This document shows positions 1 to 64,000 of a DNA stretch of 64,000 nucleotides, piece by piece (within the stretch, counting starts at the first letter, position 1; the number at the start of each line of letters is the position of its first letter). Under the pieces are notes generated by a model. That model was given only the letters and a program-made list of their open reading frames with translations, made no database searches and was not told where the DNA came from. The position numbers and the translations under genes were made by a program. This DNA is from Reyranella soli (GTDB lineage Bacteria > Pseudomonadota > Alphaproteobacteria > Reyranellales > Reyranellaceae), in NCBI RefSeq assembly GCF_007992495.1, contig NZ_BKAJ01000032.1, positions 1 through 64,000 of the forward strand, written 5' to 3'.

Positions 1-3
1 AAC

Positions 4-36
4 ATGACCATGAGCGGGCCTGGAGGCCCGCGGTCC
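4..36. repeat. Partial palindromic repeat, family A
   Basis: This copy contains the core gagcgggcctggaggcccgc, an inverted repeat seen again at 3153-3181 and, as a sequence variant, inside 1492-1550. It lies just downstream of the amidase stop codon and may extend beyond the window edge. I infer an intergenic REP-like element that could act as a transcription terminator. Confidence 0.6.
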
Positions 37-46
37 GGCAAGATTC

Positions 47-1447
47 TCAGTGCTCAGGATCGATCGGCTTCACCACGCCTTCGGCGGCCTCGATGACCTC
101 GCCAGCATCGAGGCAGAGATCCTCGCGATTGCGCATGCTCATGATCTGCACGCCAGTCCGCAGCTTCTCGTGGCTGCCGACGGGCACGGCGAGCCCCGGC
201 AGGCCGAGCAGGGGCGCCAGCAGGGCCGAGCGCATCGATTGCAGGACGTCCCTCTGTCCCTCCACGGTGACGTCGGCGCGCTGCTTGGGCGGCAGGTCGC
301 AGAGCGTCGGCAGGATCACCAAAGGCCATTGATGGAAGAAGGTCATCCAGCGCAGCATCAGCCCTTCGCGCTCGGTCAGCGCTGCGACGTAGCCCTGCAG
401 GTCGACGGCCTTCTGGACCTGCAGCCACGCCTGCATCGCGGCAATGGCGTCGGGATCGCCCATCTTCTGCATCTGCGGCCACAGGCCACCGAAGACGTCG
501 GTGACGCAGATCATGTGCCAGAGCTCGACGCCGCGCTCCATGTCGGGCGGCAGGATCTCCTCGACGACATAGCCCGCGGCCTGCAGATGCTTGCCGGCGA
601 GCCGCACGGCGGCGGCCTGGGCGGGATGGGTCGGGCCGCCCGGCACCTCGGGCACGATGGCGACCTTGATGGGCCGCGCCGGCGGCGGGCCCTGCATCGG
701 CACGTCGTTCCAGCGCCAGTCGCGGCGATCGCCGCGCGCCATGACCTCGAGCGCCAGCCGGGCATCGCGCACCGAGCGCGTGTGGGGGCCCTGCGTCGCC
801 ATCAGGATGGCGCCGATCGGCCGGCCGGTCGGCGCGCTGGGATTCAGCGAAGGAATGCGGGCGAAGCCGGTGCGCAGGCCGACCACACCGTTGCAATAGG
901 CAGGGATGCGGACCGACCCGCCGATGTCGTTGCCGTGGGCGATGGCGCCGATGCCGGTCGCCGTTGCCGCACCCGCGCCGCCGCTCGAGCCGCCCGGCGT
1001 CACCGTCCGGTCGCGCGGATTGTAGGTGCAGCCATGCAGGGCATTGTCGGTGAAGATACGCATCGAGAAGGCCGGCGCATTGGTGCGCCCGACGATGATC
1101 GCGCCGGCATGCTTGAGGTTGGCGACGACCGGGCTGTCCTCCTTGGCGATGAAGTCCTTCAGCGCGACGACGCCGTTGTCGGTCGGCAGCCCCGCCTGGT
1201 CGACGTTGACCTTGGTCGTCACGGGCACGCCATGCAGCGGCGGCAGGGCATGGCCACGCGCGCGGGCGGCATCGGCGGTCTCGGCGGCGGCGCGCGCCTC
1301 CGGCTCGAGCACGCGAACGACGGCGTTGACCGTCGGATTGACCGCGTGCAGCCGCTTCAGGACCGAATCGACGGCTTCGCGGGCTGAGGCTTGGCCGGTG
1401 CGGATGAGGCGGGCAAGGTCGGTCGCGTCGTATTGCCAGAGTTCCAT
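47..1447 (-). CDS. Amidase (amidase signature family)
   Basis: This 466-aa protein is an amidase-signature hydrolase that cleaves carboxamides to acid and ammonia; the substrate cannot be read from sequence. The Ser-cisSer-Lys triad is visible: Lys79 in TTKVN, the GGSSGG loop at 152-157 with the cis-Ser, and nucleophile Ser178 in GNDIGGSVRIP. Length matches the family. I chose ATG 1447 because homology to amidases (MELWQYDATDL) begins there, although the frame stays open upstream. A second amidase of the same family lies at 32428-33849. It is separated from the VOC gene upstream by a 107-bp gap filled with a palindromic repeat, so it may have its own transcript. Confidence 0.9.
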   Translation of the reverse strand: MELWQYDATDLARLIRTGQASAREAVDSVLKRLHAVNPTVNAVVRVLEPEARAAAETADAARARGHALPPLHGVPVTTKVNVDQAGLPTDNGVVALKDFIAKEDSPVVANLKHAGAIIVGRTNAPAFSMRIFTDNALHGCTYNPRDRTVTPGGSSGGAGAATATGIGAIAHGNDIGGSVRIPAYCNGVVGLRTGFARIPSLNPSAPTGRPIGAILMATQGPHTRSVRDARLALEVMARGDRRDWRWNDVPMQGPPPARPIKVAIVPEVPGGPTHPAQAAAVRLAGKHLQAAGYVVEEILPPDMERGVELWHMICVTDVFGGLWPQMQKMGDPDAIAAMQAWLQVQKAVDLQGYVAALTEREGLMLRWMTFFHQWPLVILPTLCDLPPKQRADVTVEGQRDVLQSMRSALLAPLLGLPGLAVPVGSHEKLRTGVQIMSMRNREDLCLDAGEVIEAAEGVVKPIDPEH

Positions 1448-1491
1448 TAAGCAAAGTCCTTCGGTTTGAGGATGACATGCGGTGTCATGCC

Positions 1492-1550
1492 GGAGCGCGG
1501 ACCTCCAGGTCCGCCTCATGATCATGAGCGGACCTGGAGGTCCGCGCTCC
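1492..1550. repeat. Long intergenic palindrome, family A
   Basis: The left arm (ggagcgcggacctccaggtc onward) is mirrored by the right arm ending gaggtccgcgctcc, around a tcatgatcatga centre. One extra C in the left arm would bulge. It fills the gap between the VOC gene and the amidase and could form a long hairpin. Related copies are at 4-36, 3044-3181 and 49276-49333. Confidence 0.75.
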
Positions 1551-1554
1551 GTGA

Positions 1555-1917
1555 CTAGGAGGCTTTCTGCGATTCCATGCCGAAGAAGATCATGTTGCCG
1601 TCGAGGTCGGCAACGTCGAAGTCGCGCAGCCCGTAGTCGTAATCCTTCGGCGCCTTGAGCACGCGGGCGCCGCGCTTCACCAGGTCGGCATGGAGCCCAT
1701 CGACATCGTCGACGAAGATCGACACCGCGCCATGTCCCGGCAGCCGTGGCGTCTGCGAGGCGGCGACCAGGTGCAGGCTCACCTCGCCCGAGCACAGGCC
1801 GACATAGAAGGTGGGATTGCCGTATTCGAAGGCGACGTCGAAGCCCAGTATGTCGCGGAAGTAGGCGAGGCTCGCCATGACGTCCTTCACGGTGAAGATG
1901 GTGATGCTGGCGCGCAT
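1555..1917 (-). CDS. VOC superfamily (glyoxalase/bleomycin-resistance-like) protein
   Basis: This 120-aa single-domain VOC protein shows the usual opening pattern (hydrophobic strand, VKDVMASLAYFRDILGF) and the C-terminal strand DFDVADLDGNMIFFG. VOC proteins bind a metal or small ligand and include lyases, dioxygenases and drug-binding proteins; the substrate here is unknown. The start is ATG 1917, preceded by GGGGAGAG; a TTG one codon upstream is less likely. It lies downstream of the TetR gene on the same strand with a 31-bp gap, so the two are probably co-transcribed. Confidence 0.8.
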   Translation of the reverse strand: MRASITIFTVKDVMASLAYFRDILGFDVAFEYGNPTFYVGLCSGEVSLHLVAASQTPRLPGHGAVSIFVDDVDGLHADLVKRGARVLKAPKDYDYGLRDFDVADLDGNMIFFGMESQKAS

Positions 1918-1948
1918 CAAGGTGCTCTCCCCAAGATCAGGCCGAAGC

Positions 1949-2533
1949 CTAGAGCGCAGGGACGACCGCGTCGAGAAGCTGGTCGACGAAGCCGCGCGTG
2001 ATCGGCGCGTGGCCCATCAGCAGGCGGTAGAAGAGCGGACCGAAGATGAGGTCGAGCGCCAGATCGATGTCGGCCGGCGGGAAGACCAGTTGCTCAGCGA
2101 TGCACCGTTCGAGCATCAGGCGGGCCGCATCGCGGTTGCGGGCGATGAACTCGTTGCGGAACGCCTTGGCGAGCTCGGTCTCGGACTGCGCGGCCGCGAC
2201 CATGGCGGCGACGCTGCGGCCGCCGGGTGCGGCGAAAGCGTCGGCCACGGCATGAAGCTGGGCGCGCAACGCCGCGAGCGGCGATCGGGACGTCTTGCCG
2301 GCGGCGGGAGCGCCCGAGGCTTCGAGAAACGCCGCCATCGCCACGGCCGGTGCGTTGGGCCAGTAGCGATAGATCGTGGGTCGGCTGACGCCGGCCTTGG
2401 CGGCGATCGCCTCGATGGTGACCGCGGTGAGGCCGCCGTTGTCGAGCAAGGCACGGGCGGCGGTGAGGATGGCCGTGCGGGTACGCGGATCGCGCGGGCG
2501 ACCACGGCTGGCAGGAGAGGGGGCTTGACTCAT
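1949..2533 (-). CDS. TetR/AcrR family transcriptional regulator
   Basis: The 194-aa protein has an N-terminal TetR helix-turn-helix at about residues 18-62, with the recognition-helix signature GVSRPTIYRYWPN. The C-terminal ligand-binding domain is helical and not family-diagnostic. It is divergent from the PhnB-like VOC gene at 2582, and the 48-bp gap holds a near-perfect inverted repeat (2543-2561) that is very likely its operator. It probably represses itself and the divergent gene, and the downstream VOC gene may share its transcript. The inducer is unknown. Confidence 0.9.
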   Translation of the reverse strand: MSQAPSPASRGRPRDPRTRTAILTAARALLDNGGLTAVTIEAIAAKAGVSRPTIYRYWPNAPAVAMAAFLEASGAPAAGKTSRSPLAALRAQLHAVADAFAAPGGRSVAAMVAAAQSETELAKAFRNEFIARNRDAARLMLERCIAEQLVFPPADIDLALDLIFGPLFYRLLMGHAPITRGFVDQLLDAVVPAL

Positions 2534-2542
2534 GGGCTATTA

Positions 2543-2561
2543 ACGTTACGATACGTAACGT
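2543..2561. promoter_or_regulatory. Probable TetR operator
   Basis: The inverted repeat acgttacg-ata-cgtaacgt has perfect 8-bp arms and a 3-bp spacer. It lies between the divergent TetR and PhnB-like genes, 10 bp upstream of the TetR ATG and 20 bp upstream of the other, so binding would block both promoters. The surrounding sequence is the only AT-rich patch in the area. Confidence 0.75.
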
Positions 2562-2581
2562 AATATAACACAGGTGAGGTC

Positions 2582-3040
2582 ATGAGCGCAAAGGATCAGA
2601 CCCTTCGAGCCCACATGACGGTGCACGATGCCAAGGAGGCGATCGCCTTCTATGCCAAGGCGTTCGGCGCCACCGAGCTGTTCCGCCTGACCGAGCCGTC
2701 CGGCCGCGTCGGGCACGCGGAGATCAGGATCGGCGACAGCGTGCTCATGTTGAACGACGAGTACCCCGACTTCGGTGCGAAGAGCCCGGCGGCGATCGGC
2801 GGTTCGCCTGTGGCGTTCCATATCCAGGTACCCGACGCCGACAAGGCGGTCGATCGCGCCATCAAGGCGGGCGCCACGCTGATGCGCGAGGTGCAGGACC
2901 AGTTCTATGGCGACCGCTCGGGCATGGTCGCCTGTCCGTTCGGCTACCGCTGGTTCCTGGCGGCAACGAAGGAAGTCGTCAGCCCGGAAGAGATGCAGAA
3001 GCGCTGGACCAGGATGCTGGAAGGCGGGAAGGTCGAGTAG
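2582..3040 (+). CDS. PhnB-like VOC family protein
   Basis: The 152-aa product resembles the PhnB/YdcR-type branch of the VOC superfamily. It opens with a strand and helix (LRAHMTVHDAKEAIAFYAKA), has the central HAEIRIGDSVLMLNDE, and ends with the GDRSGMVACPFGYRWFLA strand. Despite the name, no phosphonate role is implied. The ATG follows the purine-rich aggtgaggtc. It is divergent from the TetR gene and shares its operator region, so a role in the response governed by that regulator is inferred. Transcription probably ends in the nested palindrome just downstream. Confidence 0.8.
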   Translation: MSAKDQTLRAHMTVHDAKEAIAFYAKAFGATELFRLTEPSGRVGHAEIRIGDSVLMLNDEYPDFGAKSPAAIGGSPVAFHIQVPDADKAVDRAIKAGATLMREVQDQFYGDRSGMVACPFGYRWFLAATKEVVSPEEMQKRWTRMLEGGKVE

Positions 3041-3043
3041 TCA

Positions 3044-3181
3044 TTGGACCGCGGGCCTCCAGGCCCGCTCATACTCTTCCGGACTGCCGGCCTCCGGCCG
3101 GCATTCATGATCATGAGCCGGCCAGAGGCCGGCGGTCCGGAAGACGAAGACCATGAGCGGGCCTGGAGGCCCGCGGTCCAA
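3044..3181. repeat. Nested palindromic repeats, families A and B
   Basis: Outer arms at 3044-3072 and 3153-3181 are reverse complements (ttggaccgcgggcctccagg onward), enclosing an inner palindrome at 3077-3143 with arms cttccggactgccggcc and ggccggcggtccggaag around tcatgatcatga. The element sits between two convergent genes and could terminate both transcripts. Its nested structure suggests one repeat unit inserted within another. Confidence 0.75.
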
Positions 3182-3185
3182 TGAG

Positions 3186-3500
3186 TCAATCCCCAGCATT
3201 CTCCGCGATCCACTCCGCATACGCCGGATAGACGTGCTCGAAGGCGAAGGCATGAATCGCCGGCAGCTCATAGGGATGCAGCTCGCGGATGGTGCTCTCG
3301 ACCAGCGCGTAACGCTCGTCGGTGGTCTTGAACAGGACGCGCAGCTCGGGCTCCTGCTGGATCTCGCCCTTCCAACTGTAGACGCTCTCGATTTGCGAGA
3401 TCTGCGCACACGCCGCGAGCTTGCGCTCGACCAGCGTGTGCGCCAGGCGATGCGCATCCTCGCGCGTGGCGACAGTGGTGACGACGGCGATCGGCTTCAC
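3186..3500 (-). CDS. cutA: CutA divalent-cation tolerance protein
   Basis: The 104-aa product matches CutA in length and motifs: the N-terminal VVTTVATREDAHRLAHTLVERKLAACAQI segment and the C-terminal YELPAIHAF followed by YAEWI. CutA forms trimers with a ferredoxin-like fold and was linked to copper tolerance in E. coli; its exact role is unsettled. The start is GTG 3500, overlapping the stop of the upstream HtrA-like gene as GTGA, so the two are translationally coupled in one operon. Confidence 0.92.
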   Translation of the reverse strand: MKPIAVVTTVATREDAHRLAHTLVERKLAACAQISQIESVYSWKGEIQQEPELRVLFKTTDERYALVESTIRELHPYELPAIHAFAFEHVYPAYAEWIAENAGD

Positions 3501-4543
3501 TTGCGCTGTTCCTCGCTCCGTCCCTCCAGGCGCTCGGCCGGCAGCACGACGACCTGCTTGAGCACGCTGCCGGCGATGACGGTGAAGGACGTGGCAACGT
3601 CGATGAGCGCTCCGCTCAGCAGCCGAACCAGGTCGTCGGCGCCGGTCACCGGCTCGCCGTCCAGGGCCAGCACGATGTTGCCGGTCTGAAGGCCGGCTTT
3701 GGCCGCCGGACTGTCCGGCTCGAGGCTGGCGATCGCCACGCCGAAGGCCTGCTTCAGTCCCAGAGCGAGCGCGAGTCGGCGCGGCAGCGGCACGGTCTGG
3801 CCGGCGACGCCGATGAAGGCGCGGCGCACCCGGCCATGGCGCACGATCTCGCTCACGACATGGCTTGCCGTGTTGCTGGCGACGGCGAAGCAGATGCCCT
3901 GGGCGCCGGCGATCACGGCTGTGTTGATGCCGATGACCTCGCCGCGCGAGGAGACCAGCGGGCCGCCCGAGTTGCCGGGATTGAGCGCGGCATCGGTCTG
4001 GATGACGTCGTCGATCAGCCGGCCGCTGTAGGAGCGCAGCGAGCGGCCGAGCGCCGACACCACGCCCGCCGTCACCGTCGATTCGAAGCCGAGCGGATTG
4101 CCGATCGCGACCACGAGCTGGCCGCGGCGCAAGCCCTTGGAGTTGCCGAGCTTCGCCGCCGGCAGGGACACGTCGTCGACCACGCGCAGCAGCGCCAGGT
4201 CGGTATGCGGATCGTCGCCCAGCACGCGCGCCTTGACGGTGCGCGTGTCGGCCAGTGCCAGCCGCACGGCCGACGCGCCCTGCACGACGTGGCTATTGGT
4301 CAATACCAGGCCATCGGGCGAGATCACCACGCCCGAGCCGGTACCGCCGCGCTGCCGCTTCTCGCGGTCGGGCGGCGTCTCGACCCGCACGACGGCGGGA
4401 CCGACGCGGTCGACGACGTCGACCACGGCCTGGGAGTAGGCATCGAACAGAGGCTGATCGTTGGGGGCGGTTTCCGGGAGGGAACCAACTTCCCCCGACG
4501 GGGTCGTCTCGTCGAGGACGAGAGACGGATGGAAGTCGAACAT
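3497..4543 (-). CDS. HtrA/DegP-like trypsin-type serine protease with PDZ domain
   Basis: The 348-aa protein carries a chymotrypsin-fold protease domain (about 40-235) and one PDZ domain (about 245-335). The triad is His85 (TNSHVV), Asp115 (TDLALL) and Ser192 (NPGNSGGP). It is shorter than DegP, with one PDZ domain as in DegS, but it has no N-terminal signal peptide or membrane anchor, so it may be cytoplasmic. The start is ATG 4543. It is co-transcribed with cutA through a GTGA overlap. Protein quality control is inferred from the family. Confidence 0.88.
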   Translation of the reverse strand: MFDFHPSLVLDETTPSGEVGSLPETAPNDQPLFDAYSQAVVDVVDRVGPAVVRVETPPDREKRQRGGTGSGVVISPDGLVLTNSHVVQGASAVRLALADTRTVKARVLGDDPHTDLALLRVVDDVSLPAAKLGNSKGLRRGQLVVAIGNPLGFESTVTAGVVSALGRSLRSYSGRLIDDVIQTDAALNPGNSGGPLVSSRGEVIGINTAVIAGAQGICFAVASNTASHVVSEIVRHGRVRRAFIGVAGQTVPLPRRLALALGLKQAFGVAIASLEPDSPAAKAGLQTGNIVLALDGEPVTGADDLVRLLSGALIDVATSFTVIAGSVLKQVVVLPAERLEGRSEEQRK

Positions 4544-4577
4544 GCCCGTATATGGGGATTGGGTCGCAAGACGTCAC

Positions 4578-4653
4578 GTCGTCCTGAGCGCAGCGAAGGA
4601 CCTCATCGCCGCTTGCAACCGGAATGAGATCCTTCGCTTCGCTCAGGATGACG
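4578..4653. repeat. Palindromic repeat, family C (gcttcgctcaggatgac type)
   Basis: Arms gtcctgagcgcagcgaagga and ccttcgcttcgctcaggatg flank a 17-bp loop. The element lies between the protease start and the glutamine-synthetase-like stop codon, both on the minus strand, so it may terminate the incoming transcript. The type recurs at 57966-58032 and as a half site at 58864-58890. Such elements are common in alphaproteobacterial genomes. Confidence 0.75.
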
Positions 4654-4662
4654 GCTGCGCCG

Positions 4663-6102
4663 TCAGAACAGCGAGAAATACTCGCGCTGCTCCCAGTCGC
4701 TGACCTCCGACTCGAACCGTTCGATCTCGGCCTGTTTCAGCTTGAGGTAATAGTCGACGAAGAAATCGCCGAACCCGGCCCGCAATGCCTTGTCCTCACC
4801 GAGGGCTGCCAGCGCCTCGCCCAGCGAGCGTGGCAGGGCTGCCGCCTTCGTTTCGTAAGGGCTGTCGGCCGACGGTCCGGGATCGAGCTTGCGGTCGATG
4901 CCGTCCAGGCCGCTCACGATCTGGCTCGCCATATATAGGTAGGGATTGGCGGCGGGCTCGCCGACGCGGTTCTCCAGATGCGTCGCCGGATCGCCCGGCC
5001 CGCCCAGCACCCGGACCATGACGCCGCGATTGTCCTGGCCCCAGACGGCATGGTCGGGCGCCAGCGAGAACGGCCGATAGCGCTTGTAGCCGTTCAGCGT
5101 CGGCGTCGAGAAGGCGGCGGCGCCACGGGCGTGGTGCAGCAGGCCCGCCATGTAGTGCATGGCGAGCGGCGACAATGGCTCGCGCCCGTCCATGAAGGCG
5201 TTGGCGTGCGTCTTGCGGTCCTTCAGCGACTGATGCAGGTGCCAGCCGCTCGACATGACGTTGGCGAGCCGTGGCCGGCACATGAAGGTGAGGTGATAGC
5301 CGTGGCGCTGGGCGATCTGCTTGGCGGCGCTGCGGAATAGCACCATGGCATCGGCCGGCTCCAGGCCAGTTCCGGCGCGGAAGGTGAACTCGACCTGGCT
5401 CGGCCCGAACTCGACCTCGATGGAACGCAGAGGCAGGCCGAGATCGACGATGTTGGTGCGCAGGATCTCCAGGATGGGATCCATCTCGTCGTAACGTTGC
5501 TCGGTCAGGTACTGGTAGCCCTGGTTCAGCAGCGACACGTCGGGCGGCTCTCCCGGCTGGCCGGGTTGACCGGCATCGCCGATGCCGAGCCTGCTCTTCT
5601 CCAGCTTGAACAGATGGAACTCGACTTCCAGGCCGGCGTAAAAATCGTAGCCGCGGTCGGCCAGCGTCTTCAGCGCGCGCTTGTAGACGTGCCGCGTGTC
5701 GAGCGGCATGGGCCGGCCGTCGGCAAAGAAGATGTCGCACAGCATCCAGCCCGAATGTGGCGCCCAGGGCAGGGCGTGGAAGGTGGCGGGGTCGGGCAGC
5801 ATCAGCACGTCGGCCGCACCCTCCAGTTCTTTCATGCCGAAGCCCGCGCCCGGCTGCCAGACCGGGAACACCGTGCGGTGCGCGGTGTCCTTCAAGAGCA
5901 TGGTGGCCGAGAAGCCGACGCCGTTCTTCAGCGCGGCGTCGATCTCGCTTGCCGCAAACGTCTTGCCGCGCAGCACGCCGTGCTGGTCGGCAAAGGCCAG
6001 CCGCACGACCGACATTTCGCCCGCCTGGATGCGGCGCTCGGCTTCGCGAGTCGCCGTCCTGCGTTCGTCCGTCCAGAGACCAGCGCGTTCGACCAGGGTC
6101 AT
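4663..6102 (-). CDS. Glutamine-synthetase-family ligase (gamma-glutamyl-amine synthetase-like)
   Basis: The 479-aa protein has the GS fold: an N-terminal beta-grasp domain, then catalytic motifs GLEVEFHLF, VEFGPSQVEFTF, SGWHLHQSL, LNGYKRYRPFSLAP and ENRVGEPAANPYLYMA. It lacks GlnA-I features such as the adenylylation Tyr loop, so amide ligation of another amine to glutamate is more likely than ammonia assimilation. It starts 5 bp after a Rieske oxygenase gene. In aniline catabolism (AtdA1/TdnQ), a GS-like enzyme makes a gamma-glutamyl amide that a Rieske oxygenase then attacks, which supports an amine-degradation role here by inference. A polyamine or ethanolamine ligase is an alternative. 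Confidence 0.82.
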   Translation of the reverse strand: MTLVERAGLWTDERRTATREAERRIQAGEMSVVRLAFADQHGVLRGKTFAASEIDAALKNGVGFSATMLLKDTAHRTVFPVWQPGAGFGMKELEGAADVLMLPDPATFHALPWAPHSGWMLCDIFFADGRPMPLDTRHVYKRALKTLADRGYDFYAGLEVEFHLFKLEKSRLGIGDAGQPGQPGEPPDVSLLNQGYQYLTEQRYDEMDPILEILRTNIVDLGLPLRSIEVEFGPSQVEFTFRAGTGLEPADAMVLFRSAAKQIAQRHGYHLTFMCRPRLANVMSSGWHLHQSLKDRKTHANAFMDGREPLSPLAMHYMAGLLHHARGAAAFSTPTLNGYKRYRPFSLAPDHAVWGQDNRGVMVRVLGGPGDPATHLENRVGEPAANPYLYMASQIVSGLDGIDRKLDPGPSADSPYETKAAALPRSLGEALAALGEDKALRAGFGDFFVDYYLKLKQAEIERFESEVSDWEQREYFSLF

Positions 6103-6107
6103 GCGGG

Positions 6108-7442
6108 CTACGCCACCAGAGGCGAGCGCGTGTGCGCCGCCCAGCTGGACTCCTTGCGGCGGCGCTCGTCGAACTCCTTCCAATAAGACTCCCAGCCCTC
6201 GGTCGGAGCCATGCCGTCGACGGTCGCCGGCCCTCGAACGGTAGCCGCCTGCGCCGGGTCGAGCCACATCAGCGGCTTCTCGCCGTTGCTCACCTGGCCG
6301 ATCGCCGATAGCAGCAGGCGGCGATAGGCGATGATCGCCTTGTCGCTGTAGCCCAGGTGCTCGCGCGTGCGGTCCTGGATCAGGCCCTGGCTTTCGATCG
6401 CCCACTGGTCGTGCACGTTGATGTCGAAGCCCATGCCGGTGAAGGTCTGGGACTTCTGTTCGGTGATATTGTAGCCGTAGTTGTTCTGCCGGCCGATGCG
6501 CGGCTTGTAGTCGGGCAGCTCGTAAAGCTGGAGCCTCTGCTCGCGCATCTGCTGGTGATCGACCGGCTTACCGAAGCTGGTGAAGATCGCGTACCAGTAG
6601 CAGGAGGTGTCGTCGATCGGCACATGCCACTGGGTGATCGTCATCTCCGTGCTCATCGGGATCACGAAGGCATAGGGGAAGACGAGGTTGGTCACCCGCA
6701 CGTGGGTATGCTTTTCGCTGATCTTGCGTAGCGTGAACAGGCGCAGGCCGTAGTCGGTGCCCTCGACGTCGATGGTCGGCCGCGCATACTCGCGCATCAT
6801 GCGGCTCATCGGGATGTTCGAATCGGCGGAGTTGGCGCGGAACTGCTTGCCGTAGGCCTCGCCCGACGGATCCTCGTCTTCGTAGAAGCGGTGAAGGTAG
6901 GAGGCGTGGGCGGGATCGATGCCGACCTCCAGCGCCTGCAGCCAGTTGCAGTCGATCATGCCCTTGAAGGCGAAAGCGTGTGTGCCGGGCGCCAGGAAGC
7001 AGTCGAAGTCGGGGAAGGCGGGCGCCTCGCCCTCGCCGAGATAGGCGAAGATGATCCCGTTCTTGACCACGACCGGATAGCTCTTCTGGCGGACGCGCTG
7101 GCAGAGCACGCTGCCGTCGGGCTCAGCCGGCGTCTCCAGGCACTTGCCGTCGACGTCGAACAGCCAGCCGTGGAACAGGCAGCGCAATCCGCCATCCTCG
7201 AGGCGGCCGTAGGCGAGGTCGGCACCGCGATGCGGGCAGCCGCGGTCTAGAAGGCCATGCCGGCCGCGCTCGTCGCGGAACAGCACGAAGTCCTGGCCCA
7301 GCACGCGCACCGCCTTGGCTGGGCGCTCGTCGGGCAATTCGTCGGTCAACGCCACCGGATGCCAGTAGTGGCGCATCAGCGCCCCGCACTTGGTGCCCGG
7401 ACCGACCTGGGTGATCAGCTCGTTCTGCTGCTGGCTCATCAT
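6108..7442 (-). CDS. Rieske aromatic-ring-hydroxylating oxygenase, large subunit (phthalate-dioxygenase-like)
   Basis: The 444-aa protein has an N-terminal Rieske domain with ligands Cys69-His71 (CPHRGADL) and Cys88-His91 (CLFHGW). A catalytic domain follows, with the mononuclear iron site and bridging Asp in EVGIDPAHASYLH (Asp176, His179, His184). The layout resembles alpha-only phthalate 4,5-dioxygenase or demethylase types, which need a separate reductase; none is encoded nearby. The start is ATG 7442 (or 7439) after GGAGGG. It forms an operon with the GS-like gene and is divergent from an IclR regulator whose operator-like palindrome lies in the gap. Confidence 0.9.
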   Translation of the reverse strand: MMSQQQNELITQVGPGTKCGALMRHYWHPVALTDELPDERPAKAVRVLGQDFVLFRDERGRHGLLDRGCPHRGADLAYGRLEDGGLRCLFHGWLFDVDGKCLETPAEPDGSVLCQRVRQKSYPVVVKNGIIFAYLGEGEAPAFPDFDCFLAPGTHAFAFKGMIDCNWLQALEVGIDPAHASYLHRFYEDEDPSGEAYGKQFRANSADSNIPMSRMMREYARPTIDVEGTDYGLRLFTLRKISEKHTHVRVTNLVFPYAFVIPMSTEMTITQWHVPIDDTSCYWYAIFTSFGKPVDHQQMREQRLQLYELPDYKPRIGRQNNYGYNITEQKSQTFTGMGFDINVHDQWAIESQGLIQDRTREHLGYSDKAIIAYRRLLLSAIGQVSNGEKPLMWLDPAQAATVRGPATVDGMAPTEGWESYWKEFDERRRKESSWAAHTRSPLVA

Positions 7443-7480
7443 GCTGGCTGCCCTCCGACCGACTATAGGCCAAGACAGAG

Positions 7481-7510
7481 TGTTACATTAACGAACATTC
7501 GTTCTATAAT
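7481..7510 (+). promoter_or_regulatory. IclR gene promoter with embedded inverted-repeat operator
   Basis: A -35-like gttaca (7482-7487) and a perfect -10 tataat (7505-7510) are 17 bp apart. Between them lies the inverted repeat aacgaa-ca-ttcgtt (7490-7503), a typical size and position for an IclR-family operator. The site lies between divergent genes, so it could control both the regulator and the Rieske/GS operon. Confidence 0.65.
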
Positions 7511-7559
7511 GGATTATTCGGCGATCCGCCCTTTGCTGGCAAGACCCCATGAGCAGCGC

Positions 7560-8360
7560 ATGAGCAGACTGCGTCCACAAGATGCCGAGGCACGCGCCCA
7601 GCGCGCCCTTGGCGCCGATTTCTCCGAGGCCCTGGCGCGCGGGCTCGGCGTCATCAGCGCCTTCGACGAGCAGCGCCGCCAGATGACGCTGAGCGACGTG
7701 GCGCGTGCCGTCGACCTGCCGCGCGCCACGGTACGACGCTCGCTGGCGACGTTGGTAGCGCTTGGCTACCTCGAGGCCGACGGTCGGATGTTCCGCCTGA
7801 CGCCGCGTATCCTGAAGCTGGCGATCGCCTACCTGTCATCCGATCCCGTGCCGGCGATCCTGCAGCCGGTTTGCGAGCGCCTGTGCCGTCAGGTCGGGGC
7901 CTCGTGCTCAGTGGCGGTGCGGGACGGCGAGGAGGCGGTGATGATCGCACGCGCCGTGCCGGCGCGGCCGGCCTCGGTCGGCCTTGGCGTCGGTTATCGC
8001 CTGCCGGTGTTCTGCAGCGCCCTCGGTCGCGTGCTGGCCAGCACCATGTCCGACGCCGAACTCGACGCCTTCCTGGCGCAATTGAAGCCGGTCCGCTTCA
8101 CGCGCCAGACCGTCGTGACCAAGCCCGATATCCGCCGCCTGATCCTCGACGTCCGCAAGAAGGGCTATGCGCTCGCCGACCAGGAAGCCGAAATCGGCAT
8201 CCGCTCGATCGCGGTGCCGCTGGTCCGCTTCGACGGCAGGGTCGTGGCGGCGCTCAACATCGGCGTGCAGCCCGAGCAGGTGTCGGCCAAGACGATGATC
8301 GCGGACTATCTGCCCTTGCTGCTCAAGGAAGCGGCGGCGCTCAAGGAGCGGCTGGTCTGA
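7560..8360 (+). CDS. IclR family transcriptional regulator (PcaR/PobR-like)
   Basis: The product has a winged helix-turn-helix (about residues 20-80, with MTLSDVARAVDLPRATVRRSLATL) and an IclR effector-binding domain containing LPVFCSALGRVLAS and EIGIRSIAVPL. This pattern is close to PcaR/PobR regulators of aromatic catabolism. I placed the start at ATG 7560 (266 aa) because the in-frame ATG at 7509 overlaps the -10 box; neither has a good Shine-Dalgarno sequence. Divergence from the Rieske/GS operon makes it the likely regulator of that pathway. The effector is unknown. Confidence 0.88.
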   Translation: MSRLRPQDAEARAQRALGADFSEALARGLGVISAFDEQRRQMTLSDVARAVDLPRATVRRSLATLVALGYLEADGRMFRLTPRILKLAIAYLSSDPVPAILQPVCERLCRQVGASCSVAVRDGEEAVMIARAVPARPASVGLGVGYRLPVFCSALGRVLASTMSDAELDAFLAQLKPVRFTRQTVVTKPDIRRLILDVRKKGYALADQEAEIGIRSIAVPLVRFDGRVVAALNIGVQPEQVSAKTMIADYLPLLLKEAAALKERLV

Positions 8361-8385
8361 CTACGACAGCTCTCACATGCCGACA

Positions 8386-8622
8386 TCATCGAGCGTGACG
8401 CACCCGGCTCCTGAGGCTATCGAAATAGCTATCATCGACACCGGCCGTAGTTTTCGATGCGGCGCCGTCGAGCAGGCGATCACGTAACACGACGCGATCC
8501 TGATCCGCGCGAATCAATTCACAAATATACTCGCCGCTCGTGGCGTAGCCGTGCTTGGTCGCTTGCTCGTCAACGAAGGACATGAGCGCATCCGGAAGTG
8601 AAATGTTTAGCGTGCTCATCAT
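8386..8622 (-). CDS. ParD-like antitoxin, orphan
   Basis: The 78-aa protein matches ParD/CC2985-type antitoxins: an N-terminal ribbon-helix-helix (STLNISLPDALMSFVDEQ), then GYATSGEYICELIR, and a toxin-binding tail with LRDRLLDGA. ParD normally neutralises a ParE toxin encoded immediately downstream. Here only 25 bp separate its stop from the opposing IclR gene and no ParE frame is present, so it is an orphan. Two ATGs (8622, 8619) are possible; GAAGG precedes them. Confidence 0.85.
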   Translation of the reverse strand: MMSTLNISLPDALMSFVDEQATKHGYATSGEYICELIRADQDRVVLRDRLLDGAASKTTAGVDDSYFDSLRSRVRHAR

Positions 8623-8640
8623 ATGCCTTCTGGTTGGCCA

Positions 8641-9507
8641 CTATCCCTTATCCGCAGCTTTCTCCGGTGCGGTCAAGAACGCCGAGACGCAACTAATGAA
8701 CACATCAAGCTGGTCGTCGTGGATGTAGTGCCCCGCGTCCGCGATCTCTCGCCATTGGATGATGTGGTTCCGGACACACAACGACCCGGCGACATCCCGC
8801 GCCAGGTAGTCCGAACGGCCGCCGCGCAGGACGAGTGTGGGCGACCGGATCGCTTCGACATGCGGCCACAGGTCGACCTGTCGTGACGGGTCGGGGTTGA
8901 GGCGGGCCTCTGCGATGCCAGCATGATCGTACTGCCAGGTCCATGTACCGTCCGCCCGTCGCTTCAGCATGTTCTGCAGCCGGTCCAGGCGTGCAGCTTC
9001 GCTGACGGTCGGCCTCAATCTGCGCATGAACTCGGCGGCGGCATCCCAGCTTTCGAAAGAACTGGGCGCGGACTGAAGCTCCTGCCGGATGCGCGCGGAA
9101 CCCGAACTGTCTGCCGACGCACCTGGGCCGGCATCCTCGATGACGAGGCGGCGAACGCGGTCGGGGTTTGCCGCGGCATAGACATAGGCGGCAATGCCAC
9201 CCATCGAGTGGCCGAGCAGATCGAAGCGCTTCAGTCCGAGCTGCTGCACGACGGCCTCGAGGTCGCGAACGTAGTCTTGATTGTAATATCGCCGCAGCGG
9301 ATCCCAGTCGCTCTCGCCGCGGCCTCGCTGGTCGTAGGCAATGGTGCGAAAGTGCGGCAGCAACGCCTGCGCCAACGGAGCGAATGTCCGCGCATAGCCT
9401 CGAATGCCGTGCAGCATGACGATCGGGGCCGCTGCCGGGCTACCCCATTCGATCACGCGGAGGGCGAGCCCGTCGCTCCCTTGCAGCTTGTAACTGCGCT
9501 CTTCCAT
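8641..9507 (-). CDS. Alpha/beta hydrolase
   Basis: The 288-aa protein has the alpha/beta-hydrolase fold: oxyanion motif MLHGIRG, nucleophile elbow GHSMGG with Ser101, Asp in the TLVLRGGRSDYL strand, and catalytic His in DAGHYIHDD. Family members hydrolyse esters, lactones or C-C bonds; the substrate is not evident. It shares strand and tight spacing (18 bp) with the DUF1185 gene and probably belongs to one catabolic operon with it and the BNR protein. A related hydrolase lies at 25372. Confidence 0.88.
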   Translation of the reverse strand: MEERSYKLQGSDGLALRVIEWGSPAAAPIVMLHGIRGYARTFAPLAQALLPHFRTIAYDQRGRGESDWDPLRRYYNQDYVRDLEAVVQQLGLKRFDLLGHSMGGIAAYVYAAANPDRVRRLVIEDAGPGASADSSGSARIRQELQSAPSSFESWDAAAEFMRRLRPTVSEAARLDRLQNMLKRRADGTWTWQYDHAGIAEARLNPDPSRQVDLWPHVEAIRSPTLVLRGGRSDYLARDVAGSLCVRNHIIQWREIADAGHYIHDDQLDVFISCVSAFLTAPEKAADKG

Positions 9508-9525
9508 CAGGTCAGCCTTTCCTGG

Positions 9526-10101
9526 TCACGGAGCCTGCGGCCCACCGAGCCGCGAGTGCAGGCGACCACGGGTGGCGAAGGCAAAAGCGATGACGATCTC
9601 ATCCGGATTGGGGGCGTCGGCGAACATTGCGCTGATCGTGTCGTAGTGGGAGCGGACGTAAAGTTCGTCCTTGTGGGCGAGCGGTATGTCGATCGCAGAC
9701 CCCGGAGAGCCGCGTTTTCCGGTCGAGGGGATCCAGGCCTTGGCGCCGCCGATTGCCGAGCGCACCGGATCGGCGAAGACCGTCGTCAGCAGCGCATTGC
9801 CATGTTCGTACTCGCCGGCCGCGCCCACGATACAGGCCTTGCCGTAGCTGGCGACGTGGGCGTTTCCAATGGCACTGTTCAGGCGTTTCCCGAATTCCTC
9901 TCCCAGCGCCGCCGACTCCCGGACCCATGCGCTCAGGTCGTCGACGAACCGGCCGGAAAAGGCGTTATGGATCGCCGCGCCGATGACGATCTTGCGGACA
10001 GGGTCGCCGTCCGCCAGGACGCCTGTTTCGTTTGCCAGGGTATCCTCGACCTGCAGGTACCATTTGCGGATGTGGAATTCGCCGAAATTTTTCGTTCGCA
10101 T
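9526..10101 (-). CDS. DUF1185 / 'amino acid synthesis' family protein
   Basis: The 191-aa product resembles the AA_synth (DUF1185) family: it opens IRKWYLQVEDTLANETG, continues with VRKIVIGAAIHNAFSGR, and contains YGKACIVGAAGEYEHGNALL and HKDELYVRSHYD. The family name is historical and no reaction is established. Homologues often lie beside Bug proteins and hydrolases in catabolic clusters, as here. I chose ATG 10101 because it gives the usual family length; the longer frame lacks homology. It sits between the BNR protein and the alpha/beta hydrolase genes on the same strand. Confidence 0.8.
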   Translation of the reverse strand: MRTKNFGEFHIRKWYLQVEDTLANETGVLADGDPVRKIVIGAAIHNAFSGRFVDDLSAWVRESAALGEEFGKRLNSAIGNAHVASYGKACIVGAAGEYEHGNALLTTVFADPVRSAIGGAKAWIPSTGKRGSPGSAIDIPLAHKDELYVRSHYDTISAMFADAPNPDEIVIAFAFATRGRLHSRLGGPQAP

Positions 10102-10132
10102 GGGTCGTTTGTCTGCTTTTGGAAAATCGTGC

Positions 10133-11164
10133 CTAGTTGACCGAGCGTGGGTGGGTCCGGACGGGCGCCTCGAACGGCGTCCATGCGACAGCGGTGATCT
10201 CCGGGAACGCTCGCCATTCCTTGAACCAGCTTGCGCCACCGTCGACAGACCGAAAGAGGTCGCCGTATTTCGTGCCGGCAAAGAGGAGGGAAGGATCGGC
10301 GGCGTGCACGCCGAACGCCCAGAAAGTGGAGTTGGGTTCAGCGTGCAGGAGGGCCGGTGCCCACGTCGCGCCGCGATCCGTTGATCGGTAGAGCCTGCTG
10401 CGCGTACCGGGCGTGCCGTCGCCGACGGCCAGGATCAGCGTCTCGTAGCCGGACAGGGGCTGGACGGTGCGCGTATAGTAAAGGCCCTCGAAGCGATCCT
10501 TTGACGCCGCGCCGCGCCAGACCTTGCCGTCATCCGTGCTGGTGAATACCGAATTGACGGTCAGCACAAAGGTCGTGCGCGGCTGCTTCGTTGCCGGCGG
10601 CAGGATGGCGATGGCATGGATGTCGGAACTGCTGATTCCGCTTTCCTGGTCGATCCGCCGCCAGGTGACGCCGTGGTCGGAGCTGCGCCAGGCGCCGCCT
10701 TCCTCGACCCCGAACCAGACCTCGGCATTGTTCGCAGGATCGACGCAGATCGTGAGGATACGGGGTCGGTTGACGCCCTGGCAGAACTCGGGGATCTCGG
10801 GCGACAGCCGCTCCCAGCTGCTGCCGCCGTCGGTCGAGCGGAAGACGATGGCGCGGGAGGGAGCTCCGGTGCCGGCATAGATGAACGATGGATCGACCGG
10901 GTCGATGGCGATCGACCAGACCGCGAGGCCATTCATCGGCGAATCGATCAGTGAAAAGTGCGCGCCGCCATCCTTGCTGAGGCAGATGCCGCAGTCTGCG
11001 CCGGCCAGAACGATGCTGGGATCGCTGGGATGGACGACGACGCTGCGGACGACGCCATCGAATTCGATGGCTTCCTTCAGGCCAAGCCGATGCCAGCTCG
11101 CGCCGTTGTCGACGCTCCGCAGAATGCCTTGGCTCGCCGTGCCGACGAGAATGGTGCCTTTCAT
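10133..11164 (-). CDS. BNR/sortilin-type beta-propeller repeat protein
   Basis: The 343-aa protein contains Asp-box repeats of the S-x-D-G-G-x-x-W type: SVDNGASW, STDGGSSW, SSDHGVTW, STDDGKVW, STDRGATW and SVDGGASW. This indicates a beta-propeller like BNR/YCF48 glycosidase-related proteins. No signal peptide is visible from ATG 11164, which has GGAGG upstream, so it may be cytoplasmic. Sialidase catalytic residues are not evident, so the fold is better supported than an enzyme activity. It heads the minus-strand operon with DUF1185 and the hydrolase, divergent from a Bug protein gene across an operator-like site. Confidence 0.8.
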   Translation of the reverse strand: MKGTILVGTASQGILRSVDNGASWHRLGLKEAIEFDGVVRSVVVHPSDPSIVLAGADCGICLSKDGGAHFSLIDSPMNGLAVWSIAIDPVDPSFIYAGTGAPSRAIVFRSTDGGSSWERLSPEIPEFCQGVNRPRILTICVDPANNAEVWFGVEEGGAWRSSDHGVTWRRIDQESGISSSDIHAIAILPPATKQPRTTFVLTVNSVFTSTDDGKVWRGAASKDRFEGLYYTRTVQPLSGYETLILAVGDGTPGTRSRLYRSTDRGATWAPALLHAEPNSTFWAFGVHAADPSLLFAGTKYGDLFRSVDGGASWFKEWRAFPEITAVAWTPFEAPVRTHPRSVN

Positions 11165-11256
11165 TGTCGGTCCTCCAACGGTGTCGATGGTCAGCGTCTC
11201 ATAAGGATCGGCCTGCCGACCATTCATGCCAATGGATTCGGTGCATATCAATAAAA

Positions 11257-11286
11257 TTGTAGTACGGTAATTGACTATATTACCGT
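11257..11286. promoter_or_regulatory. Operator-like site in divergent promoter
   Basis: An AT-rich patch holds arms acggtaa (11264-11270) and ttaccgt (11280-11286), 9 bp apart. The stretch ttgtagtacggtaattg (11257-11273) matches 12 of 17 positions of the palindrome at 18526-18542. Both lie between divergent catabolic genes in an island with two FCD-type GntR regulators, so a shared GntR operator is inferred. Confidence 0.55.
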
Positions 11287-11330
11287 TTTTGTCGTACTAG
11301 ACGCCTGCAAACGACCGGAGGCCAATGGGG

Positions 11331-12305
11331 ATGGCGTGCAGCGTCTTGAGAGGCTTGCAATCGTTGCTGGCACTGCTGGCTTTGGTATTGCCGCTGACGG
11401 CGATGGCCGGGCCGTATCCCGACAAGCCAGTGACGCTCGTCGTGCCTTTCGAAGCGGGCGGCTCGACCGACGTGTCGGCCCGCGTCGTCGCCAAGGCCTT
11501 GTCGGAGATCCTGCGCCAGCCCGTGATCGTCATGAATCAACCAGGAGCGGGCGGACGCATCGGAACGCGTCGGGTCGCGACAGCGGATGCCGACGGATAC
11601 ACCTTGCTTTGGGGGAGCGGCAGCACGCTGGCGGTCGCGCCCATCCTGTACCCCGACCAGACCTATCTGACGACGCTTGTGCCGGTCAGCCTCGGCGCCC
11701 TGCAGCCGTTCCTGTTCGTTACTTCGCCTGAAACGGGTGCGCGGACGGTTGCCGACCTCGTGGCGCTTGCCCGACAGAAGCCCGACATCCTGAATTTTGC
11801 GTCGGCCGGTGTGGGTTCAAGCAACCACCTGCTTGGTGAGATCTTCATGTCGGCGACGGGCACCAAGTTCGTGCACGTGCCGTACAAGGGCTCGACGTCG
11901 GCGCGAGACGCCGTGATCAGGGGCGACGCGCAGTTGATGGACGAGGTGCTGGCGCCGTTGATGGCACAGATCAAGGCCGGGCAGCTGGTGCCACTGCTGG
12001 TCACGAGCGAAACGCGTATCCCTTCGTTGTCCGACGTTCCGACCGCGAAAGAAGCGGGCCTCCCGGACCTCTCGATCACCGGCTTCTTTGGGCTCATGGC
12101 GCCGCCGAAGACGCCATCGGAAGTCGTCGCGACGCTCAATGCGGCGATGAGAAAGGCCCTGGACTCACCCGATCTCCGCAAGTCCTTCGAGACCATGAGC
12201 TTCGACGTCGGCAATGGGTCTGCCGAGGATCTGGCGACCATCATTGCTCAGGGGCGCGAGCGCTACGGTCGCATCGTTGCCGATCGCAACATTCGGGTCG
12301 AGTGA
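11331..12305 (+). CDS. Bug family tripartite-tricarboxylate-transporter substrate-binding protein
   Basis: This 324-aa periplasmic binding protein has a signal peptide ending near PLTAMA|GPYP and Bug motifs YPDKPVTLVVPFEAGGSTDVSAR, NQPGAGGRIG, and VPYKG before the C-terminal lobe. Bug proteins bind carboxylates for TctAB transport or for signalling. No tctA/tctB gene is in the window. ATG 11331 is 9 nt from GGAGG; ATG 11325 is only 3 nt away and less likely. It starts a plus-strand operon with two GSTs and a cyclase, divergent from the BNR gene. Confidence 0.9.
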   Translation: MACSVLRGLQSLLALLALVLPLTAMAGPYPDKPVTLVVPFEAGGSTDVSARVVAKALSEILRQPVIVMNQPGAGGRIGTRRVATADADGYTLLWGSGSTLAVAPILYPDQTYLTTLVPVSLGALQPFLFVTSPETGARTVADLVALARQKPDILNFASAGVGSSNHLLGEIFMSATGTKFVHVPYKGSTSARDAVIRGDAQLMDEVLAPLMAQIKAGQLVPLLVTSETRIPSLSDVPTAKEAGLPDLSITGFFGLMAPPKTPSEVVATLNAAMRKALDSPDLRKSFETMSFDVGNGSAEDLATIIAQGRERYGRIVADRNIRVE

Positions 12306-12331
12306 GCGACCGTCCTACAACGGAGACCAAG

Positions 12332-12949
12332 ATGAAGCTTTACCTTACGCCACATGCCTGCTCGCTAGCCGTCGACATCGTCGCGCGCGAGCTGGGTATT
12401 CCCCTTGCGCTCGAGTGGGTCGACGTCCGGGCCAAGCGACTTCGCGACGGGTCGGACTATTACAAGGTCAATCCGAAAGGGCAGGTGCCCACCTTGGAGT
12501 TGGATGATGGCCAGCGGCTTACCGAAGGCCCGGTCATCGTGCAGTACCTTGCCGACCGGAAGCTGGGGAGCCCGTTGCTGGCCCCCGCCGGGACGCTGGA
12601 GCGTTACCGGATCCTTGAATGGATGAACTTCATCGGCTCGGAGCTCCACAAGGGCTTCACGCCGCTCTTTCGTCCGACGACGCCCCCAGAGTACCGGACG
12701 ATCGCCCGGCAGAACCTGCAGATGCGGCTGCAGTGGGTGAACGATCAGCTGGCAGGCCGGGAATTCCTGACGGGCCCGACCTTCACCGTCGCCGATGCGT
12801 ACTGCTACACGATCGTGATGTGGACGAAGCTCCACGACATCGACATGGCGCCGTGGCCGCATCTCAGGGCGCATCTGGCGCGCGTCGCGTCGCGCCCAAG
12901 CGTGAAGGCTGCCGAGCAGGCCGAGCAGGAAGCAAAGGCCGCCGCCTGA
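12332..12949 (+). CDS. Glutathione S-transferase, beta-class-like (copy 1)
   Basis: The 205-aa protein has an N-terminal thioredoxin-like domain (MKLYLTPHACSLAVDI) with Cys10 as in bacterial beta-class GSTs, the cis-Pro segment GQVPTLEL, and a C-terminal helical domain with FTVADAYCYTIV. Detoxification, ring-opening isomerisation or dehalogenation are known roles in the family. The start ATG 12332 follows GGAG; an in-frame GTG at 12302 overlaps the previous gene and is less likely. It shares its stop codon region with the second copy (TGATG), so the two are coupled. Confidence 0.9.
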   Translation: MKLYLTPHACSLAVDIVARELGIPLALEWVDVRAKRLRDGSDYYKVNPKGQVPTLELDDGQRLTEGPVIVQYLADRKLGSPLLAPAGTLERYRILEWMNFIGSELHKGFTPLFRPTTPPEYRTIARQNLQMRLQWVNDQLAGREFLTGPTFTVADAYCYTIVMWTKLHDIDMAPWPHLRAHLARVASRPSVKAAEQAEQEAKAAA

Positions 12950-13626
12950 TGGTCCCGATGAGGCTCTATCACGAAGTCCGAGGCTGCTCGCTCGCCGTCG
13001 ACATCGTCGCGCGCGAACTGGGGATTCCGCTCGACCTTATTTGGGTCGACGTGCCCAGGAAGCTTCTTCCCGACGGTTCCAACTATTATGACGTGAATCC
13101 GAAAGGGCAGGTGCCGGCCCTCGAGCTGTCCAACGGCGAATACCTCACCGAAGGCGCCGTCATCATGCAGTACCTCGCGGATCAGCGGCCCGAAAGCGGG
13201 CTTTGCGCTGCGGCCGGGACCCTCGAGAGGTACCGGATCATGGAGTGGATGAGCTTCATCGCGTCGGACCTGCACAAGGGGGGATTCATGCCGCTGTTGA
13301 AGAAGGTGACCCCGGACAACTATCGGCCCATCGCGCGCGGCCTGGTGGTGGCCCGCCTGAAGTGGCTCAACGATCACTTGGCTGACCGGGAGTACCTGAC
13401 CGGGTCGCGGTTCACGATCGCCGATGCGCACTGCTACACGATCGTGATGTGGACGGAGTATCAGGGCATCGATGTCTCGCCGTGGCCGAACCTGCAGGCG
13501 TACCTCAAGCGTATCGGCGCGCGCAGCAGCGTCATTGCCGCGAAGGAAGCCGAACGCAGGGAGGCCGAGCGCCTGCTGCAGGCGGTACCTGCCGGAACCA
13601 AGTCCGCAAATGAGATTGGCCAATGA
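12949..13626 (+). CDS. Glutathione S-transferase, beta-class-like (copy 2)
   Basis: The 225-aa protein is clearly a paralogue of the gene just upstream: both share CSLAVDIVARELGIPL, YNPKGQVP-type motifs and ADAxCYTIVMW, with the beta-class Cys retained (MRLYHEVRGC). It has a longer C-terminal tail rich in Glu and Arg. The start is ATG 12949, overlapping the upstream stop by 1 nt; ATG 12958 is an alternative. It overlaps the cyclase gene by 4 nt. Tandem duplication with divergence suggests related but different substrates. Confidence 0.9.
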   Translation: MVPMRLYHEVRGCSLAVDIVARELGIPLDLIWVDVPRKLLPDGSNYYDVNPKGQVPALELSNGEYLTEGAVIMQYLADQRPESGLCAAAGTLERYRIMEWMSFIASDLHKGGFMPLLKKVTPDNYRPIARGLVVARLKWLNDHLADREYLTGSRFTIADAHCYTIVMWTEYQGIDVSPWPNLQAYLKRIGARSSVIAAKEAERREAERLLQAVPAGTKSANEIGQ

Positions 13627-14678
13627 AGGCGCGCTGGAAGGTCCGGCCGGAAGGGTCGAACTGGGGCGACTTCGGTCCTGACGATCAGCTTGGGTCGATG
13701 AACCTTGTCGGTAGGGAGCAAGTCCTGAAAGGGCTGGCGGAGGTCAGGAGCGGCCAGACCTTCAGCCTATCGCTGCCACTGGATTATCCGGGCGGTACCG
13801 CTTTGCATCCCAGTCGCCATCCGCCCCGGCGCTTTGCGACGTTGCGCGCGGGGAAGAGCGCGGGCGCGCAGTGTTTCTGCTTTGCACTCGCTCGCGACAA
13901 TCCGCTGCTGACGGACGTCGTCTCGGACGACGTCGTCCTTCTGCATACCCAGTACTCCACCCAGTGGGACGGCTTGGCTCACATGGGGAGTCTTTTCGAC
14001 TCCGATGGATCGGGCAAGCCGGACATCACCTTCTACAACGGCTATCGCCTGCGCCACGGACTGAAGCTCGCCGAACGCAGCGACAGCGCGGAGCCCTGGG
14101 CGACATATGAGAACCCGCGGGCCGACGTCCTCGGGGTGGAGAACCTGGCGAAGCACGGTGTGCAGGGCCGTGCCGTCCTGGTCGATCTCTTCAAGCACTT
14201 CGGCCGCGCCAACCATGCCGTCACCTATGACGATCTCCAGAAGATCCTCGAGCTGGACAACGTCGTCATCGAGAAGGGCGACATGGTGTGCTTCTACACC
14301 GGACTGGACGATGTCATTCTCGGCATGGGCGGCAAGCCGGATCCGGGCGTGTTGCATGGCTCGTGCTCGGGCCTGGACGGCAGCGACAGGCGCTTGCTGT
14401 CGTGGATCACCGATACCGGGATCGCCGCCCTGATCTCGGACAATTTTGCGGTCGAGCTCATGCCCAAGGCCCCGGGTCCGCAGGTCAGTCACGCGCTGCT
14501 GCCCCTGCATGAGCATTGCTTGTTCAAGAACGGCATTCACCTCGGCGAGCTCTGGTTCCTGCGAGACCTCGCAAAATGCCTGAGAGAAGATGGAAGGAGC
14601 CGCTTTCTACTGACGGCGCCGCCGCTTCATCTTCCGGGCGCGGTGGGGTCGCCCGTGACGCCGATCGGCACTGTGTAG
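13623..14678 (+). CDS. Cyclase family protein (kynurenine-formamidase-like, PF04199)
   Basis: The 351-aa product belongs to the metal-dependent cyclase/formamidase family. The signature region reads HTQYSTQWDGLAHMG in place of the HxGTHxDxPxH of kynurenine formamidase, a variant common in the longer family members. The opening NWGDFGPDDQLGSMNLV is also typical. Members hydrolyse amide or ester bonds or act on cyclic acids; the exact substrate is unknown. It overlaps the upstream GST by ATGA and is followed 10 bp later by a Bug protein gene, placing it in a coupled catabolic operon. Confidence 0.85.
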   Translation: MKARWKVRPEGSNWGDFGPDDQLGSMNLVGREQVLKGLAEVRSGQTFSLSLPLDYPGGTALHPSRHPPRRFATLRAGKSAGAQCFCFALARDNPLLTDVVSDDVVLLHTQYSTQWDGLAHMGSLFDSDGSGKPDITFYNGYRLRHGLKLAERSDSAEPWATYENPRADVLGVENLAKHGVQGRAVLVDLFKHFGRANHAVTYDDLQKILELDNVVIEKGDMVCFYTGLDDVILGMGGKPDPGVLHGSCSGLDGSDRRLLSWITDTGIAALISDNFAVELMPKAPGPQVSHALLPLHEHCLFKNGIHLGELWFLRDLAKCLREDGRSRFLLTAPPLHLPGAVGSPVTPIGTV

Positions 14679-14688
14679 GAGATCGTCG

Positions 14689-15672
14689 ATGAAGCGGAGG
14701 CTCTTCAACAGGTCGTTCCTTTCGCTGCTGGCGGCCGGCGCCAGCTGGCCGACCGCCGGTCGCGCCGAGCCTGGCGGCTTTCCTTCTCTCGTGTCGCTCG
14801 TTGTGCCTTTCGCTCCAGGCGGAGGCGCCGATCAGCTTGCCCGTGAATTTGCGAATGCGGCACAGCCACTGATTCCCGGCACCACCTTCGTCATCGACAA
14901 CAAGCCTGGAGCGAATGGCGCCATTGCCAACCGGCATGTCGCGCGGCAGAAGCCGGATGGCTCGACGTTCCTGCTCGGCACGTCGAGCACGCACGCCCTC
15001 GGCCCCTTGCTGACGCGATCCGAAGTGGACCCGGTCGCCGACTTCAGCCCGGCGACGCTGCTGGCCGAGACGTCGACGGCGTGGGCCATCCAGGCAACTG
15101 CGCCGTGGCGCAATCTCCAGGAGGCGATTGCCGCTGCCCGGAAGACTCCAATGACCTATGGGACATTCGGCGTGGGCTCGTCGGCGCACCTCTACGGCCT
15201 GGTCCTGGCCGGCGCCACCGGCGCGAAGCTGGAGCATGTACCGTACAAGGGCTCCAGCCAGGCCATTACCGACCTTCTTGCCGGACACGTCGACTCGGTC
15301 TTCCTGACGACGAGTGCCCTCGATGCGATGGCAAAGCATGGCAAGATTCGTCTTCTTGCCGTAAGCGGCGCCGAGCGGACACAAATGCTGCCCGACGTTC
15401 CGACTTTCGGCGAACAAGGCGTGCCCCGCCTGGAGTTCAACGGATGGTTCGGCCTGTTCGGCCCGAAGGGTGTCGCTGCGCCGCTTCTCGATCGTCTGGC
15501 CTCGGTCGCCAGGGTTCTGGCCGACGATCAGGGCTTCAAGAACCGTCTCGTGTCGCAGGGCTACGACTGGGTGGGCTCGACGCCATCGGCCTTCGGCCGG
15601 GAACTGACGAAGACCATCGACATCTATCGGCAAATCGTCGCCACAACCCCAGCAGATGAGTTGACCCGATGA
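14689..15672 (+). CDS. Bug family substrate-binding protein
   Basis: The 327-aa protein has an N-terminal export signal with basic MKRRLFNR and hydrophobic FLSLLAAGASW, and the Bug domain: LVVPFAPGGGADQLAREF, NKPGANGAIA, GTFGVGSSAHLYG and VPYKGSSQAI. It would bind a carboxylated solute in the periplasm. ATG 14689 follows aggag at 14678. It overlaps the GntR gene by ATGA, so the sensor or uptake protein and the regulator are translated together. It is one of five Bug paralogues in the island. Confidence 0.9.
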   Translation: MKRRLFNRSFLSLLAAGASWPTAGRAEPGGFPSLVSLVVPFAPGGGADQLAREFANAAQPLIPGTTFVIDNKPGANGAIANRHVARQKPDGSTFLLGTSSTHALGPLLTRSEVDPVADFSPATLLAETSTAWAIQATAPWRNLQEAIAAARKTPMTYGTFGVGSSAHLYGLVLAGATGAKLEHVPYKGSSQAITDLLAGHVDSVFLTTSALDAMAKHGKIRLLAVSGAERTQMLPDVPTFGEQGVPRLEFNGWFGLFGPKGVAAPLLDRLASVARVLADDQGFKNRLVSQGYDWVGSTPSAFGRELTKTIDIYRQIVATTPADELTR

Positions 15673-16343
15673 ACGGCAGCACGATGAACCATGTCGAAAG
15701 CGCGACGCCGCTGCGCAAGCAGGCCGAGGAAGGTCTGCGCAAGGCGATCCTTTCAGGCCGCTACGACGCCGGGGAGCGCCTGAAAGAGCGACAGCTCATG
15801 GAGGCACTCGGTGTCAGCCGCACCGTCTTGCGGGAGGCTCTGCGCCAGATCGAGGCAGAGGGACTCGTGACGCTTGTTCCAAACAGGGGACCCGTCGTTT
15901 CCGTCCTGTCCTATGAGGATGCCGAGGAAATATACGAAGTGCGCGGGATCCTTGAATCGCAGGCCTGCATCGGCTTCGTGCTTCGGGCCTCGAGCGGCCA
16001 TGTGCGCAAACTGGAGAGTGTGTTCAAGGAATTGAGACGTGCGGCGGAGGCAGGCGACGTGGGCCGCACCTTGGAGCTCAGCAGCGACTTCTACGACGTC
16101 ATACTCGAGGGAAGTGGCAACAAGGTTCTTAGCTCGATGCTGAAGCTGCTGCACAACAGGATTGTCCTGTTGCGCCGAGCATCGATGTCGGAGCCGGGGC
16201 GGCTGCCGGAGACGCTCGACGAGCTCACTCAGATGTTCACGGCCCTGCGCGCGAGGGACGAGTCGGCTGCCAGCAAAGCATCTATCCATCATGTTCGTCA
16301 GGCCTCGCGCGCCGCCTTGCGGATCATGCGACAGGGGCGCTGA
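15669..16343 (+). CDS. GntR family regulator with FCD domain (FadR subfamily), copy 1
   Basis: The 224-aa protein has an N-terminal winged HTH (about 10-80: LRKAILSGRYDAGERLKERQ then ALGVSRTVLREALRQIEAEG) and a C-terminal FCD helical domain that binds carboxylic acids, often through a metal. It is translationally coupled to the upstream Bug gene. It is closely similar to the regulator at 20550, and either could act on the operator-like sites at 11257-11286 and 18526-18542. Confidence 0.92.
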   Translation: MNGSTMNHVESATPLRKQAEEGLRKAILSGRYDAGERLKERQLMEALGVSRTVLREALRQIEAEGLVTLVPNRGPVVSVLSYEDAEEIYEVRGILESQACIGFVLRASSGHVRKLESVFKELRRAAEAGDVGRTLELSSDFYDVILEGSGNKVLSSMLKLLHNRIVLLRRASMSEPGRLPETLDELTQMFTALRARDESAASKASIHHVRQASRAALRIMRQGR

Positions 16344-16402
16344 TCGAGCGCTTGGGGATGAGCGCCAAAAACAGGCGCCGGCTGGTCGAACGGGGGATCG
16401 CG

Positions 16403-17362
16403 ATGCATTTCTTCAGGATTCTTCTTCTTGTGTTGTTTCTGGCCGTACCTGCTCGTGCGCAGCCGGCCTATCCGTCGAAACCGATCACGCTCGTGGCGGC
16501 TTTCGCGCCGGGCGGTGCAACCGACACGGCGGCACGCATCATCGCCAAGGAACTCTCGATCGAGCTCGGCCAACCGGTCGTCGTGGACAATCGCGCCGGC
16601 GCCGGCGGTGCGATCGGTGCCTCGTCGGTCGCCCGGGCGGCTCCTGACGGCTACACATTGTTGCTGGGAACGGGATCGGAGCTCGTCGTATTGCCGGCCG
16701 TGAAGATCAAGGCGCCCTACGACGCGTTGAAGGCCTTCGAGCCGATCGCCGAGATCGGCACGATCTCCTTCGTGCTGGTCGCCCATCCTGCCGTGCCTGC
16801 CAACACCGTTCAGGAGTTGGTCGCGCTCGCGCGGGCGTCGCCGGGAAAGCTGTCCTATGCGTCGTTCGGCATGGGCTCGACAAATCACCTGCTGGGTGAG
16901 TTCTTCATGAAGAGGTCCGGCACCGACCTGCTCCATGTCCCCTACAAGGGCAGTGCCGCCGCTGCGACCGATCTGGTCGCTGGTGAAGTCAAGCTCGCAT
17001 TCGATACGACGACCGTGGCAATGCCTCTGGTGCAGAGCGGCAAGCTGAAGGCGCTCGCCGTCCTGTCGTCCGCGCGGTCCAATGCCGCCCCGGACGTGCC
17101 GACGCTGACCGAGAGCGGGATCGCCCTGGCGACCGTGGGATGGGTGGGCGTGCTGGGGCCGCACGGCATGCCGGCGCCGATCGTCAGCCGACTCAACGAA
17201 GCGATCAACAAGGTGCTGGCGACGCCTGCCATCAGGGATGCGTTCGCCGAAAGAGGCGTCGGCGTCGTGACGACCACGCCGCAACAGTTCGGTGATTTCC
17301 TGAAGTCGGAAGTCAACGAATGGACGGAGGTCGTGAAGGCATCGGGAGTCCAGGTCGAGTAG
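16403..17362 (+). CDS. Bug family substrate-binding protein
   Basis: The 319-aa protein has a clear signal peptide (FFRILLLVLFLAVPARA|QPAYP) and Bug motifs: LVAAFAPGGATDTAARI, NRAGAGGAIG, SFGMGSTNHLLGEF and VPYKGSAAAATDL. I placed the start at ATG 16403 because it directly begins the signal peptide and follows GGGGGA; the upstream in-frame ATG at 16352 adds a charged, non-signal stretch. It follows the GntR gene by 59 bp. The solute is unknown, probably an aromatic or dicarboxylic acid of the pathway encoded nearby. Confidence 0.9.
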   Translation: MHFFRILLLVLFLAVPARAQPAYPSKPITLVAAFAPGGATDTAARIIAKELSIELGQPVVVDNRAGAGGAIGASSVARAAPDGYTLLLGTGSELVVLPAVKIKAPYDALKAFEPIAEIGTISFVLVAHPAVPANTVQELVALARASPGKLSYASFGMGSTNHLLGEFFMKRSGTDLLHVPYKGSAAAATDLVAGEVKLAFDTTTVAMPLVQSGKLKALAVLSSARSNAAPDVPTLTESGIALATVGWVGVLGPHGMPAPIVSRLNEAINKVLATPAIRDAFAERGVGVVTTTPQQFGDFLKSEVNEWTEVVKASGVQVE

Positions 17363-17397
17363 GCGAGGGTGGTGGGCGCCGACCGGCCTCCAGGACT

Positions 17398-18462
17398 CTA
17401 GTCCATTGCCTCAAAACCGGTCGCCCGCACGATGGCTGCCCAGCGCTGGCGCTCCTGTTCAAGGCGAGCCCTGAACTCGCGCGGGCCCTCGCCGGATACC
17501 TCGAAGCCGTAGTTGCGGATCGCGTCCTGCAGATCCTTGGCCTTGAGCGCCTCGAGCGTCGCGGCATTCAGCTTGGCCACGACGTCGGCCGGCGTCTTCG
17601 CCGGCACATAGAGACCCAGGCCGTCCTCGACGACCATGTCGCTGTATCCGAGCTCGCGGAACGTCGGCACATCGCGCAAAAGCTGCGCGCGTTGCGCACC
17701 GGAGATGGCGAAGGCACGGACCTTGCCCGCCTCGATCATCGCTGCGCCGTCGGCGATGGATCCGAAGTAGACCGGAATCTGGCCGGCAACGAGATCCTGT
17801 ATCCCCGGAGCGCCGCCCTTGTAGTGTGCCGGCGTCATGTCGAGGCCGGCAGCCTTGGCGAACATGGCGCCCGTAAAGTGCGGCGTGGCACCCGCCGCGG
17901 GCGTGCCATAGACGGCATACTTGGGATTCGCTTTCACCCATGCGACGAAGTCGGGCAACGTCTTCACGTTCTCCGGAACGAGCGGACCTACGAACATCGC
18001 AAGCGACATGCCGATCACGCGGGTGACCGGCGCAAAGTCGCGAAACACGTCGTAGCTCAACGACTTGTAGACGTGCGGGTAGAGGAACATCGTAGCGTCC
18101 GGCACAAAAACCATGACGCTGCCGTCGGCAGGTGCCGTGCGGACGAAATCGATCGCAATGCGGGCGCCCGCACCCACGCGGTTCTCGACGATCACGGAAG
18201 GGGCCGCGACGCCGCGCAGCTTGTCGCTGAGAATGCGCGCAAGCGCATCGGCAGCACCGCCGGGCGCAAAGCCGACGACGATCCGGGCGACCTGTGCCGG
18301 TGCTTGAGCGAAGGCCCGATGCGAGAAGGACAGGAGAGTGGCGGCTCCGACCAGCTGTCGGCGCTGGATACGACCAGGGGCACGGCGCGAGCCCTTGGTG
18401 GCGCGCCGTGGTGATGCATGTGAGAGCGACTGGCTGAATTTTGCCGACCCGTGTGACGCCAT
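17398..18462 (-). CDS. Bug family substrate-binding protein with twin-arginine-like signal
   Basis: The 354-aa protein starts with a long basic N-region, then GRIQRRQLVGAATLLSF and a cleavage-like AFA|QAPA, suggesting a twin-arginine (Tat) signal; the ATG at 18462 follows GGAGG. The Bug domain shows IVVGFAPGGAADALARI, NRVGAGARIA and HYKGGAPGIQDL. It faces the Bug gene ending at 17362 and is divergent from the serine hydrolase. The operator-like palindrome at 18526 lies in that divergent gap. The long N-region is unusual for the family, and a later internal start cannot be excluded. Confidence 0.85.
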   Translation of the reverse strand: MASHGSAKFSQSLSHASPRRATKGSRRAPGRIQRRQLVGAATLLSFSHRAFAQAPAQVARIVVGFAPGGAADALARILSDKLRGVAAPSVIVENRVGAGARIAIDFVRTAPADGSVMVFVPDATMFLYPHVYKSLSYDVFRDFAPVTRVIGMSLAMFVGPLVPENVKTLPDFVAWVKANPKYAVYGTPAAGATPHFTGAMFAKAAGLDMTPAHYKGGAPGIQDLVAGQIPVYFGSIADGAAMIEAGKVRAFAISGAQRAQLLRDVPTFRELGYSDMVVEDGLGLYVPAKTPADVVAKLNAATLEALKAKDLQDAIRNYGFEVSGEGPREFRARLEQERQRWAAIVRATGFEAMD

Positions 18463-18525
18463 TTGCGTTTCCTCCGGATTTCCTTGCGCGAATGCTCGCG
18501 GGTTTTGTGAATCTTGGCAAGAATA

Positions 18526-18542
18526 TTGTAATACCGTATTAC
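18526..18542. promoter_or_regulatory. Perfect palindromic operator-like site
   Basis: The 17-bp ttgtaataccgtattac includes the perfect inverted repeat gtaatac-c-gtattac (18528-18542). It lies in the divergent gap between a Bug gene (start 18462) and the serine hydrolase (start about 18576). A related sequence is at 11257-11273. The size and symmetry suit a GntR/FCD dimer. Confidence 0.6.
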
Positions 18543-18575
18543 GGTCTGATCGAACTTCGGCGAAGAGGGGATCAT

Positions 18576-19769
18576 TTGTCTCTCACCACGGCAGCGACGG
18601 CGGTCCACCGCGATGTTCACCGCGGGCCGCAGTCCTTTCCCATCCATGGTTTTTGCGCGCCGGGCTTCGAGCCGGTGAGGGAGGCCTTCGAGGCCAACTT
18701 CGAGCTCGAGGATGAGATCGGCGCCTGCGCCAGCGTCATGGTCGACGGGCAGAGCGTCGTCGATCTGTGGGGCGGCTGGCGCGACGCGGCTGGCACCAAG
18801 CCGTGGGAGCGTGACACCATCGTCTGCATGATGTCGGTCGCCAAGGCCGTGTCGTCGACCTGCCTTCACATGCTGATCGACCGTGGCCTGGTCGACCTCG
18901 ACGCGCCGGTCGCACGCTATTGGCCGGAGTTCGCCGCTGCCGGCAAGGAAAAGCTGCTGGTGCGCCACGTTCTGGACCATCGTGCCGGCCTGCCTATTCT
19001 CACCGAGCGCCTGCATCCGCGCGCGATGTTCGATCACGCGCTGATGGTCGGAGCCCTGGCCCGCCAGGCACCGCTGTGGGAACCCGGAACCAAAGCGGGC
19101 TACCACCTTCATAACCAGGGATTCCTGATCGACGAGATCGTTCGGCGCGTAACTGGGCTTACTCTCCCGCAGTTCCTGCGGAAGGAAGTGACGGGGCCGC
19201 TTGGGCTCGACTATCAGTTCGGCCTCTCGGCCGCCGATCAGGAGCGCTGTGCCGACTTCCTGCAGGCGACCGACGGCACGATCTTCGCGGCCCGCAACGG
19301 CGATCCCGGCAGACTCCTGTCGCGTGCATGGGACCAGCTGCCCGATCCGCTCGATCTCAATGCGCGGGAATGGCGCGAGGCCACCATCACGAGCGCCAGC
19401 GGCCACGGCAACGCACGCGCCATCGCTCGCCTCTACGGCGCCTTGGCGCACGGCGGCGAGCTCGATGGCGTACGCTTGATGTCCCAGGCAACGCTCGATC
19501 AGGCGATCGAGGAGCAGCACAACATGATCGAGGTCATGATGGAGCGGCCCTACCACCAGGCGCTGGGCTATCTGCTGACCTCACCGCCTCTGGTGTGGAT
19601 GGGACCGGGACGGCGTTCGTTCGGCCATCATGGAGTCGGTGGATCGATCGGCCTGGGCGATCCCGATGCCAAGGTCGGCTTCTGCTACGCGATGAACAAG
19701 ATGCATGCCCGCGTCGACAACGGGCCGCGTGCGCGGCGCCTGATCGAGGCGGTGTACCGTTGCCTGTGA
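18576..19769 (+). CDS. Serine hydrolase (beta-lactamase/EstB family)
   Basis: The 397-aa protein (from TTG 18576) is a class-C beta-lactamase-fold hydrolase: the SxxK motif is SVAK with Ser87 and Lys90, the Tyr motif is in GYHLHNQG, and a HHGVGGS segment stands near the third box. EstB-type members hydrolyse esters and short amides rather than beta-lactams. The start is uncertain; the TTG has gagggg 6 nt upstream and lies after the operator, whereas the open frame continues to 18441 through the operator itself. It overlaps the SDR gene by GTGA. Confidence 0.85.
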   Translation: MSLTTAATAVHRDVHRGPQSFPIHGFCAPGFEPVREAFEANFELEDEIGACASVMVDGQSVVDLWGGWRDAAGTKPWERDTIVCMMSVAKAVSSTCLHMLIDRGLVDLDAPVARYWPEFAAAGKEKLLVRHVLDHRAGLPILTERLHPRAMFDHALMVGALARQAPLWEPGTKAGYHLHNQGFLIDEIVRRVTGLTLPQFLRKEVTGPLGLDYQFGLSAADQERCADFLQATDGTIFAARNGDPGRLLSRAWDQLPDPLDLNAREWREATITSASGHGNARAIARLYGALAHGGELDGVRLMSQATLDQAIEEQHNMIEVMMERPYHQALGYLLTSPPLVWMGPGRRSFGHHGVGGSIGLGDPDAKVGFCYAMNKMHARVDNGPRARRLIEAVYRCL

Positions 19770-20536
19770 ACGACTCGTCGAGGATCGTCGTCATTACCGG
19801 CGGCGGCGGTGGGATTGGCGCCGCCTGCGCCAGGGCGATGGCGCGGCAGGGCTGGCACGTTGTCGTCTGCGATATCGACAAAGGCCGTGCCGAGGCTGTT
19901 GCTCGCGAGGTTGGGGGCACCGGCCGTGCATTGGATATCGCCGACGCAGCCGCGGTCGAGACGCTGGCATCCTCGGTCGAAGCCGAGGTCGGACCGTGCG
20001 CCGGTCTGATCGCATGTGCCGCTCACCTCGAGAATCCGCACCAGCCGGAAGAGCAATCGCTCGAGGAATGGCGGCGGATCGTCGACGTCAATGTGAGCGG
20101 CAGCTTTCATACCTGCCGGGCTTTCGGCGGCCGCATGGCCAAGCGCGGCCGCGGCGCCATAGTCACCATCGCCTCGATCACGGCCTTGGGCAGCTCGCCG
20201 CTCGTCGCCTACGGCCCCAGCAAGGCGGCTTTGATGACCATGACGCGGAACCTTGCGGTAGCGTGGGGCCGCCGCCAGGTGCGCGTCAACTGCGTGGCGC
20301 CCGGACCGACCCTCACGCCCGCGGTCCTGGCGAGCCACGCGCGGGGTGAGCGCGATCCGGCGGTCATGGAGCGCGCGACCGCGCTCGGCCGCCTCGTGCA
20401 ACCCGATGAGGTCGCGGCGGCGGTGACCTTTCTGATGTCGGACCAGGCGTCCGCGATCACCGGTGTGGTCTTGCCGGTCGACGCGGGAGTTTCGGTCACG
20501 GGAATCTGGAACCTCTATGGCGGCGTGCCTGCCTGA
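19766..20536 (+). CDS. Short-chain dehydrogenase/reductase
   Basis: The 256-aa SDR has the NAD(P)-binding glycine motif TGGGGGIG near the N-terminus, the NAG-like segment replaced by CAAHLEN, and the catalytic Ser-Tyr-Lys (SITALGSS then YGPSK). It starts at GTG 19766 within the previous stop (GTGA), so it is coupled to the serine hydrolase. It would oxidise or reduce a hydroxyl or keto intermediate of the pathway. Its gene is followed 13 bp later by a GntR regulator. Confidence 0.9.
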   Translation: MNDSSRIVVITGGGGGIGAACARAMARQGWHVVVCDIDKGRAEAVAREVGGTGRALDIADAAAVETLASSVEAEVGPCAGLIACAAHLENPHQPEEQSLEEWRRIVDVNVSGSFHTCRAFGGRMAKRGRGAIVTIASITALGSSPLVAYGPSKAALMTMTRNLAVAWGRRQVRVNCVAPGPTLTPAVLASHARGERDPAVMERATALGRLVQPDEVAAAVTFLMSDQASAITGVVLPVDAGVSVTGIWNLYGGVPA

Positions 20537-20549
20537 AGCGGGGAGCAAA

Positions 20550-21260
20550 ATGACTGAATCTCCGAGCATGAAAGTGATCAGGATTGCGGCGCCGCTGCGC
20601 CGGCAGGTGCTCGACAACATCCGCGAAGCCATCGCGGTCGGGCGGCTGCCCGCCGGCGGTCGCCTCGTGGAGCGCGAGCTCTGCGAGATGACGGGCGTCA
20701 GCCGCACCTTGGTCCGTGAAGCCCTACGGCAGCTGGAGAGCGAGGGCCTGGTCGAGGTGATTGCCAACAAGGGGCCGATCGTCGCCAAGTTCTCGGCGAA
20801 CCAGGCCCGTGAGGTTTACGAACTGCGCGCCGAGCTCGAAGGCCTGGCGAGCGAGCTGTTTGCCGATCGCGCGGACGAGAGGCAGCGCAAGGCGTTGCAG
20901 GAGGCCTTCGCTGCCCTGCGAGCGGCATACGTCGTGGGTGAACGCAGTGGCATGCTTGCCGCAAAAACGAGATTCTACGATTGCCTCGTCCAGGGGGCAG
21001 GCAATGAAACGCTGGGCGTGATGCTGCGACAGCTGCATGCCCGCGCCATGGTCCTGCGCGGGACTTCGTTGTCGCAACCGGGCCGGACCGCCGCAAGTGA
21101 ACGCGAAATCGCCGAGATCATGAAGGCGATTCGACGGCGCGATGGCGCGGCGGCGCGCAAGGCCTCCATCGGCCACATAACCAAGGCCGCGCGAGTGGCG
21201 CAGCAGGTGCTGGAGTCTGCTGCGGGGGAAACCGATGAGCTGGCGCGGAGGCGAGCCTAG
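20550..21260 (+). CDS. GntR family regulator with FCD domain, copy 2
   Basis: The 236-aa protein parallels the regulator at 15669: winged HTH with [28 protein letters not shown] and an FCD effector domain. ATG 20550 follows gggag; the open frame further upstream lies inside the SDR gene. The two FCD regulators in one island suggest either a duplicated control circuit or two overlapping pathways. Candidate targets are the operator-like sites at 11257-11286 and 18526-18542. It is followed 2 bp later by another SDR gene. Confidence 0.92.
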
Positions 21261-21262
21261 CC

Positions 21263-22018
21263 ATGACTGAGCTGCAAGACCACGTTGGCTTTGTCACCGG
21301 CGCCGGCCGTGGCATCGGGCAGGCAACGGCGCTGCTGCTGGCTCGGCGCGGCGCCACAGTCGGCATATGCGATCGCGACGGCGCGAGCGTGTCGGCCACT
21401 GTGGCTGAAATCAGGGCGCAGGGCGGCAATGCGCACGGCTATGTCGTCGATGTGGGCGAACGTCAGGCGACGCTCGATGCCGTCGGCAAGTTTGCGCACG
21501 AATGCGGACGGCTCGACTCCCTCATCGCGAGCGCCATGTGGATCCGCTACGAACCGATCGAGGACGTGAGGGACGAGGTGGTGGACCGCATGTTCGCCGT
21601 CGGCATGAAGGCCGTCCTGTGGGCCGCGCAGGCGGCGCGGCAGGCCATGCAAAGCGAGCGCGGCGGCTCGCTGGTCACCTTCGCATCGCCGGTCGCAGAC
21701 CGGGGCCACCGGGGGACAGCGGTCTACACTGCCGTGAAAGGCGCGGTCGCGGCACTCACGCGACAGCTCGCCATGGAGCTGGCGCCGCGGAACATCCGGG
21801 TCAATGCCGTTACCCCCGGATCGACGGTCACGCCAGGCGCTCAGGCGATTGTCGACGAGGCGGGCTGGGAAGTGCGTCGCCGGGCAACGCCGCTCGGCAG
21901 GTTGGGCCAGCCGTCGGACATCGCCGAAGCCGTTGCCTTTCTTGTTTCTCCTCGCGCCTCGTTCGTCACTGGCGAGATCCTCCACGTTGATGGTGGCCTG
22001 ACCGCCGGCGCTTTTTGA
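21263..22018 (+). CDS. Short-chain dehydrogenase/reductase
   Basis: The 251-aa SDR has TGAGRGIG at residues 12-19, a Ser in VTFASPVAD and the YTAVK catalytic pair, and ends with the usual [12 protein letters not shown]. Position 92-94, where NAG is usual, reads SAM, a small deviation. It is the last plus-strand gene of the operon from 18576 and converges on a Bug gene with a 13-bp gap. The substrate is unknown. Confidence 0.9.
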
Positions 22019-22031
22019 CCGCGAGTCCGTC

Positions 22032-23006
22032 TTACTCAGGCTCGAAGTTCGCCGCCTTCAGCAGCGCGACGTTGCGCTCGATGTCGCGCGCCATGAAGTC
22101 CGTGAAGGCCGCCGGTCCGTCGAATGCCGGCACGGTGCCGACATTGGTGAATTGGCGTCGGACCTCCTCGTTCGCGACGGTACGCTGCAGCCCGTCGGCG
22201 AGCTTGTCGAGAACGGCCGGCGGCAGGCCGCGCGGGCCCCAGACGCCGTACCAGCTGTTGAAGACGAAGCCGGGCAGGCCGGATTCCGCCGCAGTCGGGA
22301 CTTCGGGGGCGAGCGGGCTGCGCTCCGCGGTGGTGATCGCCAGCACCTTCATGCGACCGGCGCGCACCTGCTGAAGCGCGGCGACGCCGGCATCGATGAA
22401 GAGCTGCACGCTGTTGCTGCCGAGATCGGTGAGCGCCGCGGCGGCGCCGCGATAGGGCACCATGCTGATGTCGACGCCGGCCAGGCGGTTGAATTCGAGG
22501 GTCGCGAGATGGCCGGCCGCGCCCAGCGAGGATAGCGCGAACGAATAGCGCTGCGGCTCGCGCTTGGCCGAGGCGATCAGTTCGCCCAGCGTGTTGGCCG
22601 GGACGCTGTTGGCGGCCAGCACCAGCAGCGGCGCTTCGCCGACTCGGGCGACCGGCTGGAAGTCGGCCTGCGGGTCGTAGCGCGTGCTCTTCAGGATGTG
22701 GCGGCCGAGAGCGAAGATGCTGGCGCTGAACAGCAGCGTGTGGCCGTCGGGCGGCGACTGCCGCACGTGGTCGCTGCCGACGGTGCCCTGACCGCCGGCG
22801 CGGTTCTCGACGACGATGTTGGCGGGCAGCGCCGTCGCCAGGCCTTGCGCTGTGAGTCGCGCCGTCGAATCGGTCTGGCCGCCAGGCGGGAAGGGGACGA
22901 CCCAGCGGATCGGGCGATTGTCCGGGAACGACTGCGCGAAGGCGGAGCGACCGAGCAGAGGCAGGCTCAGGCCGGCGCTCAACCAGGATCGACGAGTGAG
23001 TTGCAT
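22032..23006 (-). CDS. Bug family substrate-binding protein with RR-type signal
   Basis: The 324-aa protein begins MQLTRRSWLSAGLSLPLLG, a twin-arginine-like export signal, with cleavage near SAFA|QSFP. Bug motifs follow: WVVPFPPGGQTDSTARL, NRAGGQGTVG and VPYRGAAAALTDL. I used ATG 23006, which follows GGAG and starts the signal; the frame extends upstream without homology. It is divergent from an IclR regulator 154 bp away, which probably controls it. Confidence 0.9.
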   Translation of the reverse strand: MQLTRRSWLSAGLSLPLLGRSAFAQSFPDNRPIRWVVPFPPGGQTDSTARLTAQGLATALPANIVVENRAGGQGTVGSDHVRQSPPDGHTLLFSASIFALGRHILKSTRYDPQADFQPVARVGEAPLLVLAANSVPANTLGELIASAKREPQRYSFALSSLGAAGHLATLEFNRLAGVDISMVPYRGAAAALTDLGSNSVQLFIDAGVAALQQVRAGRMKVLAITTAERSPLAPEVPTAAESGLPGFVFNSWYGVWGPRGLPPAVLDKLADGLQRTVANEEVRRQFTNVGTVPAFDGPAAFTDFMARDIERNVALLKAANFEPE

Positions 23007-23160
23007 TGTGCAGGCGCTCCTTGATGTCTCGGCCAACTTGGGATGCAAGGTGCGGGCCGGTCAACAACGCCGGTGCGCGCGCTGCGCCCGCTGCGTTCGC
23101 CTTGCGCACGTATCGTTGAAGAGGCTTGCGCCGGCTCGTCTTATGGCGTGGCATCGCGAG

Positions 23161-23940
23161 ATGAAGAGCGATGTCCGAATGACCTCCCGTCGCACCGGCG
23201 TGCAATCGTTCGAGCGTGGCCTGGCGCTGCTGCGCGCCTTCGGCGCCGAGCGCACGGCGATGACGACGGCCGAAGCCGCATCGGCGGCGGGGCTGACGCG
23301 CGCCGCTGCGCGGCGACTGCTGATGACTTTGCAGGAGCAGGGCTATGCCCAGTTCGACGGCAAGCGTTACACGCTGACGCCGCGCGTGCTCGAGCTTGGC
23401 TTCGCCTGGTTGTCGGCGCAGCCTTTGTTCGGTGTCGGCGAGCCGGTCGCCAAGCAACTGGCCGAGCGGCTGAACGAGACGGTGTCGATCGGCACGCTCG
23501 ACATACCCGACGTCGTCTATCTGGTGCGCGCCCTTTCCTCGCGCGCGCTGCATCTGCGCGTGGGCCCGGGCACGCGCATTCCGGCGCACACTTCGTCGAT
23601 GGGGCTGATCCTGCTCGGGAGCCTCGAGCCGGCTCAGCTCGACGCCTTCTTCAAGCAGTGGCCACGCCGTCGCTACACCGACCGCACGCCGGTCGAGGAG
23701 GGCGAGGTCCGTGCCTTGATCGAGGCCGCCGGGCGCGACGGCTACTGCTACCTGCGCGGCGTCATGGAAGACAGCATCGCAGGGCTCAGCGTGCCGGTGC
23801 GCGATCGCGCGAAGGGGCGGGCGATCGCCGCGCTCAATGTCAGCACCAGCCTGCAGCGCACCTCGCCGGAGGAGGCGTTCGCCAAGCTCCTGCCCGAGAT
23901 GCGCGCCGCCGCCCAGTCGATCGAGGCGGCATTGCGTTGA
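23161..23940 (+). CDS. IclR family transcriptional regulator
   Basis: The 259-aa protein has the IclR winged HTH (about 20-75, TTAEAASAAGLTRAAARRLLMTL) and an effector domain with AHTSSMGLILLGSL and DSIAGLSVPVRD. The pattern suits PcaR/PobR-type regulators. ATG 23161 is chosen; ATG 23179 is an alternative. It is divergent from the Bug gene at 22032-23006 and is followed 14 bp later by the M24 gene, so it likely governs both directions. I saw no convincing palindrome in the 154-bp gap. Confidence 0.9.
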   Translation: MKSDVRMTSRRTGVQSFERGLALLRAFGAERTAMTTAEAASAAGLTRAAARRLLMTLQEQGYAQFDGKRYTLTPRVLELGFAWLSAQPLFGVGEPVAKQLAERLNETVSIGTLDIPDVVYLVRALSSRALHLRVGPGTRIPAHTSSMGLILLGSLEPAQLDAFFKQWPRRRYTDRTPVEEGEVRALIEAAGRDGYCYLRGVMEDSIAGLSVPVRDRAKGRAIAALNVSTSLQRTSPEEAFAKLLPEMRAAAQSIEAALR

Positions 23941-23954
23941 GGGGGGGAACGGGC

Positions 23955-25145
23955 ATGCAAGCGTTGTCGGTAGCGGTTCGCGATCACAGGCACGGCCGCC
24001 TGCGCGAGGTCATGCGTGCACAGAGGTTGGACGCCTTGCTGCTCACCGGAGCGGATTTCTTTTCCTTCGCCTCGAACCACGACATGACGGACCTCGCCTG
24101 GGAGCGACCCTTTCTGCTGGTACTGCCGGCTTCCGGCGATTCGCTGGCGATCCTGGCCGACCAGGGACGCCACCTGTTCGAGATGGAGCGGGCGCGCGGC
24201 ACGCTGTGGATCGACGACCTGGTGTTCTATTCGGAGACGCCGCAGCTGCGGTCGGGTGCCAGGCCGGCGACCGAATGGCGCGAGCTGGTGGCCGAGACGC
24301 TGACGGCGCGCGGCCTGGATCGATCGCGCATCGGCTGCGACGCCGCGACGGGGCCGCTGACGGGTGCCCTGTCGCTGCTGCCCGGGATCGAGCTGGCCAA
24401 TGTCAACGCAGCGCTGCGGCCGACGCGCTGGGTGAAGCATGGCGAGGAAGTCGCGGTGATGTCGGCGCTGGCCGACCTGTCGGCGGCGGTCATGCCGCAC
24501 TATCGCGAGGAGCTGCGGCCTGGTCGCTCGGTGCAACAGGCCGATGCCGCCATCGCGGCGCGATTGCACGGCGAGGCGGAGCAACGTTTCGCCGGCGCGA
24601 ATTTCTCCATCGTAAAGGCGACCACGGTCGCCGGCGCCGCATCGGCCTCGCCGCACGGCGACGGCGTTTCCTGTGGCAGGCGGGTGGAGGTCGACAGCGT
24701 TGCCGTCAGCACGGTGGTGACGCGCCTGAACGGCCTGGTGATGGAGATCGCGCGCACCTGGCAGATCGGCCGGCCCGGCGTGCGCCGGCATGCCCTGCAC
24801 AGCTGCGCCGTCATGGCCCAGGAAGCGGCCATCGACGCTGCCATGTCGGGCGAGCCGGTCTCCGGCATCGACCGGGCGGCACGGCGGGTGATCGAGGCGT
24901 CGGGTTTCGCTTCGCATCTCCTGCACCGGAGCGGACACGGCATCGGCGTGGTCCAGCACGACTTCCCCGAGGACGTGCCGTTCAACGGCCGTCCCCTCGA
25001 GGCCGGCGAGCTCTACGCCGTCGAGCCCGGCCTCTACGTGCCCGGCGTCGGCGGGTTTCGCTGCGCCGACGTCGTGCTGGTCGGAACGCGCGCGCAGCGT
25101 CTGCCGGCGCCGCCCAAGGACATTGTTTCTTGCACGATAGTTTGA
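23955..25145 (+). CDS. M24 (Xaa-Pro aminopeptidase/creatinase-like) protein with altered metal site
   Basis: The 396-aa protein has the two-domain M24 layout: an N-terminal creatinase-type domain (1-150) and a pita-bread catalytic domain. Asp247 (VEVDS), His328 (SGHGIG) and Glu357 (VEPGLY) match metal ligands. The second Asp of the usual D-x-T-R-T is Glu264 (MEIART), and the last ligand Glu is Ala371 (FRCADVV). Loss of ligands is known in creatinase, which works without metal, so a hydrolase other than a peptidase is plausible. ATG 23955 has only the G-rich gggggggaacgggc upstream, and the long upstream frame lies in the IclR gene. Confidence 0.82.
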   Translation: MQALSVAVRDHRHGRLREVMRAQRLDALLLTGADFFSFASNHDMTDLAWERPFLLVLPASGDSLAILADQGRHLFEMERARGTLWIDDLVFYSETPQLRSGARPATEWRELVAETLTARGLDRSRIGCDAATGPLTGALSLLPGIELANVNAALRPTRWVKHGEEVAVMSALADLSAAVMPHYREELRPGRSVQQADAAIAARLHGEAEQRFAGANFSIVKATTVAGAASASPHGDGVSCGRRVEVDSVAVSTVVTRLNGLVMEIARTWQIGRPGVRRHALHSCAVMAQEAAIDAAMSGEPVSGIDRAARRVIEASGFASHLLHRSGHGIGVVQHDFPEDVPFNGRPLEAGELYAVEPGLYVPGVGGFRCADVVLVGTRAQRLPAPPKDIVSCTIV

Positions 25146-25249
25146 CGGCATTGCTGGCATTCGACCGGCCGGACTGGGATTTTGCGTCAAACTCCCCTTT
25201 ATGGGGCGCAATAATACCCGTTGCCTGATAAAAACCGTGGTTTTGGAGA

Positions 25250-25279
25250 TTGACAGGAGAAAGAGACCCAAGTTATATT
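25250..25279 (+). promoter_or_regulatory. Sigma70-type promoter
   Basis: A consensus -35 ttgaca (25250-25255) is followed 18 bp later by tatatt (25274-25279), five of six matches to the -10. The 226-bp gap around it is AT-rich against its surroundings. It would drive the hydrolase/alcohol dehydrogenase operon beginning at 25372, with a leader of about 85 nt. Confidence 0.65.
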
Positions 25280-25371
25280 TCTTTCGTGAAATCCGTGTGC
25301 GTCGCGGAACGATAGGTTTTCACCTCCAGCCGGGGATTAACCGACCGGAAATGCCGGTCTATAGAAGGAGC

Positions 25372-26259
25372 ATGACCTCTTCTCTCAACGGCATGCCGGG
25401 CCCGACGTCCCGCCACTACTTTTCGCAACGCCTGCGTCTTCACTATGTCGACTGGGGCAATCCCGAAGCGCCGCCGCTGCTGCTGGTCCATGGCGGCCGC
25501 GACCATTGCCGCAACTGGGACTGGGTGGCCCAGGCGCTGCGCGACGACTGGCACATCATCTGTCCCGACCTGCGCGGGCACGGCGACAGCCAGTGGTCGC
25601 CCGACGGCAACTACGCCATGTCGTCCTACATCTACGACCTCGACCAGCTGATCCATCAGCAGGGGCTGGCGCCGGTGACCATCGTTGCCCATTCGCTGGG
25701 CGGCAATATCTGCCTGCGCTACTCGGGCATCTTTCCCGACAAGGTGCGCAAGCTGGTTGCCATCGAAGGACTCGGGCCGTCGCCCAAGGTGATCGCCGAG
25801 CGCCGCGAAACGACCATGGCCGAGCGCATGCGCGAATGGGTCGGCGAGCAGCGCAAGCTCTCGGGCCGCCTGCCGCGGCGTTACCCCTCCATCGAGGACG
25901 CCTTCAAGCGCATGCAGGATGAAAATGCGCATCTGTCGGCCGAGCAGGCACGGCACCTGACGGAGCAGGGCGTCAACCAGAACGAGGACGGCACCTACAG
26001 CTGGAAGTTCGACAACTACGTCCGCGCCTGGCCGCCCTACGACATGAGCTACCGGGCGATCGAGGAGCTGTGGTCGGAGATCACCTGTCCGACGCTCCTG
26101 GTCTACGGCAAGGAGAGCTGGGCCTCCAATCCCGAGAAGGACGGCCGCATAAAGCATTTCAAGAATGCCGAGGTCGTGGAGTTCGACCAGGCCGGTCACT
26201 GGGTGCATCATGACCGCCTGCGCGATTTCCTCGCCACGACGACGGAGTTCATCAAATGA
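25372..26259 (+). CDS. Alpha/beta hydrolase
   Basis: The 295-aa protein has LLLVHGGRDH as oxyanion motif, PDLRGHGDS, nucleophile elbow VAHSLGGN, and a C-terminal DQAGHWVHHD with the catalytic His. It resembles C-C or ester hydrolases of ring-cleavage pathways. The start is uncertain: ATG 25372 has AAGGAG only 1 nt away, ATG 25351 has no ribosome site, and the open frame reaches 25201 through the promoter. It overlaps the zinc dehydrogenase by ATGA, so the two are one operon. Confidence 0.88.
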   Translation: MTSSLNGMPGPTSRHYFSQRLRLHYVDWGNPEAPPLLLVHGGRDHCRNWDWVAQALRDDWHIICPDLRGHGDSQWSPDGNYAMSSYIYDLDQLIHQQGLAPVTIVAHSLGGNICLRYSGIFPDKVRKLVAIEGLGPSPKVIAERRETTMAERMREWVGEQRKLSGRLPRRYPSIEDAFKRMQDENAHLSAEQARHLTEQGVNQNEDGTYSWKFDNYVRAWPPYDMSYRAIEELWSEITCPTLLVYGKESWASNPEKDGRIKHFKNAEVVEFDQAGHWVHHDRLRDFLATTTEFIK

Positions 26260-27278
26260 AGGCGGCGATCTTCCGCGGCGGCGACATCGTCGTCGGCGAC
26301 GTGCCTGAACCGAAGCCCGCGACAGGCCAGGTCCTGGTCAAGACCCTGGCGTGCGGCATCTGCGGCTCGGACCTTCACGCGGCGCAACACGCACACCGCA
26401 TGGTCGACATGTCCAAGCGCGTCTCGGGCCGCATCGCGATGGATCTGTCGCGCGACGTCGTGTTCGGCCATGAGTTCTGCTGCGAGGTGCTGGACTACGG
26501 TCCCGACACCGAGCGCCGCTTGCCACTCGGCGCGCGCGCTGTCGCCATGCCGGTGATGCCCTTGAGCGCCGAGACGCGCACGACCATCGGCTATTCCAAC
26601 GATTATCCGGGCGGCTATGCCGAGCGCATGGTGCTGGCCGCACCTCTTCTGTTGGAGGTGTCCAACGGCCTTTCCGCCGAGCATGCGGCGCTGACCGAGC
26701 CATTGGCTGTCGGCATCCATGCCGTGGAGAAGGCGACGCTCGCCAGCGACGACGTTCCCCTGGTGGTCGGTTGCGGCCCGGTCGGGCTTGCTACCATCGT
26801 CGGGCTGCGGCTGAAGAATGCCCGGCCGATCATCGCCGCCGATTTCTCTCCCAAGCGGCGCGAGCTCGCCGCCAAGATGGGCGCCGACATCGTGATCGAT
26901 CCGGCCAAGGAGACGCCCTATGGCAAACTTCCTGTCGGCCGTCGGGCGGTGATCTTCGAGTGCGTCGGCGTGCCTGGCCTGCTGCAGCAGATCTTCGAAG
27001 CCGCACCGCGAGACGCCCGCATCGTCGTCGCCGGCGTCTGCATGGAGCCCGACCGCATCGAGCCGTTCTTCGGCATCGTCAAGGAGCTCGCCCTGCAGTT
27101 CGTGCTCGGCTACACGCCCGCGGAGTTCGCTTGGTGCCTCAGCCTGCTCGCCGAAGGGCTGGTCGATGCCGAGGCGCTGATCACCGGCAAGGTCGGGCTC
27201 GAGGGGGTCAAGGGCGCCTTCAAGGAGCTCGCCAACCCCGAGCGCCATACCAAGATTTTGGTCGAACCATGGCGGTGA
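26256..27278 (+). CDS. Zinc-dependent alcohol dehydrogenase (MDR superfamily)
   Basis: The 340-aa medium-chain dehydrogenase has catalytic zinc ligands in GICGSD (Cys36) and GHE (His72, Glu73) and the Rossmann motif VVGCGPVGLA. The four-cysteine structural zinc loop is missing, as in several MDR subgroups. It would oxidise an alcohol with NAD(P)+. ATGA overlap with the upstream hydrolase implies a two-step hydrolysis/oxidation operon. A strong hairpin follows within 5 bp. Confidence 0.9.
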   Translation: MKAAIFRGGDIVVGDVPEPKPATGQVLVKTLACGICGSDLHAAQHAHRMVDMSKRVSGRIAMDLSRDVVFGHEFCCEVLDYGPDTERRLPLGARAVAMPVMPLSAETRTTIGYSNDYPGGYAERMVLAAPLLLEVSNGLSAEHAALTEPLAVGIHAVEKATLASDDVPLVVGCGPVGLATIVGLRLKNARPIIAADFSPKRRELAAKMGADIVIDPAKETPYGKLPVGRRAVIFECVGVPGLLQQIFEAAPRDARIVVAGVCMEPDRIEPFFGIVKELALQFVLGYTPAEFAWCLSLLAEGLVDAEALITGKVGLEGVKGAFKELANPERHTKILVEPWR

Positions 27279-27282
27279 GGTT

Positions 27283-27303
27283 CCTCCCCACGTAGTGGGG
27301 AGG
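27283..27303. terminator. Hairpin cctccccac-gta-gtggggagg
   Basis: A perfect 9-bp inverted repeat with a 3-nt loop starts 5 bp after the dehydrogenase stop. No U-tract follows (ggattgcttgcc), so it may be a repeat element acting as a weak terminator. Confidence 0.55.
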
Positions 27304-27358
27304 GATTGCTTGCCATCGACCGATTTGATAGCGCTTGCGCCGCTCAGGGAGGAATCAA

Positions 27359-27976
27359 ATGAAACTCTACAACTCCATCGGGCCCAACCCGCGCATGGTC
27401 CGCATGTTCATGGCCGAAAAGGGCTTCGACGTTCCCAAGGTGGAGGTCGACTTGCTGGCCGGTGAGAACCGCCGCGAGCCTTACGCGACCAAGGTCAACC
27501 CGGCAGGCCAGTGCCCGGCGCTGGAGCTGGATGACGGTACGGTGCTGGCCGAGGTCACGGCGATCTGCGAGTACGTCGACGAGGAGAAGAAGGACACGCC
27601 CTCGCTGATCGGCGATACGCCCGAGGAGCGGGCCAAGACGCGCATGTGGACGCGCCGCATCGACCTCAACATCGTCGAGCCGGCACTCAACGGCTTCCGT
27701 TTCTCACAGGGCCTGAAGCTGTTCCAGAACCGTGTCCGCTGCATTCCCGAGGCTGCCGACGCGCTGAAGGCTACGGCACAGGATAAGCTCAAGTGGCTCG
27801 ACGGGCTGATGGGCGGCAATCCTTTCGTTGGCGGCAACAAGCTCACCATGGCCGACATCATGCTGTTCACCATGGTCGACTTCATGGGCACTGTCGGCCA
27901 GGCGATCCCGGCGGACTGCAAGAACCTCACCGCCTGGTACGGCCGAATGAAGGCCCGCCCCAGCGCGGCCGCCTGA
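27359..27976 (+). CDS. Glutathione S-transferase
   Basis: The 205-aa protein has the GST thioredoxin-like domain (MKLYNSIGPNPRMVRMF; cis-Pro segment NPAGQCPALEL) and a C-terminal helical domain with KLTMADIMLFTMVDF. It lacks the beta-class Cys10 of the tandem pair at 12.3-13.6 kb and looks more like theta/zeta-type bacterial GSTs. ATG 27359 follows agggagga. It precedes the NEW3/ABC genes by 16 bp on the same strand. Confidence 0.88.
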   Translation: MKLYNSIGPNPRMVRMFMAEKGFDVPKVEVDLLAGENRREPYATKVNPAGQCPALELDDGTVLAEVTAICEYVDEEKKDTPSLIGDTPEERAKTRMWTRRIDLNIVEPALNGFRFSQGLKLFQNRVRCIPEAADALKATAQDKLKWLDGLMGGNPFVGGNKLTMADIMLFTMVDFMGTVGQAIPADCKNLTAWYGRMKARPSAAA

Positions 27977-27992
27977 TCTGGAGACCTTTACG

Positions 27993-29156
27993 ATGCGTTG
28001 CCTGACTGCGTTGCTGGCCTTCCTTCTTGCGACCCTGGCCGTCGGGACCAGCTTTGCCCAGGGCGACACGCCCAAGGGCCTGTTCCTGACCACGGACTAT
28101 CCCTCGCAGACCGTGCGCGCGGGTGAGGTGACGACCATCCGGCTGAAGCTCACCAACGCCGGACTGCCGCCCGAGCCGGTGTCACTGGCGCTGAAGGACG
28201 TTCCGGCCGGCTGGAAGATCGACATCCTGGGCGGCGGCCAAGCCGTCGCCGCGGCGATGCCGGGCGTCAACCAGGATGTCGCCCTGCAGCTGCGCGTCGA
28301 CGTGCCGAAGGACGCCAAGCCCGGCTCGCAGAAGATCCTGATCAGCGCCAAGGGGCCGATCGCCCAGTCAGTCGAGCTGCCGCTGACGCTCACCGTAGGC
28401 ACCGAGGCGCCGGCCAAGCTCAGCATCAAGTCACGCCTGCCGTCGCTGCGCGGCACGCCGCGCTCGGCCTTCGAGTACACGGTCACTGTCGGCAACGACA
28501 GCGGCAAGGACCTGACGGTGGCGCTGTCGGCGCAGGGGCCGGCCAACTTCCAGACCACCTTCACCGAGGGCTACGGCTCCAACGAGATCAGCTCGATCCC
28601 GATCGAGGCCGGGCAGACCAAGGACATCAAGGTCAAGGTGACGCCGCCGCGCGATGTGAAGGCGGGCGACTATCCGGTGCTGGTCAAGGTGGCGTCTGAA
28701 GGCGCCACGGCCGAGTTGCGCGTGACGCTTCAGGTCAGTGGGCAGGGCCGGATCGCGCTGTCGACCAAGGACGGCCGCCTGTCAGGCGAGGCCGAGGTCG
28801 GCAAGGCCTCGACCTATACGCTCGTGTTGTCCAACGACGGCACGGCGCCGATCGAAGAAGTCGAAATGTCGGGAACGGTGCCGACCAACTGGAAGGTCGA
28901 GTTCAACCCCAAGACCATCGCGAGCCTCGCGCCCGGTGAGAAGAAAGATGTGCAGGCGGTGGTGACGCCGGCCGACAAGGCGATCGCCGGCGACTACGTC
29001 GCCTCGTTCCGCGCAAATGGCCGCGGCGAATCGGCGTCGGCCGACTTCCGCATCACCGTCACCACCTCGACCCTGTGGGGCATCGTCGGTGTCGGCATCA
29101 TCGCCGTCGCCCTGCTGGTCCTGCTGGGCGCCGTCGCGCGCTTCGGCCGGCGCTGA
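27993..29156 (+). CDS. NEW3-domain exported protein, C-terminally membrane anchored
   Basis: The 387-aa protein has a signal peptide ([17 protein letters not shown]), two or three repeats of an Ig-like NEW3 type ([48 protein letters not shown], with [13 protein letters not shown]), and a C-terminal transmembrane helix ([18 protein letters not shown]) followed by a basic end. NEW3 proteins in such operons are thought to work with the ABC exporter encoded next; ATPase and permease genes follow within 10 bp. The cargo is unknown. Confidence 0.85.
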
Positions 29157-29166
29157 TCGGCCGGCA

Positions 29167-30105
29167 ATGGCTGACAACGTCATCGAGGCGCGCGGGCTGC
29201 TGAAGACCTACGGCAGCCAGCGCGCCGTCGACGCCATCGACCTCGACATCCAGCGCGGCGAGATCTTCGGCCTGCTGGGGCCCAACGGCGCGGGCAAGAC
29301 CACGACCATCCTGATGATGCTGGGCCTGACCGAGATCAGCGGCGGCACCGTCCAGGTCCTGGGCTTCAATCCCGTGCGCGAGCCGCTCGAGGTCAAGCGC
29401 CGGGTCGGCTACCTGCCCGACGCGGTGGGTTTCTACGATCATCTGACGGCGCACGAGAACCTTGCCTACACGGCACGCCTGCTCGCCATCCCGCGCTCGC
29501 AGTCAGGGCGGCGCATCATGGAGGCGCTGGAGAGCGTCAAGCTCGCCGATGTGGCGGGCAAGCGCGTCGCCACCTTCTCGCGCGGCATGCGCCAGCGCCT
29601 GGGCATCGCCGAGATCGTCATGAAACAGGCCGAGGTTGCGATCCTCGACGAGCCGACCTCGGGCCTCGACCCGCATGCCACTTTCGAGCTGCTGGAGATG
29701 ATCCGCGGGCTGAAGAGGGCGGGCGTGGCGGTGCTGCTGAGCTCGCACCTGCTCGATCGCGTGCAGAGCGTTTGCGATCGCGTGGCACTGTTCAACAAGG
29801 GCAAGATCGCCCTGATGGGCACGGTGGTGCAGCTCGCCAACCAGGTGCTGGGCGCGGGCCATCCCTTCCTGGTCGAGGCCCAAGGCGCCGATATCGCCGG
29901 CGCCTTGCGCGGCATCGAGGGCGTGCAGACCGTCGTGCCGGAAGGCGAGGGGGGATGGCGGGTGATGGCCGATCGCGACGTGCGGGCGGCCGCGGCGCAG
30001 CGCATCGTCTCGGTCGGTGGGTCGCTGACGCGCCTGGCCGACCTGCAGCCCAGCCTCGAGGAGGTCTATACGCGCTACTTCCAGGAGGCGCGCCATGCCG
30101 CGTAG
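29167..30105 (+). CDS. ABC transporter ATP-binding protein
   Basis: The 312-aa ATPase has Walker [10 protein letters not shown], signature FSRGMRQRL, Walker [13 protein letters not shown] and the H-loop LLSSHLL, with a C-terminal extension typical of CcmA/NatA-type exporters. ATG 29167 is 10 bp after the NEW3 gene stop. It overlaps the permease gene by 11 nt. The set would energise export of an unknown molecule. Confidence 0.93.
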
Positions 30106-31063
30106 TGCCGTGCGCGTCGGCTCGCCGTTCACCGGCCTGGCGCCGGTCTTCATGAAGGAGCTGTCCGATCACCTCAGCAGCATGCGCATGATGGTGTTGA
30201 CGCTGTTCGTGATCGTGTTCGGTGCCCTGCCGGTCGGCTTCGCATTGCAGGACCTGCGCAATGTCGTGGTGTCCGATCCCTATCTCTTCCTGCGCATCTT
30301 CACCGTCACGCCCGAGCGGGTCGGGCTGTCCTTCATCGTGGCGCTCAATTTCATCATCCCGCTGATGGCGATCGGGCTCGGCTTCGATTCGGTCAACAGC
30401 GAGTTCAATCGCCGCACGCTGTCGCGCGTGCTGTCGCAGCCGATCTATCGCGACGCCCTGCTGCTCGGAAAATTTTTGGGCGGGCTCACGACCCTTGCCG
30501 TCGCGCTGGTGGCGCTGTGGCTGATCGTGCTGGGAGCGGGGCTGCTGCTGCTCGGCCTGCCGCCGCGCGGCGTCGAGGTCGCGCGCGGCATCGGCTTCCT
30601 CGTGGTGGCGATCGCCTACGGTGGCGTGTGGCTCGCTGTGGCGATGCTGTTCTCGGTGATCTTCCGCTCGACCGCGACCTCGGCGCTGTGCGCGCTCGGC
30701 CTGTGGCTGTTCTTCTTCATCCTGTGGCCGATGATCGCCTCGGCGATCACCATCGGCTTTGCGCCGGCCCAGGTGACGTCGATCGACCAGTACGTCGCCA
30801 TCCAGGAGCTCGGCCTCGCTTTGCAGCGATTGTCGCCCGGCACCCTGTTCAGCGAGGCGGTGGTGGGGCTGCTCAATCCCGAGACGCGCACCTTGGGCTT
30901 CATGCTGCCGATGCAGATGCGCGGAGCGATCCCAGAAGCGCCGCTGCCGCTCGACCAGAGCCTGATCCTGATCTGGCCGCAGCTCACCGGGCTGGTCGCC
31001 GGCATGATCGTGGTGTTCGCGGTGGCCTATGTCGTCTTCCAGCGTGAGGAAGTACGCGCCTGA
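30095..31063 (+). CDS. ABC-2 type permease
   Basis: The 322-aa membrane protein has about six hydrophobic segments, including [19 protein letters not shown] and [18 protein letters not shown], with an extracytoplasmic loop after the first helix. It is an ABC-2-type permease. It overlaps the ATPase by 11 nt, and caggaggcg lies just upstream of its ATG. Together with the NEW3 protein it forms an exporter module. Confidence 0.9.
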
Positions 31064-31722
31064 AGGACTGGACCCCAGCCGCCGCCCTCAACAACGCGCA
31101 CTGGTGTGACGCGGTCTGCCGTGCGCACGGGCGGCCCGGCACCTTCCTGCCGCCGATGTGGGTCAATGCCCGCGAGGTGCCGCGCTTCTATCCCAACGCG
31201 GTGACCCTGGCGCGCGACGATGCCGCGATCACCGAGCAGCTGAGCAACATCGAGATCCTGCAGAAGTCGAACCTGCCCGGCCGCTGGGCGGTGAAGGACA
31301 GTTTTATGGCGCTCGATCTGGGGCGCCGAGGCTTCGACGTGCTGCATGAGGCGTCCTGGATCCGCAACGTCATGCTGACCGGCAGTTCGGCGACCGACAT
31401 CGACTGGCAGCGCGAGACCGAGGGCAAGGCCGCGTGGCCCTACCATGATCCCAACTTCGCGATGTTCACCGGCCGACGCGGCTTTCGCGTGGTGGCGGGC
31501 GGCATGCTCTATCGCGCGGCCGGCGTCGTCGGCCTCAGCAACGTCGTGGCCGAGGCGGCCGATGCCGTCGCCGTCTGGCGGTCGCTGATCCTGCTGGCCA
31601 GCCGCACGTTCCCGCGCCTGCCGGTGGTCGGCTACGAATCGGGCAGCGAGCTTGCCGCCGCTCTCGATGCGGGTTTCGAGATCGGCGATCCGCTCCGCAT
31701 CTGGGTCAGGGCGCGGGAGTGA
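31060..31722 (+). CDS. Hypothetical protein with GNAT-like C-terminus, probable CTG start
   Basis: The protein is about 220 aa if it starts at CTG 31060. Coding-like sequence (DWTPAAALNNAHWCDAVC) begins right after that CTG, and no in-frame ATG, GTG or TTG exists before ATG 31156. The CTG overlaps the permease stop as CTGA, with gagga about 10 nt upstream. The C-terminal GYESGSELAAALDAGFE and DPLRIWVR resemble the end of GNAT acetyltransferases, but no clear acetyl-CoA motif is seen. It is coupled to the exporter operon and its function is unknown. Confidence 0.6.
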   Translation: MKDWTPAAALNNAHWCDAVCRAHGRPGTFLPPMWVNAREVPRFYPNAVTLARDDAAITEQLSNIEILQKSNLPGRWAVKDSFMALDLGRRGFDVLHEASWIRNVMLTGSSATDIDWQRETEGKAAWPYHDPNFAMFTGRRGFRVVAGGMLYRAAGVVGLSNVVAEAADAVAVWRSLILLASRTFPRLPVVGYESGSELAAALDAGFEIGDPLRIWVRARE

Positions 31723-31735
31723 GGTCGGCAGACAT

Positions 31736-32443
31736 TTACTTGTCTCCGTAACCGCAGGCTTTCAGGGCAGCGATCATGTGCGGCGGCGGCGGCGCTTCGA
31801 CAACGATCGGCGGCTTGGTCTTGGACAGCGGCAGCACGATGCCGCGCGAATGCAGATGGAGCTGCTGGCCGGGCTCGGCGGTGCCGTAGAGCCGGTCGGC
31901 AATCACCGGGCAGCCTGCGGCCGCGCAGTGCACGCGGATCTGGTGAGTGCGGCCGGTCTCGGGCTTCAGCTCCAGCCAAGTCATGTGCGGGCCGCGGCCC
32001 AGCACCTTGTAGCGCGTCACCGCCGTCTGGCCCTTGTCGGAAACCTTCACCGACCAGCCGCTGCGCGTGTTCACCTTGAGAAGCTTCTGGTCGAACACGC
32101 CTTTGTCGGCCGGCGGCGCGCCGCGCACGACGGCCCAGTAGGTCTTCTCGGTATCGCGGCCAGAAAACAGGCGGCCGAGCTTGCTGAGCGCCTTGGGATG
32201 ACGCCCCAGGACCAGGACGCCCGACGTATCGGCATCGAGCCGGTGGGCGAGCGCCGGCGGCCGCGGCAGGCCGAAGCGCAGCGCATCGAAGCACTCCTCG
32301 AGGTTCGGCGCCTTGCTGGGGCCGGCATGCACGGCGAGTCCCGCCGGCTTGTCGATCACCAGGATCAGGCCATCGCGATGGAGCACGCGTGCCTGGATCT
32401 GCTCGGCCGTGAGCGGTGGCGCGCGCCTCAGAGGTCCGGCCAT
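31736..32443 (-). CDS. RluA-family RNA pseudouridine synthase
   Basis: The 235-aa protein is an RluA-type synthase with catalytic Asp70 in HRLDADTSG, followed by the ETGRTHQIRVH and AADRLYG-like (IADRLYG) motifs. It has no S4 domain at the N-terminus, so it resembles small RluA/TruC-like enzymes; the target uridine is unknown. Its start overlaps the amidase end by 16 nt on the same strand, so it may be co-transcribed with the amidase/FAH operon by position only. Confidence 0.9.
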   Translation of the reverse strand: MAGPLRRAPPLTAEQIQARVLHRDGLILVIDKPAGLAVHAGPSKAPNLEECFDALRFGLPRPPALAHRLDADTSGVLVLGRHPKALSKLGRLFSGRDTEKTYWAVVRGAPPADKGVFDQKLLKVNTRSGWSVKVSDKGQTAVTRYKVLGRGPHMTWLELKPETGRTHQIRVHCAAAGCPVIADRLYGTAEPGQQLHLHSRGIVLPLSKTKPPIVVEAPPPPHMIAALKACGYGDK

Positions 32444-33849
32444 CGATTGAGCCAGCTCTCGCTTGCCTCATAGAGCGCGGCCGCGCGCAGCACCGAGGCC
32501 TCGTCGCGGAAATGGCCGATGAACTGCAGGCCGATCGGCAGGCCCTCGGCGTCGTAGCCGCAGCACACGGTGAGGGCGGGGTGGCCGGTGATGTTGAACG
32601 GCATGGTGTAGGGGAACCAGTTGCGCCTGAGCTCGCCCGCCTCGACGCCGTCGATCCGGATCGGCTCGAACAGATCCTGGTCGATGGGCAGCGCCGTGCG
32701 CGACAGCGTCGGCGTCACCAGGTAGTCGGCTGTCTCGAACCAGCCTTGAATACGACGGAAAAGATCGGTGCGCTGGAACATGGCGTGCTGGTAGTCGGTG
32801 CCCGACCATTCGGCCGCCATGGCGACCTGGCGGACCAGCGACGGCGACAAGCGATTGTCCTCGCGCCGCAGCAGATGATCGAAGCGCGCGCGCCAGGTCG
32901 TGTGGTTCAAAACCTTCCAGATCGGCTCCATGTTGGGCAGCTCGTCCTGCAGCTCGACCAGCTCGGCGCCGAGGTCCTTGAGCTTGACCAAGGCCTGGTC
33001 GAAGGCCGAGCGCACGTCCTTGGCGACCATCGTGTTGCCGAGCGTCACGCTGAAAAGGATGCGCTTGCCCTTGAGGCTGCCCTCGGGACGTGCGGCGGCG
33101 ATGTAGTCCTGCGGGGCAATGCCGATCGACCAGGGATCGGACGGGTGAGGGCCCGCCATGGCCTGCAGCATCAAGGCGGTGTCCATCACCGTGCGCGTCA
33201 TCGGCGTCACGTAGGTGTAGTTGCCGAAGGCATCGGCAACCTGGCTGTGCGGGATGACGCCGTTGCTCTGCTTCAGCCCGACCATGCCGTTGGCCGCCGC
33301 GGGAATGCGCGTCGAGCCGCCGCCGTCGGTGGCGATGCCGATCGGCCCGATGCCGGCTGCGACCGCGACCGCAGCACCACCGCTCGAGCCGCCCGACGTG
33401 CGCTCCGCGCTCCAGGCGTTGCGCGTGCGGCCGAACAATGGCGCGTCGGTCAGTCCCTTGTGGCCGAACTCCGGCGTCGTGGTCTTGCCGAACAGGATGG
33501 CGCCGGCCTGCTTCACGCGCGCCGCACAGACAGCATCCTCCTTGGGCACGTTGTCGTCGTGATGCAGCGAGCCGAAGGTGGTGCGCACGCCCGCGGTATT
33601 CACCAGGTCCTTGGCGGCGAAGGGAATGCCGTGCAGCAGGCCGAGCGGCTTGCCCTGCATGACGGCAGCTTCCGCCTGCTTTGCCGCCGCACGCGCCTGG
33701 TCGGCGACGATGGTGATGAAGCAATTCAGCACAGGCTGCAGCTTCTCAGCGCGAGCGAGGACGGCGTCCGTGAGCTCGACGGGAGAGATTTTCCTGGCAG
33801 CGATCTGCTCGCGCAGGACCGAGGCGGGCAGGCGGGTAAGGTCGTTCAC
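32428..33849 (-). CDS. Amidase (amidase signature family)
   Basis: The 473-aa enzyme has Lys80 (FAAKD), cis-Ser156 in GGSSGG and nucleophile Ser179 in DGGGSTRIPAAANG. It starts at GTG 33849, overlapping the FAH-family stop as GTGA, which the reading frame and homology to other amidases both support. Amide or carbamoyl hydrolysis is expected; the partner FAH hydrolase and the divergent DHDPS-family gene suggest catabolism of a keto-acid or amide compound. It resembles the amidase at 47-1447 only in family. Confidence 0.9.
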   Translation of the reverse strand: MNDLTRLPASVLREQIAARKISPVELTDAVLARAEKLQPVLNCFITIVADQARAAAKQAEAAVMQGKPLGLLHGIPFAAKDLVNTAGVRTTFGSLHHDDNVPKEDAVCAARVKQAGAILFGKTTTPEFGHKGLTDAPLFGRTRNAWSAERTSGGSSGGAAVAVAAGIGPIGIATDGGGSTRIPAAANGMVGLKQSNGVIPHSQVADAFGNYTYVTPMTRTVMDTALMLQAMAGPHPSDPWSIGIAPQDYIAAARPEGSLKGKRILFSVTLGNTMVAKDVRSAFDQALVKLKDLGAELVELQDELPNMEPIWKVLNHTTWRARFDHLLRREDNRLSPSLVRQVAMAAEWSGTDYQHAMFQRTDLFRRIQGWFETADYLVTPTLSRTALPIDQDLFEPIRIDGVEAGELRRNWFPYTMPFNITGHPALTVCCGYDAEGLPIGLQFIGHFRDEASVLRAAALYEASESWLNRWPDL

Positions 33850-34961
33850 TTCAAAAGTCCTCGAGACGCGAGATTGCGCATCAGCGCCGACACGCCGAAG
33901 GTCCATGGCGCGATCTTGTCGCAATGATTGACGCGGTTGGTGAGCGTGCCGAGCTTGGGCGAGCTGATCGAGACCAGGTCGCCCACCATGTGGGTGAAGC
34001 CGTGGCCATCCGGCTTGCGCTGCTCCGTCGGCGCAAAGAGCGTGCCGGTCATCAGCACCATGCCGTCGGGATACTGGTGCGTGTCGCCCATGGCATGGCG
34101 CACCAGGTCGGTCGGGTCGCGGCTGATCTTTGAAAGGTCGCTCGAGCCGCGCAGGCGGAACTGGTCGGGACCGGTGACTTCGAGGTCGACCTTGGCCTTG
34201 CGCACGTCGTCGAGGGTGAAGGTCGCATCGAACAGGCGCACGAAGGGACCGATGGCGCAGGAGGCATTGTTGTCCTTGGCGATGCCCAGCAGGAGCGCGC
34301 TGCGGCCTTCCATGTCGCGCAGGTTGACGTCGTTGCCGAGCGTGGCGCCAACGATCGTGCCCTTGGCGCTGACGACCAGCGTCACCTCGGGCTCGGGGTT
34401 GTTCCAGTCGGAGTCCGACCGGATGCCGATCTCCGCGCCATAGCCGACGGCGGCCATCGGCGGAGCTTTGGTGAAGATCTCGGCGTAAGGCCCGATGCCG
34501 ACCTCGAGATAGGGCGACCAGGCGCCGCGGGCCATCAGGGTCTTCTTCAGTGCCTCGGCCTCGGCCGAGCCGGGCTTGATAGTCGTGACGTCGGCGCCGA
34601 TCAGGGAGTTCAGCTCTTTGCGCACCTGGTCGGCGCGGCTGAGGTCGCCCTTGGCGTGCTCCTCGATCAGCCGTTCGAGCAGGCTGACGGCAAAAGTCAC
34701 ACCGGCGGCCTTGATGGCCTGCAGGTCGATGGGCGCGAGCAGGGCCGGGACCATCTCTTCGAGCGAGCCGATTCGCTGGCCCTTGCTGCGGGCAATCGCC
34801 ACAGGATCGGCGGCATTGCAGAGGTCGGCCACGGTCGGCGCGGCCGCGGTGATGTCGAACACGCCCTCGGCGCGCACGGCGACGACGCTGGGGCCAGCTC
34901 GGCCCTGGATTCGGCCGATCAGGGTGCCTGCTGTGCCGTCTTGGGGAAGGATTTCTGCCAC
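33846..34961 (-). CDS. Fumarylacetoacetate-hydrolase-family protein
   Basis: The 371-aa product belongs to the FAH superfamily: WNNPEPEVTLVVS carries the metal-binding Glu pair, and LGNDVNLRDMEGRSALLLGIAKDNNASCAIGPF is typical of the longer FAH members near sugar-acid pathways. Activity could be dehydratase or C-C hydrolase on a keto acid. The start is GTG 34961 with GGAG upstream. It is divergent from the DHDPS-family gene by 59 bp and coupled to the amidase by GTGA. Confidence 0.85.
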   Translation of the reverse strand: MAEILPQDGTAGTLIGRIQGRAGPSVVAVRAEGVFDITAAAPTVADLCNAADPVAIARSKGQRIGSLEEMVPALLAPIDLQAIKAAGVTFAVSLLERLIEEHAKGDLSRADQVRKELNSLIGADVTTIKPGSAEAEALKKTLMARGAWSPYLEVGIGPYAEIFTKAPPMAAVGYGAEIGIRSDSDWNNPEPEVTLVVSAKGTIVGATLGNDVNLRDMEGRSALLLGIAKDNNASCAIGPFVRLFDATFTLDDVRKAKVDLEVTGPDQFRLRGSSDLSKISRDPTDLVRHAMGDTHQYPDGMVLMTGTLFAPTEQRKPDGHGFTHMVGDLVSISSPKLGTLTNRVNHCDKIAPWTFGVSALMRNLASRGLLK

Positions 34962-35020
34962 TGGACGTCTCCGGCGCTTCGTTGCAATAAGGGCGCGCCA
35001 CTCCTCGGAGAAATCAAATC

Positions 35021-35962
35021 ATGGCCGCAGCGCGGATCAAAGGCGTTCTTTCGCCCGTCGTCACCCCCTTCAAGCGCGACCTGTCGCCCGACGTCGGCCG
35101 CTTCATTGCGCATTGCAAGTGGCTGCTGAGCCAGGATTGCGGGCTCGCGGTGTTCGGCACCAACTCGGAGGCCAACTCCATGTCGGCCAAGGAGCGCATG
35201 GGGCTCCTCGAGGCGATCGTCTCGGCAGGCGTGCCGACCGACCGCATGATGCCGGGCACCGGCGCTTGCTCGATCAACGAGGCGGCCGAGGTCAGCGCGC
35301 ATGCCACCAAGCTCGGCGTCGGCGGCGTGCTGATGCTGCCGCCGTTCTACTACAAGGGCGTGCCGGAAGAGGGGCTGTTCCGTTTCTTCTCGGAGGTCGT
35401 GCAGCGCGTCGGCGACGATCGCCTGCGTGTCTACCTCTACCACATCCCGCCGGTCTCGGCGGTGCCGATCACCCACAAGCTGGTCGAGCGGCTGATGAAG
35501 GCGTACCCCAAGCAGATCGCGGGCATGAAGGACAGCGCCGACGACTGGGCGCACACCAAGAGCATGATCGACGCCTTCGCCAAGGACGGCTTCGACGTCT
35601 TCTCGGGCAACGAGAAGCCGCTGATCGACAACATCAAGTCGGGCGGCGCGGGCTGCATCAGCGCCACCGCCAACATCAACCCGGGCAAGATCGCCGAGAC
35701 CTACAAGAAGTACGCCACGCCCGAGGGCGAGAAGCTGCAGGGCTGGATCAACGAGGTGCGCGGCGTCATGCAGGGCTACGTCATGATCCCGGCGTTGAAG
35801 TACTGCGTCGCCCACTACGGCGACGACGCCGCTTGGACGCCGGTGCGCCCGCCGCTGATCGAGACCGACGAGAAGGCCGGCAAGGACATGATCGCCAAGC
35901 TCGACAAGCTCGGCTTCACCATGCCGGGGCTCAAGCAGGCGATAGCGGTGGCGGCCGAGTAG
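35021..35962 (+). CDS. DHDPS/NAL family aldolase
   Basis: The 313-aa protein is a (beta/alpha)8 class I aldolase of the dihydrodipicolinate synthase/N-acetylneuraminate lyase family. Schiff-base Lys170 is in GMKDSADD, and Tyr140 is in YHIPP. The GTNSEANSMS loop replaces the usual GTTGE. It probably acts on a pyruvate-derived keto acid, not lysine synthesis, because the neighbours are FAH and amidase genes. ATG 35021 follows GGAG. Confidence 0.9.
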   Translation: MAAARIKGVLSPVVTPFKRDLSPDVGRFIAHCKWLLSQDCGLAVFGTNSEANSMSAKERMGLLEAIVSAGVPTDRMMPGTGACSINEAAEVSAHATKLGVGGVLMLPPFYYKGVPEEGLFRFFSEVVQRVGDDRLRVYLYHIPPVSAVPITHKLVERLMKAYPKQIAGMKDSADDWAHTKSMIDAFAKDGFDVFSGNEKPLIDNIKSGGAGCISATANINPGKIAETYKKYATPEGEKLQGWINEVRGVMQGYVMIPALKYCVAHYGDDAAWTPVRPPLIETDEKAGKDMIAKLDKLGFTMPGLKQAIAVAAE

Positions 35963-35969
35963 GCCCGCC

Positions 35970-37522
35970 TCAATCGTCGGTCCGGCCGGTCAGCGTCGCC
36001 TTGTAGCCGAAGGCTGCCTCGAACTTCACGTCGACGGTCTTGTCGTCGAATTCGAGCGAGACTCGCGCAGCATCGTCGCTGCCGTGGGTCTGGGTTTCGA
36101 GGACGAGTGTCTTGCCGTCTGGCAGCCACCGGGCGCGTGCGGCGCTCAGCCCGTAGCGCTGGCGTCCACCTATGCGATAGTACCCGTCGAATCCAATCGG
36201 CCCGCCGAAGCGCGCCGCCGGCGTCGCCGGGCCACCTTCGGATTCGTATTCGAAGGACGGCTCGGCGCCATCGAGCTTGAGTTTGAGCCACTTGATCCGC
36301 AGTTCGTTGGCAGCGAACCGCCAAGTCTTGCCGGAGATCGTCTTCGCCATGACCGGCTGTTCGCCTACCGGCCCTGGCCACTCGATGGCTGCGTCCTTGA
36401 CCTTCTGGGCAAGCGCGGCCGTTGCCGCGGGATCGACTCGCACCGGCGCGTCCGCAGTCACGGCGCCGGCAAGTTGGTCGACCAGTGCCGTAAGGCCGTA
36501 GCGCGGTCTGCCCGGCAGGCCACTCTGAGGCGAGAACCGGGCCGAGCCGGTGGTCACCGCCACGATGTCGAGCTTGGGCATGACGACAATGAGCTGCCGG
36601 TCATAACCGACGGCCATGTAGGCGTCGCGGCCCGGTATCACCCAGAACTGGCTGCCGTAGCGCAGATCCTTCGTCCAGGACTCGCGCATGTCGATGTCCG
36701 CCTTGCGCACGGCCTCGATCCACGACGCCGGCAGGATCTGCTTGCCTTCCCATACGCCGCCGCGCAGGTAGAGATAGCCGATCTTCGCCATGTCGCGCGG
36801 ATGCATGTAGAGGCCGGCGCCGCCGCCCGAGACCCCTTGCGGGTCGGCGCGCCACATCACGTCTTCGATGCCGAGGGGGCCGAACAGCGTCTCGCGCGCA
36901 TAGTCGAGCGCGCTCTTGCCCGTGACCCTGGTCAGGATGGCCGACAACAGTGGCTGTTGCCGCTGTCGTAATAGAAGACCGTGCCCGGGGCCGTCGACAT
37001 CGGTTGATCCAGGATGAACTGCTGCCAGTCGGAGCTGCGCTCCATGGCGATGAAGGACCTGAAGCCGTCGAGGCCCTCCGACCATTCGAGGCCGGATGTC
37101 ATGTCGAGCAGGTGGCGGATCGTGATTGCCTTCTTGCGCTCATCGAGATTGGCGATGGTGCGATCGGCGAAGAATTCCAGGACCCTGCGGTCCGTGCTGT
37201 CGAGCTTGCCGTCCCTGATCGCCATGGCGACCAAGGTGCTGATGACAGCCTTGGTGGACGAGTTGATGCGATGCTTCAAGCCGGCGCGGAACGGCGCATA
37301 GGTGGCGTCGAGCACGATCCGGCCATGACGCGTCACCAACAGGCTGTCCATGTTGTTGGAGCCGCCGAATTCGACCAGGCGAGCGAGGCGGTCGGAGCTC
37401 ATGCCCTGCTCCTCAGGGGAGGAGGTCGCCCATTCCTTGGTGGGCCACGGCTGCGGCTTTTCCTGTGCTGTCGCGGGTAGCGCGAGAATGAACGCAAGAA
37501 GCACGGTCAAAAGTCGAGGCAT
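35970..37522 (-). pseudogene. Serine hydrolase (beta-lactamase fold) split by a frameshift
   Basis: Two overlapping minus-strand frames together encode one exported hydrolase of about 517 aa. The 5' part starts at ATG 37522 with GGAGG upstream, has signal peptide LLTVLLAFILALPATA|Q, the SSTK box and the YYDSGNSH Tyr motif, then stops. The 3' part continues LLSAILTRVTGK in another frame. At about 36948-36952 the sequence reads CACTGTTG where CACCTGTTG would restore the frame, so one C appears missing. It may be a recent pseudogene or an assembly error. Its C-terminal region resembles lipocalin-type tails of some hydrolases, but I cannot confirm this. Confidence 0.75.
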
Positions 37523-37591
37523 CACTGCAACCTCCGTCCGACAACAGACTAAAGCATGGCGGTGCTTTGATTTCACGCACGTCATGACCAA

Positions 37592-38257
37592 ATGGATGGC
37601 ATGTCCAAGCCCACGCTGGCATTCGCTTCAGCAGCAATGATTCTCGTCTATCTCGGCCTCGCCATTGCGGGCTGGGGCGGGATTGATGCGTTCTTTGCCA
37701 ATCCGGCGCGCACCGCGCTTGTCGTCGTAACCGTCGCGATGACTGGTGCCGCCTTGTTCAGCTCCGCTAACCTCAGTGTCGGTGAACGTGAGGATCGTTC
37801 CAACCGCTGGGTCATCGCTGCATTGGGCGTGATCGGCCTCCTCTCGGCCTGGCTGCCGGCCTACACCGAGCGCAAGGAGTTCTGGACGACCGACGGCGAC
37901 ACCGTCCGCTGGATCGGCGTCATCCTCTATGCAAGCGGCGGTGCCTTGCGATTGTGGCCCGTCTTCGTGCTCGGGCGCCGCTTCAGCGGACTGGTCGCGA
38001 TCCAGCCGGGCCACACGCTGGTGACGGACGGCATCTATCGCGGCATCCGCAATCCGAGTTATCTCGGAATGCTCGTGCTGTCGCTGGGCTGGGCGCTGGC
38101 GTTCCGCTCGCTCGCGGGCGTGCTGCTCGTCGTGCTCATGATCCCGCCGCTGGTGGCGCGCATCCGCTCGGAGGAGGCGTTGCTGCGTTCGCAGTTCGGC
38201 GGCCAGTACGACGACTACTGCGCGCGAACCTGGCGCCTCGTGCCGGGCATTTACTGA
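37592..38257 (+). CDS. Isoprenylcysteine carboxyl methyltransferase-family membrane protein
   Basis: The 221-aa protein has about five hydrophobic segments and the ICMT/PEMT-like signature GHTLVTDGIYRGIRNPSYLGMLV. It ends with the EEALLRSQFGGQYDDYCARTWRLVPG pattern. Such bacterial proteins methylate lipids or thiols; the actual substrate is unknown. Two starts, 37592 and 37601, are possible. It converges with the murA gene, whose 3' end overlaps it by 7 nt. Confidence 0.82.
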   Translation: MDGMSKPTLAFASAAMILVYLGLAIAGWGGIDAFFANPARTALVVVTVAMTGAALFSSANLSVGEREDRSNRWVIAALGVIGLLSAWLPAYTERKEFWTTDGDTVRWIGVILYASGGALRLWPVFVLGRRFSGLVAIQPGHTLVTDGIYRGIRNPSYLGMLVLSLGWALAFRSLAGVLLVVLMIPPLVARIRSEEALLRSQFGGQYDDYCARTWRLVPGIY

Positions 38258-39564
38258 CGCGAGGCGTCGGCGCCGCACAGGGCGAGCTTCGCCGCCATGC
38301 CGTCGTAGCCGCGATCCAGATGGTCGAGGCCGTGCAACGTGGTTTGCCCTGCCGAGCCAAGCGCGGCGAGCACCAGCGCCGCCGCGGCCCGTACGTCGGT
38401 GCAGGTGACGGAGGCGCCGCGCAGGCGCTCGACGCCGCGGACCCGCGCCGTGCGGCCACGGACGACGATGTCGGCGCCCATCTTGCGCAGCTCGTCGACG
38501 TGGCGAAAGCGCTGCTCGAAGATCGTCTCGGTGATGGCGCTGGCGCCTGTTGCCATGGTGAGCAATGCCATCGCGGGCGCCTGCAGATCGGTGGCGAAGC
38601 CGGGATAGGGCTGAGTGGTGACGTCGATGCCCCGAAGGCCCGTCGCGGCGCGGCGGGCGATGACGCCTTCTTCCGTTTTCTGCAGCGCGACGCCGGCAGC
38701 CTCGAAAGAGGATGCCGCCGTGCCGAGCAGCCCAATGCGCCCGTTCGGTAGCGACAGTTCGCCGTCGGTCAGCGCCGCGGCACAGGCGAGGGTGCCGAAC
38801 TCGATACGGTCGGGCAGGACGGCGTGCACGGCGCCGCCCAGCAGTGCGCCGCCCTCGACCGTCAGGACGTGCGTGCCAAGGCCCGCGATCCTGGCGCCCA
38901 TCGCGATCAGGCAGGCGGCGAGGTCGGCGATCTCCGGTTCACGGGCGGCATTGCGGATGGTCGTCGTGCCCGCAGCTGCAACAGCCGCCAGCAGAAGGTT
39001 CTCGGTGGCGCCGACCGACGGCTGGGGCAGCAGGATATCGGCGCCGCGGAGGCCGTTGCGTGCGGTCGCACGGATCGTGCCATCGGCGAGCTCGATGGAA
39101 GCTCCCATGGCGCGCAGGCCCGCGACATGGAAGTCGATGCCGCGCAAGCCGATGGCGTCGCCGCCCGGCATGGGCAGCGCCGCCTCGCCGCAGCGGGCGA
39201 GCAACGCACCGAGCAGCAGCACCGAAGCGCGCATGCGTGTGACCAGCTCGGGATCGATCTGCTGCGGCTGCACGCGATCGGCGGCGATCGTCACGGCGAG
39301 GCCAGACACGCTTGTTGACCAATGCATGTCGCAGCCCAGGCGCTGCAGCAGCGCGGCCAGCACGGCGACATCGAGATTGGCGGGCACGTTTCTCAGGGTC
39401 ACGAGATGCGGCGTCAGCAGTGCCGACACCATCAGCGGCAGCACGGCATTCTTGGCGCCGCTGATCGGATAGCTGCCGGTGAGCGGTCGGCCACCGCGGA
39501 TGAGCAGCCTTTTGCCGGTGTTGCGCCGCCACCAGGGTGCGGCCGTCGAGAGGGAAGCATTCAT
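38251..39564 (-). CDS. murA: UDP-N-acetylglucosamine 1-carboxyvinyltransferase (MurA) with Asp in place of catalytic Cys
   Basis: The 437-aa protein matches MurA throughout, transferring enolpyruvate from PEP to UDP-GlcNAc in peptidoglycan synthesis. SGAKNAVLP carries the Lys-Asn pair, and YPGFATDLQA carries the essential Asp. The loop reads PGGDAIGLRGIDFH, where E. coli has the Cys115 loop PGGCTIGARPVDLH, so Asp136 replaces the Cys and Gly replaces the loop Pro. C115D enzymes are active but insensitive to fosfomycin in E. coli mutants and in mycobacteria. Whether this is the sole MurA or a second copy cannot be judged here. Confidence 0.88.
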   Translation of the reverse strand: MNASLSTAAPWWRRNTGKRLLIRGGRPLTGSYPISGAKNAVLPLMVSALLTPHLVTLRNVPANLDVAVLAALLQRLGCDMHWSTSVSGLAVTIAADRVQPQQIDPELVTRMRASVLLLGALLARCGEAALPMPGGDAIGLRGIDFHVAGLRAMGASIELADGTIRATARNGLRGADILLPQPSVGATENLLLAAVAAAGTTTIRNAAREPEIADLAACLIAMGARIAGLGTHVLTVEGGALLGGAVHAVLPDRIEFGTLACAAALTDGELSLPNGRIGLLGTAASSFEAAGVALQKTEEGVIARRAATGLRGIDVTTQPYPGFATDLQAPAMALLTMATGASAITETIFEQRFRHVDELRKMGADIVVRGRTARVRGVERLRGASVTCTDVRAAAALVLAALGSAGQTTLHGLDHLDRGYDGMAAKLALCGADASRQ

Positions 39565-39589
39565 GGACGAGACGATACTGGAGGGCGCG

Positions 39590-39619
39590 TTGACAGCGCC
39601 ACCGTCGCGGGCTTATACA
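39590..39619 (+). promoter_or_regulatory. Sigma70-type promoter of the attenuator
   Basis: A consensus ttgaca (39590-39595) is followed 18 bp later by tataca (39614-39619). The likely transcription start, 6-8 nt after the -10, falls on or next to ATG 39626, so the transcript would be leaderless. It also lies in the divergent gap from murA. Confidence 0.65.
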
Positions 39620-39625
39620 ATAACC

Positions 39626-39676
39626 ATGACCACGAACCTGCTCCAGAAGGGTTGGTACTTTACGCTGCTGAAATAG
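39626..39676 (+). CDS. Attenuator leader peptide MTTNLLQKGWYFTLLK
   Basis: This 16-codon frame encodes consecutive Trp-Tyr-Phe (codons 10-12) and ends just before the alternative hairpins. It has no Shine-Dalgarno sequence and is probably translated from a leaderless transcript. Charged-tRNA levels for the aromatic amino acids would set ribosome position. The peptide itself probably has no function beyond that; the case is structural and untested. Confidence 0.6.
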   Translation: MTTNLLQKGWYFTLLK

Positions 39677-39733
39677 GCGGCGCGAAGGGTTGTGACCTGA
39701 CAAAGCCGCCGCTTCCCGGCGGCTTCTGTGTTT
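39676..39733 (+). ncRNA. Transcription attenuator (antiterminator/terminator pair)
   Basis: GGCGGC at 39676-39681 can pair with GCCGCC at 39705-39710, which is also the 5' arm of the terminator (AAGCCGCC 39703-39710, loop gcttccc, GGCGGCTT 39718-39725, then ctgtgttt). A ribosome stalled at the W-Y-F codons would leave the first arm free and favour read-through, while one at the stop codon would cover it and favour termination. This is the classical trp-type logic. Confidence 0.6.
39703..39733 (+). terminator. Attenuator terminator
   Basis: An 8-bp perfect stem aagccgcc/ggcggctt with a 7-nt loop is followed by ctgtgttt, a moderately U-rich tract. It lies 48 bp before the first acetyltransferase gene. 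Confidence 0.65.
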
Positions 39734-39780
39734 CTGGAAAGGGCCTCCGGGCCGCGGCGGGACCGCAAACGGAGGACGAG

Positions 39781-40233
39781 ATGTCGATCATTGAAGCTGA
39801 GCATAGAACGGCGTTGCCGCCGTCGATACGCGTGCGCCTGGCGGGTCCGCGTGACTGCGAGGCGCTTGTCGCATTGCTCGACGAGCCTGCCCATGCGCGC
39901 GAACAGGTGCTGACGTGGCTCGAGACGCCGGGCACGACGCTCCTGGTGGCGCAGAGCGAGATCGGTGTGCTGGGCGTCGCCGTGCTGCTGACGCGCATCA
40001 TGCCCAAGCCGGGCGGCGGCATGCACAAGGTCGTCGAAGTCGACAACCTTGTGGTTCATCCGGACCAGCGTGGCCAGCGGATCGGACGGCGCCTGTTGGC
40101 GGCCGTTGTGGAATGGGCACGCCAACGCCGCGCCGCGCAGGTCGAGGCCGTCGTCGGCGAGGGGGATGCGAGACGCTTCTACGAAAGTTTCGGTTTTGCG
40201 GCGGCCGCCGATCGGCTGGTGCTGGCGGCGTGA
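39781..40233 (+). CDS. GNAT family N-acetyltransferase
   Basis: The 150-aa protein has GNAT motif A in VDNLVVHPDQRGQRIGRRLL (acetyl-CoA binding) and the C-terminal FYESFGF. It lies downstream of the W-Y-F attenuator, so the acceptor may be an aromatic amine or amino acid, by inference only. ATG 39781 follows ggaggacgag. It overlaps the next gene by GTGA. Confidence 0.9.
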   Translation: MSIIEAEHRTALPPSIRVRLAGPRDCEALVALLDEPAHAREQVLTWLETPGTTLLVAQSEIGVLGVAVLLTRIMPKPGGGMHKVVEVDNLVVHPDQRGQRIGRRLLAAVVEWARQRRAAQVEAVVGEGDARRFYESFGFAAAADRLVLAA

Positions 40234-40561
40234 GCTGCGGCCCGGTTCGCATCCGCCAAGCGACCATGGACGACTACGACGCCCTGGTCGCGCTGTTCGA
40301 CGAGCTGGACGAATTCCAACGGCTGGCGCGGCCGGACGTCTTTCGCCGCTTCGACGGGCCGGCGCGCACCCGCAGACAGATCGAGGAGTGGCTCACCGGC
40401 GTCGGCTCGACGGTGCTGGTCGCCGAGCTGGATAGGATTCGCGGGGGCAGGGGGCGAGCCATGTCGGCGTGGCCGTGCACGCCTTCAATCGAAATGCGCG
40501 CAGATTTTACGAACACCCCGGCTTTGCACCGTCGATCGATCGATTAACGCTCGCTCTGTGA
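40230..40561 (+). pseudogene. Degraded second GNAT acetyltransferase
   Basis: The first part (from GTG 40230, MDDYDALVALFDELDEFQ onward to VLVAELDRIRGG) looks like a GNAT N-terminal half. The expected end, AVHAFNRNARRFYEHPGF followed by a stop at 40559-40561, is present in another frame. The central motif A for acetyl-CoA is missing, so an internal deletion with frameshift has probably destroyed the gene. The initial frame runs on to a stop at 40545-40547 as a nonsense tail. Confidence 0.75.
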
Positions 40562-40833
40562 CTTTTCGCACAGATGAGTTCTGGAGCGCCGTTAGAGTTG
40601 CGACTACCGTATAGGTAGTCGCGGCTGCGTCCGGTCTTCAACCGTGGCGCGCCGTGCCGCTGGGGAGCGGGAATGCGGCGGTGGAGCAGAACTGCCGACG
40701 CGAGGCGTCGGCGTTGGCTGGGCAGGCGTCGGGTCGCCTTGCGGGCGGCGCGCACCATCATGACCACTGCAGTTTGGAGCATCCCCTCGTCCTTTGACGG
40801 TTTGATGACGCCAACAGCAGGTTAGGTCGAAGC
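40562..40833. other. Intergenic region without a supported gene
   Basis: This 272-bp gap separates the GNAT remnant from the peroxidase-P450 locus. It contains a perfect 8-bp hairpin gccgacgc-gag-gcgtcggc at 40694-40712, not followed by a U-tract, and an 18-residue-rich basic minus-strand frame with no recognisable motif. I see no convincing promoter. Confidence 0.5.
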
Positions 40834-41589
40834 ATGCCTCCTTCCACGCCACTCAACTGGGTGAAGTCCAAGACGGCTGGTCAGGTCTCGGAGATCGCCG
40901 TCCTGGCTCCGATCAAGCTCGGCCGTATTCCCGGCGAGCGCCGGACCTACGAAGAGCGCCTTCGGTTCTCGATCGACAATCTCACGGCCCGGGTTCAGCA
41001 GGGGATCCCGATCGAGCTCGACAGAATCCGCACCATTCACTTCGGCAGGATGATCATCCTCCGACCCGAGCAGTATCTGGTCTATTCCGACGTGCCGGGC
41101 GTGCAGTACGACCAAACCGCCAGGGGCAAGGTCCCGAAGCCGTTCGACGATTACGTCCCGCTTGACGCACCTGCCGCAACACCGCCGACGTTTCGCTCGT
41201 GGCTTCTGACGCTCGTCGAGTTCGACGGCGACATCCGCGTCTATTTCCGCGATATCGCCCAGTTCATCGCCGACGACTTCGATTCTCTGTTCCGCAATTG
41301 CGAGGACTACGGCACGACGCGGAACTTCGAAGCGTTCTGGTCCTGGATCAAGCGATATCAGATCGACACAAATCTCTTCTACTCGCGTTATGGCGACCTC
41401 ACGCTGGTGCGCATCAAGCAGCTCCAGGACTTCAAGCGTCGCTTCGACGAGTTCGTCGCCGAGGTCCGGCCGGCGAACGGATCGCCCGGGATACCCATGG
41501 ACGAGCTGTTCGACCAATTCCTGGCACGGACGCAGCAATACGCCGGCGATTTTCCGTCGCCTGGCGGCGTCTACAAATCGAAGAGCTGA
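40834..41589 (+). CDS. Conserved-looking protein of unknown function, partner of the peroxidase-P450 gene
   Basis: The 251-aa product is soluble, rich in aromatic and charged residues (FDDYVPLD, FRSWLLTLVEFDGDIRVYFRDIAQF), with no signal or transmembrane segment. I recognise no family with confidence. It ends 12 bp before the large fusion gene on the same strand and so is probably co-expressed; a role as an accessory or electron-transfer-independent partner is only inference. Its codon use matches its neighbours. Confidence 0.6.
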   Translation: MPPSTPLNWVKSKTAGQVSEIAVLAPIKLGRIPGERRTYEERLRFSIDNLTARVQQGIPIELDRIRTIHFGRMIILRPEQYLVYSDVPGVQYDQTARGKVPKPFDDYVPLDAPAATPPTFRSWLLTLVEFDGDIRVYFRDIAQFIADDFDSLFRNCEDYGTTRNFEAFWSWIKRYQIDTNLFYSRYGDLTLVRIKQLQDFKRRFDEFVAEVRPANGSPGIPMDELFDQFLARTQQYAGDFPSPGGVYKSKS

Positions 41590-41601
41590 ACGGGGACCGT
41601 G

Positions 41602-44600
41602 ATGGCATACGATGGTGAGGCAGACCGGCTGCCGCCGGTATCTTCGGGACTTGCAACCTCCGTGCAGGCCCATCTCGGCCGGGCGTCACGCTTCGTCGAC
41701 GGCACGACGCGCAACTGGTCGCTGTTCTTCTTCTTCCGGATCCTGTCAACGGCCCGTCTGACGGCGAACCTGAAGCAGATTGCGCTGGCGCTCGATGCCG
41801 AGGCCGCGGCCGGCGTCGCGCCGGCCAAGCTGGACGACCCGCAGGCGCCGGCTCAGCTCTTTCTGGATTGGCTGAAAATCCTCGTCGAGGCCAAGTCGGA
41901 CGACTTCTGGAAGACCTTCAGGACGGAGTGCGAGAAGGCGGGTATCCAGATGCCGGCGCAAGCCGGCCCCGACCAGCAAGCGTACGAGTTCCTCTTCCAG
42001 GCGATCGAGGACTTTTCGAAAGGCGCATTCACTCGACTGCCGGCAGGCTTCACCGCGCCGATCAAGGCAGACGTTGCACGGGCGGCGTATGTCACGCTGT
42101 CGAACCCGAGCAACTTTAATGCCTTCGTGGCGAAGTTCGGCAACACCGCCGCTGCCGCCGGCCGCACGGCGTTGTCGGGCGGGCTCCTGGGGACGTTCGC
42201 CTACGAGCTGTTCCGACAATTCGCGCCGGCACAGGCTGGGCCGAAGGACGGCGTCGTCCGGCCCGCCGTGCTACGCAGCGAGGCCGTGGAAACCGGGCTG
42301 GCGCGCGACCGTGAGCAGGTCGAGAAGCAATGGGATCCGGTTCCGATCAATTTCGCCTTCACCTTCCCGGGTCTGAAGGCGCTGCAATTGAGCGAGCCGA
42401 CGCTCGCTTCATTTCCCGAAGCCTTCAGGCAGGGCATGGCGGCGCGCGCCGATCGGCTTGGCGACATCGGCCCGAGCGCGCCGGAGAATTGGGAGGGAGT
42501 CCTCGGGCTCGACTGTGTGCACGGCTACTTCACCGGCGGCTATCTCGTCGATGGCGACGACCAGCCGATCTCGGAGGATTCCCGTCGACGGCTGCGCGAC
42601 GATGTAAGCGCCTTCAACGACGGTACCGGCACCAACGGGTGGGGCGAGACGCTGCGCACCATCATGACGCTGTTGTGCCTGCCGCTGGGTATCGAGATCC
42701 TCCATGTCGAGCTCGGCGAAGATCCCTATCATGTCGACAGGAACGGACGGGTCGTCCGCCCACCGTATCGCATGGAACATTTCGGTTTTCGCGACGGCAT
42801 TAGCCAGCCGTTCGTCGACATGAACCTCGGCGATCCGCTCCCGGGTGGTGGCACGCCAAGTCGCAACCGAACCTGGACGCCGGTTGCTCATGGCGAGATC
42901 TACCTCAGTGAGCGGGACGAGGACGGCAACGAGCATCATCTGCCCATTCACAAGCTGCTGCGGGAAGGCAGTACGTTCCTGGTCTTCCGCAAGCTCGAGC
43001 AGGACGTCGCGGCGTTTCGTGCCTATCTGGCGAGCCAACGCCCCAACGACCATGCCGCCCAGGACAAGCTCGCCGCGCAGTTCGTCGGACGCTGGCCGAA
43101 CGGCACGCCGCTGACCGTGGCGCCCGATGCACCACGGGATCTGGGAAGCGATCCGGACGGGCTTCTCAACGATTTCCGCTATGCCGCGGATGATCCGCAA
43201 GGACGGCGTTGCCCTCTCGGGTCGCATACCCGCCGGACCAATCCGCGCGATATCGGCGGTACCAACGACGTGCGTCGCCATCGCCTCCTGCGCCGCGGCA
43301 TGGCCTATGGCGGTTCGTTGCTGCCGATGGATTCGCCGGACGATGGTCGCAAGCGGGGCCTGTTGTTCATTGCCGCGAACTCGCGCCTGGACCTGCAGTT
43401 CGAGGTGATCCAGGGCGACTGGATCAACAAGGGTGAGATCCTGGGCCAGGCCGGCCTCAATCGCTGTCCTTTGACCGGCGCCAATCTCGGCAGGCCGACC
43501 GATTCCTTCCTCGAAAGCGGCGCCGTGTCGCCGGTGACGGGCCTGCCGCCTTTCGTGATCACGCGCGGCGGCGACTATTTCTTCGCCCCTGGCGTCAAGG
43601 CCATGCGCGAGCTCGCGAATGGCGAGAAATTCGCCGTCGACGCGGCGGACTTGCCCTACGAGGGCTACAGCATGGGCGACGCCATGGCTCCCGCGCTTCT
43701 CGACGAGAGGCGGATCAAGGGCTATGCCGGCCAGATCTTCGCAGGAGCAAAAGACGTCGTGCGTGTCGGGATGCCGTCAGCGGCTGCCGGTGATCCCGGG
43801 GCTGCGCCGGTCGCGTTCGTGGCCCGCGTTGCCCACGTCAAGCAGGCGCTCAGCATGCGGACTGATGCGGCCGGCCAGATGATCACCTCGGTTGCTCATT
43901 ACCAGGAGGCCACCCGGACCATCAGCACCGGCCAGGACATGATCGTCAGCACGCAGCCGGACGCTGTCACAGGCGCGAAGCGTGCGCTCATGATCAAGAT
44001 CCTGGAAGCAGGCTGGGCGGCGCTGTCGACTCCCCAGGAGTCCGTCTATGTGCGCCTGGCGCGGCTGACCAAGCGGAACATCGAAGCGACGCTGCGGCGA
44101 ACAGCGTCCCACCGGACCATCGACATCGTCTATGACCTGGGATCCGTCACGACCTACAACGTGATCAGCGAGTTGTTCGGCACACCCGGTCCGGACTGGT
44201 TGACCGAGATGGCGATCGCCTTGCGCTTCTCTCGCCAGCATCTGACCCAGATCGATCCGGAATGGCTTGCCGCCATCAAAGGCGGCAAGCCCGAAGACGT
44301 CGGCTTGGCGACCTGGCAGGTCTGGTCGATCCTGATGTTCGTCGACATCGTCGGCAACTACCTGCAGCAGGAGGAGCTGAAGGCGCTCGGTGTGCAGGCA
44401 GGCCGGGAGTTCCTGACGCATATCGACACGCTGATCGTAAAGGCCAGGGTGCAGCGACTGCCGCCGCAGGCCAACCTGCTGGCGGCGTTCGTATCTCTGG
44501 AGGCGACGTTCGCGAACCCGACCCAACCAAATGCCCTGTCGGTCGAGGCCTACTATGGCCTGGTCCGCATGCTGCTGCTGGAAGTCGCAAGCTCGGCGGT

Positions 44601-45165
44601 CGTCATTGCACCGACTCTGGGTGCGGTCGTCCATACGGCGTTGACTGCCGGCATCGATCTATCGTCGCTCATCCAACTGATCATGAAGGTGACGCCGTCG
44701 CAGGCGAAGTTCGACGAAGGCATCGAGCGCCTGCTCTACGAGACCTGGCGGCTAAATCCCACCGTCAAGCTGCTGATGCGGCGCGCCAATCAGGATGAGC
44801 AGTACGGCAAGGACACGGTCAAGAAAGGCGACTGGATTGCAGCTCTCATCGCCGCCGCGTGCTTCGATCCCGTTGCCTTCGACCAGCCCAAGCAGTTCTC
44901 GCTCGATCCCATCCTTCCCGGACCGAAGCGAAATCTCGGGGATTACCTGCTGTTCGGCGACGCCCAGGCACCCGGCCGCCTTTGCTGGGGCAGGGACAAG
45001 CTTGCGCTCTATCTCCTCACGGAGTGCCTCAAGGCGGCAGGGCGGCTGAAGGGACTGAAGAAGGTCGCGGGCGCCGCCGGCGAGCTCAAGAAGATCGCAC
45101 AGGTGAACGTCGGGCTGTCGACGCGGTTCGTCAGTGTTCTGCCGGACTGGCCAAAGAAACCCTGA
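41602..45165 (+). CDS. Fusion of Dyp-type peroxidase and cytochrome P450-like domain
   Basis: This is one 1187-aa protein with an unknown helical N-terminal region (about 1-220), a Dyp-type peroxidase domain (about 230-720) with the GFRDGISQP motif (Asp399) and heme-binding His543 (LGSHTRRTNPRD), and a C-terminal P450-like domain (about 790-1150) with ExxR (Glu1048, Arg1051 in YETWRLNP) and a heme-thiolate Cys1129 (PGRLCWGRD). Numbering counts the upstream GTG as residue 1. The P450 region lacks the usual FxxGxxxC spelling and looks divergent. Two heme domains in one chain suggest peroxide handling coupled to substrate oxidation, as in fungal PpoA-type fusions, by analogy only. ATG 41602 is chosen; the start is weakly supported. 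Confidence 0.8.
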   Translation: MAYDGEADRLPPVSSGLATSVQAHLGRASRFVDGTTRNWSLFFFFRILSTARLTANLKQIALALDAEAAAGVAPAKLDDPQAPAQLFLDWLKILVEAKSDDFWKTFRTECEKAGIQMPAQAGPDQQAYEFLFQAIEDFSKGAFTRLPAGFTAPIKADVARAAYVTLSNPSNFNAFVAKFGNTAAAAGRTALSGGLLGTFAYELFRQFAPAQAGPKDGVVRPAVLRSEAVETGLARDREQVEKQWDPVPINFAFTFPGLKALQLSEPTLASFPEAFRQGMAARADRLGDIGPSAPENWEGVLGLDCVHGYFTGGYLVDGDDQPISEDSRRRLRDDVSAFNDGTGTNGWGETLRTIMTLLCLPLGIEILHVELGEDPYHVDRNGRVVRPPYRMEHFGFRDGISQPFVDMNLGDPLPGGGTPSRNRTWTPVAHGEIYLSERDEDGNEHHLPIHKLLREGSTFLVFRKLEQDVAAFRAYLASQRPNDHAAQDKLAAQFVGRWPNGTPLTVAPDAPRDLGSDPDGLLNDFRYAADDPQGRRCPLGSHTRRTNPRDIGGTNDVRRHRLLRRGMAYGGSLLPMDSPDDGRKRGLLFIAANSRLDLQFEVIQGDWINKGEILGQAGLNRCPLTGANLGRPTDSFLESGAVSPVTGLPPFVITRGGDYFFAPGVKAMRELANGEKFAVDAADLPYEGYSMGDAMAPALLDERRIKGYAGQIFAGAKDVVRVGMPSAAAGDPGAAPVAFVARVAHVKQALSMRTDAAGQMITSVAHYQEATRTISTGQDMIVSTQPDAVTGAKRALMIKILEAGWAALSTPQESVYVRLARLTKRNIEATLRRTASHRTIDIVYDLGSVTTYNVISELFGTPGPDWLTEMAIALRFSRQHLTQIDPEWLAAIKGGKPEDVGLATWQVWSILMFVDIVGNYLQQEELKALGVQAGREFLTHIDTLIVKARVQRLPPQANLLAAFVSLEATFANPTQPNALSVEAYYGLVRMLLLEVASSAVVIAPTLGAVVHTALTAGIDLSSLIQLIMKVTPSQAKFDEGIERLLYETWRLNPTVKLLMRRANQDEQYGKDTVKKGDWIAALIAAACFDPVAFDQPKQFSLDPILPGPKRNLGDYLLFGDAQAPGRLCWGRDKLALYLLTECLKAAGRLKGLKKVAGAAGELKKIAQVNVGLSTRFVSVLPDWPKKP

Positions 45166-48064
45166 GCTGCTCGTCGGCGACCAGGCCGTACTGCCGGCAG
45201 AGGCTCGTCTGCTCGGCAAGGTCGGCGGATATCTGCGCTGAGCTGGGCTCGAAGGCCGTCAGCAGGCTCGCGCGCACGCCGAGACCCTGCACGATCAGGC
45301 ACGGGTTGCTGATGCTGCGCGCGATGTCGAGCGCACGATTGATCGCGGCCAGCGCATCCGACGAGGAACCCAGCCCGGCCAACGCCTCGGCGTAGCCGGC
45401 ATTCAGGTAGTAAAGCTCGAGCCGGCCGGTGCGGTCCTGCAGGCCGCGCGCCAGCCAAGCCTCGACGGCCCACACGGCTTTTGCCGGTTCGCCCGTCCGC
45501 GCCAGCGCGCTCGCCAGCAGGCCGACGACGTGCGGCAATGCCGGATCGTAGCCGTATTGATCGATCAGGTTGACCGCGACCTCCAGGCAATCCGCTGCGT
45601 CACGGTCGCGCCGCAGCTTCAGCAGGTTGCGGCCCAGCCCCATCCGGGCGAGCAGCTCGGAGTAGGGTTCGCCCTCCCGCGTGGCAATCTCCAGCGCCTG
45701 CTCGGCATGACCCAGCCCTTCCTCGTAGAGGCCGACCTCCATCAGGAGCCAGCCCAGGAAGCTGCGGATAAGCGATGCAGGAATTGACACAGCGCCCAGG
45801 CGTGTCGTCTCGAGCGGACCGCTGAAGACATCGCGCAGCTCGCGCAGGACGTCGATCGCACGATTGATCTTTCCCGTGCCGTAGAGGGCGCTGCCCAGCA
45901 TGAACTTGGCGCTGAATTGCAGAGGCAGATTGTCGAGCTCGCTGGCGATCACGAGCGCCCTTTCGCTCTGCTCACGGCAATCGACGTAGTTGCCCTTGAA
46001 CCAGCTGAGCAAAGCCATGTGGCACAAGGCGGCGCAAACCTTGCCCACGCGATTCTGGCGCTGGGCGAGTTCCAGGGCGCGCGGCAGGTAGGGGTTCATC
46101 TTGCTGAATTCACCGATCGACACGAGTTGGGCGAACGCCATCAGCACGAAGTCGACGAACCGCCTTTCCGCCGGTTCGCCGATCCTTTCGACACACTCCA
46201 TCGCGCGCTGGAAGATGAGGAAGAGCGATCCGTTTGCCGAACTGCGCCTGGCGCGCAACCCGGCCAGCCACAGATACTCGAGCGCCTGCTCGTCGTTGCG
46301 TGCACTCTCGGCGTGGAAGGCGAGGCGCTCGAGCTGGCCGCCGAGATCGGAATAGGTCGCGGTGACGGCGACGATCGCGGCGCGGTGCAGGTCCCGTCGC
46401 CGCGGCCCCGGCACTGTTTCTGAACAGGCTTCCGCGACGATGGCATGGCGAAAACGGATCGACGTGCCGATCGACGGCTGCACGATATCGAGCCGTTCGA
46501 GCTCGGCGCAGTCACGCAGCAGCGTCTCGCTGTCCTTGTTCAATACCTGCAGGGCAACTTCGACCTCGACTTCGTTGCCCAGAACACTCAATGCCTGCGC
46601 GCACTCCTTTGCGCTCGGCGAAAGGCGGTTGAGGCGGGCGTGGATCACCGACTGGACGCTTTGCGGCACCAGGTTGATGCTCTCGCTCGGGGCGTCTTCG
46701 ATCGACAGCACGATCTGTTCGAGCACGAACGGCACGCCGTCCGCCCTGTCGAGAAGCTTGTCGACGATGGACGGCAGCGGCGTGCCCGGCGGCCACAGCT
46801 GGTGGGCGAGTTCGCGCATCTCGGCGCGCGGCAGGGGATCGAGCCGCAGGACCGTGGCGGCGATGTCCCGAGCCTCTGCAAGCGACTCCGGTCGTCCCGT
46901 AACCAGCAGCGTACAAGGTTCGCAGACAGCGTTCTCGCCCATCAGCCGCAGGCAGTAGATGCTTTCGAGGTCGAGAAGATGCAGATCCTCGATCACGATC
47001 AGCGTCGAAGTACCCGATGTCAGTTTCGTCAGGGCCTCGACGAGCGCGCGGGCGATCTGGGTCTGGGTCGGTTGACCCGCCGAGGCATCCTCGCCGCTGG
47101 GCCTGGCCAGCAGCACGGTGCCCAGCGGCCCATCCTTGAGATGTTGGATTCCGGCCGCCGTCAGGCCGCCGATGACCTCGTCATCCGTCGCGGCCTCGCT
47201 GAGCGAAGAGGCCGTCAGGATGAGCGAGCGCACGGCCGAGTACGGGGTCGTGCGGCGCCGTGAATCGCCCCGGAAGATCAGGACAAGCCTGCTGCTCTGC
47301 TGAGCGTCCTGGATGGCCGCGGCCGCCAGCCTGCTCTTGCCGATGCCCGGTTCGCCGATCACGGCGATGGCGCGGCAGCCGCGATCCTGCCTGGCCAGCG
47401 CCTGGCGCACCGAATCGCGCTCGCGTTGGCGGCCGATCAACGGCGTACGGTAGTTGCGCGAACCACTGTCGCCTATGCCCGGCGCGCGCGGCGGCCCGCC
47501 CAGGCTGTAAGCGCTCGCATTGATCTGTTTCAGGACCTTGACGTCTTCGAGCGGCGTGAGCTCGAGTGCCGAGCGGCACAACTCGACGGTCTTCGAGCTG
47601 ACGAAGATGCTGTCAGGGGGCGCCAGCTTCTGCAAGCCCGCGGCGATGTGAACGGTGCCGCCGACCGGATCGAGCCGCGAGCCGATCTGCATGTCCATGC
47701 GTCGCAAGCCGACCAGGCCGGAATGGATGCCGACGCGGAAGCGAATCGGGCGATTGAGCATGTCACGAATGCGGCCGGCATCGCTGGCGGGATGCTGGAT
47801 CAGCCACGCCGTCTCGCAGGCGCGATCGGCATGGTCTTCCATCGAGGTCGGCCATCCGAACACGGCGATGCCGCCGTCGCCTGAATAGTTCACCATCAGG
47901 CCGCCGGCGCGCCTGATCGTCCCGTCGAGATGTTCGTAGATGCGATCGAGCAGTTCCTGGGCATCGTCAGGATCGTTGCCGGCGATATGGCCGGTGGAAT
48001 TGACGGTGTCTACCGCCAGCACCGTCACGATGCTGCGTTCCGCCGTTTCCGCGAGAATCCTCAT
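45131..48064 (-). CDS. Cyclase-homology/AAA-ATPase/TPR signalling protein
   Basis: The 977-aa protein has an N-terminal class III cyclase-like domain (Asp19, and Asp63 in YSGDGGIAVFG), a P-loop ATPase with Walker A GEPGIGKS (237-244), and a long helical TPR-like C-terminus. The end of the cyclase region reads GGTVHIAAGLQ where active enzymes have VNxAARL, so His and Gly replace the transition-state Asn and Arg, and catalysis may be lost. This architecture resembles STAND-type regulators. The stop overlaps the convergent peroxidase-P450 gene by 35 nt. ATG 48064 begins the domain; the frame upstream lacks homology. Confidence 0.85.
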   Translation of the reverse strand: MRILAETAERSIVTVLAVDTVNSTGHIAGNDPDDAQELLDRIYEHLDGTIRRAGGLMVNYSGDGGIAVFGWPTSMEDHADRACETAWLIQHPASDAGRIRDMLNRPIRFRVGIHSGLVGLRRMDMQIGSRLDPVGGTVHIAAGLQKLAPPDSIFVSSKTVELCRSALELTPLEDVKVLKQINASAYSLGGPPRAPGIGDSGSRNYRTPLIGRQRERDSVRQALARQDRGCRAIAVIGEPGIGKSRLAAAAIQDAQQSSRLVLIFRGDSRRRTTPYSAVRSLILTASSLSEAATDDEVIGGLTAAGIQHLKDGPLGTVLLARPSGEDASAGQPTQTQIARALVEALTKLTSGTSTLIVIEDLHLLDLESIYCLRLMGENAVCEPCTLLVTGRPESLAEARDIAATVLRLDPLPRAEMRELAHQLWPPGTPLPSIVDKLLDRADGVPFVLEQIVLSIEDAPSESINLVPQSVQSVIHARLNRLSPSAKECAQALSVLGNEVEVEVALQVLNKDSETLLRDCAELERLDIVQPSIGTSIRFRHAIVAEACSETVPGPRRRDLHRAAIVAVTATYSDLGGQLERLAFHAESARNDEQALEYLWLAGLRARRSSANGSLFLIFQRAMECVERIGEPAERRFVDFVLMAFAQLVSIGEFSKMNPYLPRALELAQRQNRVGKVCAALCHMALLSWFKGNYVDCREQSERALVIASELDNLPLQFSAKFMLGSALYGTGKINRAIDVLRELRDVFSGPLETTRLGAVSIPASLIRSFLGWLLMEVGLYEEGLGHAEQALEIATREGEPYSELLARMGLGRNLLKLRRDRDAADCLEVAVNLIDQYGYDPALPHVVGLLASALARTGEPAKAVWAVEAWLARGLQDRTGRLELYYLNAGYAEALAGLGSSSDALAAINRALDIARSISNPCLIVQGLGVRASLLTAFEPSSAQISADLAEQTSLCRQYGLVADEQLRVSLASPAEH

Positions 48065-48253
48065 AGACGTTCTGCCCCTAGTCCGCGACCGCACGGCGCT
48101 ACGCGCCGAGCCTGCCATGGCCGCCATAGACCTGGTCCGCGGCGGTCCCGAGAGCTAGCCGCGTGGCCAAGCCTAGGCCATGCCTCGCCCGGAGGGAATC
48201 GGCTTTTCGCGTTGCATCTTGACTACAGCCCCCGAGAGGCGGAATGCGAACGT

Positions 48254-48883
48254 CTAGGCCGGCTCCTTCTCGCGAGCGTCCCACATCTTCCGATAGGCAG
48301 GACGGGCGCGACAGGCTTCGAACCAGGCCTTCACCCTGGGTGCTCCCCTGAAGAGTTCCGTGGCGCCATCGGCGTAGCGCACGACCTCCGCGACGTTTAT
48401 GTCAGCCACGGTGAAGCGATCGCCGACCAGGAAGCCGTTTGGAAGCGCTTCTTGCAGCACTGCGAAGGGCGCGCGCAGGGCATCGATCGCACTGGCTGTC
48501 GGGCCGTTCTGAGCGATCGACAGCGAATGGGCCTCGACCTCGGTCGCGGCCCACAGCGACCACATGCCCATCAAGCCGTCCTCGCCGACATTGGACGGCG
48601 CCAGCGGACCGCCATGCTTTTTGGCGAGATAGAGATTGATGGCGAGCGATTCGTGCAGGACCAGGCCGTCATCCTCCAAGGTGGGGATGTGGCCATTGGG
48701 ATTGACCTTGAGGAACGACGGCGACTTGGTGTGCACGACGTCCGCCGGGATCGGTTCCTTGAGGCGGTAGTGCTGGATCACCGGCACCAGCTTGAAGGGG
48801 ATGCCGAGTTCATGGGCCAGCCAGATGTTGCGTGAGGCGCGGGAGCGGTGGACGCCGTAGATCGTGATCATGGCGAGGTTCAT
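48254..48883 (-). CDS. Glutathione S-transferase family protein
   Basis: The 209-aa protein has the GST N-terminal domain (ITIYGVHRSRASRNIWLAHELG, cis-Pro in PNGHIPTL, SLAINLYLAKK) and a C-terminal helical domain with FTVADINVAEVV. ATG 48883 or 48871 may start it. It is divergent from the cupin gene by 34 bp. Substrate and role are unknown, and it is unrelated in position to the tandem GST pair. Confidence 0.87.
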   Translation of the reverse strand: MNLAMITIYGVHRSRASRNIWLAHELGIPFKLVPVIQHYRLKEPIPADVVHTKSPSFLKVNPNGHIPTLEDDGLVLHESLAINLYLAKKHGGPLAPSNVGEDGLMGMWSLWAATEVEAHSLSIAQNGPTASAIDALRAPFAVLQEALPNGFLVGDRFTVADINVAEVVRYADGATELFRGAPRVKAWFEACRARPAYRKMWDAREKEPA

Positions 48884-48917
48884 AATGGGTCCAGGTCCTT
48901 TGCGAAAGGATGGATCG

Positions 48918-49274
48918 ATGATGAAGGCCGAACGCAGACTTCAGCCCGTCAAGGACGCCAGCCATCTCTACGAGGTGGAGCGCCGCGACCGCCATGCCGA
49001 GCGTCCCGGCTTCCGCATCAGCGAGCTGCAGCTCTCGCCGACGCAGACCGTGCCCTGGCACTTCCATACCAACATCAGCGACACCTTCTATGTCCTGGAA
49101 GGCGAGATGCGGCTGTTCCTGCAGCAGCCCAAGGAAGAGGTGCGGCTGGGTGTCGGGCAAAGCTACGTCGCCGTCGCCGGTCGGCCGCACCTGGTGACCA
49201 ATGCCGGCAAGAGCTCGCTCACCTTTCTGATCCTGCAGGGCGTCGGCGAATACGACTACGTGCCGCTGGTTTAG
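48918..49274 (+). CDS. Small cupin-domain protein
   Basis: The 118-aa single-domain cupin has the metal-binding motif PWHFHTNISDTFYVLEGEMRLFL (His-x-His, Glu) and a second motif near GRPHLVTNAG with a His. Such proteins are small-molecule binders or dioxygenase-like enzymes. ATG 48918 (or 48921) follows aaagga. A family-B palindrome starts 2 bp after the stop. Confidence 0.85.
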   Translation: MMKAERRLQPVKDASHLYEVERRDRHAERPGFRISELQLSPTQTVPWHFHTNISDTFYVLEGEMRLFLQQPKEEVRLGVGQSYVAVAGRPHLVTNAGKSSLTFLILQGVGEYDYVPLV

Positions 49275-49275
49275 T

Positions 49276-49333
49276 CTTCCGGACCGCCGGCCTCATGAGT
49301 CATGAGCCGGCCGGAGGCCGGCGGGTCCGGAAG
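49276..49333. repeat. Palindromic repeat, family B
   Basis: Arms cttccggaccgccggcc and ggccggcgggtccggaag flank a catgagtcatgag centre. It resembles the inner element at 3077-3143 and lies between convergent genes, so it may terminate both. Confidence 0.7.
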
Positions 49334-49352
49334 AGGAAGACGCCCGCGCTCC

Positions 49353-50885
49353 TCAAGAGATCGCAGGCTTGTCCGAACCGACGAACTGAACGCGCAGCTC
49401 GCGCTTCAGCACCTTGCCGGTGGCATTGCGCGGCAGGACGTCGACGAAGACGACGGACTGCGGCACCTTGAACTTCGCAAGATTGCCGAGGCAGTGGCGG
49501 ATGACATCGCCTTCCTCAAGCATCTCGCCCGACTTGCGCACGATGATCGCCAATCCGACCTCGCCCCATCGCTCGTCGGGCACGCCGATGATGGCGGCAT
49601 CGGCGACGCCCGGGATCTGGAACAGCACGTTCTCGACCTCGGCCGGATAGACGTTCTCGCCGCCCGAGATGTACATGTCCTTCCAGCGATCGACGATATA
49701 GACGAAGCCTTCCTCGTCCTGGCGCGCCGCGTCGCCGGTATGCAGCCAGCCGTCGGTGAAGGCTTTCGCCGTCGCTTCCGGCTTGTTCCAGTAGCCCGGC
49801 GTGACGTTGGGCCCCTTGATCAGCAGTTCGCCGATGCCGCCCGCCGGCACGTCATTGCCTTCGTCGTCGACGATGCGGATGGCGGTGTGCATCAGCGCCT
49901 TGCCGGCCGAGCCCACCTTGCGGATGGCGTCGGCGGCATCGAGCATGGTGCCGGCAGGACTGGTCTCGGTCATGCCCCAGCCCTGCACCAGCGGCACGCC
50001 ACGGGCGCTCCATCCTTCCAGGATGGCGAGCGCACAGGGCGCGCCGCCGACGCCGGCAATCCTGAGGCGGGACAGGTCGGCGCCCTGGAACTTGGGATGC
50101 TGCATCATGAACTGATAGGGCGCGGGCACGCCGAAGAAGTGGGTGATGCCGAGCGCGGGATCCGAGATGCAGTCGAGGGCGGCGCCCGGATCGAAGGTGC
50201 GCATCACCAGGATCGCGCCGCCGGCATGCAGCACGGGGTTGGCGTAGCAGTTGAGGCCGCCGGTGTGGAACAGCGGCAGGATTACGAGCTGCACGGTCTC
50301 GGGCGTGATCATGGCCGGAATGCCGAGGTTCACGCAGTTCCAGAAGTTCATGCCGTGCGTGATGATGGCGCCCTTGGGGTGCCCCGTCGTGCCGGAGGTG
50401 TACATCACCATGGCGATATCGTCGTGGCCGAGCGCGACCGCCGGGCTCGGCGGGGGCGCAGTGGCCAGCGCCCGCTCGTAGGCGCTGTCGGGCCGCTCGT
50501 GGTCGATCTCGAGCAGCCGCGTCGATAGCTGATGTGCCTGGTCGGCGAAGCTCTTGTCGTAAATAAGGAGCGACGGCGTCGAATCGGACAAGATGTACTG
50601 CAGCTCGGGCACGGCGAGCCGCCAGTTGAGCGGCAGCATGATGGCGCCGAGCCGCCCGCAGGCGAATTGAAGCTCGAAGTACTCGGCGCAGTTGGGCGCC
50701 AGCAGGGCGACGCGGTCGCCCTTGCCGATCCCTCGCGCGGTGAGGGCAGCTGCCAGCCGGTCGGTGCGGGCGTGGAGGTCGGCGTAGGTGAACTTGCGTG
50801 CGGTCTGGAGGTCGTGGATCGCAAGCCTGGCCGGCCGTCGGCCGGCGTGATGGGCGATCCAGTCGTAGTAGGGGATGGTAGGCAT
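49353..50885 (-). CDS. Acyl-CoA synthetase (AMP-dependent, FadD-like)
   Basis: The 510-aa enzyme activates a carboxylic acid as its CoA thioester through an acyl-AMP. The P-loop YTSGTTGHPKG, the GWGMTE motif, the DxxR hinge (VDRWKD) and the NATGKVLKREL lysine are all present. ATG 50885 (MPTIPYYDW) is chosen because homology starts there, although the frame continues upstream. A second acyl-CoA ligase gene follows 270 bp upstream on the same strand, so two different acids may be activated. Confidence 0.9.
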   Translation of the reverse strand: MPTIPYYDWIAHHAGRRPARLAIHDLQTARKFTYADLHARTDRLAAALTARGIGKGDRVALLAPNCAEYFELQFACGRLGAIMLPLNWRLAVPELQYILSDSTPSLLIYDKSFADQAHQLSTRLLEIDHERPDSAYERALATAPPPSPAVALGHDDIAMVMYTSGTTGHPKGAIITHGMNFWNCVNLGIPAMITPETVQLVILPLFHTGGLNCYANPVLHAGGAILVMRTFDPGAALDCISDPALGITHFFGVPAPYQFMMQHPKFQGADLSRLRIAGVGGAPCALAILEGWSARGVPLVQGWGMTETSPAGTMLDAADAIRKVGSAGKALMHTAIRIVDDEGNDVPAGGIGELLIKGPNVTPGYWNKPEATAKAFTDGWLHTGDAARQDEEGFVYIVDRWKDMYISGGENVYPAEVENVLFQIPGVADAAIIGVPDERWGEVGLAIIVRKSGEMLEEGDVIRHCLGNLAKFKVPQSVVFVDVLPRNATGKVLKRELRVQFVGSDKPAIS

Positions 50886-50954
50886 CTCGGATTGACTTGA
50901 ATTCAAGGAGCAGTGCGCCTTCAATGACGCGTTGCTTTGAAAACGGGGGATACA

Positions 50955-51158
50955 GTGTTCTCACTCATCAAGGATCTCGGTCTTCTCGTCGCGGCCAAGC
51001 AAGAGGCTGTGCCGTTCCTGATCGCCTTCGGCATCGCCGAGTTCTTCTTCAAGTTCAAGAGCTTCGCACTCGAGTGCCTGGCGTTCCTGGTGGTCTGGTT
51101 CGTGCTGAGCTTCCTGCAATCGCTGATCTTTCCGCACACCAAGGAACAACGCTCCTAG
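50955..51158 (+). CDS. Small hydrophobic membrane protein (67 aa)
   Basis: The 67-aa frame has two hydrophobic segments (VPFLIAFGIAEFFFKF and LECLAFLVVWFVLSFLQSLIF) with a short basic tail. GC-rich third positions and a gggg 6 nt before GTG 50955 support it as real; a TTG at 50937 is an alternative. It is divergent from the ligase at 49353 and its stop overlaps the other ligase by 4 nt. Function is unknown. Confidence 0.6.
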   Translation: MFSLIKDLGLLVAAKQEAVPFLIAFGIAEFFFKFKSFALECLAFLVVWFVLSFLQSLIFPHTKEQRS

Positions 51159-52714
51159 TTCACGGCTTTGGTGAAGCCCTTCCAGTAGGGCTCGCGCAGC
51201 TCGCGCTTCAGCACCTTGCCGGCGCCTGAGAGCGGCAGCGGCGTGTCGCGGAAGTCGATGCTGCGTGGGCATTTGTAGCCGGCGATCTGGTCGCGGCAGT
51301 GCTCCATCACGTCGTCGGCGTTGAGCGTGATACCGGGCTTGGGGACGATGATGGCGTGCACGCGCTCGCCCCAGCGCTCGTCGGGCACGCCGATGACCGC
51401 GACCTCGCTGACGCCGGCCAGCAGCGAGATCGCATTCTCGACCTCGGCCGAGTAGACGTTCTCGCCGCCCGAGATGATCATGTCCTTCAGGCGGTCGACG
51501 ATGAAGACGAAGCCCTGGTCGTCCATGTAGGCGCCGTCGCCCGAGTAGTACCAGCCGTCCTTGAGCACGCCCTCGGTCTCGGCCGGCTTGTTCCAGTAAC
51601 CCTTCATGATGTTGGCGCCGCGGATGGCGAGCTCGCCCGAGGTGCCGCGCGGCACTTCCTCGCGGTTGGCGTCGACCACCTTGATCTCGCAGCCCAGCGC
51701 CACCTGGCCGCACGACTTCAGCCTGCCGGCGAACGGTCCGTCGAGCGTGGTGTAACGCGGGTCGAGCAGGGTCACGATGGGGGCCGCTTCGGTCATGCCG
51801 TAGGCGTGCATCAGCTTCACGTGCGGCATCACCTGCATGGCCTTGCGCAGGACGCCCTCGGGCATCGGCGAGGCGCCGTAGAGGATGAAGGCGAGGGTGC
51901 GGATGTCGAATTCGGCAAAGCGCGGATGATTGACGATCATGTTGATCATGGTCGGCACGAACTGGGCGTGCGTCACTTTCTCGGTCTGGATGGTCTGCAA
52001 GACCTCGACCGGCTCGAAGCGCGGCACGAAGGCATGGCGGCCGCCCGCCATGGTGACGCCGAAGGTCGAGGCGCCGTCGGCGAGATGGAACATGGGCCCG
52101 GAATGGATGTAGGTCGTGTCGGCATTGAAGCCGATGCCGGCGACGCCGTTCAGCGCATTCACCACGAGGTTGGTGTGGGTGAGCATCACTCCCTTGGACC
52201 GCCCGGTGGTGCCGCCGGTATAGAACAGTCCGGCCAGGTCGTCGTTGGCCGCGCCGACGTCGACCGCCGGATCGTAGTTGGTGAGATCCTCGAAATGCAG
52301 GAGGCCTTCCGGCCCCGATGTGTCGTCGAGCCAGACGACCTCGCGGACGGCCGCCATCTTGTTTTCGAGCGGCGTCAGGTGATGCGACATGGCGGTGTCG
52401 ATGAACAGCGCCACGGCGCCTGAGTCGGACAGGATGTACTCGATTTCCGGCGCCGCCAGCCGCGTATTGATCGGCACCATGGCGGCGCCGATCCAGGGAA
52501 GGGCGTACATCAACTCGAAGTAGCGGTCGTTGTTCAGGGCCAGGATCGCCACACGGTCGCCCGGTCGCACGCCAAGCGCGAATAGTGCGCCGGCGATGCG
52601 GCTCACCCGGTCGATGGTCTGCTGCCAGGTCCGGCGGCGACCGGCAAAATGGGTCGACGGGCCGTCGGGCTTGGTCTGGGCGGCGCGACGTAATCCCTGG
52701 GTGAGTGCAAACAT
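51155..52714 (-). CDS. Acyl-CoA synthetase (AMP-dependent)
   Basis: The 519-aa ligase has YTGGTTGRSKGV, HAYGMTEAAP, the VDRLKD hinge and GAGKVLKREL with the catalytic Lys. It probably activates a fatty or aryl acid. Its sequence is related to but distinct from the neighbour at 49353. The downstream acyl-CoA dehydrogenase at 63457 suggests beta-oxidation-like use in the wider region, by inference. Confidence 0.9.
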   Translation of the reverse strand: MFALTQGLRRAAQTKPDGPSTHFAGRRRTWQQTIDRVSRIAGALFALGVRPGDRVAILALNNDRYFELMYALPWIGAAMVPINTRLAAPEIEYILSDSGAVALFIDTAMSHHLTPLENKMAAVREVVWLDDTSGPEGLLHFEDLTNYDPAVDVGAANDDLAGLFYTGGTTGRSKGVMLTHTNLVVNALNGVAGIGFNADTTYIHSGPMFHLADGASTFGVTMAGGRHAFVPRFEPVEVLQTIQTEKVTHAQFVPTMINMIVNHPRFAEFDIRTLAFILYGASPMPEGVLRKAMQVMPHVKLMHAYGMTEAAPIVTLLDPRYTTLDGPFAGRLKSCGQVALGCEIKVVDANREEVPRGTSGELAIRGANIMKGYWNKPAETEGVLKDGWYYSGDGAYMDDQGFVFIVDRLKDMIISGGENVYSAEVENAISLLAGVSEVAVIGVPDERWGERVHAIIVPKPGITLNADDVMEHCRDQIAGYKCPRSIDFRDTPLPLSGAGKVLKRELREPYWKGFTKAVN

Positions 52715-52921
52715 GCGGGGATGCTAGAGCACAGTCTGTGCGCCTTGAACAATTTTCCGCCTCACGGCCGCTTCGTTCATGCTCCTCTCCCCCGGTAGGA
52801 GGAGAGGTTGGGTGAGGGGGCCACGCGCGTCGATTCCCCCTCAGGGAAGAGGAACAAGATGTGCGTAGGGATGAGGCCACCTTGTTCGCGCCGCAAGAGG
52901 CTTCGTGGTAAGGAAATGGCC
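52715..52921. other. Intergenic region with repeat-like palindrome
   Basis: This 207-bp gap contains gctcctctcccccggtagga followed by ggagaggttgggtgaggggg, an imperfect inverted repeat of a type scattered in alphaproteobacteria. Divergent promoters for the ligase and the P450 genes should lie here, but none stands out. Confidence 0.45.
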
Positions 52922-54160
52922 ATGAACGACATGACCCCGCCCGTCGTGGACGGTGAGCCGCTCGAGTTCAATCCGCTCGATCCGGCCTTCATCGCCGACC
53001 CGTATCCGTTCTATCGCCGCCTGCGCGAGACAGCGCCTGTCTTCAAGGCACCGCAGGGTTTCTGGCTGATCACGCGCTACGAGGACGTGGCTTTCGCCCT
53101 GCGCGACAAGCGCTTCGGCAAGGACTTCGTCGGCAACATTCAGCGTCGCTACGGCAACATCGACCGCATGAGCGAGCCGGCTGTCGCCTCCCTTGCCCGC
53201 ACGATGCTGGTTCAGGATCCGCCCGACCATACGCGGCTGCGTGGCCTGGTCACCAAGGCCTTCACCGCCCGTCGCGTCGCCGACATGCGTCCACGCATCA
53301 AGAAGATCGTCGATGATCAGCTCGATCGCGTCGCCGACAAGGGCGAGATGGACGTCATGCGCGACCTCGCCCATCGCCTGCCGGTGATCGTGATCTGCGA
53401 CATGCTGGGCATTCCCGAAGAGCAACGGGCGCCGTTCCTGGCCGGCAGCAATGTCAACGGCCGCATCCTCGAGCCCGTGCCGATGACCCGCGAGGAGATG
53501 GACCAGGCCAACCTCAATACCCAGATGGCGGGCGTCTACTTCAAGCAACTTTGCGACCTGCGCCGCCGCGAACCGCAGGACGACCTGACCACCGAGCTGG
53601 TACGTGCCGAAGAAGCGGGCGACAAGCTCACGGCGGAGGAACTCGAGGCCAATATCGGCCTTCTGTTCGGCGCCGGCCACGAGACCACCACCAACCTGAT
53701 CGGCAACGGTCTTCTGGCGCTGCATCGCCAGTCCGAGCAGTGGGAACGGCTGAAGGCCGACCCGTCGCTGATCCCCAACGCCGTCGAGGAGCTGCTGCGC
53801 TACGACTCGTCAGTGCAGCTCACCGGCCGCGTCACCAACACCGAGGTCGAGATCGGCGGCGTGACGCTCGGCGAGAGCGAGAGCATCGTTGCCCTGTTGG
53901 GCGCGGCCAACCGCGATCCAGCCCAGTATCCCGATCCCGACCGGCTCGATGTCGGCCGCGAGCACATCAGGCCGATGTCGTTCGGCGGCGGCATCCATCA
54001 TTGCCTGGGCGCCCAGCTTGCCCGCCTCGAGGCGGAACTGGTCTTTGCCGCCTTGATCGAGCGCATGCCGAACCTCACCTTGCCGGAGAAGGACAAACCG
54101 GCGTGGCGGCGCAGCTTCACCCTGCGCGGGCTGAGCAAGCTGCCGGCGGTGTGGCACTAG
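52922..54160 (+). CDS. Cytochrome P450
   Basis: The 412-aa protein is a soluble class I bacterial P450: I-helix GAGHETTTN, ExxR Glu290-Arg293, and heme-Cys361 in FGGGIHHCLG. It needs a ferredoxin and reductase that are not in the window. ATG 52922 is favoured because aagga is 8 nt upstream; ATG 52916 is too close. The substrate is unknown. It begins a plus-strand run of PP2C, asparaginase, RNA methyltransferase and SDR genes. Confidence 0.93.
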   Translation: MNDMTPPVVDGEPLEFNPLDPAFIADPYPFYRRLRETAPVFKAPQGFWLITRYEDVAFALRDKRFGKDFVGNIQRRYGNIDRMSEPAVASLARTMLVQDPPDHTRLRGLVTKAFTARRVADMRPRIKKIVDDQLDRVADKGEMDVMRDLAHRLPVIVICDMLGIPEEQRAPFLAGSNVNGRILEPVPMTREEMDQANLNTQMAGVYFKQLCDLRRREPQDDLTTELVRAEEAGDKLTAEELEANIGLLFGAGHETTTNLIGNGLLALHRQSEQWERLKADPSLIPNAVEELLRYDSSVQLTGRVTNTEVEIGGVTLGESESIVALLGAANRDPAQYPDPDRLDVGREHIRPMSFGGGIHHCLGAQLARLEAELVFAALIERMPNLTLPEKDKPAWRRSFTLRGLSKLPAVWH

Positions 54161-54175
54161 AGGTTGGCGTCGGAC

Positions 54176-54883
54176 ATGGCAGGACGGTGGCGGGGCGAGG
54201 GCGGCCAACATCAAGGTGCGCGCCCCTATCAAGAGGACAGTTGGGCGTTGCGCACGCTCGGCGACGGCTCATTGCTGGCGGTGGTCGCCGATGGCATGGG
54301 CGGCCATGCCGGCGGCGCCGTGGCCAGCAAGGTCGCGGTCGAGGCTTTCGTGCACGCGATCGAGCAGGGTGGCGGCCTGGCTGACGGGCTTTCGGAGGCC
54401 AATGCAGCGGTCGGCAGGACCGCGGCCGGCAAGGCCGAGCTCGAGGGCATGGGGGCGACCCTGGTGGCGGCGCAGGTGCGCGGCGACGAGGTGCGCTGGA
54501 TCAGCGTCGGCGATTCGCCGTTCTACCTGGTGTCGACGGGCACGATCGAGCGTCTGAACGCCGATCATTCGATGGCGCCGCAGATCGATGCCCTGGTCAG
54601 ACGCGGCATGCTGACGGCGGACGAGGCCGAGCATCATCCCGGCCGCCATACGCTGCGCGAGGCCGTCATGGGCCAGCCGCTCAGCCTCATAGACAAGGGC
54701 AGCCGCAAGCTCGGTCCCGACGTCAAGCTGCTGCTGTGCAGCGACGGCGTGCAGTCGCTCAAGGAAGCGGAGATCGCCGCGAGCGCCATCAAGCCGGTCG
54801 ATGGGATGATCAAGGCCGTGCTGGATACGGCCAAGGAGCATCAGGACAACGTTACGGTGGTAAAGCTGGAGCGCGCGCGATGA
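54176..54883 (+). CDS. PP2C-type serine/threonine protein phosphatase
   Basis: The 235-aa protein shows PP2C metal-binding motifs: QEDSW, VADGMGGHAGG, GDSPFYL, CSDGV and DNVTVV. It dephosphorylates Ser/Thr in a metal-dependent way. ATG 54176 is chosen; a TTG at 54164 is possible. It overlaps the asparaginase gene as ATGA. No partner kinase is near. Confidence 0.9.
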   Translation: MAGRWRGEGGQHQGARPYQEDSWALRTLGDGSLLAVVADGMGGHAGGAVASKVAVEAFVHAIEQGGGLADGLSEANAAVGRTAAGKAELEGMGATLVAAQVRGDEVRWISVGDSPFYLVSTGTIERLNADHSMAPQIDALVRRGMLTADEAEHHPGRHTLREAVMGQPLSLIDKGSRKLGPDVKLLLCSDGVQSLKEAEIAASAIKPVDGMIKAVLDTAKEHQDNVTVVKLERAR

Positions 54884-55878
54884 GCAAGTCGGTCGTCATC
54901 GAGGTCACGCGTGGTCCGGTGGTCGAGAGCCGCCACGAGGGCATCGCCGCGGTGGTGCGGCCGGACGGCGCGGTAGTGGCGTCATGGGGCGACATCGATT
55001 CGCTCATCCTGCCGCGCTCGGCCAACAAGCCGATCCAGGCCATGGCGTTCGTCGAAAGCGGCGCGGTGGAGCGCTTCGGTCTCGGCAACGAGCACATTGC
55101 GCTGGCCTGCGCCTCGCACAGCGGCGAGAGGCGGCACGTCGAGACGGTACAGGCGTGGCTCGCCAAGGTGGGCCTGAGCGAGGCCGACCTCGAATGCGGC
55201 ACGCATGCGCCGCGCCTGCAGGGCACGATCGAGGAGCTGGCGCGCGCGGGCAGGATGCCGACGGCGGCATTCAACAACTGCTCGGGCAAGCATTCGGGCT
55301 TTCTCACCACGGCGGTGCAGTACGGCGAGCCGACCAAGGACTACATCAAGTACAATCACCCGGTGCAGCGCCGCCTGCGCGAGGTCATGACCGATCTCTG
55401 CGGCACGGACGCCAACAGCTTTCCGTACGGCACCGACGGGTGCGGCATCCCAACGCTCGCCACGCCGCTCAAAAGCCTGGCGCGGGCCATGGCCAGCATG
55501 GCCGAGCCCTCTCGGCTGTCGAACAAGCACGCGGAGGCGGCCAGCCGCATCCGTACCGCGATGAATGCCGAGCCGTTCATGATGGCGGGCACAGGCCGCT
55601 TCTGCACGCGCATCAACGCGGCACTGCCCGGCGTGGCGCAGATCAAGACCGGCGCCGAGGGCGTGTTCTGCGGCATGCTGCCCACGCTCGGCCTCGGCGT
55701 GGCGATCAAGATGTGGGACGGCGCCGGCCGCGCCGCCGAAGTCGCGATGGCAAGCCTGCTCGATCATCTCGGCGTGCTGCCGGCCGGTCAGCGCGAGGAG
55801 ATCGTGCATCCGCCGGTGAAGAACGTGGTCGGCCTGCTGGTCGGCGAGATGCGTCCGGCGAAGAGCTGGCTGGGGTGA
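54880..55878 (+). CDS. Type II asparaginase (Asparaginase_II, Rhizobium-type)
   Basis: The 332-aa protein is of the thermolabile rhizobial asparaginase family: SLILPRSANKPIQAMAF, CASHSGE, NNCSGKHSGF, GTDGCGIPT and KTGAEGVFCGM. It deaminates asparagine to aspartate and ammonia. ATG overlaps the phosphatase stop as ATGA, and its own stop overlaps the next start as GTGA, so three genes are coupled. Confidence 0.9.
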   Translation: MSKSVVIEVTRGPVVESRHEGIAAVVRPDGAVVASWGDIDSLILPRSANKPIQAMAFVESGAVERFGLGNEHIALACASHSGERRHVETVQAWLAKVGLSEADLECGTHAPRLQGTIEELARAGRMPTAAFNNCSGKHSGFLTTAVQYGEPTKDYIKYNHPVQRRLREVMTDLCGTDANSFPYGTDGCGIPTLATPLKSLARAMASMAEPSRLSNKHAEAASRIRTAMNAEPFMMAGTGRFCTRINAALPGVAQIKTGAEGVFCGMLPTLGLGVAIKMWDGAGRAAEVAMASLLDHLGVLPAGQREEIVHPPVKNVVGLLVGEMRPAKSWLG

Positions 55879-57143
55879 GACTCGACATCCTGGAGATCGG
55901 CGCCCGCGGCGATGGCATCGCCGAACATGAGGGGCGGCGCTATTTCGTACCCTTCACCTTGCCGGGCGAGACAGTCGAGGCGGCGCCACGCGACAAGCGC
56001 GGTGAGGGCATCGCGGCCGACCTGGTGAAGGTGCTCGCGCCGTCGCGCCATCGCGAGCCGCCGCCCTGTGCGCATTTCGGAGTCTGCGGCGGCTGCGCCC
56101 TGCAACACTGGCGGCGCGACGCCTATACGGCCTGGAAGGTCGATCTGATCGTCCGGACGCTGGCGCAGCGTGGTGTCGACGCGCCGCGCTTCGAGCCGCC
56201 TCTGGTTGGCGCGCCTGGCGAGCGGCGCCGTGTCGACTTCGTGCTGCGTCGGCAGGGCAGGCGCGCGCTCGCCGGCTTCCATGAGCGCACGAGCCCGCGC
56301 ATCGTCGATGTCGACGTCTGCGTCGTCGCCCGGCCGACCCTCGGCGCGCTTCTGGAGCCGGTGCGGACCGCCGCTGCATCGATCCTGCCGGACGGCGCTG
56401 CGGCCGACGCCGTAGCGAACGAGACCGACAGCGGCATCGACCTGCTGCTGAGGCCGCACAAGCGCCTCGATCTGTCGCTGGAGCGGCACGAGGCGCTGGT
56501 TGCACTGGCCGAGCGCGCCGACCTGGCGCGGCTGAGCTGGGGCGATCGGGCGTCGGCCGAACCCGTCGTCGTGCGCCGCACGCCGTTGCTTCTGTTCGGC
56601 GAGGCGCGCGTCGACCCGCCACCCGGAGCCTTCCTGCAGGCCACCAAGCGCGCCGAGCAGGCGATGCGGGCTGCGGTCGCCGAATGGGTCGGCGATGCGC
56701 CGCGGCTTGCCGATCTGTTTGCGGGCGTGGGTGCGTTGTCGCTTGGCCGGGCCGGCAAGGTCACGCTGTTCGAGAGTGACAAGCCGGCTGTCACCGCGGC
56801 TGAAGCAGCGGCGCGCCGGTTGGGCGGGCGGGTGACCGTCGAGCGGCGCGATCTGTTCCGCAATCCGTTGACGGCGACCGAGCTCAACGGTTTCGATGCC
56901 GTGCTGCTCGATCCGCCGCGTGCCGGCGCTGCTGCGCAGTCGGCCGAGCTGGCGCGTTCCAAGGTGCCGCGCGTCGTCTATGCCTCGTGCGATCCCGCAA
57001 GCTTCGCGCGCGACGCGCGTACCTTGCAGGACGGCGGATACCGGCTGGAGAAACTGCTGCCGATCGACCAGTTCCTGTGGTCCGCGCATGTCGAGTTGAT
57101 TGCGCTGTTCGCCCGCGCACCGCTAAGGTCGGTCAAGACCTGA
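55875..57143 (+). CDS. 23S rRNA (uracil)-methyltransferase, TrmA/RlmD family
   Basis: The 422-aa enzyme has a TRAM-like start, an iron-sulfur set Cys65, Cys71, Cys74 with Cys149, the SAM-binding LADLFAGVGALSL and a catalytic Cys in YASCDPASF. It methylates C5 of uridine in rRNA; the exact position is unknown. It starts at GTG 55875. The housekeeping enzyme shares an operon with metabolic genes by position. Confidence 0.88.
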   Translation: MRLDILEIGARGDGIAEHEGRRYFVPFTLPGETVEAAPRDKRGEGIAADLVKVLAPSRHREPPPCAHFGVCGGCALQHWRRDAYTAWKVDLIVRTLAQRGVDAPRFEPPLVGAPGERRRVDFVLRRQGRRALAGFHERTSPRIVDVDVCVVARPTLGALLEPVRTAAASILPDGAAADAVANETDSGIDLLLRPHKRLDLSLERHEALVALAERADLARLSWGDRASAEPVVVRRTPLLLFGEARVDPPPGAFLQATKRAEQAMRAAVAEWVGDAPRLADLFAGVGALSLGRAGKVTLFESDKPAVTAAEAAARRLGGRVTVERRDLFRNPLTATELNGFDAVLLDPPRAGAAAQSAELARSKVPRVVYASCDPASFARDARTLQDGGYRLEKLLPIDQFLWSAHVELIALFARAPLRSVKT

Positions 57144-57171
57144 AAGATCTGGAAGGCGAGGAGACGGCGCG

Positions 57172-57939
57172 ATGATGTTCGACCTGACCGGCAAGGTGGC
57201 GGTGGTGACCGGCGGCAGCCGCGGCATCGGCCGCTCGATCTGCGAGCAGATGGCGGCCCATGGCGCCAAGGTCGTCGTGTCGAGCCGCAAGCTGCCGGCC
57301 TGCGAGGAGGTCGTGAAGGGCATCAAGGCCAAGGGCGGCGAGGCGACAGCCGTCGCCGCCAGCATCTCCGACAAGGCCCAGCTCGAGAACCTGGTCGCTG
57401 CCGCCCGCAAGGCCTACGGCAGGATCGACATCATGGTCTGCAACGCCGCGTCCAATCCCTACTTCGGGCCGCTGACGGGCCTGAAGGAAGAGGTGTTCGC
57501 CAAGATCATGCAGAACAACGTGATGTCCAACCTGTGGCTGATGAACATGGTCGGGCCGGAGATGGCGGAACGGAAGGACGGCGTGTTCATCGTCGTGTCG
57601 TCGATCGGCGCGCTGATCGGCTCGGCGCACATCGCCGCCTACAACATGAGCAAGGCGGCCGATCTCTCGCTGGTGAAGTCGCTCGCCATGGAATGGGGCA
57701 AGCACAACATCCGCGTGAACGCCATCGCGCCCGGCCTGATCCAGACCGACTTCGCCAAGGCGCTGTGGGACAATCCCGACATCCGCCGCGCCAACGAGAG
57801 CAAGGCGGCGCTGAAGCGGATCGGCCAGCCCGACGACATCGGCGGCGTAGCGGTGTTCCTGGCGTCAAAGGCCGGCAACTTCGTCTGTGGCCAATGCATC
57901 ATCGCCGACGGCGGCGTGATCGGGTCGGGAGCTGAATGA
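57172..57939 (+). CDS. Short-chain dehydrogenase/reductase
   Basis: The 255-aa SDR has TGGSRGIG, CNAASN, the catalytic Ser-Ser in VVSSIGAL and YNMSK, and ends CIIADGG. ATG 57172 or 57175. It is similar to sequences beside acyl-CoA enzymes; substrate unknown. A family-C hairpin follows and ends with a short T run. Confidence 0.9.
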   Translation: MMFDLTGKVAVVTGGSRGIGRSICEQMAAHGAKVVVSSRKLPACEEVVKGIKAKGGEATAVAASISDKAQLENLVAAARKAYGRIDIMVCNAASNPYFGPLTGLKEEVFAKIMQNNVMSNLWLMNMVGPEMAERKDGVFIVVSSIGALIGSAHIAAYNMSKAADLSLVKSLAMEWGKHNIRVNAIAPGLIQTDFAKALWDNPDIRRANESKAALKRIGQPDDIGGVAVFLASKAGNFVCGQCIIADGGVIGSGAE

Positions 57940-57965
57940 CGGCCAAACGTGGAACCAACGCCGGT

Positions 57966-58032
57966 GTCATCCCGAGCGTAGCGAGGGACCTTTCCTGCTG
58001 CCTTAAAGGTCCCTCGCTTCGCTCGGGATGAC
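57966..58032. repeat. Palindromic repeat, family C, as bidirectional terminator
   Basis: Arms gtcatcccgagcgtagcgag and ctcgcttcgctcgggatgac are near-perfect reverse complements with loop ctttcctgctgccttaaag. It lies between convergent genes and is followed by agttttt, so it could end both transcripts. Confidence 0.75.
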
Positions 58033-58052
58033 AGTTTTTCCCTAACTTCTAG

Positions 58053-58841
58053 CTACGAAGCCAAATCCAGCTCGCACCACACCGGAACGTGGTCGGACGG
58101 GTCCGGCAGGCCGCGTTCGGGCTTGTCGATGCCGACGTTGATCATGCGGTCGGCGGCCTGCGGCGACAGCAGCAGGTGATCGATCCGCAGGCCCCAGTTC
58201 TTGGCCCAGCAGCCGGCCTGGTAGTCCCAGAAAGTGTAGACGGTTTCGTCGGGGTGGAACGCTCGGACCGCGTCGGTTAGGCCGAGATTGAGCAGGCCGC
58301 GCAACGCAGCGCGCGACTGCGGCTGGCAGAGGGCGTCGTTGGCGAAGGCCTTCGGATCGTAGACGTCCATCTCGGTCGGGCAGACGTTGTAGTCGCCGCC
58401 CAGCACGAACATCTCCTCCTTGGCCAGAAGCTCGCGGGCGCGCTGGTTGAGGCGATCCATCCAGGCGATCTTGTAGGCGAACTTTTCCGTGGCGATGGGA
58501 TTGCCGTTGGGCAGGTAGAGTCCGCCGACCGTCAGCGGTCCCTTGGGGGTCTCGATGCGGCCTTCGATGTAACGGGCCGGCTCGTCGGCTACCGCATCGG
58601 GCAGGGCGCGCGCAGTGATCTCGACCGGATGCTGCGAGAGCATGGCCACGCCGTTGAAACCCTTCTGACCGACGATCTCGACCTTGTAGCCGGCGGCTTC
58701 GACCTCGAGGCGTGGGAACTGCGGCTCCTGCGCCTTGATCTCCTGCAGCACCACGACATCCGGCTTGGCCTGCTCCAACCATGCCAGGAGGTTTCCAGTC
58801 CGCTTGCGGACGGAATTGACGTTCCAGGTCGCGATCTTCAT
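58053..58841 (-). CDS. xthA: Exodeoxyribonuclease III
   Basis: The 262-aa protein matches ExoIII (AP endonuclease): MKIATWNVNSVR, QEIKAQEP, GGLYLPNGN, GGDYNVCPTEMD, WGLRIDHLL and SDHVPVWCEL. It acts in base-excision repair at abasic sites. Length and start (ATG 58841) match the family. It sits between two family-C repeats. Confidence 0.95.
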   Translation of the reverse strand: MKIATWNVNSVRKRTGNLLAWLEQAKPDVVVLQEIKAQEPQFPRLEVEAAGYKVEIVGQKGFNGVAMLSQHPVEITARALPDAVADEPARYIEGRIETPKGPLTVGGLYLPNGNPIATEKFAYKIAWMDRLNQRARELLAKEEMFVLGGDYNVCPTEMDVYDPKAFANDALCQPQSRAALRGLLNLGLTDAVRAFHPDETVYTFWDYQAGCWAKNWGLRIDHLLLSPQAADRMINVGIDKPERGLPDPSDHVPVWCELDLAS

Positions 58842-58863
58842 GGGGCCTTTATCGCAGCAGGAA

Positions 58864-58890
58864 AGGTCCCTCGCTACGCCCGGGACGACA
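58864..58890. repeat. Half family-C repeat
   Basis: The sequence aggtccctcgctacgcccgg resembles the right arm at 58008-58032 but lacks a nearby left arm. It lies between the exonuclease start and the erpA stop. Confidence 0.5.
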
Positions 58891-58900
58891 ACGCTGTGGA

Positions 58901-59233
58901 TCAGACGCTGAAGGAGTTGCCGCAGCCGCAGGACGAGGTGGCGTTAGGGTTCTTCACCTGGAAGGACGAACCGACCATCTCCTCGACATAGTCGAGCTCG
59001 CTGCCCTTGAGCAGCTCGAGCGACGTGCTGTCGACCAGCACCGCAGCGCCATTGCGCTCGATCACCAGGTCGTCGTCGGTGCGCTGCTCCTCGAACGAGA
59101 AGTTGTACTGGAAGCCCGAGCAGCCGCCGCCCAGCACGGCCACCCGCATCATGACGGGCTTGGCCTCCTTGGAGGCCAGGAAGGCAATCCGCTTGGCCGC
59201 GCTCTCGGTCACGGAAAAGGTGGTCTCAGTCAT
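58901..59233 (-). CDS. erpA: Iron-sulfur cluster insertion protein ErpA (A-type carrier)
   Basis: The 110-aa protein is an A-type Fe-S carrier: Cys in LGGGCSGFQY and the CGCG near the C-terminus. The opening SVTESAAKRI and length are typical of ErpA/HesB. It delivers clusters to target enzymes such as the Rieske and other proteins. ATG 59233 is well placed. An IscA role is an alternative. Confidence 0.93.
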   Translation of the reverse strand: MTETTFSVTESAAKRIAFLASKEAKPVMMRVAVLGGGCSGFQYNFSFEEQRTDDDLVIERNGAAVLVDSTSLELLKGSELDYVEEMVGSSFQVKNPNATSSCGCGNSFSV

Positions 59234-59339
59234 GCCTACAACATGTGGTTGGAGAGCGGCTTCGTCAATGCTTCAACCGGCAAATGCCCATAAATGGCCT
59301 GCGGACAATTATCCTCGCCGCACAAGGCCTTAGCGCCGG

Positions 59340-60236
59340 TCACGGCAGGGAGACCAGGGCGCGCTCGCGTGCCCGGATGCGCTCGCGGTGCAGGATATAG
59401 AGGCCAGACCCCATCACCAGGGGCAGGCCGAACCAGACCGTCCAGGACGGCTCCTCCTTGAACCAGAGGTAGCCGAACAGCATGGCCAGCACGATCGAGG
59501 TGTAGTCGAAGGGCGCCAGGACCGCCGTCGGCGCCAGCCGCCAGGCCCGCGTGTTCAGGATCTGCGCGACGCCGCCCAAAAGGCCCATCACGATCAGCCA
59601 CAGCCAGTCGATGGACGTCGGCCACACCCAGGCGGGCACGGCGCCGACCAGCGAGGCCGCGCTGGTCGCGAGCGACAGCCAGAAGAGGGCGACGACGTCG
59701 GAGTCATGGCGGCTCAGCAGCCGCAGCATGACGGTCGACAGCGAGTAGCAGAAGGTCGCGCCCAGCACGATCAGCGACATGGCGTGGATGTCCATGCCCC
59801 AGGGGTCGAGCATGATCAGCACGCCCAGGAAGCCCACCACGACTGCCGTCCAGCGCCGCCAGCCGACCGGCTCGCCCAGCATGGGCACCGACAGCGCCAC
59901 CATGAAGAGTGGGGCTGCATAGGAGATGGCATAGGCATCGACCAGCGGCATGCGCGGGAAGACGTAGAAGAAGCCCAGCGTGCTGCCGAACGCCACGATG
60001 ATGCGCAGGGCCTGCAGCCACGGCCGGTTCGGACGCACCGACTTGAGCCCTCCGGCGCGCCAGATGATGACCGCCACCGGCGCCATGGCGATGGCGCTCC
60101 TGAACAGCATGAGCTGGAAGGCGTCGTAGGTACTGCCCAGCGCTTTCACCATGGCATCCATGGTACAGAACAGCACCAGCGACCCCACCTTGAGATAGAT
60201 GCCGAGAAGTGCTGCGTGTTTGGGGATGATCGACAA
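59340..60236 (-). CDS. DMT-family transporter (EamA)
   Basis: The 298-aa protein has about ten transmembrane helices in two EamA repeats, typical of the drug/metabolite transporter superfamily. It exports or imports small metabolites; the solute is unknown. The track start corresponds to TTG 60236, giving SIIPKHAALLG; no ATG lies nearby except internal ones, so the start is uncertain. It is divergent from the CHASE2 cyclase gene. Confidence 0.85.
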   Translation of the reverse strand: MSIIPKHAALLGIYLKVGSLVLFCTMDAMVKALGSTYDAFQLMLFRSAIAMAPVAVIIWRAGGLKSVRPNRPWLQALRIIVAFGSTLGFFYVFPRMPLVDAYAISYAAPLFMVALSVPMLGEPVGWRRWTAVVVGFLGVLIMLDPWGMDIHAMSLIVLGATFCYSLSTVMLRLLSRHDSDVVALFWLSLATSAASLVGAVPAWVWPTSIDWLWLIVMGLLGGVAQILNTRAWRLAPTAVLAPFDYTSIVLAMLFGYLWFKEEPSWTVWFGLPLVMGSGLYILHRERIRARERALVSLP

Positions 60237-60300
60237 GGTGCGCTATTTGGCTCGGGCGGCATCCTTAGTAAAGTGACGGCTGCAGGGGGACCACTGCCGA

Positions 60301-62547
60301 ATGCGCATGAGATGGTTGTTTGGCCGAGGCAATACGCGCGCGCCGTGGATCGTCGCCGTCCTCGTGCTGATCAACGCGCTGCTGCTGCGTGCCATCGATC
60401 CACTTGAGGTCTCGCGCCTGCGCGACCTCGCCTTCGACAGCTATCAGCGGCTGAAGCCGCGCACCTACGATCCTTCCGTGCCCGTGCGGATCGTCGACGT
60501 CGACGAGGAGGCGCTCGCCGAATACGGCCAGTGGCCGTGGCCGCGCACCATCATCGCGCGGCTGGTCGACAAGCTCACCGAGCAGGGGGCCGTGGTGATC
60601 GCCTTCGACGTGGTGTTCGCCGAACCCGACCGATCGTCGATCAGTCGCATGGTGCGCGATCTCGTAGCCTACACCGATCCCGAGACGGTGAAAAAGCTCG
60701 CCGCGGCAGTGCAGGACAACGACCAGGTCCTGGCCGACGCCATGGCGCATTCGCGCGTGGTCCTGGGCTTCGGCTTCGACCTCAAGGGCGGCCAGACTCC
60801 GCCCAAGCGACAGCACGGCATGGCCTTCGCCGGCGATAATCCGCTGCAGTTCCTGCCGGAGCAGCAGGGGACGGTGAAGGCCATTCCGATCCTCGAGGCG
60901 GCGGCCAAGGGCAACGGCAGCGTCAACACCGACCTGGAGACGGTCGTGATCCGACGCGTGCCCATGCTGTTCCGCCTGGCCGGGCAGGAGGGTGTGTTTC
61001 CCGCCCTGTCGATCGAGGCGATGCGCGTGGCGCAGGGCGCCAACAGCTACGTGATCAAGTCGTCCGGCGCCAACCAGGAGGAGTCGTTCGGCACCAGGAG
61101 CGGCATCGTCGCCATCAAGACCGGCGACCTGGAGGTCCGCACCGACGCGCGTGGCCGCATGATCCTCTACGATTCAGGCCATCGCGCAGAACGCTACGTC
61201 TCGGCGGCCGCGGTGCTGAAGGGAACGGCGCCGGCGGCCAAGCTCGACGGCCAGGTCGTCTTCGTCGGCACCAGCGCGATCGGGCTGAAGGACACGCGCA
61301 GCACGCCGGTCGACGATGCCGTGCCCGGCGTCGAGGTCCATGCGCAGCTTGCCGAGCAGATGTTGACGCAGGACTTCCTCGCCCGGCCGGATTTCGCCGA
61401 CGGCGCGGAATTCCTCTATCTCGGGCTGATCGGTATCCTGCTCGTGGTGCTGCTGCCGCGGCTGTCGGCCGGCCGCATGGCGGTCGTGGCGGCCATCTTT
61501 ATCGGCGTCGGCCTTGCCGTGCCGTGGTTCGCCTTCTCGGAATACCATCTGCTGTTCGACCCGATCTATCCGCCACTCACCCTGGCGGCGATCTATGTCA
61601 GCGGCACGGCGATCGCCTTCATGCGTACCGAGCGCGAGCGGGCGGCGATCCGCGGCGCCTTCGGCCTCTATCTGTCGCCTGACAGGGTCGAGCAGGTCGC
61701 CCGTCATCCCGAGCTGCTGCAGCTCGGCGGCGAGCAGCGCGAGATCACCGTGATGTTCACCGACGTGCGCGGCTTCACACGCATCTCCGAGCAGTTCGAT
61801 CCGCACGGGCTGACGCGGTTCATGAACCGCTTCTTGACGCCGATGACCGACCTGGTGCTGAGCCACCAGGGCACCATCGACAAGTACATGGGCGACGCGA
61901 TCATGGCGTTCTGGAACGCCCCGCTCGCCGTGCCGGGCCATGCGGCGCGTGGCTGCGACACCGCGCTTGCCATGCAGGAGCAGCTGCACCGGTTGAACGA
62001 GGAGTTGCACGCGGAGGCCGTGGCGGCGGGGCGCGAGCATATTCCGCTCGCCATCGGCATCGGTCTCAACACCGGCTACGCCTCGGTCGGGAACTTCGGC
62101 TCGGCGCAGCGCCTGACCTATTCCTGCCTGGGCAACGACGTGAACCTCGCGTCGCGGCTGGAGGGGCAGTGCAAGACCTACCGGGTCGGCATCGTCATCG
62201 GCGAGAAGACCCGCCAGCAGGCCGAGGGCTACGCCACCCTCGAGCTCGATCTCGTCATGCTCAAGGGCAAGACGGAGCCGGAGCACGCCCATGCGCTGTT
62301 GGGCGGCGTTGCCATGGCCAAAACACCCGCCTATCAGGAACTGGTGCGGCGGCAGACCGAATTCCTGGCGCATTACCGGGCCGCCGCCTTCGCCGAGGCG
62401 CTTGAACTGATTCCCGGTTGTCAGGAGGCGGCCGACGCGCTGGGTTGGAACCAGGGTTACTACGAGATCATGCGTGCGCGCGTTGACGGCCTGATCGACG
62501 ACTCGCCGCCCGACTGGACGGGAGTGTATGTCGCCAAGGAAAAGTGA
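60301..62547 (+). CDS. CHASE2-domain adenylate/guanylate cyclase
   Basis: The 748-aa sensor has an N-terminal transmembrane helix, an extracytoplasmic CHASE2 domain (about 40-350), three transmembrane segments (about 370-440), and a class III cyclase domain with FTDVRGFT (metal Asp), DKYMGDAIMAFW and DVNLASRL (Asn, Arg). Key catalytic residues are intact, in contrast to the cyclase-like domain at 45131. It would make a cyclic nucleotide in response to an external signal. ATG 60301 or 60307. Confidence 0.92.
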   Translation: MRMRWLFGRGNTRAPWIVAVLVLINALLLRAIDPLEVSRLRDLAFDSYQRLKPRTYDPSVPVRIVDVDEEALAEYGQWPWPRTIIARLVDKLTEQGAVVIAFDVVFAEPDRSSISRMVRDLVAYTDPETVKKLAAAVQDNDQVLADAMAHSRVVLGFGFDLKGGQTPPKRQHGMAFAGDNPLQFLPEQQGTVKAIPILEAAAKGNGSVNTDLETVVIRRVPMLFRLAGQEGVFPALSIEAMRVAQGANSYVIKSSGANQEESFGTRSGIVAIKTGDLEVRTDARGRMILYDSGHRAERYVSAAAVLKGTAPAAKLDGQVVFVGTSAIGLKDTRSTPVDDAVPGVEVHAQLAEQMLTQDFLARPDFADGAEFLYLGLIGILLVVLLPRLSAGRMAVVAAIFIGVGLAVPWFAFSEYHLLFDPIYPPLTLAAIYVSGTAIAFMRTERERAAIRGAFGLYLSPDRVEQVARHPELLQLGGEQREITVMFTDVRGFTRISEQFDPHGLTRFMNRFLTPMTDLVLSHQGTIDKYMGDAIMAFWNAPLAVPGHAARGCDTALAMQEQLHRLNEELHAEAVAAGREHIPLAIGIGLNTGYASVGNFGSAQRLTYSCLGNDVNLASRLEGQCKTYRVGIVIGEKTRQQAEGYATLELDLVMLKGKTEPEHAHALLGGVAMAKTPAYQELVRRQTEFLAHYRAAAFAEALELIPGCQEAADALGWNQGYYEIMRARVDGLIDDSPPDWTGVYVAKEK

Positions 62548-63445
62548 TGCCGAGCGGATCGCCGCCATCGAAGCGCTGGTCTGTCGTGATGTCGGCCGCA
62601 AGACGGCAGAGCTAATCGCCGCGAGCAGCGGAGAGCTTGCCGCTGCGGGGCAGGCGCTGACACGCGCCACGAGCGTCGGCCTGATCACCGGTTTCTTCGT
62701 GCCGCGCGGCGAGGTCGCCGCACCCGAGACCGACGGTCCGGTCGGCACGGCGCTGCTCGCGGCCGCGCTGGCCGCCTGCGGCGTGCCGGCGCGCATCGCA
62801 GTCGACACACCGTGCGCTGGCGCCGTGCGGGCGGCCGTTGCCCAGGTGGGTGAGGGCGTGGAGGTCGACGAGATCGCGGTCGAGGATCGGGCGGGCCTCG
62901 AGGACTTGGCGGCGCGCTGGCGTAAGGCCGGGATCAGCCATGCCGTCGCGATCGAGCGCTGCGGCCGCAGCCCCGACGGCCGGCCGCGCAACATGCGTGG
63001 CGTCGACGTCTCGGCCTGGACGGCGCCGCTCGATGACCTGTTCCTGGGCGGGCCTTGGCGGAAGCTGGCGGTCGGCGACGGCGGCAACGAGATCGGCATG
63101 GGCAAGCTGCCCGACGGGCTGATCGCCCGCTTTGTGCCAAACGGCGCCAGCATCGCCTGCGTCACGTCCTGCGATCATCTCGTGGTGGCCGGCGTCTCCA
63201 ACTGGGGCGCCTACGGCTTGATGGCGGCGCTGGCGGTGCTGCGCCCTGAATGGTCGCCGATCATCGGTCGCTTCCTTACGGCGGAACGCGACCTCGCCGT
63301 GACGCGCGCCACTGTCGACAGGGCGGGCGCTGTCGATGGCGTAACGGCGCGCCGCGAGGCGACGGTCGATGGCTTCGGGCCGGAAATCCATGGTCCGCTG
63401 ATCGACGAGCTCGGTCGCATTGCACGGGGAGAGGCGGCGGACTAG
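62528..63445 (+). CDS. D-glutamate-cyclase-like protein (DUF4392)
   Basis: The 305-aa protein matches the DUF4392/D-glutamate cyclase C-terminal family: TGFFVPRGEVAAPETDGPVG, AIERCGRSPDGRPRNMRG, VGDGGNEIGMG and SNWGAYGL. Family members convert D-glutamate to 5-oxo-D-proline or related ligands. It overlaps the cyclase gene by 20 nt on the same strand, so coupled expression is likely. Function is inferred from the family. Confidence 0.85.
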   Translation: MSPRKSDAERIAAIEALVCRDVGRKTAELIAASSGELAAAGQALTRATSVGLITGFFVPRGEVAAPETDGPVGTALLAAALAACGVPARIAVDTPCAGAVRAAVAQVGEGVEVDEIAVEDRAGLEDLAARWRKAGISHAVAIERCGRSPDGRPRNMRGVDVSAWTAPLDDLFLGGPWRKLAVGDGGNEIGMGKLPDGLIARFVPNGASIACVTSCDHLVVAGVSNWGAYGLMAALAVLRPEWSPIIGRFLTAERDLAVTRATVDRAGAVDGVTARREATVDGFGPEIHGPLIDELGRIARGEAAD

Positions 63446-63456
63446 GTTCCGGCGCC

Positions 63457-64000
63457 ATGGAAAACCCCTACGCCCCGACACATCCTGAAATTCGCGATGC
63501 GGTCCGCCAGCTCTGCCTGAAGTTCGACGGCGCCTACTGGCGCAAGCTCGATCGCGACCGCGGCTATCCGACGGAATTCGTGCAGGCGCTGACCGAGGCC
63601 GGCTGGCTCGCGATCCTGATTCCCGAGGAGTATGGCGGCTCGGGGCTCGGTATCTCAGCCGCCGCCGCAGTCCTGGAAGAGGTACAGCGTGCCGGCTGCA
63701 ATGGCGCCGCTTGCCATGCCCAGATGTACATCATGGGGACGCTGCTCAGGCACGGCAGCAAGGAGCAGAAGGAACGCTACCTGCCCAAGATCGCCAGCGG
63801 CGAGCTGCGCCTGCAGGCGTTCGGCGTCACCGAGCCGACCAGCGGCACCGACACCCTGGCGCTGCGCACGACGGCGGTGAAGAAGGACAACAGCACCTAC
63901 GTCGTGAATGGGCAGAAGGTGTGGACCAGCCGCGCCGAACATTCCGACCTGATGCTGCTCTTGGCGCGCACGACGCCGCGCGAGGAGGCCAAGAAGCGCA
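63457..64000 (+). CDS. Acyl-CoA dehydrogenase, N-terminal part (runs off the window)
   Basis: The visible 181 codons from ATG 63457 (MENPYAPTHPEIRDAV) match acyl-CoA dehydrogenases: GWLAILIPEEYGGSGLG, HGSKEQKERYLPKIASGE, and FGVTEPTSGTDT with the FAD/substrate region NGQKVWTSRAEHSDLM. It oxidises acyl-CoA to enoyl-CoA. The catalytic Glu would lie beyond the window end. It starts 12 bp after the previous gene. Confidence 0.9.
   Translation, partial: MENPYAPTHPEIRDAVRQLCLKFDGAYWRKLDRDRGYPTEFVQALTEAGWLAILIPEEYGGSGLGISAAAAVLEEVQRAGCNGAACHAQMYIMGTLLRHGSKEQKERYLPKIASGELRLQAFGVTEPTSGTDTLALRTTAVKKDNSTYVVNGQKVWTSRAEHSDLMLLLARTTPREEAKKR

Follow-up and report, generated by a model that had tools for sequence, protein, structure and literature searches.

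A putatively leaderless Trp-Tyr-Phe leader before a GNAT acetyltransferase gene in Reyranella soli and its relatives is probably a ribosome-mediated attenuator

We analysed a 64,000-nucleotide stretch of the Reyranella soli genome (contig NZ_BKAJ01000032.1, hereafter the window), in which a short leader open reading frame (ORF) with consecutive Trp, Tyr and Phe codons precedes a gene for an acetyltransferase of the GNAT family. Judged from sequence and comparison with relatives, this leader is very likely a cis-acting, ribosome-mediated attenuator that would turn the GNAT operon on when charged Tyr, Trp or Phe tRNA is short. Amino-acid attenuators are textbook regulators and are expected before genes that make or charge the amino acid concerned; the GNAT is not a biosynthesis gene. 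No earlier description was found in the literature searched, most subscription journals lying outside that search. The features of the locus, with the proposed pairing segments numbered 1 to 6, are:

39590-39595 and 39614-39619, forward strand: leader promoter, TTGACA and TATACA with an 18-nt spacer, by direct reading
39626-39676, forward strand: leader ORF MTTNLLQKGWYFTLLK, 16 codons with stop TAG, by direct reading and from 68 leaders
39653-39661, forward strand: control codons TGG TAC TTT (W, Y and F, codons 10-12)
39663-39669, forward strand: segment 1, CGCTGCT, 5' arm of protector stem 1:2
39676-39682, forward strand: segment 2, GGCGGCG, 3' arm of 1:2 and 5' arm of antiterminator 2:3
39688-39697, forward strand: small hairpin inside the 2:3 loop, GGTTGTGACC (GGTCATGACC in most relatives)
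39703-39712, forward strand: segment 3, AAGCCGCCGC, 5' arm of terminator 3:4 and 3' arm of antiterminator 2:3
39715-39725, forward strand: segment 4, CCCGGCGGCTT, terminator loop end and 3' arm
39743-39751, forward strand: segment 5, GCCTCCGGG, anti-Shine-Dalgarno arm, 5' arm of 5:6 and proposed ON-state partner of segment 4
39754-39757 with 39763-39766, forward strand: inner stem of the mask hairpin, GCGG with CCGC
39770-39775, forward strand: segment 6, CGGAGG, Shine-Dalgarno of GNAT1, masked by segment 5
39781-40233, forward strand: GNAT1, intact acetyltransferase of 150 residues (Pfam PF13508/PF00583)
40230-40561, forward strand: GNAT2, remnant of a second acetyltransferase with an internal deletion and a frame change, intact in relatives

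Orthologues of GNAT1 occur in most same-genus genomes and were picked by protein alone, independently of the upstream DNA. Leader, promoter and hairpins are present at all 30 loci fetched first (the window and 29 in other same-genus genomes) and at 17 of 17 further loci for which upstream DNA was available, among them loci from four other genera of the family, so that the leader is found at 47/47 protein-selected loci whose upstream DNA is readable. A strict DNA pattern scan over one genome per species (84,980 species) returned 68 matching stretches, 63 of them with the terminator hairpin. Fifty-eight of these 63 loci read into a GNAT and the other five reach the end of the stretch first. The 63 loci look like members of one family, Reyranellaceae, the matching records being those of Reyranella, Enhydrobacter aerosaccus, Vineibacter terrae and variously named metagenome-assembled genomes (MAGs). 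WYF is built into the pattern-selected loci, a bias of which the 47 protein-selected loci are free. Matches in G346 (before dapF), Glycomyces, a Bacillales MAG, Undibacterium and an Anaerolineae MAG were set aside as chance, as they come without the hairpin or the GNAT. The leader was not found in seven same-genus genomes that lack this GNAT, an empty answer that alone proves little. Moreover, no aromatic leader was seen before trpE, class II DAHP synthase or the main tyrS in the few Reyranella-type genomes checked, nor before trpE of the window's own genome.

The initial annotation had described a promoter running straight into ATG 39626. Direct reading of the window agrees, with 6 nt between the end of TATACA and the ATG, and this spacing is nearly fixed among relatives (6 nt from the -10 box to the start codon in 59/68 leaders). 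The -35 box is TTGAC followed by A, C, G or T in all 68 leaders, and a Shine-Dalgarno-like motif 5' of the leader ORF occurs in four of the 68. An automated promoter scan passed over this site solely on account of its rule for the -10 box, as TATACA has no T at position 6. Transcription would thus start at or next to ATG 39626, with the ribosome loading on a leaderless start. A divergent murA-like gene of the EPSP-synthase family (PF00275; 38251-39564, reverse strand) starts 26 bases from the leader promoter; the genes upstream of the leader differ among relatives.

The 16-residue peptide with consecutive Trp-Tyr-Phe, likewise read directly, is kept among relatives. W10-Y11-F12 is constant in all 68 distinct leaders, each of which ends in TAG and has 16 codons if the frame is taken to begin nine codons upstream of Trp; in two of them the start lies one codon further on. 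The Tyr codon is TAT or TAC, a silent change only, and the Phe codon is always TTT. Residues 2-9 differ completely between genera and residues 14-16 vary as well; codon 14 is Ser, Pro or Leu, and in most alignment columns the pairing to G in stem 1 survives these changes. A constant WYF between variable flanking residues suggests that these codons serve to be read, rather than to yield a peptide that is of use in itself. The GNAT leader has one codon each for Trp, Tyr and Phe and no runs of them, codon runs being usual in most known attenuators.

We computed ribosome footprints for every codon, with the 3' edge of the ribosome assumed to lie 13 nt beyond the first nucleotide of the codon in the A site. 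When the ribosome is at W, Y, F or T, it covers 4-7 bases of arm 1 and leaves GGCGGC wholly uncovered; anywhere from codon 15 to the stop, it covers all of GGCGGC. The aromatic codons thus occupy positions where a stall would antiterminate. This is the geometry of classical attenuation that had been proposed for the locus: by computation, a stall at the control codons would free segment 2, and reaching the stop would cover it.

GGCGGC lies at 39676-39681, and its first G doubles as the last base of the TAG stop. That it can pair with the 5' arm of the terminator, as noted before, is seen in the sequence and in the presence of 2:3 in all leaders tested; stems 1:2, 2:3 and 3:4 each fold in every one of them. 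As for the claim of a perfect terminator stem, the terminator-like stem AAGCCGCCG/CGGCGGCTT (39703-39725) is indeed fully paired, but the T-rich tract that follows it, to 39735, is interrupted (CTTCTGTGTTTCT) and weak in the window. All relatives retain a 3:4 stem with a T-rich stretch behind it, and the T-runs of several are better. In a 31-row alignment, 98% of the cells in 1:2 and 3:4 are paired and four pairs show two-sided change; none of 500 shuffles reaches any of these measures, although kinship can inflate the counts. Compensatory changes are seen in 1:2 of leader L014 (ACA with GGTG) and in 3:4 of genus g26 (A-U to U-A). The antiterminator 2:3 is nearly invariant and without covariation of its own (cognate versus swapped, p=0.11), because both its strands serve two stems. 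The closing pair of the small hairpin in its loop is found in 49 of 63 leaders (37.5 expected). A long-range pairing of the 5' end, ATGACC with GGTCAT, was rejected, as it is present in some leaders and missing in others. Lack of conservation of the peptide or the pairings in relatives, the outcome that the initial annotation had named as speaking against it, was looked for and not seen: WYF, the spacing and both pairings are kept across several genera.

The protector stem 1:2, a mask over the Shine-Dalgarno of the GNAT and a 4:5 pairing were absent from that annotation. The Shine-Dalgarno is held in a CCTCCG/CGGAGG pairing (5:6), and the 3' side of the terminator, CCCGGCGGC, matches the complement of the mask GCCTCCGGG except for one C-U mismatch. 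In two related leaders described below, the 4:5 match is CCAGGG with CCCUGG (before a second tyrS) and GGUCGG with CCGACC (before an S4-domain gene); in both cases the two sides differ from those of the window yet pair. We compared cognate with swapped complementarity over 15 leaders and repeated the test with 11 representatives. Cognate pairs beat swapped ones for 3:4 and 5:6 (p<0.0001 each, 15 leaders) and for 4:5 (p=0.0009; 0.00065 with 11 representatives), and for 1:2 the values are p=0.015 and, with 11 representatives, 0.075. Four off-model pairs show no cognate advantage (p=0.11-0.69, 15 leaders). By this comparison the complementarity of 1:2, 3:4, 4:5 and 5:6 is lineage-matched, 4:5 being no better than swapped in several GNAT leaders (g278, one of g26, f94). 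On average, no more than a few kcal/mol separate the global ON and OFF states, so that the outcome would depend on kinetics. We infer that 4:5 forms in cells, and the matched pairings suggest that a six-segment cascade switches termination and translation together.

In the mechanism that we propose, the stalling of the ribosome, the folding order and the identity of the amino acids are inferences. When aromatic aminoacyl-tRNAs are plentiful, the ribosome would reach TAG and cover segment 2, the terminator 3:4 would form, and in any message that reads through, the Shine-Dalgarno of the GNAT would be masked by 5:6. With no translating ribosome, 1:2 and 3:4 would form and the operon would also be off. 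A ribosome waiting with W10, Y11, F12 or T13 in its A site would break 1:2 and leave segment 2 free, upon which 2:3 would form and termination would be avoided. Once segment 4 is no longer bound by segment 3, its pairing with segment 5 could free the Shine-Dalgarno. The OFF state would consist of 1:2, 3:4 and 5:6, and the ON state of 2:3 and 4:5 with a free Shine-Dalgarno.

We searched 289 and 385 alphaproteobacterial genomes and two smaller groups with covariance models of the leader, which detected related leaders outside this family:

Genus g95, family f94: WYF leader before a GNAT
Genus g176: WYF or YYYWF leader before a small S4-domain protein
Family f157: AYF leader before an S4-domain protein
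Family f106: VYF leader before a second tyrosyl-tRNA synthetase (TyrRS)
Families f146 and f71: LYY leader before prephenate dehydrogenase (tyrA)

Tyr is always among their control codons, which lie at or close to positions 10-12. Of the S4 assignments, that of the f157 protein is clear and the remaining ones are weak. For the relatives before tyrA and the second TyrRS, the downstream gene serves synthesis or charging of the sensed amino acid. Homologous leaders with Tyr codons before tyrA and the other genes make aromatic supply, probably tyrosine foremost, the best reading of the signal, and they support the view that the attenuator would sense it. The ordinary tyrS copies in the genomes checked are without the leader. 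Genome G247 (L155, C1:598568-599925) has two TyrRS genes with the VYF leader before one only, and the VYF-led copy may be a spare or inhibitor-resistant synthetase. At five loci (L171, L172, L175, L176 and L203) a stand-alone S4-domain protein of about 90 residues, weakly similar to the C-terminal domain of TyrRS, stands under the same attenuator. We also noted a possible aromatic leader with a weak score (..GRFYDRWYIPAA, then the stop) before class II DAHP synthase in another family (L159; G158:C11:2943-3031), and an imperfect run of CCATAGG repeats about 200 bases upstream of tyrS (L186, G129). Covariance-model matches in G030 contig 13 (the second match there) and G330 contig 1 are ordinary terminators. 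Somewhat tentatively, we suggest that these leaders form a distinct alphaproteobacterial attenuator class, with a leaderless ORF, Tyr-centred codons at about 10-12 and a six-segment cascade before tyrA, a spare TyrRS, S4 or GNAT genes, which would respond to impaired aromatic tRNA charging.

Several other explanations have to be weighed against an attenuator that senses tRNA charging. Points that speak against this reading are the interrupted T-run, the near-invariance of 2:3, the single codon per amino acid, a target gene outside biosynthesis together with the lack of such a leader before trpE, class II DAHP synthase and the main tyrS in the few Reyranella-type genomes checked, and the closeness of the ON and OFF energies. 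The hairpin alone is weak evidence, since GC-rich inverted repeats are common and 1.5 terminators of such grade are expected by chance in the stretch scanned; the case thus rests on comparison. It is the comparison that refutes a chance origin, in which a random short ORF would happen to lie before an ordinary terminator-like hairpin: all orthologous loci are conserved while their upstream neighbours differ, and the stems covary, which makes this account extremely improbable. A switch that acts on translation only, with 3:4 as a spacer structure and 4:5 opening 5:6 as in erm- or cat-type attenuators, would explain the poor T-run, the strong covarying Shine-Dalgarno mask and the 4:5 complementarity. 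It is unlikely, as every relative retains 3:4 and the T-rich stretch and several have better T-runs. Alternatively, the leader RNA or its peptide might act mainly in trans, as do rnTrpL and peTrpL in Sinorhizobium meliloti (PMC7298713), which have the same leaderless layout of 14-16 codons and control codons at 10-12, and the terminated RNA would be a small RNA. The tight linkage to one downstream GNAT and the matched Shine-Dalgarno mask point to a role in cis, however, and we regard a mainly trans-acting leader as very unlikely.

Two further alternatives concern what the ribosome would respond to. In the tRNAs that read UGG, UAY and UUU, A37 is modified to i6A/ms2i6A by MiaA and MiaB, and in enteric bacteria attenuation of trp and phe is relieved by defects in miaA or miaB. 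The control codons might thus sense tRNA modification rather than charging, in which case the same switch could be triggered by slow decoding under iron or sulphur limitation; all three conserved codons start with U, each occurring once and not in a run. However, the sensing window shows no preference for other codons that start with U (Ser UCN, Leu UUR, Cys), and the YY, VYF, AYF and YYYWF leaders before tyrA, the second TyrRS and S4 genes fit amino acid sensing, so we rate modification sensing as quite unlikely. The leader peptide could also be a drug-sensing arrest peptide and the GNAT the enzyme that inactivates that drug; many GNATs are drug-modifying enzymes, and weak NCBIfam matches to such families exist here. 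Yet the nascent chain before W10 is unconserved between genera, which argues against chain-specific arrest, and aromatic control codons persist across families in which the gene behind the leader is a different one. We therefore consider an arrest peptide highly improbable. Sensing of aromatic tRNA charging in cis remains our preferred reading.

Comparison with known systems places the leader close to the classical trpL type, but outside rhizobial trpL and the Rfam Trp leader. According to PMC7298713 (and Bae and Crawford 1990, cited there), a leaderless trpL attenuator of trpE(G) exists in S. meliloti and other rhizobia, in line with the leaderless rhizobial trpL transcripts mentioned in the initial annotation. 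The S. meliloti trpL starts at its ATG and has WWW at codons 10-12 (PMC7298713). Like the leader studied here, whose transcript would also begin at the leader ATG, these are alphaproteobacterial, with a terminator/antiterminator switch, and the leader is short (14-19 codons, control codons near 10-13). Of the features of the trpL type, our locus has a short leader ORF with control codons, mutually exclusive antiterminator and terminator and a putative protector stem. In contrast to rhizobial trpL and the Rfam Trp leader, however, it has single Trp, Tyr and Phe codons, stands before a GNAT and not before trpE, and gave no family match in an Rfam scan of the window; the Shine-Dalgarno mask and the 4:5 pairing are additional. 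The enteric ilvGMEDA and thrABC leaders are multivalent classical attenuators with codon runs that control the synthesis pathway. They share with our leader several amino acids per leader and a ribosome-controlled choice between 1:2, 2:3 and 3:4, but here there are no codon runs and the GNAT is not a biosynthesis gene. The enteric his leader has six segments, the last pair being the terminator. Both leaders have a chain of alternative pairings among six segments, whereas here the chain would extend beyond the terminator into the Shine-Dalgarno. As in a translational attenuator, the GNAT Shine-Dalgarno lies in a predicted hairpin whose mask has an alternative partner (5:6 and 4:5, both lineage-matched). 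In ermC, cat and vmlR, as proposed here, a ribosome stalled on a short ORF alters access to the downstream gene; those systems respond to antibiotics, whereas here codons 10-12 are aromatic and the preceding chain is unconserved. Bacillus subtilis vmlR combines transcription and translation attenuation (PMC9226507).

The leader had been said to precede GNAT genes. This stands for GNAT1, which is intact, and not for GNAT2, whose start overlaps the GNAT1 stop (GTGA) and which is broken here. The AlphaFold model of GNAT1 has a pLDDT of 88 and generic GNAT neighbours in a fold search; Pfam, NCBIfam, PDB sequence and fold searches gave no substrate hint beyond a generic GNAT. A drug- or tRNA-acetylating identity for GNAT1 found weak matches only, which we set aside as evidence. 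Further downstream, an ORF of 1188 residues (41599-45165, forward strand) has a DyP-type peroxidase match in its N-terminal part, and inspection by eye suggests a P450-like heme motif close to the C-terminus; it is possibly a fused heme enzyme.

Cells probably turn the acetyltransferase on during aromatic amino acid shortage, and the 4:5 pairing suggests that a single stall decision could control termination and translation together. If the wider class is real, the trigger could be, for example, natural compounds that inhibit the shikimate pathway or aromatic tRNA synthetases and that the GNAT might acetylate. With a probable, well-conserved aromatic attenuator on an acetyltransferase throughout a family, the sensor offers a testable lead to the role of the enzyme.
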